The translations under genes and the position numbers were made by a program. Shown here piece by piece: positions 1 to 33,152 of a stretch of DNA of 33,152 nucleotides. The notes under the pieces are model-generated. The model saw only the letters and a list, made by a program, of their open reading frames with translations. It ran no database searches and was not told the origin of the DNA. The DNA is from Opitutus sp. GAS368 (GTDB taxonomy: Bacteria; Verrucomicrobiota; Verrucomicrobiia; Opitutales; Opitutaceae): the NCBI GenBank assembly GCA_945874455.1, contig CAMCHO010000031.1, forward strand, positions 1 through 33,152, given 5' to 3'. The first letter of the stretch is position 1. Each line of letters begins with the position of its first letter.

Positions 1-273
1 GAGCGCACCCTGCCCAATATGCGCGGCGGCGATCTGCTCGTCGGCTCCTTCGCGCACGGCCAGATCGGCTGGAACCGCCCTTTCGCCGGCGCGGGCAACT
101 ACCGCACTCCCGTGCCCGGTCTCTATCTCTGCGGCGGCTCGACTCACCCCGGAGGCAACGTCACCGGTCTCTGCGGCTACAACGCCGCCCGTGTCATCGC
201 CGCGGATACAGCCAAGCCGCTGTGGTGGCACCCACCCGATCTCGAAGCCGCGTGGGCGTCTCTGCCCGGATAG
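1..273 (+). CDS. FAD-dependent oxidoreductase, phytoene desaturase-like (C-terminal fragment)
   Basis: Only the last 90 residues lie in the window; the frame is open from base 1 to a TAG at 271-273. The segment PVPGLYLCGGSTHPGGNVTG followed by GYNAARVIA is the C-terminal FAD-binding signature of the phytoene desaturase / carotenoid isomerase-like family, where the GLYLCG strand and the following Gly-rich loop contact the FAD. Family members are flavoproteins that desaturate or isomerise polyenes, but many homologues have unknown substrates, so a carotenoid role is not claimed. A hairpin with a T-run follows about 50 bases after the stop, suggesting this is the last gene of its transcript. Family assignment is fairly secure, substrate unknown. 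Confidence 0.75.
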   Translation, partial: ERTLPNMRGGDLLVGSFAHGQIGWNRPFAGAGNYRTPVPGLYLCGGSTHPGGNVTGLCGYNAARVIAADTAKPLWWHPPDLEAAWASLPG

Positions 274-321
274 TCGCCGGCAAAGGCGCGCGACCGCGGC
301 GCGAAACTCCCTTGGATTCCC

Positions 322-354
322 CCGCAATCCCCGGACGCGCATTGCGGCTTTTTT
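322..354 (+). terminator. Rho-independent terminator after the flavoprotein gene
   Basis: CCGCAAT (322-328) pairs perfectly with ATTGCGG (341-347) around a 12-base loop and is followed by C and six T's (349-354). It lies about 50 bases past the stop of the flavoprotein gene and before the convergent phosphatase gene. Confidence 0.6.
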
Positions 355-373
355 GCCGACGACCCCGCCTCGT

Positions 374-2086
374 CTACGGAATTTCGTAGACTTCCAAGAG
401 TGCCGCGCCCGCTTTGCTGTCCGCGCTCTTCACCTGCATCGTGTAAGGGCCTGGCTGCAGCGTGAGGATGATCGCCGCATCCCGGCTCGCGCTGTCCTGT
501 AAACGAAACGCCCCCGCTCGGTCAAAAGCCTCGGTCAACACCTTGATCGTGTCTTCATCCTTCCCCCAGCCTTCGTTGGAGCCGATCGCGCGACTGCCCT
601 TAAACACGGTGAGCTGCGGGAGCCCGAGCGGGTCGGTGAGTCCGAAACTGGCAAGCGAGGGCCCGATCGCGCGCACCAACACCTGCCGCGGCGTCTGCCC
701 GGAAATCACGAAACCACTGGTGAGCGCATCGTCTCCGCCCGTGACGCGCGCCAACATTGAAATATTACTCATCGCCGCCCCGGAGCTGGCCATGGCGGAC
801 GCACTAAAGATGTAGCTCAATTTTTCGCCTTCGCCTACCCGCTTACCCGAGTAGCGGCAAGCGACGCTCGGTCCACCGGTGTCGAACACCTCGAGGAGGC
901 CGTATTGCTGGCCACCGAGAATCGGGCCACCCACGTAGGGACCGCCTTTCGGCGCACCGGTGTGGGTGAGGGAGGCCGCGTGCAACACCGTCAAGGGCGC
1001 GCCGCCGCCGGTCGCATAATCCGAATGGGTGCCGTCATCAAACGCGTGGCCATGCATATCACCCGAGAGCAGCACGAGATTGGTAATCCGGTTGTCCCGG
1101 ATGAAATTCGCGATCTCCGTGCGCTCCGTCGTATAGCCACCCCAGGTGTCGGCACCTAGTTGGGCCGGCGCGATCCACGGCTGACTGCAGATCCACAGCG
1201 TCAGCGGAAAGCCCGCGTCGCGGGCATTGATCAACTCCTGCTTAAACCAAGCTTTCTGCGTCGCACCCAAGCGGGTCTTCGTGGCGCTCTCCCGTAGGGT
1301 CGGCGAGACCGCCGCGCTCCGGTTGTCCGTCATGATCACCCGCACCCGGCCGATCGTGAACGACTGCGCCATCGTGCCTCCGGCCGCCGCAATCGGGTAG
1401 TGCGGCGTGCGCTCTCGGTAAACCGTGCGGGCCGCGTCGCGCCCAATCGCCGACGTATCCGAATCGTTGCCGGAGAAATCGTGGTCGTCCCACATGTAGG
1501 CGAGGGCCACGTTGCGATAGAGGGCCGACTGCACGGGGTGATTCAACACCGCGTCGTAATTTTCGCGGTAATCTTCGGGGTTGGTACTATCCGTATCGTT
1601 GTAGTGAAGATCCCCCATGTGGAAAAACATGAGCGGTCGCTCCTCCGCGATGGCATCAAACGCGCTCTGGTTCGGGAGACGATAATCGCTGCACGAGGCG
1701 AACGCGATTTTGAAAGAACCAGTGCCCAATGGAAAGGTCCGGAGCCGACCACGGGAAGCCGGTTCCGTGCGGAGCACACCCCCCACCTCCACCCCGTAAA
1801 AATAGTCGGTATCGGGCTGCAATCCTTGGACCGTAAACGTCAGCGTGTTTCCCGCCGCCGCCGCCGCCGTGCCGATCGCGGAAAACAAGGCGGGCTTCAG
1901 CGACTGATTCACGCTGATCTGGAGCCGCGCTCTCACGCCAGGCGCTGTAAACCGCGCGACCACGTTTGCGCTGGTCGAAGTCACGCCACCACTCCACACA
2001 CCGCTCCCAAAGGGGGAGGGCGTTTGCGCGGATGCGACCGAGATCGCAAACACGAGCCCTAGCGTGAAGAGGCAACGACGAAACAT
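374..2086 (-). CDS. PhoD-like secreted phosphatase with C-terminal shared domain
   Basis: A 570-residue protein starting at the ATG at 2086, with an evident signal peptide (MFRRCLFTLGLVFAISVASA, cut near residue 20), so exported. Residues about 25-118 form an Fn3-like N-terminal domain as in PhoD proteins. Residues about 125-400 are a metallophosphatase core: CSDYR (132-136), HMGDLHY (156-162), WDDHDFSGND (199-208) and SGDMHGHAF (341-349) supply the Asp/His metal ligands of the PhoD family of phosphodiesterase/alkaline phosphatases. Residues about 440-570 are an added domain ending LLEVYEIP, which also occurs twice in the divergent CotH-type protein. A Pho-box-like direct repeat lies about 116 bases upstream, consistent with phosphate-starvation control. 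The likely role is release of phosphate from extracellular esters; exact substrate unknown. Confidence 0.85.
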   Translation of the reverse strand: MFRRCLFTLGLVFAISVASAQTPSPFGSGVWSGGVTSTSANVVARFTAPGVRARLQISVNQSLKPALFSAIGTAAAAAGNTLTFTVQGLQPDTDYFYGVEVGGVLRTEPASRGRLRTFPLGTGSFKIAFASCSDYRLPNQSAFDAIAEERPLMFFHMGDLHYNDTDSTNPEDYRENYDAVLNHPVQSALYRNVALAYMWDDHDFSGNDSDTSAIGRDAARTVYRERTPHYPIAAAGGTMAQSFTIGRVRVIMTDNRSAAVSPTLRESATKTRLGATQKAWFKQELINARDAGFPLTLWICSQPWIAPAQLGADTWGGYTTERTEIANFIRDNRITNLVLLSGDMHGHAFDDGTHSDYATGGGAPLTVLHAASLTHTGAPKGGPYVGGPILGGQQYGLLEVFDTGGPSVACRYSGKRVGEGEKLSYIFSASAMASSGAAMSNISMLARVTGGDDALTSGFVISGQTPRQVLVRAIGPSLASFGLTDPLGLPQLTVFKGSRAIGSNEGWGKDEDTIKVLTEAFDRAGAFRLQDSASRDAAIILTLQPGPYTMQVKSADSKAGAALLEVYEIP

Positions 2087-2201
2087 GGGGCAAGAGGTTC
2101 AGTCACATTCGGCCCGAAAGAGGGCAGGGCAAGCAGGATTTCAGGGGGATCAGCCGCCCTCAGCCCTGTCCAAAACCGCCGCCTGCGCTGCCTGGCCCGC
2201 G

Positions 2202-2219
2202 GTGACGATCCGGTGACAA
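2202..2219 (-). promoter_or_regulatory. Candidate Pho box upstream of the PhoD-like gene
   Basis: Read on the minus strand the site is TTGTCAC, CGGA, TCGTCAC: two 7-base direct repeats separated by 4 bases, the geometry of a PhoB box. The consensus is CTGTCAT, 4 bases, CTGTCAC. The TGTCA and GTCAC cores match. It lies about 116 bases upstream of the phosphatase start in the 290-base divergent spacer 2087-2376, in which I see nothing else convincing. Binding by a PhoB homologue is inferred. Confidence 0.45.
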
Positions 2220-2376
2220 CCGCCAGGCGCGTCCGTCCGATCGAAACGACCCACGCGATCTCGGCGTCAAAGCGCCACGTATGCCCTCACAGAATACTGC
2301 GGGAAATCCCCTTGCCCGTCAGCCTATTGAGCACGAACTTCGGCTTTCAGTTTGCCTCTCCTCCGCTCTCACGCCC

Positions 2377-5300
2377 ATGCCTACCAGCCCGAGATTTGCC
2401 CCTTTCCTCGTTTTCGTTGCGAGCCTCCTGGCACTGCTCTCGGTGGCGAGCCTGCGCGCCGACCCCGTCATCACGGAATTCATGGCGTCGAACACGACCA
2501 CGCTCGCTGATGAAGACGGCGCGTTTCCCGATTGGATCGAAATTTTTAATCCCGACGCCACGGCCGTGAACCTCAAGGGCTGGTATCTAACCGACGATGC
2601 CCGCGACAAGAAACGCTGGTCATTTCCCGCCGTCACCCTCGCCCCGCAGGGCTACCTCGTCGTGTTCGCCTCCGGCAAGGATCGGCGCGATCCAGCGAAA
2701 CGGCTCCACACGGACTTCAGCCTCAATGCCGATGGCGAGTATCTGGCGTTGATCAAACCCGATGGCGTCACCGCTGCGACTGAGTTTGCTCCAGCTTTTC
2801 CGGACCAACGCACCAATGTCTCCTACGGCTCGGGTCTGCCCAGCGCCGGCGGCGCCAGCACCGTCTACTACCTCCAAACCCCGACCCCGGGTGCCGCTAA
2901 CACGGCCGTGCAAAACGCCCCTTTGACGGAAACCGTGAAATTCTCGCGCTCGCCCGGCCCGTATGCGACGACCTTCAGCCTCGAGCTATCCGGCGCTGCC
3001 GCCGGCCAATCGATTCGCTACGTGTTGATCGCACCCTCCGCCGCCGGCACCGCCAGCCCTGAACTCACCGCCACCTCACTCAAATACACCGCGCCCCTTG
3101 CCATCAGCACGTCCGTGGTCGTCAAGGCCGCCGTCTTCTCCGCCAACGATGCCGCCAAAGGTCGCTCCACGAGCACTCATTTCGTGAAAATCGGCGGTGC
3201 GACTGCCGCTGACCTCCTCAGTTTCTCCAGCATCTTGCCCGTGCTGGTGCTCGACAACCACGGCGCCGGCCCACTGAAAAAAGATAACCTCGATCACCCC
3301 GGCTGGCTCTATCGCTACGCGCCTAAAAGCCCAGGCACCCCGGCGCTCAACGCCGCCCCGGACCTCACGACCCCCGCAGACGTCACCGTGCGCGGTTCGT
3401 CCTCGGCCAGTTTTCCAAAAAAAGGCTACACGCTGGATCTCCGCGCTCCGTCCGGGGGAAAAAATGATGTCGCACTCGCCGGTTCGGTTCCGGCGAATAA
3501 ATGGGCACTCAACGGCCCGTGGTATTTCGATCAGACGTTCATCAAAAACAGCTTCATCTATACGCTGAGCAACCGGATGGGGCGCTGGGCCCCCGCCACT
3601 CAGCCCGTCGAACTCTTTTTCCATACCGGCGGCGATCTCGGGGCCGTGGACTACGCCGGGATCTACGTCCTGACCGAAACCATCGAGATCGATTCACAAA
3701 AAGTGAATATTAAGCAACTGGCGGACGCCACCTCCGCGACCGCCGACATCACCGGCGGCTATCTTTTGAAATTCGACCCGCCCGACACCGATGAATTCAG
3801 CTTTTACACCACCCGCGATGTCCCCGGCGGTGCGGCCGAGATCATCGTCGCCAACGCCAAGGCCGCCGATCTCTCCACGGCCCAACGCGATTACATTCGG
3901 ACCTATGTCCAGCAAATGGAGGACACGCTCTTCAACGAATTTGCGCTCGGATTCTCGACTCGTAACTACCTCGACTACATCGACCGCGCGTCCTGGGTCG
4001 ATCATCACCTGCTCAACGTCTTCTCCGCCAATTTCGACGCTCTCATCCGGAGCGCCTATTTCTCCAAAGATCGCGGCGGCAAACTCGTCGCCGGCCCAAT
4101 TTGGGACTTCGATCGCGCCTTCGGTGCGGCGACCTACTTCGCCACCACTACCCCCAACGTGTGGAGCATTCCAGGAGCAGTGGACTTCTGGCGAATCGGT
4201 TGGTGGGGTGCCCTCGCCCGCGACCCCGAATTCATGCAAGATTGGATCGACCGCTGGCAATCGCTCCGCCAAAGCGTCCTGTCCGACGCCAGCCTCCTCG
4301 CGCTCGCCGACTCCCAGTCGGCAGCGATCGGTCCCGCGGCCCTCGCTCGCGACGCCGCCAAGTGGCCGCAAACCACGCCTGAATATGTCCCCGGACTCAC
4401 CGGCGGCCTCACGGCCATGAAAACGTGGTTTACCACCCGCACCGCTTGGATCGACGAACAATTCGTCGCCGCTCCTGCCCTCACCGCTGGCGCCACGACG
4501 ATCACCGTCCGCGCCGCCACCGGCGCGCAGCTCGCGTACACTCTTGATGGCTCCGACCCTCGCTCCCTCGGCGGTCGCCTCGCACCCAACGCCCTCCTCA
4601 CCTCCGCCCCGCTCACCGTTCCCTCCGCGAGCAATCTGCACGCGCGCAGCTACCGCGCCGATCGCGAGGGCGTGTTCCCCGGCTCCCCGTGGAGCTCGGC
4701 CACCGGCGGATCAAAATCCTCGCCGCTCGCTCCCGTCGCCCGACTGATCAACATTTCCGCTCGCGCCCTCGTCGGCACCGGCGAAAACGTCCTCATCGCC
4801 GGAGTCGTCGTCAGCGACACCGCCAAAAAAAGTTACCTCGTCCGCGGCATCGGCCCTACACTGGGCTCATTTGGCGTTCCCGGCGTGCTCGCGGATCCCG
4901 AGCTCAGTATCCGTCGCGCCGACAACACCGAGATTTATAAGAATACCGGTTGGCGCACCGGCGCCGACGTCGCGTCCTTGCCCGCGATTTCCCAATCGTT
5001 GGGCGCGTTTGCCCTCGGCACCACCAGCGTCGATTCCGCCCTCCTCCCGCAAGTCGGCGCCGGTGCCTACACCGTACGCGTCTCCAGCCCGACCGGAAAA
5101 ACCGGCGTGGCCCTCGCCGAGCTCTACGAGACCGGCTCGAATGGACGCACCTCGAACCTCTCGGTTCGCGTGCAAGTGCAACCCGGCGACGGCGCGCTGA
5201 TCGGCGGCTTCGTCATCCAAGGCCCCGCCTACAAACGCGTGCTCATCCGCGGCATCGGTCCGACGTTGAAAGTCTTCGGCGTCGCCGCGGCCTTGGCTGA

Positions 5301-5544
5301 TCCCCTGCTCACCATCGTCAATGACAAGCAAGCGATCGTCGCCACCAACGATACGTGGTCGGCCGGTACCGAGACGGCCGCGCTCGTCGCCGCGACGGCC
5401 AGCGTGGGTGCCTTCGCACTCGTGCCCGGCACCGAAGACGCCGCGATCCTCATCACCCTCCCGCCGGGCGCCTACACCGTGAAGATCGAAGGCAAAAACG
5501 GCGCCACCGGCGTCGCCCTCCTCGAGATTTACGAGGTGCCGTAG
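2377..5544 (+). CDS. Secreted lamin-tail / CotH kinase-domain protein with two C-terminal repeats
   Basis: I chose the ATG at 2377 because it begins a signal peptide (MPTSPRFAPF then a hydrophobic stretch to residue 28), giving 1055 residues; an in-frame start at 2281 would bury it. Domains in order: lamin-tail domain (about 29-130, with PDWIEIFNP and GWYLTDD), a chitobiase-C-like beta sandwich (about 185-255), a CotH kinase domain (about 280-690), a second short beta sandwich with YTLDGSDPRS (700-765), then two copies of a domain of about 130 residues (789-919 and 925-1055). The CotH core shows VRGSSSASFPKKGY (338-351), KWALNG (375-380) and the metal-binding WDFDRAFG (576-583). CotH proteins are atypical secreted kinases that phosphorylate proteins; the target here is unknown. 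It ends 19 bases from the convergent argF. Confidence 0.85.
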   Translation: MPTSPRFAPFLVFVASLLALLSVASLRADPVITEFMASNTTTLADEDGAFPDWIEIFNPDATAVNLKGWYLTDDARDKKRWSFPAVTLAPQGYLVVFASGKDRRDPAKRLHTDFSLNADGEYLALIKPDGVTAATEFAPAFPDQRTNVSYGSGLPSAGGASTVYYLQTPTPGAANTAVQNAPLTETVKFSRSPGPYATTFSLELSGAAAGQSIRYVLIAPSAAGTASPELTATSLKYTAPLAISTSVVVKAAVFSANDAAKGRSTSTHFVKIGGATAADLLSFSSILPVLVLDNHGAGPLKKDNLDHPGWLYRYAPKSPGTPALNAAPDLTTPADVTVRGSSSASFPKKGYTLDLRAPSGGKNDVALAGSVPANKWALNGPWYFDQTFIKNSFIYTLSNRMGRWAPATQPVELFFHTGGDLGAVDYAGIYVLTETIEIDSQKVNIKQLADATSATADITGGYLLKFDPPDTDEFSFYTTRDVPGGAAEIIVANAKAADLSTAQRDYIRTYVQQMEDTLFNEFALGFSTRNYLDYIDRASWVDHHLLNVFSANFDALIRSAYFSKDRGGKLVAGPIWDFDRAFGAATYFATTTPNVWSIPGAVDFWRIGWWGALARDPEFMQDWIDRWQSLRQSVLSDASLLALADSQSAAIGPAALARDAAKWPQTTPEYVPGLTGGLTAMKTWFTTRTAWIDEQFVAAPALTAGATTITVRAATGAQLAYTLDGSDPRSLGGRLAPNALLTSAPLTVPSASNLHARSYRADREGVFPGSPWSSATGGSKSSPLAPVARLINISARALVGTGENVLIAGVVVSDTAKKSYLVRGIGPTLGSFGVPGVLADPELSIRRADNTEIYKNTGWRTGADVASLPAISQSLGAFALGTTSVDSALLPQVGAGAYTVRVSSPTGKTGVALAELYETGSNGRTSNLSVRVQVQPGDGALIGGFVIQGPAYKRVLIRGIGPTLKVFGVAAALADPLLTIVNDKQAIVATNDTWSAGTETAALVAATASVGAFALVPGTEDAAILITLPPGAYTVKIEGKNGATGVALLEIYEVP

Positions 5545-5563
5545 CCCGCGCGCCCGCGCCCCG

Positions 5564-6523
5564 TCACCGGGCCGCCGCCGCGAGCGTCGCCAAAATTGCC
5601 TTCTGCATGTGGAGGCGATTCTCGGCTTGGTCGAAGATGATCGAGCGCGGATTATCCAAAACGTCCTGCGTCACTTCCTCGCCCGCATGCGCCGGCAGGC
5701 AATGCATGAAGAGGGCATCTTTCTTGGCCGCCGCGAAAAGTTTCCCCGTCACCACGTAGGGCGACATCACGCGGATGCGTTCTTTGGTCTCCTCCTCTTT
5801 GCCCATGCTGACCCACACATCGGTGTAGACCACATCGGCGCCGCGCACCGCCTCCAGCGGATCGGTCGTGAATTGGTAGTCGGCACCTCCGGGAAATGTC
5901 TCTTTCGCGAGCTGCGCTTGAAACTCCGCCGACGGCGCAAACTCCTTGGGTCCCGCGAGCGAGATGTTCATGCCAAACAGATTTGCCCCAAGAATCCACG
6001 AGTTCGCCATATTGCAGGCCGTGTCACCGAGAAAGGCGATTTTCCGGCCGCGCAACGATTCCACGAGCTTCGCGCCCGTCCGGCCCTTGGCCCAACGCTC
6101 CGTCATCGTAAACGCGTCAGCGAAAATCTGACACGGGTGCAGAAAATCGGTGAGCGCGTTGACCACCGGCACACTCCCCGCAGCCGCCAGCCGCTCCACC
6201 TCAACATGATCGAAGGTGCGCACGATCAGCCCATGGACAAACCGCGACAGCACCCGCGCCGTATCCTCAACCGTCTCACCGCGACCGAGCTGAATGTCGT
6301 TCTTATTCAGAAAAAGCGGATTGCCGCCGAGCTCATGAATGCCGACCTCAAACGAAACCCGCGTGCGCGTCGAAGACTTGGAAAAAATCATCGCCCACGT
6401 TTGGCCCGCGAGCGGTCGCGGTGCGCTGCGGGTGCCGCGCTTCAGTTTCAACTCGCGCGCCAAGGCAAATAGCTGGGGCAATTCGGACCGCGCAAAGTCG
6501 GTCTCTTTGAGGAAGTGCTTCAT
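5564..6523 (-). CDS. argF: Ornithine carbamoyltransferase
   Basis: It converts ornithine and carbamoyl phosphate to citrulline in the cytoplasm, a late step of arginine synthesis. The 319-residue protein has the carbamoyl-phosphate loop SSTRTR (50-55), HPCQ (129-132) and the ornithine-site motif HCLP followed by AHAGEEV. Length and motifs are typical of the family and separate it from aspartate carbamoyltransferase. I chose the ATG at 6523 (MKHFLKETDF) over an upstream TTG three codons earlier because the family normally begins MKHFL. It is the last gene of the minus-strand argB-argD-argF run, 61 bases after argD. No purine-rich ribosome binding site is visible before the start. Confidence 0.96.
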   Translation of the reverse strand: MKHFLKETDFARSELPQLFALARELKLKRGTRSAPRPLAGQTWAMIFSKSSTRTRVSFEVGIHELGGNPLFLNKNDIQLGRGETVEDTARVLSRFVHGLIVRTFDHVEVERLAAAGSVPVVNALTDFLHPCQIFADAFTMTERWAKGRTGAKLVESLRGRKIAFLGDTACNMANSWILGANLFGMNISLAGPKEFAPSAEFQAQLAKETFPGGADYQFTTDPLEAVRGADVVYTDVWVSMGKEEETKERIRVMSPYVVTGKLFAAAKKDALFMHCLPAHAGEEVTQDVLDNPRSIIFDQAENRLHMQKAILATLAAAAR

Positions 6524-6584
6524 TAAAAACAAAGGGGTGTAAGCCTAAGGCGTGCCGCCCACGAGGGAAAAATCAAGGATCGGC

Positions 6585-7805
6585 TCAGGCTTTAGCCGAA
6601 AGCACCGCACGGAAAATTTCGACGGATTTCGACAAGTCGGCGGAGGTGACGTTGAGCGGCGGGAGCAGGCGGACCACATTACCTCCAGCGGGTGCCGCTA
6701 AGAGGCCGCCTTCGGCCAACGCCTCAATCCACGGCCCAGTCTCACCCGTCATCTCGAGGCCGATGTGAAAGCCGCGCCCGCGCACGTCGCGCACATGCGC
6801 CGGGAAATCGGCAGCAAGTTCCTTCAATGCGACGAGCCACGGCGCCCCAAGCCGCGTGACGTTTTCCAACAGGCGCTCCTGCTCGATCACGTCCAACACA
6901 GCCAGAGCGGCAGCACACGCGAGCGGCGTGCCGCCAAACGTGGTGCCGTGCGTTCCAGGCGTGAAAAGGTCGGCTGAACGCTCGCCCACCCAGATCGCGC
7001 CGATGGGAAAGCCGCCGCCCAGGCCCTTGGCCATCGCGATCGCATCGGGTCTCACCCCAGCCGGCTCGAAGGCGTAGAAGGTGCCCGTGCGCCCGATGCC
7101 GCATTGCACTTCGTCGAGCAGCAGGAGCAGATTATTTTCATCACAGAGCCGGCGCAGGCCGCGCAGGAATTCCGGCGTGCACGGATTGATCCCTCCGTCG
7201 CCCTGGATCGATTCAACGATGATCGCAGCGGTCGCATCGTCGATGAGCGCGGCGAAGCTCGCCACGTCGTTGAGTTCACCGAAGGAAAAACCCGACACCA
7301 GCGGGCGGAAGCCGCGCTGGACTTTGTCCTGCGGGGTCGCGCTCATGCCGCCGAACATCCGGCCGTGAAACGCTTTTTTTGCAGCGATGACCTTGAAGCA
7401 TTTCCCTTCCTCGCCGCCGGCCTTCTTCATGCCGTGCAGACGGGCGAGCTTGAGGAGCGCTTCGTCGGCCTCACCGCCGCTGTTGCAGAAAAATACCCGG
7501 CCCGGCCCGGCGTAGCCCACGAGGCGGCGCGCGAGCTCCCCTTGGTGGGGATTGCGAAAAAGATTACTGACGTGAATCAGCTCGCCCGCCTGGCGCTGCA
7601 CACTCGCGACCCAGTGCGGGTGACAGTGACCCAATGCGCTGACCGCGATCCCCGAGGTAAAATCCAGATAACTGATACCCGCATCGTCCCACACCGTGGG
7701 GCCACTGCCGCGCACGAGCGTCAGCCGCGCGCGCGCATAATTCTTCATGACATGCGCGTCGTAGACTTCGGCGGTGCTGGTACGGACAATGGCGGGAGCG
7801 GTCAT
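6585..7805 (-). CDS. argD: Acetylornithine aminotransferase
   Basis: A 406-residue class III PLP-dependent aminotransferase that converts N-acetylglutamate semialdehyde to N-acetylornithine. Visible motifs are the phosphate-binding NSGGEADEAL (108-117, where many relatives have NSGTEANEAA), LLLDEVQCGIGRTG with the cofactor Asp231, and the Schiff-base lysine K260 in AMAKGLGGGFPIGA. Homologues may also act on succinyl-diaminopimelate or succinylornithine, but the location between argB and argF makes the arginine role most likely. The start codon is four bases from the 3' arm of a long hexamer-repeat hairpin in the argB-argD spacer, so its translation may depend on that RNA structure. Confidence 0.94.
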   Translation of the reverse strand: MTAPAIVRTSTAEVYDAHVMKNYARARLTLVRGSGPTVWDDAGISYLDFTSGIAVSALGHCHPHWVASVQRQAGELIHVSNLFRNPHQGELARRLVGYAGPGRVFFCNSGGEADEALLKLARLHGMKKAGGEEGKCFKVIAAKKAFHGRMFGGMSATPQDKVQRGFRPLVSGFSFGELNDVASFAALIDDATAAIIVESIQGDGGINPCTPEFLRGLRRLCDENNLLLLLDEVQCGIGRTGTFYAFEPAGVRPDAIAMAKGLGGGFPIGAIWVGERSADLFTPGTHGTTFGGTPLACAAALAVLDVIEQERLLENVTRLGAPWLVALKELAADFPAHVRDVRGRGFHIGLEMTGETGPWIEALAEGGLLAAPAGGNVVRLLPPLNVTSADLSKSVEIFRAVLSAKA

Positions 7806-7809
7806 AGGC

Positions 7810-7902
7810 GTGAAAGTGAAAATGAAAGTGAAAGGATGAAGAAGCCTTTTCGCGTCCTAACGTTCACTTCCCCTCCCCTTTCACTTTCACTCTCACCTTC
7901 AC
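7810..7902 (-). repeat. Hexamer-built 26-bp inverted repeat in the argB-argD spacer
   Basis: Arm one (7810-7835) consists of GTGAAA-type hexamers and arm two (7877-7902) of their complements, TTTCAC-type. They pair over 26 positions with 23 Watson-Crick pairs. The three remaining positions are A/C mismatches on the plus strand but G-U wobbles in the minus-strand (arg) transcript, so only the arg mRNA forms an unbroken stem. The loop is 41 bases. The 3' arm ends four bases before the argD ATG (7805), so the stem covers the usual ribosome-binding region. A regulatory role is inferred. Confidence 0.7.
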
Positions 7903-7913
7903 TTTCCCTGCAC

Positions 7914-8795
7914 TCAGCCGTGCACAATTTCCGTGCCGATACCGTGGTCGGTAAAAATCTCCAGCAACAACGAATGCGGCAATCGTCCGTCGATGAAGTG
8001 CACGCGTTGCACGCCTTCCTCCAGCGCGCGGATCGCACTCTGCACTTTCGGCCGCATCCCTTTGTCGATCACTCCGCGTTTCTTGAGGTCGTCGACTTGG
8101 GAAATCTTCAGCGTTGAAATCAGCGAGGCGACATCCGGCGGATTCGCGAGCAATCCCGGCACGTCGCTCATGTAGACCAAGCGACGCGCCCGAAGCGCGC
8201 TGGCCACGCGACCAGCGACGAGGTCTGCATTCACATTGTAAGGCTTGCCGTCATGGCCTTCCGCGACCGGCGAGATGATCGGGATAAAACCGTCGCCAAT
8301 TTCTTTCTTGATCAGCTTCACCTTCACTTCGGTCACATCCCCGACGTAACCGAGGTCCACCGCGTTGCCTTCATCGTCCACGATAAGTTTTTCACACACC
8401 AGCACCGTGTCACCGGGGAGGCCCTTGGGCTTTCCTTTCGCGGTGGCGACGGCGTCGCACACGTCCTTGTTGACGATTTCATCCAGGGTTTTCTTCACGA
8501 CGGCGATCGTCGCGGCGTCGGTTACCCGGTGGCCGTTGACGAAATTCGCTTTCAAGCCCGAGGACTCCATGGCCTTGGTGATCGCCTTGCCGCCGCCGTG
8601 CACGACCACGACGTTGATGCCGCACGCCGCGAGAAACGCGATGTCGTAGGCGACGCGGGTGCGGGCCACGGGATCGGGATCATCCATAAAACTCCCCCCG
8701 TATTTAATGACAAACGTGGAGCCACGAAAATCTTGAATGTAGGGGAGTGCTTCGAGCAGCACCTTGGTCTTAGCGGTTACTTCAGCGACGTTCAT
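7914..8795 (-). CDS. argB: Acetylglutamate kinase
   Basis: A 293-residue amino-acid kinase family protein that phosphorylates N-acetylglutamate with ATP, the second arginine-pathway step. It has the ATP-site lysine K31 in IKYGGSF, the substrate loop VVVHGGGK (63-70), the NGHRVTD segment (87-93) and a late [12 protein letters not shown] stretch, all typical of ArgB. The ATG at 8795 begins [20 protein letters not shown], the usual amphipathic N-terminal helix. It is first of the argB-argD-argF run and faces the divergent argJ across a 155-base spacer. ArgB is often the arginine-feedback point; the N-terminal extension here is compatible with the hexameric, inhibitable type, but that is inference. 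Confidence 0.95.
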
Positions 8796-8864
8796 GATAG
8801 TTCAAAGCGCGCGACCAACAGCCGCAGCAAGGTGGAGAAATCGGAGAGGAGCGTTCACTGGTTT

Positions 8865-8876
8865 ATTTTCGAAAAT
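8865..8876. promoter_or_regulatory. 12-bp perfect palindrome between argB and argJ
   Basis: ATTTTCGAAAAT is a perfect dyad in the 155-base divergent argB/argJ spacer. It sits in a short AT-rich patch of an otherwise GC-rich region, a plausible repressor site or promoter element. It does not match the enterobacterial ARG box, and no regulator can be named. Confidence 0.3.
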
Positions 8877-8950
8877 GCGACTAAGGCACGTGCCGCGCGC
8901 ATTTCCACAAAAAATTTCTCGCACGACGCGCCGGAGCCCAACACTTCTTC

Positions 8951-10270
8951 GTGGTGCCTAGCACCAATCTCACGTTTCCCAATCGCGACTCACACCGCGC
9001 GTGGCTCGCCACCCAGGCGGCGCTACCAGCGGGCTTTCGTGTCGGCACGACACGGTTCGATTTCGTGCCGCGCGAGGCGCCGAAACCTGCGAAGATGACG
9101 CTCACGCTGATCGCGCTGGATCGGCCGACTCCGGATTTCGCGGCGGCGTTCACCAAAAATGCATTTCCCGGTGCCCCGATTATCGTCGGCCGCAAGCGCC
9201 TCAATGCGCCTGCACTCGGTGCCATTATCATTAATAATAAGATCTCCAACGTGTGTGCACCGGGCGGCGTCGAGACCGCGGAACGCGTGTGCGGGGAGGC
9301 CGGGCGATTGCTCGGGCTCGCTCCCACGGCCGTGTTGCCGAGTTCGACCGGAGTGATCGGTTGGTCGCTGCCGACCGACGCCATCCTCGCGGCGCTGCCA
9401 CAGGCGGTGTCCGCGCTCGCCGGCGGCACGATCTTGCCCGCCGCCGAGGGCATCGTGACGACGGATCTTTATCCGAAAATTCGCCGCGCCGACGTCGGCG
9501 GCGGCAGCATCGTCGGCATCGCCAAGGGCGCGGGCATGATCGAACCCAATCTCGCGACCATGCTCGTCTATGTGCTCACCGACCTCGCGGTGCCCCGCGG
9601 TGAATTGCGCGCCATGTTGGCCAAAGCCATCGACGCCAGTTTCAATGCCATCAGCATCGACAGCGACACGAGCACGTCCGACACGGTGGCGTTGATCTCT
9701 TCGGGACGCGTGCCGTGCGAGGATTTTGGAGCATTCGAACGCGGCTTGCACACGGTGTGTCGCGATCTCGCCGAAGATGTTGTGCGGAATGGCGAAGGCG
9801 TCCGTCACGTGATCCGCGTGCGCGTCACCCAAGCTGCGAGCCCCGTCCTCGCGCGGGCACTCGGCAAGGCCATCGTCAACGCCCCTCTCTTCAAGTGTGC
9901 CGTCGCCGGCAACGACCCCAACGTCGGCCGCCTCGTGCAAGCCATCGGCAAGCACATCGGTGCCTTCGCCCCACAGACGGATCTCTCGAAACTGCGCGCG
10001 GCCATGGGCGGAGTAGAGATTTTCGCGAACGGAGTTTTTCAGCTCGATCCCAGCAAAGAGGCGGCACTCATTACTCACCTCCGCGGCGCCGAGCTCTACG
10101 CGAGCGCCGCACCGAAGGAGGGCGTCTTCTCCGCTCCCATCGACTTCCCGCCGCACGAACGCTGCGTGGAACTGGATATCGAAGTGGGTAACGGCGTGGC
10201 GTCTGCGACCGTGCTGGGCGGCGATCTCACCCACGAATACGTGAGCGAGAACGCGGATTACCGGAGCTGA
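8951..10270 (+). CDS. argJ: ArgJ: glutamate N-acetyltransferase / ornithine acetyltransferase
   Basis: A 439-residue ArgJ-family autoprocessing protein that moves acetyl from N-acetylornithine to glutamate, recycling the acetyl group. The oxyanion-hole STG (132-134) and the self-cleavage site with nucleophile T203 in LATML are present, as are KGAGMIEPN just before it and the C-terminal NADYRS. The loop usually written NSGNANACTG is replaced by NNKISNVCAPGG (95-106), an unusual change near the active site. The start is one of two adjacent GTG codons (8951 or 8954); no ATG fits. It lies divergent to argB and convergent to argC. No separate argA or argE is visible, which supports an acetyl-cycling role. 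Confidence 0.92.
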   Translation: MVPSTNLTFPNRDSHRAWLATQAALPAGFRVGTTRFDFVPREAPKPAKMTLTLIALDRPTPDFAAAFTKNAFPGAPIIVGRKRLNAPALGAIIINNKISNVCAPGGVETAERVCGEAGRLLGLAPTAVLPSSTGVIGWSLPTDAILAALPQAVSALAGGTILPAAEGIVTTDLYPKIRRADVGGGSIVGIAKGAGMIEPNLATMLVYVLTDLAVPRGELRAMLAKAIDASFNAISIDSDTSTSDTVALISSGRVPCEDFGAFERGLHTVCRDLAEDVVRNGEGVRHVIRVRVTQAASPVLARALGKAIVNAPLFKCAVAGNDPNVGRLVQAIGKHIGAFAPQTDLSKLRAAMGGVEIFANGVFQLDPSKEAALITHLRGAELYASAAPKEGVFSAPIDFPPHERCVELDIEVGNGVASATVLGGDLTHEYVSENADYRS

Positions 10271-10281
10271 CGGGGCGCGTG

Positions 10282-10303
10282 GCAGGGGTCGTCACACCCC
10301 TGC
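10282..10303. terminator. Hairpin between convergent argJ and argC
   Basis: GCAGGGGT (10282-10289) pairs perfectly with ACCCCTGC (10296-10303) over a 6-base loop, 11 bases after the argJ stop. There is no T-run on either side, so termination is plausible from position only. Confidence 0.35.
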
Positions 10304-10337
10304 TTCCTCGGGCTTACGGGCGAGCCGCCCGCACCAC

Positions 10338-11366
10338 TCAAACGAGCCCCGCCGTCTCGTCGAAGCCGAACCATAAATTCATAATCTGCACGGCTTGGCC
10401 GCTGGCGCCTTTCATGAGGTTGTCCTCGGCGGAGGTGATCACGAAATTGCCGGTGCGCGGGTCGTGGACTGCGGAAATATCGATGCGGTTCGTGCCGACG
10501 ACGTGCGCCGTGTCCGGGGTTTCGCCAGAAGGCAAAATCTGGACGAAGGGCGCATGGGCGTAGGCCTGCCGCCACGCCGCGTAAACATGCTCAACCGTCG
10601 CCCCAGGCGCCGCCGGCACCGTAATCGTCGTCGCGATGCCGCGGCGCATGGGCGCGAGGTGGGGATTGAACTGGATAATCGTCGCCGCGCCCGTGTGCAA
10701 CGCGAGCTGTTCTTCCACCTCCGCGAGGTGGCGGTGTTTCACTAGCCCGTAGGCTTTCGCGCTCTCGGCCCGCTCGCAAAAGAGAAAGGCTTCTTCAGCT
10801 TTTTTTCCCGCCCCACTGACGCCGCTGAAAGCGTTCACCACAATATGCTCACGCGTGACGACCGCCGCTTTGAGTAACGGCACGAGCGGCACCAAAATGC
10901 TCGTCGGATAACAACCCGGTGCCGCGATGAGCTTGGCCTCCGTTTTCCACGCGGGCGCCGTGAGCTCGGGCAACACGAATCGCGCGGAGGGCAACAGCCC
11001 GGGCGCATGGTGCTCGCCGTAATATTTTTGGTAGGTCGCGAGGTCGGCGATGCGGAAATCGGCGCTCAGGTCGATCACCCGCTTGCCGGCGGCGACAAGT
11101 GCCTGCGCATAAATCGCCGCGGTGCCGTGCGGGAGCGCGAGGAAAAACAACGCAATATCCCCGGCCGCCAGCGCGACGGGGTCGGAATCGACAAACGTCA
11201 GCCCGCGATCGATTCCCCGGACCGGGGGCATCACGGACGCGAGGGACTTTCCCGCGTGCGTGCGTGACGTCACTGCCGCAAGCGTCACCCGCGGGTGCCC
11301 CAGAAGCAGTTTGACCAAAATTTCGCCGGAATAACCGGCCGCGCCGACAATACCTACGTTCGTCAT
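10338..11366 (-). CDS. argC: N-acetyl-gamma-glutamyl-phosphate reductase
   Basis: A 342-residue NADPH-dependent reductase that converts N-acetylglutamyl phosphate to the semialdehyde, between ArgB and ArgD. The N-terminal Rossmann motif is VGAAGYSG (7-14). The catalytic cysteine is C152 in APGCYPTS (149-156), and the catalytic His lies in KHRHLAE. Length and motifs fit the type 1 ArgC family. It is alone on its strand, convergent to argJ and downstream of a terminator that ends the preceding minus-strand porin transcript, so it should have its own promoter in 11367-11429; none is obvious. Confidence 0.95.
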   Translation of the reverse strand: MTNVGIVGAAGYSGEILVKLLLGHPRVTLAAVTSRTHAGKSLASVMPPVRGIDRGLTFVDSDPVALAAGDIALFFLALPHGTAAIYAQALVAAGKRVIDLSADFRIADLATYQKYYGEHHAPGLLPSARFVLPELTAPAWKTEAKLIAAPGCYPTSILVPLVPLLKAAVVTREHIVVNAFSGVSGAGKKAEEAFLFCERAESAKAYGLVKHRHLAEVEEQLALHTGAATIIQFNPHLAPMRRGIATTITVPAAPGATVEHVYAAWRQAYAHAPFVQILPSGETPDTAHVVGTNRIDISAVHDPRTGNFVITSAEDNLMKGASGQAVQIMNLWFGFDETAGLV

Positions 11367-11429
11367 AGTGAGAGAGTGATCTGCATCCGCCCCGACGACC
11401 GGGTCAAATCACAAACCGCGCCAAACGAA

Positions 11430-11459
11430 AACCGCCCGCACGTTTCCGTGCGGGCGGTT
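11430..11459 (-). terminator. Strong terminator after the TorF-like porin gene
   Basis: A perfect 13-bp stem (11430-11442 with 11447-11459) around the loop TTTC. On the minus strand it runs into a short T-tract (complement of the A's at 11428-11431). It lies 33 bases past the stop of the minus-strand porin and separates it from argC. Confidence 0.85.
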
Positions 11460-11491
11460 GTGCTCGCAGCGCACCACGCGCTGCAACCTGC

Positions 11492-12286
11492 TTAGAACGC
11501 GTGGCTGTAGCTGATGGTCACGACGCCGCGACCGACCGCGAGCGAGTTAGCACCCTTCGGGGAGCTCCCCTGCTTGATGAACGCGTCGCGACCCTCGGTG
11601 TAGGCGAAGCCGACCGTGAGCTTGGACTCTTTCGTGAGCTGAAACGGCGCCGCGACGCCCAGCTGCCAATAGTCGCCCCACGCCTTGACGCCCGGGGTCG
11701 TGTTGTTGGCCGCTTCCGTAACCCGGTAGGTGCCGATCTGGCCGGTGAAGTCGAGCTCCGTGCCCAGATCCTTCAACGGGAGAGCATAGACGGCGGTGAG
11801 CTCATAGGTCGGGCCGCTCAGCACGACGTCATAATAATACTTCGGGGTCAGCTTGACGCCGGCCACCGTGTAGTTGACCGCGAGACTCGGTTCAGAAGTC
11901 GAACGATAGTAACCGGCATTCGTGGGCGCCTTCGGGTACACATAGAATGTGAAACCGGGCACGATCGTCAGATCCTTGCTCACCGAAAAGGTGTAGGATC
12001 CGTAAAGGTCGAACTCGGGAGCGGAGGAATCCTTCACCTTGTCCTTGAACGGGAGGTTGGACCAGAGGCCGGCCGTAAAATCGCCAGTGGCGACTTCGAC
12101 GGATGGCTGCCAGGAAGGACCGCCGAGGCGTTGGCCGCGGAACATATATTGGGATACAGCCGAGAACGTGCTGGTCACCGCGTAAGCGGGAGCCGCAGCC
12201 GCGGGCGCCGCCGGGGCCTGCGCCCGAATCGTAACAGTGCCCACCGCAGCAAAGCTGAGGAGGGAGAGGAGGAGTTGCTTGGTCAT
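11492..12286 (-). CDS. TorF-like putative outer-membrane porin
   Basis: A 264-residue protein with a signal peptide (MTKQLLLSLLSFAAVGTVTI, cut after RAQA near residue 24), then an Ala/Pro-rich linker. The rest consists of alternating amphipathic strands ending in a C-terminal Phe (SYSHAF), the signature of an outer-membrane beta-barrel. The segment SQYMFRGQRLGGPSWQPSV (45-63) followed by GLWSNLPF resembles the TorF / Gcw_chp family of putative porins. It is divergent to a second barrel gene, and the pair precedes the urea transporter, so uptake of urea or similar small nitrogen compounds is possible (inference). The leader is CCAACCTAACTACCA before the ATG, without a Shine-Dalgarno sequence. 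A strong terminator follows. Confidence 0.7.
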   Translation of the reverse strand: MTKQLLLSLLSFAAVGTVTIRAQAPAAPAAAAPAYAVTSTFSAVSQYMFRGQRLGGPSWQPSVEVATGDFTAGLWSNLPFKDKVKDSSAPEFDLYGSYTFSVSKDLTIVPGFTFYVYPKAPTNAGYYRSTSEPSLAVNYTVAGVKLTPKYYYDVVLSGPTYELTAVYALPLKDLGTELDFTGQIGTYRVTEAANNTTPGVKAWGDYWQLGVAAPFQLTKESKLTVGFAYTEGRDAFIKQGSSPKGANSLAVGRGVVTISYSHAF

Positions 12287-12453
12287 TGGTAGTTAGGTTG
12301 GTATTCTGTTTGAGTGACCATCCGTGAGGATAGTCGCCGCCAATAGAGCAAACCGCGCGCGGATTGTTCCAGGGCAATTCGTGGCATACAAAATTTCGCC
12401 CACCTACAACGTGCGCCGTCGCCGTGAATCGTGCGCCAAGAATCCACCGCTGA

Positions 12454-12466
12454 CATGCGTCGCATG
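12454..12466. promoter_or_regulatory. Dyad operator-like site upstream of the plus-strand porin
   Basis: CATGCG, T, CGCATG is a perfect 6+1+6 dyad centred about 80 bases upstream of the transcription start predicted from the sigma-54 element at 12513. That is a sensible position for an activator site. It does not match the classical NtrC consensus. Confidence 0.35.
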
Positions 12467-12512
12467 AACCCAACCTGACCTAGATGTCATAAAAATGAAT
12501 CAAACGCATAAC

Positions 12513-12528
12513 TGGCAAGAATGCTGCT
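12513..12528 (+). promoter_or_regulatory. Candidate sigma-54 promoter of the plus-strand porin
   Basis: TGGCAAGAATGCTGCT matches the consensus TGGCACG-N4-TTGCW at every position except two (C to A in the -24 block, first T to C in the -12 block). The essential GG and GC are 10 bases apart. A start of transcription near 12540 would give a leader of about 54 bases before the ATG at 12593. Confidence 0.45.
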
Positions 12529-12592
12529 GAGGAGGGGCGCAGAAGGAACTGATTCCTAAGTTCCCAAAGCAACTAACCTCCCACACCAACCA

Positions 12593-13564
12593 ATGAAATC
12601 ACGTATCACAATCGCGGCAGCGCTTACGCTCGCCTCTTCCCTGCCGGCCTTCGCCGATGTCAAAGTCAACGATTCGCTCTCCGTCGGTGGCTATGCCGCG
12701 GGATCGTATCGCAACACCAAATCCGACCCGGGAACCGCCGTCGACAAATTCGACCTCGACGCCGCAAAAACCCTCTTCACGGGTTCTTTCAAGCCCGTCA
12801 CCGGCGTGGTGAGCCTCTATTATCAGCCCGGCGCTCCCAGCGACGTCACCCTGCTTGATGCCTACGCCACCGTCGATGTCGGCAGCGGCATGAGCGTGAC
12901 CGCCGGCAAGTTCCTGAGCTACCTCGGCTACGAGGCATTCGATATTCCAAATATGTCCCAGGTCTCTTACGCCAACGGTGATTTCCTCGGGCCAATCCCC
13001 GGCTACCACTCCGGCGTGCGGCTCGACGGAGGCGATAAAGACACCGGCTGGGGCCTTGCGCTCGTCGATTCCGTCTACTCGGGACCAAATTACCTCAAGG
13101 GCGACGGCGAGCTAAAGCGCAATGCCGGCTTCGAGGGCTACTTCACCTACAAGGCCATTCCCGATGTCACCCTCTGGGCCGGCTTTGCCTACGACACCAA
13201 GGGCAACGTCATCCACAAGAATGACGAAATCCTCACCATCAATTTCTGGGCCAGCTACAATCTCACCAAAGAAGTGACCGTCGCTGCCGAGTGGGTTTCG
13301 AAAGACGGCGGCAAGGGAGACAAAGGCTACAACTGGCTCCTCTTCCTCAACTACGCCATCGACAAGAACTGGTCTTCTGCTTTCCGCGTCAGCGGCGAGA
13401 AGCTCAGCAACGACGGTTCTAGCTTCACCAAGCTCACCGCCGCCCCGACCTACAAGATCAATGACAATTTCTCGGTTCGCGCCGAGCTGTCTTACTACGA
13501 CTACAGCAAGCACACCGCCAAAAGCGCGACGTTCTTCGCCGTCCAGTCGATCTTTAAGTTCTAA
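12593..13564 (+). CDS. Outer-membrane beta-barrel porin
   Basis: A 323-residue protein with a signal peptide (MKSRITIAAALTLASSLPAF, cut after Ala-21) and a repeating pattern of amphipathic strands. It closes with a C-terminal Phe (FAVQSIFKF), as expected for a barrel inserted by BamA. The N-terminal VNDSLSVGGYAAGSY and the segment VTAGKFLSYLGYEAF resemble OmpL-like 'beta-barrel porin 2' proteins. The solute is not identifiable from sequence. Its candidate sigma-54 promoter, the divergent partner barrel and the urea transporter 200 bases downstream suggest nitrogen-regulated uptake. A strong terminator follows, so it is probably transcribed apart from urtA. The leader before the ATG is pyrimidine-rich and lacks a Shine-Dalgarno motif. 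Confidence 0.75.
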   Translation: MKSRITIAAALTLASSLPAFADVKVNDSLSVGGYAAGSYRNTKSDPGTAVDKFDLDAAKTLFTGSFKPVTGVVSLYYQPGAPSDVTLLDAYATVDVGSGMSVTAGKFLSYLGYEAFDIPNMSQVSYANGDFLGPIPGYHSGVRLDGGDKDTGWGLALVDSVYSGPNYLKGDGELKRNAGFEGYFTYKAIPDVTLWAGFAYDTKGNVIHKNDEILTINFWASYNLTKEVTVAAEWVSKDGGKGDKGYNWLLFLNYAIDKNWSSAFRVSGEKLSNDGSSFTKLTAAPTYKINDNFSVRAELSYYDYSKHTAKSATFFAVQSIFKF

Positions 13565-13602
13565 GCCCCGCGCGGCCCACCGCCGCTGTCAGTCGTTTTT
13601 CC

Positions 13603-13638
13603 ACGGTGGTCGCGCGTTTCCGCGACCACCGTTTTTTT
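13603..13638 (+). terminator. Strong rho-independent terminator after the porin
   Basis: ACGGTGGTCGCG (13603-13614) pairs perfectly with CGCGACCACCGT (13621-13632) over a 6-base loop and is followed by six more T's (13633-13638). It lies 39 bases after the porin stop. Confidence 0.92.
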
Positions 13639-13704
13639 CGCCCGCGCCCAGCGCGGTCAATACCCCCTCTTCTCCACTTCGTTAAATTTCCACCGCTTTA
13701 GCGG

Positions 13705-13720
13705 CGGCACGGCTACTGCC
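13705..13720 (+). promoter_or_regulatory. Candidate sigma-54 promoter of urtA
   Basis: CGGCACGGCTACTGCC keeps the GGCACG -24 block and a TGC -12 block with the required 10-base GG to GC spacing. The first T and one T of TTGC are replaced by C. Transcription would begin near 13731, about 29 bases before the urtA ATG. Nitrogen control through NtrC/RpoN is common for urt operons, so the location supports the call; in GC-rich DNA a chance match is possible. Confidence 0.4.
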
Positions 13721-13759
13721 TTGCCTCCGCATCTCGCCCAGCCCACCTCCCGTCCCAAC

Positions 13760-15022
13760 ATGATCACGAAATTCACTCAACTGCTCGGCGCCGGCGCACT
13801 CGCGCTCGGCGCGTCATTCGCCACTGCTCACGCAGCCGAAACCGTCAAAGTCGGCGTCCTCCATTCCCTCAGCGGCACCATGGCTATCAGCGAAACCTCG
13901 CTGCGCGATGTGCTGCTCTTCACCTTCGACGAGATCAACGCCAAGGGCGGCATCCTCGGCAAGAAGATCGAGCCCGTCGTCGTTGACGGCGCTTCCAACT
14001 GGCCCCTCTTCGCCGAGAAAGCCAAACAACTCCTCGAGCAAGACAAGGTCGCCGTGACCTTCGGTTGCTGGACCTCCGTTTCCCGCAAATCCGTCCTTCC
14101 TGTTTACGAGAAGAACAACGGCCTCCTCTTCTACCCCGTGCAATACGAGGGCGAAGAAGAATCCCAGAATGTCGCCTACACCGCCGAGGCCGTTAACCAG
14201 CAGGCCACGCCCGCCGTCGACTACTACCTCGCGGAAGGCAAAAAGAAATTCTACCTGCTCGGCACCGACTACGTGTATCCACAAACCACGAACCTCGTGC
14301 TCCTCGAGTATCTCCTCAGCAAGGGCGTAAAACTCGAGAACATCGGCGGCGGCTTCAAGAGAGACGAATCCGGCAAGATCATCGCCGCCGGCAAATACAC
14401 GCCTTTCAGCCACACCGACTACCAGCAGATCATTGCCGAAATCAAACAGTTCGCCGCCTCCGGTGATGCCTGCGTGATCTCCACCCTCAACGGCGATACC
14501 AACGTGCCTTTCTTCAAGGAATACGCCGCCGCCGGTCTGACCGCGGAAAAGTGCCCAGTCGTTTCGTTCTCCATCTCCGAGGACGAATTCCGCGGCCTCC
14601 CCGCCAAACAGCTCGTTGGTCAGCTCGGCTGCTGGACCTACTTCCAGTCCATCAACACGCCGGCCAACAAAAAATTCGTCGCTGACTTCCAAGCCTGGCT
14701 CAAGACCACCAAAGCTCCCGGCGTCGTCAAAGAAGGCCGCGTGACCTGCTCACCCATGGTCCTCAGCTACGTCGGCGTTTACCTCTGGAAAGCGGCCGTC
14801 GAAAAGGCCGGCTCCTTCGATGTCGATAAGGTCCGCGCCGCCTACAAGACCGGTCTCTCGTTCGACGGTCCCGGTGGCAAGGTCACCACGCAAAAGAACA
14901 TGCACGTCACCAAGAACGTCTTCATCGGCGAAACCAAGGCCGACGGTCAGTTCAAGATCGTGAAGTCCTTCGACAACGTCTACGGCGAGCCCTGGCTCAA
15001 GGGTCAGTTCAAGGCCAAATAA
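13760..15022 (+). CDS. urtA: Urea ABC transporter, substrate-binding protein
   Basis: A 420-residue periplasmic binding protein of the UrtA branch of the branched-chain amino-acid (HAAT) type; it captures urea and passes it to UrtBC. I chose the ATG at 13760 because [20 protein letters not shown] begins a signal peptide with cleavage after HAA near residue 26; an upstream start at 13721 would add a polar extension. Typical UrtA segments are [30 protein letters not shown] and [11 protein letters not shown]. It is first in urtABCDE and is followed by a strong hairpin terminator, which would let the binding protein be made in excess over the membrane components. A candidate sigma-54 promoter lies just upstream. 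Confidence 0.96.
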
Positions 15023-15075
15023 AGCGCGTCCGCCTCGCGCTTCACGCGAGGTATGGTCATGACACAGAAACTTGC

Positions 15076-15108
15076 GGGGCGGGTGCTGAAACAGCGCCCG
15101 CCCCTTTT
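15076..15108 (+). terminator. Hairpin terminator between urtA and urtB
   Basis: GGGGCGGGTGCT (15076-15087) pairs with AGCGCCCGCCCC (15093-15104), 12 bp with one G-T pair, over a GAAAC loop, followed by TTTT. It probably stops most urtA transcripts. Confidence 0.85.
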
Positions 15109-15111
15109 GAT

Positions 15112-15127
15112 TGGCACAGTACCAGCA
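15112..15127 (+). promoter_or_regulatory. Candidate sigma-54 element before urtB
   Basis: TGGCACAGTACCAGCA has a perfect TGGCAC -24 block and GC at the correct distance, followed by A. The -12 block reads CAGCA rather than TTGCA. It starts four bases after the T-run of the urtA terminator and would give a leader of only about 11 bases before the urtB ATG (15149). Confidence 0.35.
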
Positions 15128-15148
15128 ATCATCAGTCGCCGTTAAACC

Positions 15149-16867
15149 ATGAATTTCTTTAATCGCACCGTCCGCCTCCTCGCCTTCGCTGCGCTCACTT
15201 TGGGCTTCGTGGCGCACGCCGCCGATTCCGCAGGCGCGATCATCGCCAAGGCCGCTCTCGCCGAGACCCCCGCACAACGCATCGAGACCATCACTTCCCT
15301 GATCGGCTCCGGCGACGAATCGATCGCGGGCCTCCTCGCCGCGTGGAAGGAGGATGCGCTCTTTGTCTACACCGCGCCCGACGGCTCGAAAATTCCCGTC
15401 CAACTCTCCGGCGATAAAGACGATAAAGATTCCCAAACCGCTACCCGCGTCGACTCGGGCAAACCGCTCCTGTCACCCGCCGGCAAGCCGCTTCGCCTCG
15501 TCGCCAACGAACTCACCGCCGTCGAACACACCAGCGCCCTCCGTCGCGCAATGAAGGCTGTCCTCGACCTCTTGGATCTCTCCACCCCCGACCTCAAGAA
15601 GCGCATCAGCGCCATCCAAACCCTTGGCTTCGCCCAAGACGCCGAGAAACTCGCCGCCCTCCAAGCTCGCCAAAAAATCGAGAGCGTTCCGTCGGCGCAA
15701 CGCGCCCTCCGTGAAGCAATCGCACTCATCGGACTCAAAGACGCCAACCCCGAGGTCAAACTGGCTTCACTCCAGGAACTCACCGCCCTCCACACCATCG
15801 GCAGCGCCGATGCCCTCAAGGCTGCCCTCGCCGACGCCGAAGCCACCCACCATCCCTCGCTCGCCGCCGCCGCCCGCCTCGCCCTCAACGCCGTCGAAAG
15901 CCATCTCACCCGTGTCAATTTTTTCGGCACCCTCTTCCGCGGACTCAGCCTCGGCAGCATTCTCCTGGTCGTCGCCCTCGGCCTCGCCATCACCTTCGGC
16001 CTCATGGGCGTCATCAACATGGCGCACGGCGAGATGATCGCTGTCGGCGCTTACACGACCTACGTCGTCCAAAATATTTTCGGCACCGGCCTCGCCCTCT
16101 CACCGTTCGGTTTCTCGTTTCACCTCCCGAGCATGAACACCGGCGGCTGGCTCTACGAAAGCTATTTCATCTTCGCCCTGCCCCTCAGCTTCCTCTCTGC
16201 CGCCCTCGTCGGTATCGCCATGGAGCGCACCGTCATCCAGTGGCTCTACCGTCGCCCGCTAGAAAGCCTCCTCGCCACCTGGGGCGTCTCGCTGTTCCTC
16301 CAACAATTTTTCCGCCGCGTCTTCGGCTCCAATAACGTCCAGGTCTCCAGCCCCAGCTATCTCTCCGATAACTGGACCTTCCACGATATCATTTTCGGCT
16401 GGAACCGCGTCTTCGTCATCGGCTTCGCCGGCCTGATCGTCCTCGGGGTCTGGCTCGTCCTCACGCGCACGTCCCTCGGGCTCCTCATCCGCGCCGTCAT
16501 GCAAAACCGGAATATGGCCGCATGCATGGGCGTCCGCACCGAGCGCGTAAACATGCTCACGTTCGGCCTCGGCAGCGGTCTCGCCGGTCTGGCCGGTGCC
16601 TTCCTCAGCCAAATCGGCAACGTCGGCCCCTCACTCGGCCAGAGCTATATCGTCGATTGCTTTATGACCGTCGTCGTCGGTGGCGTGGGCAATCTCCCCG
16701 GCACGGTCGTCAGCGCTTTCGGCATCGGTCTCGCCGACCAGTCGCTGCAACAAATCCTCCTCAATCCCGTGCTCGGGAAAATCACCGTGCTCGTCGCCAT
16801 CATCCTCTTCCTCCAATGGCGCCCCGCCGGCATCTTCGTCACGAAGAGCCGCAGCCTCGAGGGCTAA
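15149..16867 (+). CDS. urtB: Urea ABC transporter, permease UrtB
   Basis: A 572-residue inner-membrane permease. Residues 1-24 are a signal peptide and residues about 25-255 a helical, HEAT-like periplasmic extension that is typical of UrtB and absent from LivH. The permease domain begins near residue 260 with [20 protein letters not shown] and the conserved [15 protein letters not shown] (289-303), followed by several transmembrane segments. It pairs with UrtC to form the membrane channel for urea. The ATG at 15149 fits the signal peptide. A terminator and a candidate sigma-54 element lie between it and urtA, so it may start its own transcript; urtC follows after 31 bases. Confidence 0.95.
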
Positions 16868-16898
16868 ACCCGCTCACGCCCCGTCGCCACTCGCCCGT

Positions 16899-18008
16899 AT
16901 GAGCGCTTCCACTACCCGCCGCATCGAGTTCATCGCCGTCGCCGTTATCGCGACGCTCCTCATCGTCGTCTTCCCACTGCTGAATTCCGCCGGCGTCATC
17001 AGCAACTTCACCCTCAACCTGTGGGGAAAATATCTCTGCTACGCCCTGCTCGCGATCTCCGTCGATCTGCTCTGGGGCTACACCGGGCTCCTCAGTCTGG
17101 GCCAAGCCTTGTTCTTCAGTCTTGGCGGCTACATGCTCGGCATGCACCTCATGCGCATGATCGGCGATCTCGGCCAATATCGTAAACCGATCCCCGACTT
17201 CCTCATCTTCCTGGGTTGGACGGAACTCCCGACTTTCTGGAAACCCTTTTCCAGTTTTCCCTTCGCTGCCGCGATGGTGATTCTCCTCCCCGGCTTGGTC
17301 GCCCTCATCTTCGGTTTCCTCGCCTTTCGCTCTCGGATCAAGGGTGTGTATTTCTCGATCCTCACCCAAGCCCTCACCTACGGCGGATCCCTGATGTTTT
17401 TCCGCAACGATATGCTCATGGGCGGCAACAATGGCTTTACGGATTATAAATTTCTCCTCGGAGCCGACGTCCGGGATGCCTCCACCCAACGCGCCCTCTT
17501 CATCGCCACCGCCGTCACACTCGTGCTGGTCTACCTCGGCTGTAGTTGGCTCAGCCGTACGAAGCTCGGCCTGATCCAGCGCGCCATCCGCGACGGCGAA
17601 AACCGCGTACTCTTCAGCGGTTACGCCGCCGCCGGATTCAAGCTCTTCATTTTTGTGGTCGCCGCTCTCATCGCCAGCGTCGGCGGCGCCCTGTACGTCC
17701 CGCAGGTCGGGATTATCAATCCTTCCGAGATGACCCCCGACAAATCCCTCGAGGCCGTCGTCTGGGTCGCCGTCGGCGGGCGCGGCACCCTGGTCGGCCC
17801 CGTCGTCGGCGCCATCGTCGTGAACGCTCTGAAGAGTTGGGCCACCCGCGCTTACCCCGATCTCTGGCTCTTCTTCCTCGGCGGCATGTTCATCATCGTC
17901 GTCCTCTTCTTGCCCGGAGGTATCGTCAGTATCCCCGTCCGCATCAAGACGTGGTGGGCCCGCCGCGCCGCCGCCAACGCCGCAAACTCCGCTCCCGTCG
18001 CGCCATGA
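16899..18008 (+). CDS. urtC: Urea ABC transporter, permease UrtC
   Basis: A 369-residue LivM-type permease with about 8-10 transmembrane segments; with UrtB it forms the membrane pore of the urea importer. The ATG at 16899 ([20 protein letters not shown]) is chosen because the same frame upstream of it is an antisense-like Ser-rich stretch overlapping urtB. Typical motifs are [20 protein letters not shown] and the late [20 protein letters not shown], which contacts the ATPase. The stop overlaps the urtD start (ATGA at 18005-18008), indicating translational coupling. Confidence 0.95.
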
Positions 18009-18787
18009 CTACCGACCAGGAAAAAACTCATCTCATCCTCACCGTCGAGGGCGTGAACAAGACCTTCGACGGCTTCAAGGCCATCACGGATCTCAATTTT
18101 TACCTCGACCGCGGCGAGCTCCGCACCGTCATCGGCCCCAACGGCGCGGGCAAATCCACGTTCTTCGATCTCATCACCGGCCGCACCAAACCCGACACGG
18201 GGAAAATTGAATTTGGCTGGGACACCGACCTCACCGCTCTGACCGAATACGAGATCAATCGCCTCGGCATCGGCCGAAAATTTCAAACCCCCTCGGTCTA
18301 CAGCGAGCACAGCGTCTGGGAAAATCTCCTGCTCTCGCTCAAGGGCCCGCGCGGCGTTTTTTCGACGCTGTTCCACCGGACGAGCACCGCGCAACGCGAG
18401 CGCATTGACGAGTTGCTCACGCTCATCCGTCTCAACGCCAAACGCGACTGGCTCGCCGGCCAACTTGCCCACGGAGAAAAACAGTGGCTCGAAATCGGTA
18501 TGCTCCTCGCCCAAGACCCGCAGGTTCTCCTCGTCGACGAACCCGCTGCCGGCATGACCGACGACGAAACTCATCGCACCGGGGAACTGCTCCTCTCCCT
18601 CGCTGGCAAACACAGCATCATCGTCGTCGAGCACGACATGGCTTTCGTAAAACAAATCGCCTGCGGCGGCAAAGTCACCGTCCTCCACCAGGGCACCGTC
18701 CTGTGCGAAGGAAAATTCGACGACGTACAAGCCGACACCAAAGTCCGCGAGGTCTACCTCGGCCGCGGCAAACACGGCACCCGATGA
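18005..18787 (+). CDS. urtD: Urea ABC transporter, ATPase UrtD
   Basis: A 260-residue cytoplasmic ATPase of the LivG type. It shows Walker A GPNGAGKS (44-51), Q94 in the Q-loop (KFQTPSVY), the UrtD form of the signature LAHGEKQ (154-160), Walker B VLLVDEP (174-180) and the switch His in VVEHDM. With UrtE it powers UrtBC. The start overlaps the urtC stop by four bases. After the stop comes a 154-base spacer with two copies of a palindromic repeat before urtE, an unusual break in an otherwise tight operon. Confidence 0.96.
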
Positions 18788-18878
18788 ACTCCTCGAAATG
18801 TAGCCCGCATCGTGAGAGGCGGGACTCCTCGCGATGCCGGCACTCCTCGCCCTGTAGCCCGCCTCGTGAGAGGCGGGA
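18788..18878 (+). repeat. Two 37-base direct repeats with internal hairpins (urtD-urtE spacer)
   Basis: Units at 18788-18824 and 18842-18878 (54-base period) share ACTCCTCG, three variable bases, then TGTAGCCCGC, one variable base, and TCGTGAGAGGCGGGA. Each unit contains the hairpin CCCGC-TC, GTGA, GA-GCGGG. The second copy has a perfect 8-bp stem, the first an A/G mismatch. Two copies and no spacer pattern exclude a CRISPR; this resembles REP-type intergenic elements. Confidence 0.75.
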
Positions 18879-18893
18879 CCGAACACCCCTCCT

Positions 18894-18934
18894 CCTGCCT
18901 CTGCTTTCTCAGTGTCTCTGCTCCTCTGTGGTTC
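18894..18934 (-). repeat. Imperfect CACAGAG-type repeat before urtE
   Basis: On the minus strand this stretch begins GAACCACAGAGGAGCAGAGA and continues with ACACTGAGAAAGCAGAGG, a run of degenerate (C)ACAGAG-like words. It ends eight bases before the urtE ATG. Similar ACCACAGAG words are familiar from intergenic DNA of diverse environmental bacteria (recalled, not searched). Confidence 0.55.
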
Positions 18935-18941
18935 CTTCCGA

Positions 18942-19736
18942 ATGAGCGCCCTCCTCCAACTCACCGCCGTCGAAACCGACATCGCCGGCTCCCGCATCCT
19001 CCGCGGCGTCAACCTCGCCGTGAACACCGGCGAAGTCGTCGCCCTCATGGGTCGCAACGGCGTGGGCAAGACCACCACGCTCCGCACCATCACCGGCCTC
19101 CTGCCCGTACGCAGCGGCACCCTCACCTTCGCCGGCCAAGACATCGCCACACTCGCCCCCGACGTCCGCGCCCGCGCCGGGATCGCCTACGTCCCGCAAG
19201 GCCGCGACATCTTCCCGCACCTCACCGTCGAAGAAAACCTCCACGTGGGTCTCCTCGTCCACCGTCGAGGCCGGGCCTCCGACTACGCAGGCCTCGAACG
19301 CGTCTACAGTCTGTTTCCCGTCCTGAAGGAAATGCTGTCCCGCAAAGGCGGCGTGCTCTCCGGTGGTCAACAACAGCAACTCGCCATCGGCCGCGCGCTC
19401 CTCACGAATCCGAAACTCCTCATTCTCGACGAGCCCACCGAGGGCATCCAACCGTCAATCATCGACCAAATCGGCGATACGTTGAAAAAACTGAAAGCGC
19501 CCCGCGCTCCCGCCGACGTCTTTCAACGCGCCGCGCAGGACGTGCAAGCGGTCACGTTGGCCGTACAACACCTCAAACAGGAACACTCCCTCGCAATTCT
19601 GCTCGTCGAACAATACGTCGATTTTTGCCGCGAGGTCGCCGACCGCTACTACGCCATGGACCGCGGCGCCGTCGTCGTGTCCGGTGAGATTGCCACTCTC
19701 ACGGACGACGTCGTAAAAAAACATCTCCAGGTCTAA
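18942..19736 (+). CDS. urtE: Urea ABC transporter, ATPase UrtE
   Basis: A 264-residue LivF-type ATPase, partner of UrtD. It shows Walker A GRNGVGKT (37-44), signature LSGGQ (139-143), Walker B LLILDEP (159-165) followed by TEGIQPSII, and the H-loop region replaced by LVEQY, as usual for UrtE. Compared with the normal family length (about 230-240) it has roughly 25 additional residues at 185-211 (APRAPADVFQRAAQDV and onward) between Walker B and LVEQY. I chose the ATG at 18942 (MSALLQLTAVETD) because the family starts there; a possible start ten codons upstream falls in repeat DNA. The ureA gene follows after 51 bases. Confidence 0.94.
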   Translation: MSALLQLTAVETDIAGSRILRGVNLAVNTGEVVALMGRNGVGKTTTLRTITGLLPVRSGTLTFAGQDIATLAPDVRARAGIAYVPQGRDIFPHLTVEENLHVGLLVHRRGRASDYAGLERVYSLFPVLKEMLSRKGGVLSGGQQQQLAIGRALLTNPKLLILDEPTEGIQPSIIDQIGDTLKKLKAPRAPADVFQRAAQDVQAVTLAVQHLKQEHSLAILLVEQYVDFCREVADRYYAMDRGAVVVSGEIATLTDDVVKKHLQV

Positions 19737-19742
19737 ATGGCT

Positions 19743-19777
19743 TTATCCGAGTTCCTCCGTGTAATCCGTGGTTAAAC
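19743..19777 (-). repeat. ACGGATTACACGGA-type repeat before ureA
   Basis: On the minus strand the sequence begins GTTTAACCACGGATTACACG and continues GAGGAACTCGGATAA, a set of degenerate ACGGAT words spaced about 9-10 bases apart. It occupies most of the urtE-ureA spacer and ends 10 bases before the ureA ATG. A close copy lies before ureG (28081-28110). Confidence 0.6.
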
Positions 19778-19787
19778 ATTCCGCCCG

Positions 19788-20090
19788 ATGCATCTGACTC
19801 CCCGCGAACGCGAAAAACTCCTCATCGTCACCGCTGCCGACCTCGCCCGCCGACGTCAGGCGCGCGGCCTCAAGCTCAACTATCCCGAAGCCATCGCGAT
19901 CATTACCTATGAGATCATCGAAGGTGCCCGCGACGGCAAACGCGTCGCCGAACTCATGAGCTACGGGACCACCATCCTCACAGTCGCCGACGTGATGGAA
20001 GGCGTCGCCGACATGGTCCACGACGTTCAGGTCGAGGCCACGTTCCCCGACGGCACCAAACTCGTCACCGTCCACCATCCCATCCGCTGA
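19788..20090 (+). CDS. ureA: Urease subunit gamma
   Basis: The 100-residue gamma subunit of nickel urease, of standard length. It begins [20 protein letters not shown] and contains [20 protein letters not shown] and the C-terminal [13 protein letters not shown], all characteristic. It assembles with UreB and UreC in the cytoplasm. The ureB start follows after two bases. A degenerate ACGGAT-type repeat fills the spacer in front of it. Confidence 0.98.
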
Positions 20091-20092
20091 CC

Positions 20093-20470
20093 ATGATCCC
20101 CGGCGAAATTATCGTGGCCGACGACGGCCCGCTCCTTGCGAATCTGCATCTCGCGACCCTCACGCTCGCCGTCGCCAACACCGGCGATCGTCCGATCCAA
20201 GTCGGCTCGCACTACCATTTCTTCGAGACCAACGAAGCCCTCCGCTTCGACCGCGCCGCCGCCCGCGGTTTCCGCCTCAACATCCCCGCCGGCACCGCCG
20301 TTCGCTTCGAAGCCGGCGACACCAAGGAAGTTGAACTCGTCGCCCTCGCCGGCCTCCGCGAGGTCTACGGCCTGAACGCCAAAATCAACGGCCGCCTCGA
20401 TGCCAAACCTGTCGCCCGCCTCGTGAAAGACGGGAAGAAATTGAAGTCCACGCCCCGCTCCCGCTCATGA
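20093..20470 (+). CDS. ureB: Urease subunit beta
   Basis: A 125-residue urease beta subunit. MIPGEIIV at the N-terminus, [18 protein letters not shown] and the C-terminal [18 protein letters not shown] are diagnostic. It is about 20 residues longer than the shortest homologues because of a basic tail ([16 protein letters not shown]). The stop overlaps the ureC start (ATGA at 20467-20470), so the two are translationally coupled. Confidence 0.97.
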
Positions 20471-22305
20471 GCCTCCACCTCTCCCGCCGCCAATACGCCG
20501 AGATGTTCGGTCCCACCGTCGGCGACCGCGTGCGTCTCGCCGACACCGATCTTTTCGTGCAAGTCGAGCGCGACCTCATCGCCGAGGGCGGCGGCTACGG
20601 CAACGAAATCAAATTCGGCGGCGGCAAGGTCATCCGTGACGGCATGGGTCAATCCCCCACCGCGCTCGACAAGGACTGCCTCGATCTCGTTATCACGAAC
20701 GCCCTCATCCTCGATCCTCTCCTCGGTATCATCAAAGCCGATATCGGCATCAAGCACGGCCTCATCGTCGGCATCGGCCACGCCGGTAACCCTGGCATTC
20801 AATCCGGCATTGGCTCCGTTTACGCCGACCCGAAGACGAAAAAGAAAAACGCGATGGTCGTCGGGGCCGCGACCGAAGTCATCGCCGGCGAAGGTCACAT
20901 TGTCACCGCCGGCGGCATCGATACCCACATTCATTTTATCTGCCCGCAGCAAATCGACGAAGCCATCAGCTCTGGCATCACCACGATGCTCGGCGGCGGC
21001 ACTGGTCCCGCCCACGGCACCTTCGCGACAACCTGCACACCAGGAAAGTGGAACCTGCACCGCATGCTGGAAGCCGCCGAAGCGTTCCCGATGAACCTCG
21101 GCTTCCTCGGCAAGGGTAACTGCGGCACCGCCGCCCCGCTGCGCGAGCAAATCCTCGCCGGCGCCATCGGCCTCAAGCTCCACGAAGACTGGGGCACCAC
21201 CCCGGCCGCCATCGACGTCTGCCTCGGCGTCGCCGATGAACTCGACGTCCAAGTCGCGATCCACACCGACACACTCAATGAGTCAGGTTTCGTCGACGAC
21301 TCCATCCGCGCCTTCAAAGGGCGCACCATCCACACCTTTCACTCCGAGGGCGCTGGCGGCGGCCACGCGCCCGACATCATCCGCGTCTGCGGCGAGCCCA
21401 ACGTCCTCCCTTCCTCCACGAATCCCACGCGCCCCTTTACCGTCAACACCATCGACGAGCATCTGGACATGCTCATGGTCTGCCACCACTTGGATTCCAA
21501 GATCCCTGAGGACGTCGCCTTCGCCGAGAGCCGCATCCGCCCCGAGACGATCGCCGCCGAGGACTGCCTCCACGATCTCGGCGCGATCTCGATGATGTCC
21601 TCCGACTCCCAGGCCATGGGCCGTATCGGCGAAGTCATTATCCGCACGTGGCAGACTGCGCACAAGATGAAGACGCAGTTCGGCCCGCTAGCGCCAAGGA
21701 GCACGGACTTCAGGGCACCGTCCGTAGCGCGGGAGTCTTCGAGGGGCGGGCTGAAGTCACGCCCGAGCTCAGATCATTCCGCGGCCGACAATTTTCGCGC
21801 CCTCCGCTACCTCGCGAAATACACGATCAACCCTGCGATCGCCCACGGTATCAGCCATATCGTCGGCTCGGTCTCCGTCGGTAAACTCGCCGACCTCGTT
21901 ATCTTCAAACCCGCCTTGTTCGGCGTAAAACCCGAGACGGTGCTTAAAGGCGGCTTCATCGCCTGGGCCAATATGGGCGATCCCAACGCCTCAATCCCCA
22001 CGCCGCAGCCCACCTTCTACCGCCCGCAATTCGGCGCCCACGGCAAAGCCCTTACGTCCACGAGTATCACCTTCGTCAGTGCAGCCTCGCTGAGAAAAGG
22101 TAACCTCGCTGACCTCGGTCTCGCCCGTCGCCTCGAGCCCGTGCAGCGCTGCCGCCAAGTCGGCAAACGCGACATGGTCTTCAACGACGCGCTCCCGAAA
22201 ATCGAAGTCGATCCGGAGACCTACACGGTCAAAGCCGACGGCCGGATCCTCACCTGCGAACCCGCCAAAGTCCTCCCGATGGCGCAGCGGTATTTTCTAT
22301 TCTGA
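20467..22305 (+). CDS. ureC: Urease subunit alpha, with an in-frame repeat-like insertion
   Basis: The catalytic subunit, which hydrolyses urea to ammonia and carbamate at a two-nickel centre. All ligands are visible: H154 and H156 (THIH), the carbamylated lysine K237 (GLKLHEDWG), H266, H292 and D380 (SSDSQAMGR), plus flap residues C339 and H340 (MVCHHLD). At 612 residues it is about 45 longer than typical UreC (about 567). Two segments explain this. Residues about 113-130 ([18 protein letters not shown]) replace a short loop. Residues 409-440, between KTQFGPL and [17 protein letters not shown], are a low-complexity stretch encoded by palindromic DNA (21691-21786). The frame is kept and the insert follows the last nickel ligand, so the enzyme is probably active. 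Confidence 0.96.
21698..21770. repeat. Palindromic repeat-like insertion inside ureC
   Basis: Within the ureC insertion GACTTCAG (21706-21713) is the inverse of CTGAAGTC (21751-21758), ACGGAC (21703-21708) of GTCCGT (21720-21725), and CGGGC (21747-21751) of GCCCG (21761-21765). The encoded residues have no counterpart in the Klebsiella-type UreC sequence as I recall it. The structure resembles a mobile palindromic element inserted in frame. Confidence 0.55.
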
Positions 22306-22348
22306 GCGGGAACACCCGGCGCCCAGCGTCGAAACCTAAGCGGCGCCG

Positions 22349-22735
22349 TCACCCGCGTGCGATCATCGGCTCGCACGCATAAAGCGCAAAGAGCACGACT
22401 GCCACCACGTCGCACACCGCGGCCGGCGCAAGACCGCGAAACAGGGGTTTACCCCACTGGCCGAGGGTGAGCGCGATCAACACGAGTTTCTCAACGCCGA
22501 CCATCGCCATCACCGGCCCGCGCAAAGCCGGCACCTCCGCCGCCCACATCATCAATCCGCCGCAGACCGCCGCCATCGCTCCCCAGTGCCGGGCAAAAAA
22601 CCGGCCGGTCTCGTCACCGACCGGAAGCTTGAGCAACCGGTTGAGCGCAAACTCTGGGGCGAGCGTGACGATCCCCATACTCGCCGCCAGGAAACCAAAG
22701 ACCCAAAGCAATGCGCGAATATGTTCGTGGATCAT
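22349..22735 (-). CDS. Four-TM hypothetical membrane protein
   Basis: A 128-residue protein I do not recognise. Hydrophobic segments at about 6-27, 49-71, 73-94 and 100-120 predict four transmembrane helices. There are no clear catalytic motifs. The ATG at 22735 overlaps the stop of the upstream flavoprotein gene (ATGA at 22732-22735), so it is translated with it and is the last gene of the three-gene minus-strand unit that separates ureABC from ureEFGD. It is convergent to ureC, 43 bases away. A small membrane subunit or anchor for the neighbouring redox protein is possible, but this rests only on linkage. Confidence 0.7.
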   Translation of the reverse strand: MIHEHIRALLWVFGFLAASMGIVTLAPEFALNRLLKLPVGDETGRFFARHWGAMAAVCGGLMMWAAEVPALRGPVMAMVGVEKLVLIALTLGQWGKPLFRGLAPAAVCDVVAVVLFALYACEPMIARG

Positions 22736-24384
22736 GACAAAGTCGAAACGGGCTTGCTGGAATCGACTTCGGACGGGTTCACCCCACGTCGCGCCGTCGT
22801 CAATTCTGCGAACGGTTTAAACGACGCGGTCAATTGCTGGGTCTGCTCGCGCGAAATCCGCAGCACGGCCACGGGTTCGATTGCCCGCACAGTCGCCGTC
22901 CGCTGGCGATTCTCCAATACAGCGATCTCGCCAAAATGTTCGCCCGGCCCGAGGACCGCGAGCCGCTGCTCTCCGGCCCTACCGTCATTCGCGAGGACTT
23001 CGACGGAGCCCGATTGAATGAGGTACATCACGCGACCCACGTCACCTTGGCGCACGATCGTCTGCCCAGTTTCGTAGAGCTCGCGCGTGACCCCCATGTG
23101 CGGAGCATCGCCACTCACGCTCGTCACGTCGCGACCAAAGAGAGGCACCGTGATCCAATCGAGGAGTGTGCGCACACGCTTGGACCACGTCGGCAGATAG
23201 GCCACCATGCACCCGCGCCAGGTCAACCACGCCAACCAGCCCTTGAGCGGCACGCCCCAAAGCTGCCCCACGGCCTCGCCGAAGCCCAACACGCAGCAAT
23301 CACCCATGCCCGTAAACGCGTAGGGTCTGAGCGTCCTGCCCTGCAAGGTGCGCAGGATATTTCGCCCCAAGGTCGCGCCTCCCTGCATCGCATAGAGGGC
23401 GAGCGGGGGAGCCGTCTCCCCGTTCTTCATCGGCACCGCACCGCAATCGCCAGCCGACCACACATCCGCACGCCCTCCCACCCGCCCAAAGGCGTCGCAC
23501 AGGAGGCGGCCATGCTTGTCGCGCTCAAACGGCATTTGGTCGAGGAGCGGATTCCGCGCCGCGCCCGTGCAGGAGATGATCGTCCGCGTCGCCAATCGTC
23601 GTCCGTCGGACAGGATCGCCTCCGACGGTGTGGCCGAGGCGAGCCGCTGCCCGAGTTCGATCGTGCAGCCGTTCTTGCGCAGCACAGTGGCGGCATACTC
23701 GGACAGCCGCGGGAAGCGCCGGCCGAGCTCGGGCAAGATCCGTTCGCCGGAATGGACGACGGTAATGTGCGTCTCCTCCCGGGTGAGTCCGGGGTATTCC
23801 GTTTTGAGGAGCGAGCGGAGGAATTCCGCCAACTCTGCTGCGACTTCGATGCCGGCGTAGTTGCCGCCTGCGATCACGAAATGCAACAGGCGCCGTCGCT
23901 CTACCGGATCGGGTTCGGCCTCGGCGAACTCCAGCATCGCGAGGAGATGATTCCGCACCCGGACGCAGTCGAAATAATCCTTCAGCCGCAGCGTGTGTTC
24001 GCCGACGCCGCGGTAGCGGGTGAGATCATCGACCGAGCCAAGATTCACGACGAGATGATCGTAACTCAGCGTGAGCGGTGCGCTGTCCAGCGCCCGGTGC
24101 AGGAGCACTTCCTTCTTCGCCACATCGATGCGTTCAATCCCCGCACAGATGAAACGGCCAGGTGCAAAAAGCCGGCGCGCAGGAGAGATGATCTGCCCGG
24201 CCTGAATCTTGCCGGTGAGCATCTCCGGCACGAGGCCGTGAAACGTGTGATAGTTGTGCTGGTCGACGACGATCAGTTCGACGTCTCCGCGCCGCACTGC
24301 GCTGCGCAATTGGCGCACCAACCAGATCGCGACATAACCTCCGCCAAGGACAAGGACGCGAGTGGGAGCAGGGGGAGATTTCAT
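22732..24384 (-). CDS. NDH-2-type flavoprotein fused to a cyclic-nucleotide-binding domain
   Basis: A 550-residue fusion. Residues 1-425 resemble type II NADH dehydrogenases: an FAD Rossmann motif VLVLGGGYVA (10-19, where the third Gly of GxGxxG is Ala), an NAD(P) Rossmann motif IAGGNYAGIEVAAEL (171-185), the second FAD contact WSAGDC (309-314), and a Trp/Arg-rich C-terminal stretch (about 380-418, LPTWSKRVRTLLDW) like the membrane-docking end of NDH-2. Residues about 430-530 are a CNB domain with an intact phosphate-binding cassette, HFGEIAVLENRQRTATV (483-499, Arg495). NDH-2 enzymes pass electrons from NADH to quinone without pumping; the fused domain suggests cyclic-nucleotide control. Both junctions with neighbours are ATGA overlaps. 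The sensor-to-enzyme link is inferred. Confidence 0.85.
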   Translation of the reverse strand: MKSPPAPTRVLVLGGGYVAIWLVRQLRSAVRRGDVELIVVDQHNYHTFHGLVPEMLTGKIQAGQIISPARRLFAPGRFICAGIERIDVAKKEVLLHRALDSAPLTLSYDHLVVNLGSVDDLTRYRGVGEHTLRLKDYFDCVRVRNHLLAMLEFAEAEPDPVERRRLLHFVIAGGNYAGIEVAAELAEFLRSLLKTEYPGLTREETHITVVHSGERILPELGRRFPRLSEYAATVLRKNGCTIELGQRLASATPSEAILSDGRRLATRTIISCTGAARNPLLDQMPFERDKHGRLLCDAFGRVGGRADVWSAGDCGAVPMKNGETAPPLALYAMQGGATLGRNILRTLQGRTLRPYAFTGMGDCCVLGFGEAVGQLWGVPLKGWLAWLTWRGCMVAYLPTWSKRVRTLLDWITVPLFGRDVTSVSGDAPHMGVTRELYETGQTIVRQGDVGRVMYLIQSGSVEVLANDGRAGEQRLAVLGPGEHFGEIAVLENRQRTATVRAIEPVAVLRISREQTQQLTASFKPFAELTTARRGVNPSEVDSSKPVSTLS

Positions 24385-26603
24385 GCGGTGACGACACCCG
24401 CAGCCGGAGTGGCTGGGAGTGGGAATGGATTACGGCTACGATGGAGTGCGAGCACCGCGGCCCGGACATCGGGGTGGCGCAGGAGTATCGTGTGAAAGGT
24501 CTCCCGGTCGAGGGTGAGGAGCCGGGTGTCTTCGAGTGCGACCGCGGTCGCCGCCCGGGGCGCGGTTGAGAGCAGCACCCCTTCTCCGAAGCACGCTCCC
24601 GGGCCGAGGTTCGCGAGGGTCTCGCCCGCACGGCTCACGCGCACGGCACCTTTCTCAATCATGAAAAACAAATCGCCGGTCTGGCCCTCTGCCACGACGA
24701 CTTCCTGCGCCTCATAGCGCTGCGGCACCAGGGCCGCCGCGAGATCGGCCAGCAGTTGATCGGTTGCTCCGTGCAAAAACGGAACCCGGCCAATCAATCG
24801 CCGGCCCAGCACCAGCAAATTACCATCGGTCAGGCGACGACGATGAGCCGCCTGCAAGTGATTCCGGACTGCGGGATATTTTTCCGTGAGGTAGGAAAAT
24901 GAATCCCGCGTGAGTGACAGCAACACGGTTTCCCCTGCAGCCGTGACCGTGGCGCCGCGGGGTTCATCCGTGAGGAGAGCACCTTCGCCGACATAACCCC
25001 CGCGACCAAGTTCGGCGAGCAACTCACCGTCGCGCGTCACGCGGAGATTCCCCGAAGCTATCAAGTAGAACGTGTGGCCAGGGGCGCCTTCTTCGAAGAC
25101 GACCTGGTCGGCCCGATAATTCTCGGTGACGAGGGTGGCGGCGAGGTCGGCGATGAGTTCCTCGCCGGCCTCGGCGAGGAAGAGTACGTGGGTGATCAGA
25201 TCCCGTTTTACCCGCTCTCGAAGTGCATCGGTTCGGCGCGCACCGATGATGGCATTGACGGACCGACCGATCATATCGCCGCGGCTGCCCGAATACTCCG
25301 CGCGGAAGACTTCGTAATAAGCATAGCGCCACACGGGGCGCATATCCTTGTAGAAATGCTCAAAGTCGATTTCACCGCGACCGGACGCCATGCGCGCAAG
25401 ATACCGCTCGGTCTCGACCTGCGGCAGGCCCCATTCGTGCAATAACAGATCCAGCTCCTTGCGCGTCAACACGCCATCACCGTCGAGATCAAGGTGACGG
25501 AAAACCAGCGCAGCCTGATCGCGTTCCGAGGCGGCACCCTCCGTCGCCACGGCCCGCAAGCCGTGGTTGCGCACCGCGCCAATCGTCCAGACGTCGCGCG
25601 CGAATCGCTGCGGGTCGACGTCTCCTTGCACGAGCAACCTCGATGCAAACTCGTCCAACGCCGTCACCGATAAGCCCCAAGGCGCGAGCGCACGGCGGAG
25701 TTCATCGCGGTTCAGCCGGCCATCGCCATCACGGTCGAGCAGGCGGAAAAACTCCAAGGCCCGCGCCGGTTCGTCCGGCCCAGCGGCGCGATCGGCCGCA
25801 AACCCGGAGGGAGCAACACTCTCGCGCGCACGTTCACGCACAAAATCCCAATAGGCCGCCGGCGAGCGCACAAACAATGCGCGGTAAAGCAGCACGTAGC
25901 TCCCGATCGACCCCACCAGTAGCATCAAACCCAGTGAACCGAACAGCGCCGGGATCATCGTCGCTCCGGCCGCCAGAATCGAAATTGTGTATTTCTGCGT
26001 CGTGAAGAGTTTCAGCAGGTCGAAAAGGTAATAATAGACTCGGCACCACACGTAGACGTTGAAGACGAGAAACGTGTTGATCGCCCACATCCGCGACTCG
26101 GGATGCGTTAGCAGCATCATGGCGCAAAATCCATGGGTCACGATGCAGAGGAGATAAGACGGCTCCATGATGGCCTTGCTTCCAAATACGATGCGGGTCT
26201 GGAACAGCGCCGTCGGCACATGAAACCCCAGTGCGGCGATCGCCATGACGCGAGCCGCCGTGGGGGCAAAACTGAAACACGCCATCAGCCCCGCCACCAG
26301 TTCGATGGTGCCCGAGACAATGTGCACCCGCAGAATCCATCGCCGCCAGGGCAGCATCAAAAACTTCGGATGTGCCGGGATCAGGTAATGATAGGCGATG
26401 ACAATCACGTTGGCCAACGTGGACAGCACCACGAGCACCCACGTGTCTACTCCGACCGGCGTCTCGGGCCGGAGCGCGGCGTGGCGGAAAACCGGCACGC
26501 AGAGCAATCCCAGCACGCTATAAAGCACCAACCACCGCAACGGCCGCGCGCCGACGCTTTCAGCCGCCGACAGGGATGACTTGAGAATCATATCAGTGGA
26601 CAT
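24381..26603 (-). CDS. Multi-TM protein with two EF-hands and two cyclic-nucleotide-binding domains
   Basis: A 740-residue protein. Residues about 22-245 contain some six to eight transmembrane helices with several His residues in or near them (H72, H78, H94, H128, H157, H167). Two canonical EF-hand loops follow: DRDGDGRLNRDE (290-301) and DLDGDGVLTRKE (372-383), each with the D-x-D-x-D-G pattern and Glu at position 12. Two CNB domains lie at about 470-590 and 605-722; each cassette keeps its Arg (GEGALLTDEPRGATV, R549; GEGVLLSTAPRAATA, R683). The protein should sit in the inner membrane with cytosolic Ca2+ and cyclic-nucleotide sensors. It is first in the minus-strand unit, divergent to ureE. 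The membrane domain was not recognised; a heme or channel role is open. Confidence 0.85.
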   Translation of the reverse strand: MSTDMILKSSLSAAESVGARPLRWLVLYSVLGLLCVPVFRHAALRPETPVGVDTWVLVVLSTLANVIVIAYHYLIPAHPKFLMLPWRRWILRVHIVSGTIELVAGLMACFSFAPTAARVMAIAALGFHVPTALFQTRIVFGSKAIMEPSYLLCIVTHGFCAMMLLTHPESRMWAINTFLVFNVYVWCRVYYYLFDLLKLFTTQKYTISILAAGATMIPALFGSLGLMLLVGSIGSYVLLYRALFVRSPAAYWDFVRERARESVAPSGFAADRAAGPDEPARALEFFRLLDRDGDGRLNRDELRRALAPWGLSVTALDEFASRLLVQGDVDPQRFARDVWTIGAVRNHGLRAVATEGAASERDQAALVFRHLDLDGDGVLTRKELDLLLHEWGLPQVETERYLARMASGRGEIDFEHFYKDMRPVWRYAYYEVFRAEYSGSRGDMIGRSVNAIIGARRTDALRERVKRDLITHVLFLAEAGEELIADLAATLVTENYRADQVVFEEGAPGHTFYLIASGNLRVTRDGELLAELGRGGYVGEGALLTDEPRGATVTAAGETVLLSLTRDSFSYLTEKYPAVRNHLQAAHRRRLTDGNLLVLGRRLIGRVPFLHGATDQLLADLAAALVPQRYEAQEVVVAEGQTGDLFFMIEKGAVRVSRAGETLANLGPGACFGEGVLLSTAPRAATAVALEDTRLLTLDRETFHTILLRHPDVRAAVLALHRSRNPFPLPATPAAGVVTA

Positions 26604-26860
26604 AAAAATATCCGGTGGGGAGAGAGACGAGGGCAGCCAAATGCAGGACTGCTGGCTAAGTCAACCCCGCCCGAACATTCACGTGCGCCGTTCGCTGTCG
26701 AAACACCTGCCCTCCGCAAGAGACACGTTCGCCGAGACAAGGCCACGTACGCGCCCGATTCACTCGGATTAAAGGCCGCAAAAAACGCCCAACGTTGCCA
26801 TTGAAACAGACGCCCCACTTTAGTGAACTCCGCGCCGATCCGGCCTCCACGTATTTACTC

Positions 26861-27325
26861 GTGCTTCATCTCGTCCAAGCTTCCATCGCTGCTCCCAACG
26901 TTTCCCTCCCCGAAATCGCTTTGCGTGTCGAACGCATGACGCTCGCGAAACGCCTCTGGCGCGGCATCGCCGCAGACGGCACCGAATTCGGCTTCGAACT
27001 CCACGCACCACTCAAACACGGCGACACGTTTTTCCAATCCGCCGCCGCCCGCTACACCGTCCAGCAACACCCCGAGTCCGTCATCGAAGTCGCCCTCGAC
27101 GTCGCACCCTCTGCGGCCGCCGGTATCGGCTGGGCCATCGGCAATCTGCACCTCGAACTTCAATCCGAGCCCACGCGCCTCCTCGCGCCCGACGAACCCG
27201 CCGTGCGGCAATTACTCGATCGTCTGAAAATCTCGTTCACGCCGACGACCGCCATCTTTCGCCCCGGCCGTTTCTCTCGCGGCCAACAACCCACGCATGA
27301 CCTCGGCCCCAGTCACAAACACTGA
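26861..27325 (+). CDS. ureE: Urease accessory protein UreE (nickel chaperone)
   Basis: The frame contains VLHLVQASI, ERMTLAKRLWRGIAADGTEFGF and VGWAIGN-like GIGWAIGNLHLELQ, the UreE N-terminal and metal-binding domain pattern, and ends in a short His tail (GPSHKH). UreE delivers nickel to the UreD-F-G complex. No ATG fits. I prefer the GTG at 26861, which gives 154 residues and an N-terminus like the family; the frame is open further up and TTG at 26795 would give 176 residues. It overlaps ureF by 29 bases. It is separated from ureABC by the three-gene minus-strand unit and must have its own promoter in the 26604-26860 spacer, where nothing convincing is seen. Confidence 0.88.
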   Translation: MLHLVQASIAAPNVSLPEIALRVERMTLAKRLWRGIAADGTEFGFELHAPLKHGDTFFQSAAARYTVQQHPESVIEVALDVAPSAAAGIGWAIGNLHLELQSEPTRLLAPDEPAVRQLLDRLKISFTPTTAIFRPGRFSRGQQPTHDLGPSHKH

Positions 27326-28010
27326 CGCCGCCTGGCTCCTCGGCCTCCTCCAAGCCGGGGACTCCTTCTATCCGACCGGCAGCTACGCGCATTCCTTCGG
27401 CCTCGAGGGACTCGTGCAACAAGGCGTCGTAAGCGACCGCGCCACCCTCCGCGATTTTATCGTGCTCTCCGCGCTCCCCGCCCTCCGGCACACCGATCTC
27501 CCGCTCGCCGCCCACGCGTGGCGCGCTTTTGGCGAAGCCAACTGGCCGCGCATCGGCGAGCTCTGCGTGCTTTCATCCGCCCTCAAGACCGCCCGAGAAG
27601 CTCGCGCCGCCTCCGAAAACATCGGCCGCCAACGCGCCGAACTCATGGCGTCACTGCGCGCGCATCCCCTGGCCCAAGAATTTCTTCAACGCGCGTCCGC
27701 GGAAAACTGGCCGCACGCCTCCGCCGTTTCCGCCGCACTCGAGGGCCGCGTCCTCGGTGCCCCGCTCACCGCCGTGCTCGCGGGCATGGCCTACGCGACG
27801 CTTGCCTCGCTCCTTTCTGCAGCGATGAAAATGCTGCGCCTCGGCCAAAACGCCGCCCAGTACCTCCTCACTGAAGCCCTCGCCGCCACGCCCGCCATCA
27901 TCACCGCTGCCGAGCAGACCGCCTTCGACGACATCGGCTGGTTCAACCCGTGGCTCGATATCGCCGCCGCCCGCCATGAGACCGCAAATTCTCGAATGTT
28001 CATTTCCTGA
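27297..28010 (+). CDS. ureF: Urease accessory protein UreF
   Basis: A 237-residue helical protein that binds UreD and UreG during urease maturation. LLQAGDSFYPTGSYAHSFGLE (split across residues about 17-37) is the family hallmark, and it ends in the conserved R-x-F-x-S tail (RMFIS). The ATG at 27297 lies inside the end of ureE, a 29-base overlap that indicates coupling. A 110-base spacer with repeats follows before ureG. Confidence 0.95.
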   Translation: MTSAPVTNTDAAWLLGLLQAGDSFYPTGSYAHSFGLEGLVQQGVVSDRATLRDFIVLSALPALRHTDLPLAAHAWRAFGEANWPRIGELCVLSSALKTAREARAASENIGRQRAELMASLRAHPLAQEFLQRASAENWPHASAVSAALEGRVLGAPLTAVLAGMAYATLASLLSAAMKMLRLGQNAAQYLLTEALAATPAIITAAEQTAFDDIGWFNPWLDIAAARHETANSRMFIS

Positions 28011-28018
28011 ACCTCACC

Positions 28019-28110
28019 TTTTAAACACGGATTAAACAGATAACTACAGATCACGCTCCGATGTTCGCACGGGCTTTGTCCGTTCGATCCGCGTAATCCG
28101 TGGTCAAAAC
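28019..28110. repeat. Inverted pair of ACGGATTA-type repeats in the ureF-ureG spacer
   Basis: The left part (28019-28055) runs TTTTAAACACGGATTAAACA and onward in forward orientation. The right part (28081-28110, containing CCGCGTAATCCGTGGTCAAA) is the same type of word reversed. The arms can pair through ACGGATTA / TAATCCGT. The right part closely matches the element before ureA and ends 10 bases before the ureG ATG. Confidence 0.6.
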
Positions 28111-28120
28111 ATCTTCTCTC

Positions 28121-28786
28121 ATGTCTCCCACTCGCTCCCCCCGCATCGGCATCGGCGGACCCGTCGGCTCCGGCAAGACGATGCTCTGCCTCAAACTCTG
28201 CCAACGCCTCCGCGCGCGCTACTCGATGGCCGTCGTCACCAACGACATTTACTGCTCCGAGGACGCCCAGTTTCTCGTGCAACACAGCGCCCTGCCCGCC
28301 GCACGTATCAGCGGCGTGGAGACCGGCGGCTGCCCGCACACCGCCATCCGCGACGACACGACGATGAACGAGCAGGCGTGCCGCGCACTCGAAGCCATGT
28401 TCCCTGATCTCCAGCTCCTCCTCGTCGAGAGTGGCGGCGACAATCTCACCGCGACGTTTTCCCCCGAGCTCGTCGACGCCTTCATCTACGTGATCGACGT
28501 CGCCGAGGGCGACAAAATCCCGCGGAAGGGCGGCCCCGCGATTCGGTTGAGTGATCTGCTCATCATCAATAAGATCGACCTCGCTCCGCTCGTCGGGGCC
28601 GATCTCGGCGTGATGGACCGCGACGCGAAAATCCAACGCGGCGCGCGCCCGTTTCTGTTCTGCGACCTGAAACGCGAACACAACCTCGACGCCATTATCG
28701 CGTGGATCGAGCACGCGGTGCTGTTCGGAAAAAAGCCCCAGGCCAGCGCGGACGGCAGCACCGCGCCGCTCCGCCGCCATGCCTGA
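28121..28786 (+). CDS. ureG: Urease accessory GTPase UreG
   Basis: A 221-residue SIMIBI-class GTPase that drives nickel insertion into urease. It has the P-loop GGPVGSGKT (12-20), [12 protein letters not shown], the metal-binding CPH at 71-73 within [28 protein letters not shown] and the base-specificity NKID. I chose the ATG at 28121 ([16 protein letters not shown]), as family members begin there; a GTG seven codons upstream lies in repeat DNA. It overlaps ureD by eight bases. Confidence 0.97.
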
Positions 28787-29603
28787 ATTCTCGGGACACC
28801 TCTCGCTGCGGGCCGCGACCCGCACTCACAGTCGCACCATTCTGGCGGCGCAGTCCTTTCGCGCCCCCTACCATCTGAGTAAACCGTATTGGGATCCAGA
28901 TACGCTCACCCTCCTCGCGCAGGTTGTAAACCCGACCGCCGGTATTTTGTCCGGTGACCAACTCGCGTCCGATATTTCGGTGGACGCCGGTGCCGCTTTA
29001 CTCGTGACGACGCCCAGCGCGAGCCGCGTGTTCAAAATGAAGGATGGCACGGCCACGTGTCGTCAGCAGTTTCAGGTCGCCGCCGGGGCGTGGCTTGAAG
29101 TGATGCCCGAGCCTCTCGTGCCCCATCGTGGCTGCAGCTACCGGCAAACCACCACGATCGCAGTCGCCGCCGGAGGAGAGCTCTTTTTCGCCGATCTCCT
29201 GATGCCGGGCCGCGTCGCCCACGGCGAAGCGTGGGCCTGGCACCGCCTCTGTCTCGAAACTACCGTACGTCTCGCCGGCGAACTCATCTTGCGCGAACGA
29301 TTCCATCATACCGGCGAGGATTTGCGCGCGCTCGCCGCCCTTGCGGGCTCGGGACCGGGTGCCTGTTTCGGCAACGCCGTGCTCATCGCCCCCGAGCGAC
29401 CGACCGATGCTCAGTGGCGTGCGTCGCTGGATACGTTGCACGGCGACGGACTGTGGATCGGGGTGAGCGCCCTCCGCCGCGGCGGCTGGAGCATCAAATG
29501 GGCCGCGCGCGATGGAATCCGACTGCGTCAAGGACTCCGCGACGTGCGAAAAACCCTCGCTCGGTATTTCCCCCACCTCGCCTGCGATCCCCGAAAACTC
29601 TGA
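28779..29603 (+). CDS. ureD: Urease accessory protein UreD
   Basis: A 274-residue UreD (UreH) protein, the scaffold that binds apo-urease and links it to UreF and UreG. Family features are [34 protein letters not shown], the [12 protein letters not shown] segment and the Gly-rich [15 protein letters not shown]. It closes the ureEFGD series, overlapping ureG by eight bases. Four bases after its stop lies the end of a convergent small membrane protein gene. Confidence 0.95.
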
Positions 29604-29607
29604 GCGA

Positions 29608-29871
29608 TCAACGCCGGCGGCGCGTTTCGTCGGCGCTGACCCGCGCGCACTTAACCGCGGGCGCTGCGGACCGAGTCATTTTCCAAAGTCCCCAAGCGGC
29701 GGCGCCCACCACGCCAAAGCAACACAACGTCGCTCCCGGATTCGCCGCGAGGTGACGCAGATCCCAGGTCAGCTCGTGCCCTTCGTGCCCCGGATGGGCG
29801 CGGACCAGCACGGTAGTCGCGAGAAAAATAGCAGTGGAAGAAAAAGCGCGGCGAAGGGAGAGCGTATTCAC
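29608..29871 (-). CDS. Small His-rich membrane protein next to ureD
   Basis: An 87-residue protein with a signal-like N-terminus (MNTLSLRRAFSSTAIFLATT, cut after VRA near 25), immediately followed by HPGHEGHELTWDLRH, then one hydrophobic helix (about 47-66, GATLCCFGVVGAAAWGLW) and a basic tail. The mature N-terminus AHPGHEGHE recalls the metal-binding start of HupE/UreJ nickel permeases, but the protein is far too short to be one. Its place beside the urease accessory genes makes a metal-related role in the periplasm conceivable. No family is recognised; it is convergent to ureD with a 4-base gap. The spacer 29872-29966 shows nothing else. Confidence 0.6.
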   Translation of the reverse strand: MNTLSLRRAFSSTAIFLATTVLVRAHPGHEGHELTWDLRHLAANPGATLCCFGVVGAAAWGLWKMTRSAAPAVKCARVSADETRRRR

Positions 29872-29960
29872 GGGGCGCTAGAGAGCAGATCACGTTCCAC
29901 TTCGCCACCCTGAAGAGTGCACCCCCCACTAAACTCCTTCCGGTCCTCAGCGTTGCACCA

Positions 29961-29995
29961 AAAAAAGAACCGCCCGCGGATAAGGCGGGCGGCTC
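29961..29995 (-). terminator. Terminator of the rplM-rpsI transcript
   Basis: CCGCCCGC (29970-29977) pairs perfectly with GCGGGCGG (29985-29992), extended by two further pairs, over a 7-base loop. In the minus-strand direction it runs into a tract of six or seven T's (complement of A's at 29960-29966). It lies about 60 bases past the rpsI stop. Confidence 0.88.
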
Positions 29996-30056
29996 GATGA
30001 AACAGGATTTTCGCAGCGCGATGCGAAAATTAATGGGGCGCGGAGCCCCACCACGC

Positions 30057-30461
30057 TTAGCGCTTCGAGAACTGGAAGCGGGCGCGAGCGCCGGGCTGGC
30101 CGGGCTTCTTGCGCTCTTTGGCGCGGGGATCGCGCTTGATGTGACCGGCCTTCTTCAGCGCCGGACGAAGCTCGGCGTTCATCTTCTGGAGGGCACGCGC
30201 AATGCCGTGAGCGACTGCACCGGCTTGGCCGGCGACACCACCGCCAGCGACGTTGACCGTCACGTCGATCTTCTCGCGCAGGTCAACCGTGAGGAGCGGG
30301 GCGTACGCCTGCTTGGAGAAATTCTCGTGGGAGAAGTAGCTGTCAAAGGTGCGACCATTGACGGTCAGCTTGCCGGTGCCTTCGGTCAGGCGCACGCGGG
30401 CAGTCGAAGTTTTGCGACGGCCGGTGCCGAGGAAAATAGTGGCGGGGGCGGTGGTGGTCAT
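30057..30461 (-). CDS. rpsI: 30S ribosomal protein S9
   Basis: A 134-residue S9 protein. The N-terminal [12 protein letters not shown], the central [21 protein letters not shown] and the C-terminal [17 protein letters not shown] then QFSKR are diagnostic; the basic tail reaches the ribosomal P site. It follows rplM after 16 bases, the conserved L13-S9 pair, and ends before a strong terminator. Confidence 0.99.
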
Positions 30462-30477
30462 GTTCTAGGCGGGAAAA

Positions 30478-30906
30478 TTAAACGGCGATCTTGACCGGAT
30501 TGTTAGCCTCGTGCGTGTGCTTCGGGCCAGCGAAAACGCGGAGCTTGGTCAGCATCTTGGCGGCGATCCGATTTTTCGGGAGCATGCCTTTGACCGCGTG
30601 CTCGATGATGAACTCGGGGTTGCGGACGCGCTGCTCGGAGAGCTTGCGGTAGCTCTCGCCACCGACGAAGCCGGAGAAGAACATATACTCGTTCTGCACT
30701 TCCTTCTTACCGGTGACGGCAATCTTCTCGGCATTGATGATCACCACGAAATCGCCGTTGTCGACGGAAGGGGTGTAGGCAGCCTTGTGACGACCACGGA
30801 TGATGTTGGCAGCTTTTACGGCGAGACGACCGAGCACGACACCGTCAGCATCGATTAGATGCCACTTGGGCTGCACTGTCTCATTCTTGGCGAGGAACGT
30901 TTTCAT
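30478..30906 (-). CDS. rplM: 50S ribosomal protein L13
   Basis: A 142-residue L13, the standard length. Motifs include WHLIDADGVVLGRLA, IIRGRHKAAYTP, NGDFVVIINAEKIAVTGKK and the C-terminal GMLPKNRIAAKMLTKLRVF. It is the first gene of the rplM-rpsI operon. A perfect TTGACA lies about 40 bases upstream. The leader CCTTTAGGCCTCTTTTCTC before the ATG is pyrimidine-rich with no Shine-Dalgarno sequence, notable for a highly expressed gene. Confidence 0.99.
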   Translation of the reverse strand: MKTFLAKNETVQPKWHLIDADGVVLGRLAVKAANIIRGRHKAAYTPSVDNGDFVVIINAEKIAVTGKKEVQNEYMFFSGFVGGESYRKLSEQRVRNPEFIIEHAVKGMLPKNRIAAKMLTKLRVFAGPKHTHEANNPVKIAV

Positions 30907-30943
30907 GAGAAAAGAGGCCTAAAGGTGAGGTTTAAGAATGCAC

Positions 30944-30949
30944 TGTCAA
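30944..30949 (-). promoter_or_regulatory. Consensus -35 box (TTGACA) of rplM-rpsI
   Basis: On the minus strand a perfect TTGACA lies 38 bases before the rplM ATG. The 17-base-spaced -10 position reads ACCTTT, a poor match. An inverted repeat CAACCC/GGGTTG (30947-30965) overlaps the box. Confidence 0.4.
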
Positions 30950-31061
30950 CCCCTGTTTTGGGTTGTGAATAACTCGTTCGAGCGCGGGTTGAGCAAGCGG
31001 CGAGGGCTGCGAACGCCACCATCACGCTTGTTTTCAATCTCCTTTGTGCAAGGGTCAAAGG

Positions 31062-31466
31062 ATGTCTCCTGCGTATCGTTTTCCCCTGCTAGCGGCCGGT
31101 ATTTTTGGGGCCGTTGGCGTCGGCTTGGGCGCGTTCGGTGCCCATGCACTCCGCGGCACCCTGACGGAACTGGGCACCCGCGATCGCTGGGAGACGGCGG
31201 TATTTTATCAACTCGCGCACGCCGTCGCCTTGCTCGGGATCTCGTCCGGTCTGCGCTCGGCTGAGGGAGCGAGCGTAAATCGGCTCACGTGGGCCGCGCG
31301 TTGCTGGCTGGGAGGCATTACGTTCTTCTCGGGGTCTCTCTATGTGACGTCGCTCAACGCGCACGCGCCGCTTTGGTTCAAAATCACGGTACCCCCGCTG
31401 GGCGGCTCGCTGTTGGTGCTCGGCTGGCTATTCGCCGCTGCCGCCGCACTGAAGAAAGCAGCATGA
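31062..31466 (+). CDS. DUF423 family membrane protein
   Basis: A 134-residue inner-membrane protein with four hydrophobic helices. The start GIFGAVGVGLGAFGAHALRG and the later RWETAVFYQLAHAVALL are the DUF423 (YgdD-like) signature; function in the family is not established. I chose the ATG at 31062 because an AAGGG sequence (31050-31054) sits at proper distance; a start six codons upstream is less likely. Its stop overlaps the start of the tRNA nucleotidyltransferase gene (ATGA at 31463-31466). Confidence 0.9.
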   Translation: MSPAYRFPLLAAGIFGAVGVGLGAFGAHALRGTLTELGTRDRWETAVFYQLAHAVALLGISSGLRSAEGASVNRLTWAARCWLGGITFFSGSLYVTSLNAHAPLWFKITVPPLGGSLLVLGWLFAAAAALKKAA

Positions 31467-32875
31467 CCGCACGACCCGAACTCCACTTTCCGGCCGATCT
31501 GCGCGCGATGCTCGACGCGGTCCGGCGCGTTGGCCGGCCGAGGCTCGTCGGCGGCGGCGTGCGCGATTGGTTGCTGGGACTCACGCCGAAAGACTTCGAT
31601 GTCGAAGTGGGCGGGGTTGATTTCGAGACCCTGCATCGCGCGCTCGCGCGATTTGGCGCGACCGATGTCGTGGGGCGCAGTTTTGGCGTGATCAAAGTTC
31701 GCAGTCGCGAAACGGGCGAAGACTACGATTTCTCCCTGCCACGCCGCGAATCCAAGACCGGCGCCGGCCACCGGGGCTTTGCCATCGCACCCGATCCGGC
31801 ACTCAGCGATGCGGATGCGGCGGCGCGGCGCGATTTCACGGTCAACGCGATCGCGTGCGATCCCTTCACCCGCGAAATCATCGACCCCCACAGCGGACAG
31901 CGAGATCTGGAAGCTCGCGTGCTCCGACACACCAGCGCGGCCTTTACCGAGGATCCGTTGCGCGTGCTCCGAGGGATGCAGCTCGCCGGGCGCTTCGACT
32001 TCACCCTCGCTCCGGAGACCGCCGCACTGGGCCGAACCATCGCTGACACGTTTTCCGAACTGCCGCTAGAACGGGTGTGGGGTGAATGGGAAAAATGGGC
32101 GGCCAAGTCCGTCGCGCCGAGTCGCGGCCTCACTGTACTGGAAGAAAGCGGCTGGCTCCGCCACTTCCCGGAGCTCGCCGCGCTGCGCGGCACACCGCAA
32201 GAGCCCGCCTGGCACCCGGAGGGCGACGTCTTCACCCACACGCAACACTGTCTCGATGCGCTGGTGGCGCTGCCGACGTGGCCTGACGCCAACCTGGGGC
32301 GACGCCGGCGGTTAATGTTCGCCGTGCTCGCCCACGATTTCGGAAAGCCCAGCACGACCCGCCGTGAGGAAAAGCAGGGCGCGCTCCGGTGGACGAGCAC
32401 CGGACACGAGGCGGCAGGTGGCCCGCTTACCCAAACGTTTCTCTGGCGCATCGGTGCCCTGCGCGAACTCGACGCGCCCGTCACCGCCCTCGTCGTCAAT
32501 CACCTCGCCCACCATCACGGCCAAGCGACGTTTTCCGATGCGAGCGTCCGCCGTCTCGCGCGTCGGCTCGCCCCGGCGACGATCACCGAACTCGCCGCCG
32601 TCATGCGCGCCGATTCCAACGGCCGGCCCCCGCTCGCCTCGCCCGAAACCCACCTCCGTATCAACGCTCTGGAGACGACGGCCCGCGCCCTCGAGTTCGC
32701 GAACCTTGCCCCCAAACCCTTCGTGTTCGGCCGTCACCTCATCGCCCTCGGGATCGCACCCGGGCCCGATTTCACACGCGTGCTCGACGCCGCCTTCGAG
32801 GCGCAGCTCGACGGAGCCTTTGCCGACGAAACGGCCGGCATCGCGTGGCTGCGCCAGCATCTCCACCTCCACTGA
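31463..32875 (+). CDS. CCA tRNA nucleotidyltransferase / poly(A) polymerase family, with HD domain
   Basis: A 470-residue class II nucleotidyltransferase. The head domain has LVGGGVRD (28-35) and the catalytic carboxylates D44 and D46 in DFDVEV. RRDFTVNAIA and the RNA-binding region with EDPLRVLRGMQLAGRF follow. A C-terminal HD domain shows HTQHCLDAL and AHDFGK (His/Asp near 291-292). The likely job is adding or repairing the CCA end of tRNA, with the HD domain giving phosphatase/phosphodiesterase activity; a poly(A) polymerase cannot be excluded from sequence alone. The ATG at 31463 overlaps the DUF423 stop, indicating coupling; a longer in-frame extension would run through DUF423 in another frame and is rejected. 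Confidence 0.9.
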   Translation: MTARPELHFPADLRAMLDAVRRVGRPRLVGGGVRDWLLGLTPKDFDVEVGGVDFETLHRALARFGATDVVGRSFGVIKVRSRETGEDYDFSLPRRESKTGAGHRGFAIAPDPALSDADAAARRDFTVNAIACDPFTREIIDPHSGQRDLEARVLRHTSAAFTEDPLRVLRGMQLAGRFDFTLAPETAALGRTIADTFSELPLERVWGEWEKWAAKSVAPSRGLTVLEESGWLRHFPELAALRGTPQEPAWHPEGDVFTHTQHCLDALVALPTWPDANLGRRRRLMFAVLAHDFGKPSTTRREEKQGALRWTSTGHEAAGGPLTQTFLWRIGALRELDAPVTALVVNHLAHHHGQATFSDASVRRLARRLAPATITELAAVMRADSNGRPPLASPETHLRINALETTARALEFANLAPKPFVFGRHLIALGIAPGPDFTRVLDAAFEAQLDGAFADETAGIAWLRQHLHLH

Positions 32876-32922
32876 AGTCCACCCGCAAGCCCGTCATCTA
32901 GTCACTGACAACCGCGCCCCGA

Positions 32923-32948
32923 TGGTTCGGTTGAGGACTTCCGAACCA
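32923..32948. terminator. Hairpin between convergent genes
   Basis: TGGTTCGG (32923-32930) pairs perfectly with CCGAACCA (32941-32948) over a 10-base loop, between the stops of the nucleotidyltransferase and MOSC genes. No T-run, so the terminator role is tentative. Confidence 0.35.
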
Positions 32949-32966
32949 CAGCCGCGCGCGAGGGAG

Positions 32967-33152
32967 CTAACCGACTTCCTGGGCCAACCAAAGCGCCACC
33001 GGCCCCACGGAGAGTTTGCCATCGGTGAGCACTTTCGCCCGCAGCCCGCCCCGGCCCATCAGCCAATCCTCCGCGCCCGGCGCGACCACGGCATTCATCC
33101 AATGGCACGGCCGAGCCTCGCCCGTGCCCTCAAATTCGACTCCCCCCAACGT
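32967..33152 (-). CDS. MOSC-domain protein (C-terminal fragment)
   Basis: The last 61 residues of a protein that enters from the right edge; the frame is open to base 33152 and ends at a TAG (32967-32969). FEGTGEARPCHWMNAVVAPG followed by GRGGLRAKVLTDGKLSVG is the end of a MOSC domain, with the Cys (here in RPCHW) that in this superfamily handles sulfur or molybdenum-cofactor chemistry. The substrate cannot be told from the fragment. Confidence 0.8.
   Translation of the reverse strand, partial: TLGGVEFEGTGEARPCHWMNAVVAPGAEDWLMGRGGLRAKVLTDGKLSVGPVALWLAQEVG

Follow-up and report, generated by a model that had tools for sequence, protein, structure and literature searches.

The systems closest to the locus described here couple NAD(P)H-linked flavoproteins to calcium or nucleotide sensing in several distinct ways. 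Plant NDB enzymes are regulated via EF-hands (the available text of PMC4587368), and EF-hand control is likewise described for NOX5, DUOX and RBOH of the ferric reductase domain (FRD) superfamily, in which cytosolic NAD(P)H, a flavin and a membrane protein come together (the available text of PMC3591440). A CNB protein has also been noted within a redox gene cluster, that of a hydrogenase (PMC13332983). Here we analyse a trio of genes encoding a membrane protein with EF-hands and CNB domains (P0001), an NDH-2-related flavoprotein with a CNB of its own (P0002) and a small hydrophobic protein (P0003). Like NDB1 and NDB2, the trio pairs EF-hands with an NDH-2-related flavoprotein; however, the EF-hands of the plant proteins lie inside the enzyme, whereas those of the trio are found in P0001 only and are accompanied by CNB domains. 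The likeness to NOX5/DUOX/RBOH is one of logic, in that NAD(P)H, flavin, membrane protein and EF-hands recur, but the flavoprotein of the trio is a separate gene product from another superfamily, and CNBs are again added. The hydrogenase cluster shares with the trio a CNB protein among redox genes, but in a hydrogenase context, and the available text of that report states no relation to EF-hands or NDH-2 (PMC13332983).

The NDH-2 enzymes themselves (e.g., S. aureus 5na1 and 4nwz) are matched over nearly their whole length by residues 9-412 of P0002, which has the FAD motif GGGYVA and the A-G-D motif, and whose Glu180 corresponds in the alignment to a 5na1 Glu for which 5na4 has Ser. P0002 differs from them in its NAD(P)H-site motif, GGNYAG, and in carrying ALYAM[QK] in place of AQxAxQ; further differences are the CNB at its C-terminus and the two membrane-protein genes to which its gene is coupled. 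Proteins of NDH-2-CNB(-CBS) form from Opitutaceae, Gemmatirosa and Rhodobacter sp. CZR27 (the last annotated as an FAD-dependent oxidoreductase) show about 30-35% identity over most of P0002. In contrast to the trio, they keep GGG[FY]SG and [AG]QFAxR, mostly carry CBS domains, and occur without P0003 or the membrane domain of P0001. The composition of the trio was not found described in the literature on NDH-2 or FAD oxidoreductases with cyclic nucleotides and on EF-hands and fusions, in a coverage that mostly excluded subscription papers. The preliminary description of this DNA knew of no described system of such composition; within the coverage given, the same applies to the trio as a whole, but the novelty is narrower than claimed because the combination of an NDH-2-like domain with a following CNB is widespread and already common.

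We favor a reading, to which we give a probability of roughly 45%, in which the trio encodes an inner-membrane assembly where the flavoprotein would pass electrons, or its redox state, to a membrane partner under the control of Ca2+ and cyclic nucleotides.

Organization of the locus

The window, i.e., the whole stretch of 33,152 nucleotides that was analysed, contains a urea-transport cluster (urt), ureABC, the trio, ureEFGD and two ribosomal-protein genes, the names of the urt and ribosomal-protein genes being assigned by reading. A Pfam scan places ureC on one flank of the trio and ureE/F/G/D on the other, all on the plus strand. The genes and junctions are as follows:

20467..22305, plus strand: ureC, flank outside the trio (Pfam scan)
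22349..22735, minus strand: P0003, open reading frame of 128 aa, third gene of the trio
22732..22735, minus strand: ATGA stop/start overlap of P0002 and P0003 (junction read)
22732..24384, minus strand: P0002, open reading frame of 550 aa, second gene of the trio
24381..24384, minus strand: ATGA stop/start overlap of P0001 and P0002 (junction read)
24381..26603, minus strand: P0001, open reading frame of 740 aa, first gene of the trio
26795..27325, plus strand: ureE, flank outside the trio, divergent from P0001 (Pfam scan)

Three minus-strand reading frames joined by two ATGA overlaps inside the urease cluster had been proposed earlier, and the coordinates agree exactly. The proposal that they form a coupled unit and are co-conserved is likewise upheld: the order and both overlaps recur at five loci in five genomes of two genera (the window, L006, L021, L023 and L024), with ATGA at 10/10 junctions, the reservations being that the trio is rare and that one P0001 paralogue is solitary.

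Conservation and distribution

The trio is a conserved unit, since its order and overlaps persist even in another genus (L021), where identity to the window has fallen to 58% for P0001, 71% for P0002 and 35% for P0003. Comparison of the three genes with L023 and L024 gave dN/dS values of 0.13-0.38 (six gene-by-locus comparisons); for scale, the values against L023 are 0.02 for ureC, 0.28 for ureG and 0.31 for ureF.

The trio is also rare. A profile of the P0001 membrane domain (A4) recovered seven places in 5/252 genomes of the family and, across the phylum, 1/332 sampled genomes, the window's own. At the order level the window's genome was the only one of 223 to carry whole P0001 at E<=1e-30 or P0003 at E<=1e-5, in samples that did not contain the other known carriers. 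Single-sequence searches matched 6/200 genomes of the family, including a weak partial match in G260 that was dropped, and 3/387 of the phylum, where two weak matches to the EF region were likewise set aside. Within the window's genus, the A4 profile detects the membrane domain in 4/9 listed genomes; in the genus of G224, one of two genomes has the trio. A search of genome contigs with one query sequence returned four loci at 97-99%. On plasmids, the membrane domain had no match at E<=10, and whole P0001 was matched from residue 443 onward only (best 30 of 39 records); of the 76 candidate stretches that the membrane domain picked out on viral contigs, not one was a relative. The spread given here applies to the window's own phylum.

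P0002 and P0003 follow P0001 at five of the seven places: the window, L023, L024, L021 and L006, where the first seven P0001 residues are missing at a contig end. The contig of L008 stops at P0001 residue 628, which leaves the neighboring genes outside the sequence; L006 and L008, two contigs from the same MAG, could be strain variants. At the remaining place, L022 (G361), a P0001 paralogue with 46% identity is found without the flavoprotein or P0003 on a short 12.2-kb contig of a MAG that is 83% complete, where misbinning is possible. This paralogue suggests that P0001 can stand alone; the genes beside it look, on reading, like those of RND efflux, membrane-fusion and TolC proteins.

P0001 and P0003

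Pfam and hydropathy agree with the earlier account of P0001 as a multi-TM protein with two EF-hands and two CNB domains, with Pfam matching cNMP_binding over two stretches (142 bits in all) and EF-hand over two. Its features are:

25869..26546, minus strand: orphan membrane domain (Pfam null, invariant residues, hydropathy)
25680..25763, minus strand: EF-hand 1 (canonical), residues 281-308 approximately, with loop DRDGDGRLNRDE (Pfam)
25446..25523, minus strand: EF-hand 2 (canonical), residues 361-386 approximately, with loop DLDGDGVLTRKE (Pfam)
24834..25151, minus strand: CNB 1, about residues 485-590, with Glu540 and Arg549 (Pfam, alignment, Foldseek)
24444..24776, minus strand: CNB 2, about residues 610-720, with Glu674 and Arg683 (Pfam, alignment, Foldseek)

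The sensory half of the protein is readily recognized. The EF region (about residues 280-425) is calmodulin-like and is matched by calmodulins; it has two canonical 12-residue loops, as had been claimed, together with two degenerate EF positions. By alignment reading, the last loop, which is degenerate in the window lineage, looks canonical in L021 (DRDADGRITFAE) and L022 (DSNGDGMIDFDD), and one Ca2+ site has thus probably been lost in the window lineage. In CNB domains the cassette Glu contacts the ribose and the Arg the phosphate of the nucleotide. The three cassettes previously read as intact are indeed so, with E540/R549 and E674/R683 of P0001 and E486/R495 of P0002 invariant in the rows aligned. 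Nucleotide-cyclase domains (PF00211) are present in 6/6 genomes checked, with two in the window's genome. As a separate observation, one of these two cyclases adjoins another tandem-CNB protein (L002).

The membrane domain (about residues 20-245) is, in contrast, an orphan: across three clades it had no Pfam match at E<=10, and NCBIfam gave nothing above its cut-offs for P0001, P0002 or P0003. Hydropathy and AlphaFold helices point to about eight TM segments, and Lys and Arg cluster at the N-terminus, in loops 2, 4 and 6 and in the C-terminal flank. From this pattern a probable 8-TM topology with both ends inside is predicted, under which the EF and CNB domains would be cytoplasmic. Six histidines (His72, 78, 94, 128, 157 and 167), located within TM helices 2-5 or immediately beside them, show no variation among three divergent clades; between residues 20 and 250, 6/7 His are invariant as against 110/231 residues overall, an excess that is suggestive only (hypergeometric 0.046). 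As judged from the sequence, such a set would fit a heme or metal cofactor.

P0001 does not show the histidine pattern of the FRD/NOX superfamily. In FRD proteins the heme histidines come in pairs, one pair in TM3 and another in TM5. The FRD set includes His-115, 209 and 222 (the available text of PMC3591440). In P0001, going by predicted borders, TM1-TM5 carry one His each (41, 72, 94, 128 and 157), and TM6-TM8 none, so that no helix holds such a pair. Structure prediction gave weak models, both for full P0001 (mean pLDDT 64.8, pTM 0.39) and for the membrane domain alone (mean pLDDT 66.4, pTM 0.63). In Foldseek against the PDB, the whole model retrieved CNB proteins (best 50 of 1270 matches), and the membrane domain nothing at E<=0.001. 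VIA-align related the latter to designed helical proteins and GPCRs with Z up to 6.6; because this possibly reflects just a common helix arrangement, no fold is claimed. An hhalign comparison with DoxX gave probabilities of 0.05% and 0.17% for the membrane domain and P0003, obtained without a positive control and with an alignment assembled from 16 ORFs, of which some were probably wrong picks.

P0003 is hydrophobic and probably has four TM segments, so that the earlier assignment stands as a probability drawn from hydropathy only. It had no Pfam match at E<=10 in either of two clades, and comparison with the tails of eight NDH-2-CNB relatives gave no similarity; such tails, among the relatives scanned, consist mainly of CBS domains.

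These features of P0001 raise an alternative in which it would be a Ca2+/cyclic-nucleotide-gated channel or transporter, with P0002 and P0003 as accessory proteins and P0002 reporting the redox state instead of driving a flow of electrons. Gating is a common role of CNB and EF modules, and the solved relatives of the CNBs include, besides the regulatory domains of PKG and PKA, the SthK channel. The conserved polar residues within the membrane domain and the solitary paralogue beside putative efflux genes would also suit a transport function. However, P0001 matches no channel or transporter family and has no confident fold match, and at five loci it is coupled to a flavoprotein. We hold this alternative to be doubtful, if somewhat likelier than those considered below.

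P0002 and its NDH-2-CNB relatives

P0002 comprises an NDH-2-related part (about residues 9-420) and a CNB (about residues 433-520, with Glu486 and Arg495); Pfam detects Pyr_redox_2 and a C-terminal cNMP_binding domain (PF00027 at 436-520, 81.3 bits). By phmmer, the former part aligns to solved NDH-2 enzymes (9mqy, E 4.9e-31) as far as residue 412, and Pfam NDH2_C scores 23.4 bits against a cut-off of 27.7. The FAD glycine motif is GGGYVA in 4/4 module rows and conforms to the first NDH-2 motif, for which GxGxxA is counted as an allowed variant beside GxGxxG (the available text of PMC5299459). The other two signatures are altered. The second glycine motif, that for NAD(P)H, reads GGNYAG in 4/4 module rows as against GGG[FY]SG in 17/17 readable relatives, the middle Gly of GxGxxG having given way to Asn. 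At the quinone-motif site the window, L023 and L024 have ALYAMQ and L021 has ALYAMK. In a survey of 1762 NDH-2s, which excluded proteins carrying further fused domains, the motifs AQxAxQ, AQxAxR and APxAxQ made up 62, 15 and 10% (the available text of PMC5299459). P0002 is better described as NDH-2-related than as an NDH-2 member, because two of the defining motifs tested depart from the NDH-2 pattern. Of the earlier label of an NDH-2-type flavoprotein with a CNB, the CNB and the NDH-2 relationship are retained and the membership is given up.

The relatives show how far these changes are particular to the module. Matches to P0002 at E<=1e-20 occur in 104/200 genomes of the family, many ending before the CNB, as a plain NDH-2 would. 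From matches reaching the CNB we compared 16 genome loci and two plasmid loci, a choice that favors CNB carriers and does not take in all such loci. In Pfam, 17/17 relatives (all except L069) have cNMP_binding and 15/17 have CBS, L055 and L060 lacking the latter. The position of the CNB after the NDH-2-like domain is common to P0002 and these proteins; P0002 has no CBS match, and its chain stops about 30 residues past the CNB. The cassette Arg is absent from 4/18 relatives (L066, L067, L071 and L072). None of the 18 loci, two of them shortened by contig ends, has an ORF of at least 80 aa with a match (E<=0.01) to P0003 or to the membrane domain of P0001. At the quinone-motif site, eight relatives have AQFAxR and nine GQFAER; the remaining one, L069, has AIYAMM and is truncated, its N-terminal half being missing, so that its second glycine motif is unreadable. 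In a tree, a branch with 99/99 support separates the four module flavoproteins from the other sequences, although the program flags long branches.

Where the NAD(P)H-site strand ends, the module clade and 16/18 relatives have His, L055 and 5na1 have Glu, and L069 has Val. We take this to be the same position as the acidic specificity residue of the plant enzymes. In those enzymes, an acidic residue in the NAD(P)H motif affects the use of NADH versus NADPH (the available text of PMC5877776), and the use of NADPH by P0002 is hence possible. On the other hand, GGNYAG could mean poor or absent use of NAD(P)H.

The trio might instead be an ordinary messenger-regulated NAD(P)H:quinone oxidoreductase, anchored and regulated by P0001 and P0003 as a split analogue of the plant NDB enzymes. 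The overall NDH-2 similarity of P0002 speaks for this, as do the EF-hand regulation of the plant enzymes (the available text of PMC4587368) and the last Gln of the quinone motif, which is retained in the window, L023 and L024. Nevertheless, the first Gln of the motif is gone throughout the clade, the last is Lys in L021, and the Asn in the second glycine motif also disagrees with an ordinary enzyme. We accordingly consider this explanation unlikely. The NADH:quinone activity foreseen in the preliminary description is not borne out by the two altered motifs of the clade, and for P0002 such activity appears doubtful.

Position at the urease genes

Comparison with related genomes indicates that the trio is an insertion at the urease locus, because ureE adjoins ureC in 5/5 same-genus loci without the trio (L085-L089). 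In one of these, L085, the alignment to the window stops at 22310 and resumes at 26902, with 59 bp in place of the 4591 bp of the window; the insert contains the three trio genes, none of them read as mobile. At L021 other genes separate ureC from the trio, which is found on the strand of ureC at a distance of about 4.3 kb on its 3' side, whereas in the window it is on the strand opposite to ureC; no ureE, F, G or D was detected within 31 kb at L021 (E<=1e-6, at least 30% identity). That the trio is close to ureC in two genera points to a common history. A role in controlling or serving urease in response to urea or ammonia metabolism, for which this proximity could be cited, is poorly supported and very improbable: differing strand and spacing and the existence of genomes without the trio argue against a required urease function, and no urease gene is present on the contig that carries the L022 paralogue. 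The place between the urease genes is a site of insertion, and any functional link to urease would be hypothetical.

Proposed function and significance

The favored reading, an inner-membrane assembly under the control of two messengers, may be set out as follows. P0002 would sit at the cytoplasmic face and carry electrons from NAD(P)H to FAD, with P0001 and P0003 together serving as its membrane partner. P0002 lacks the quinone signature retained by its relatives; the electron acceptor would hence more likely be found in P0001, with its six invariant histidines, as a cofactor or site, than be a quinone bound directly. Binding of Ca2+ to the EF-hands and of a cyclic nucleotide to the three CNBs, all of them predicted to be cytoplasmic, would then switch the assembly. 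In favor of this reading are the recurrence of the trio at five loci, the intact cassettes, the invariant histidines, the predicted topology, the alignment of P0002 to NDH-2 enzymes, the replaced quinone motif, the well-supported branch of the module flavoproteins and the cyclase domains of the genomes checked. Against it weigh the weak structure models, the altered NAD(P)H motif, the solitary L022 paralogue, the rarity of the trio and the degenerate last EF loop of the window lineage. The fully specified version, in which a quinone-free, NDH-2-derived flavoprotein feeds a cofactor-bearing 8-TM protein and the two messengers set the rate of NAD(P)H oxidation, is a tentative proposal that we regard as rather less than probable.

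The trio is real, conserved and unusual, and its composition would surprise a specialist. Plants are known to control NDH-2-type enzymes through Ca2+, and eukaryotes to have EF-hand oxidases; the trio, a bacterial unit combining apparent Ca2+ and cyclic-nucleotide sensing with an NDH-2-related enzyme, would be a tractable model for second-messenger control of membrane redox chemistry. P0001 stands for a membrane family, so far uncharacterised, in which a set of histidines is conserved, and P0002 for a natural case of a replaced quinone motif, which makes the idea of the partner as acceptor directly testable. If true, the proposed route of electrons would amount to a previously unrecognised kind of bacterial transmembrane electron-transfer system.

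Relatives of the module proteins

Single-chain proteins joining an NDH-2-like part to a CNB domain, and usually to CBS domains, form a broad family (L056-L072) whose hosts are Opitutaceae and Gemmatirosa. The P0002 relative closest to the flavoproteins of the trio-carrying loci is encoded at L069:4722-5999 (genome G114), with 46% over residues 205-527; its N-terminal half is missing, and the gene appears to be truncated. Among the 18 relatives aligned with these flavoproteins, the phosphate-binding arginine of the CNB cassette is gone from four.

A paralogue of P0001, the 740-residue membrane protein, stands alone in genome G361 (L022:3405-5675), where the neighboring genes appear to encode TolC, membrane-fusion and RND efflux proteins; no gene for the flavoprotein or for P0003 was found on its contig. 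Elsewhere in the window's own genome (L002; G000:C36:20022-23969), a nucleotide-cyclase gene adjoins a gene for a 692-residue tandem-CNB protein.

ureC and the site 3' of it

The ureC gene of the window has about 21 extra codons, in frame, at 21682-21760. The DNA of this insert, within which short inverted repeats are seen, is 100% and 93% identical in the trio carriers L023 and L024, respectively. Judged from coordinates, ureC is shorter by 21 codons in the five trio-free loci of the same genus, one of which (L085), when aligned to the window, shows a gap at the position of the insert. The site 3' of ureC may be insertion-prone, because in genome G135, too, ureC and ureE are apart, with about 7 kb of other sequence between them (L091:2939-10286).
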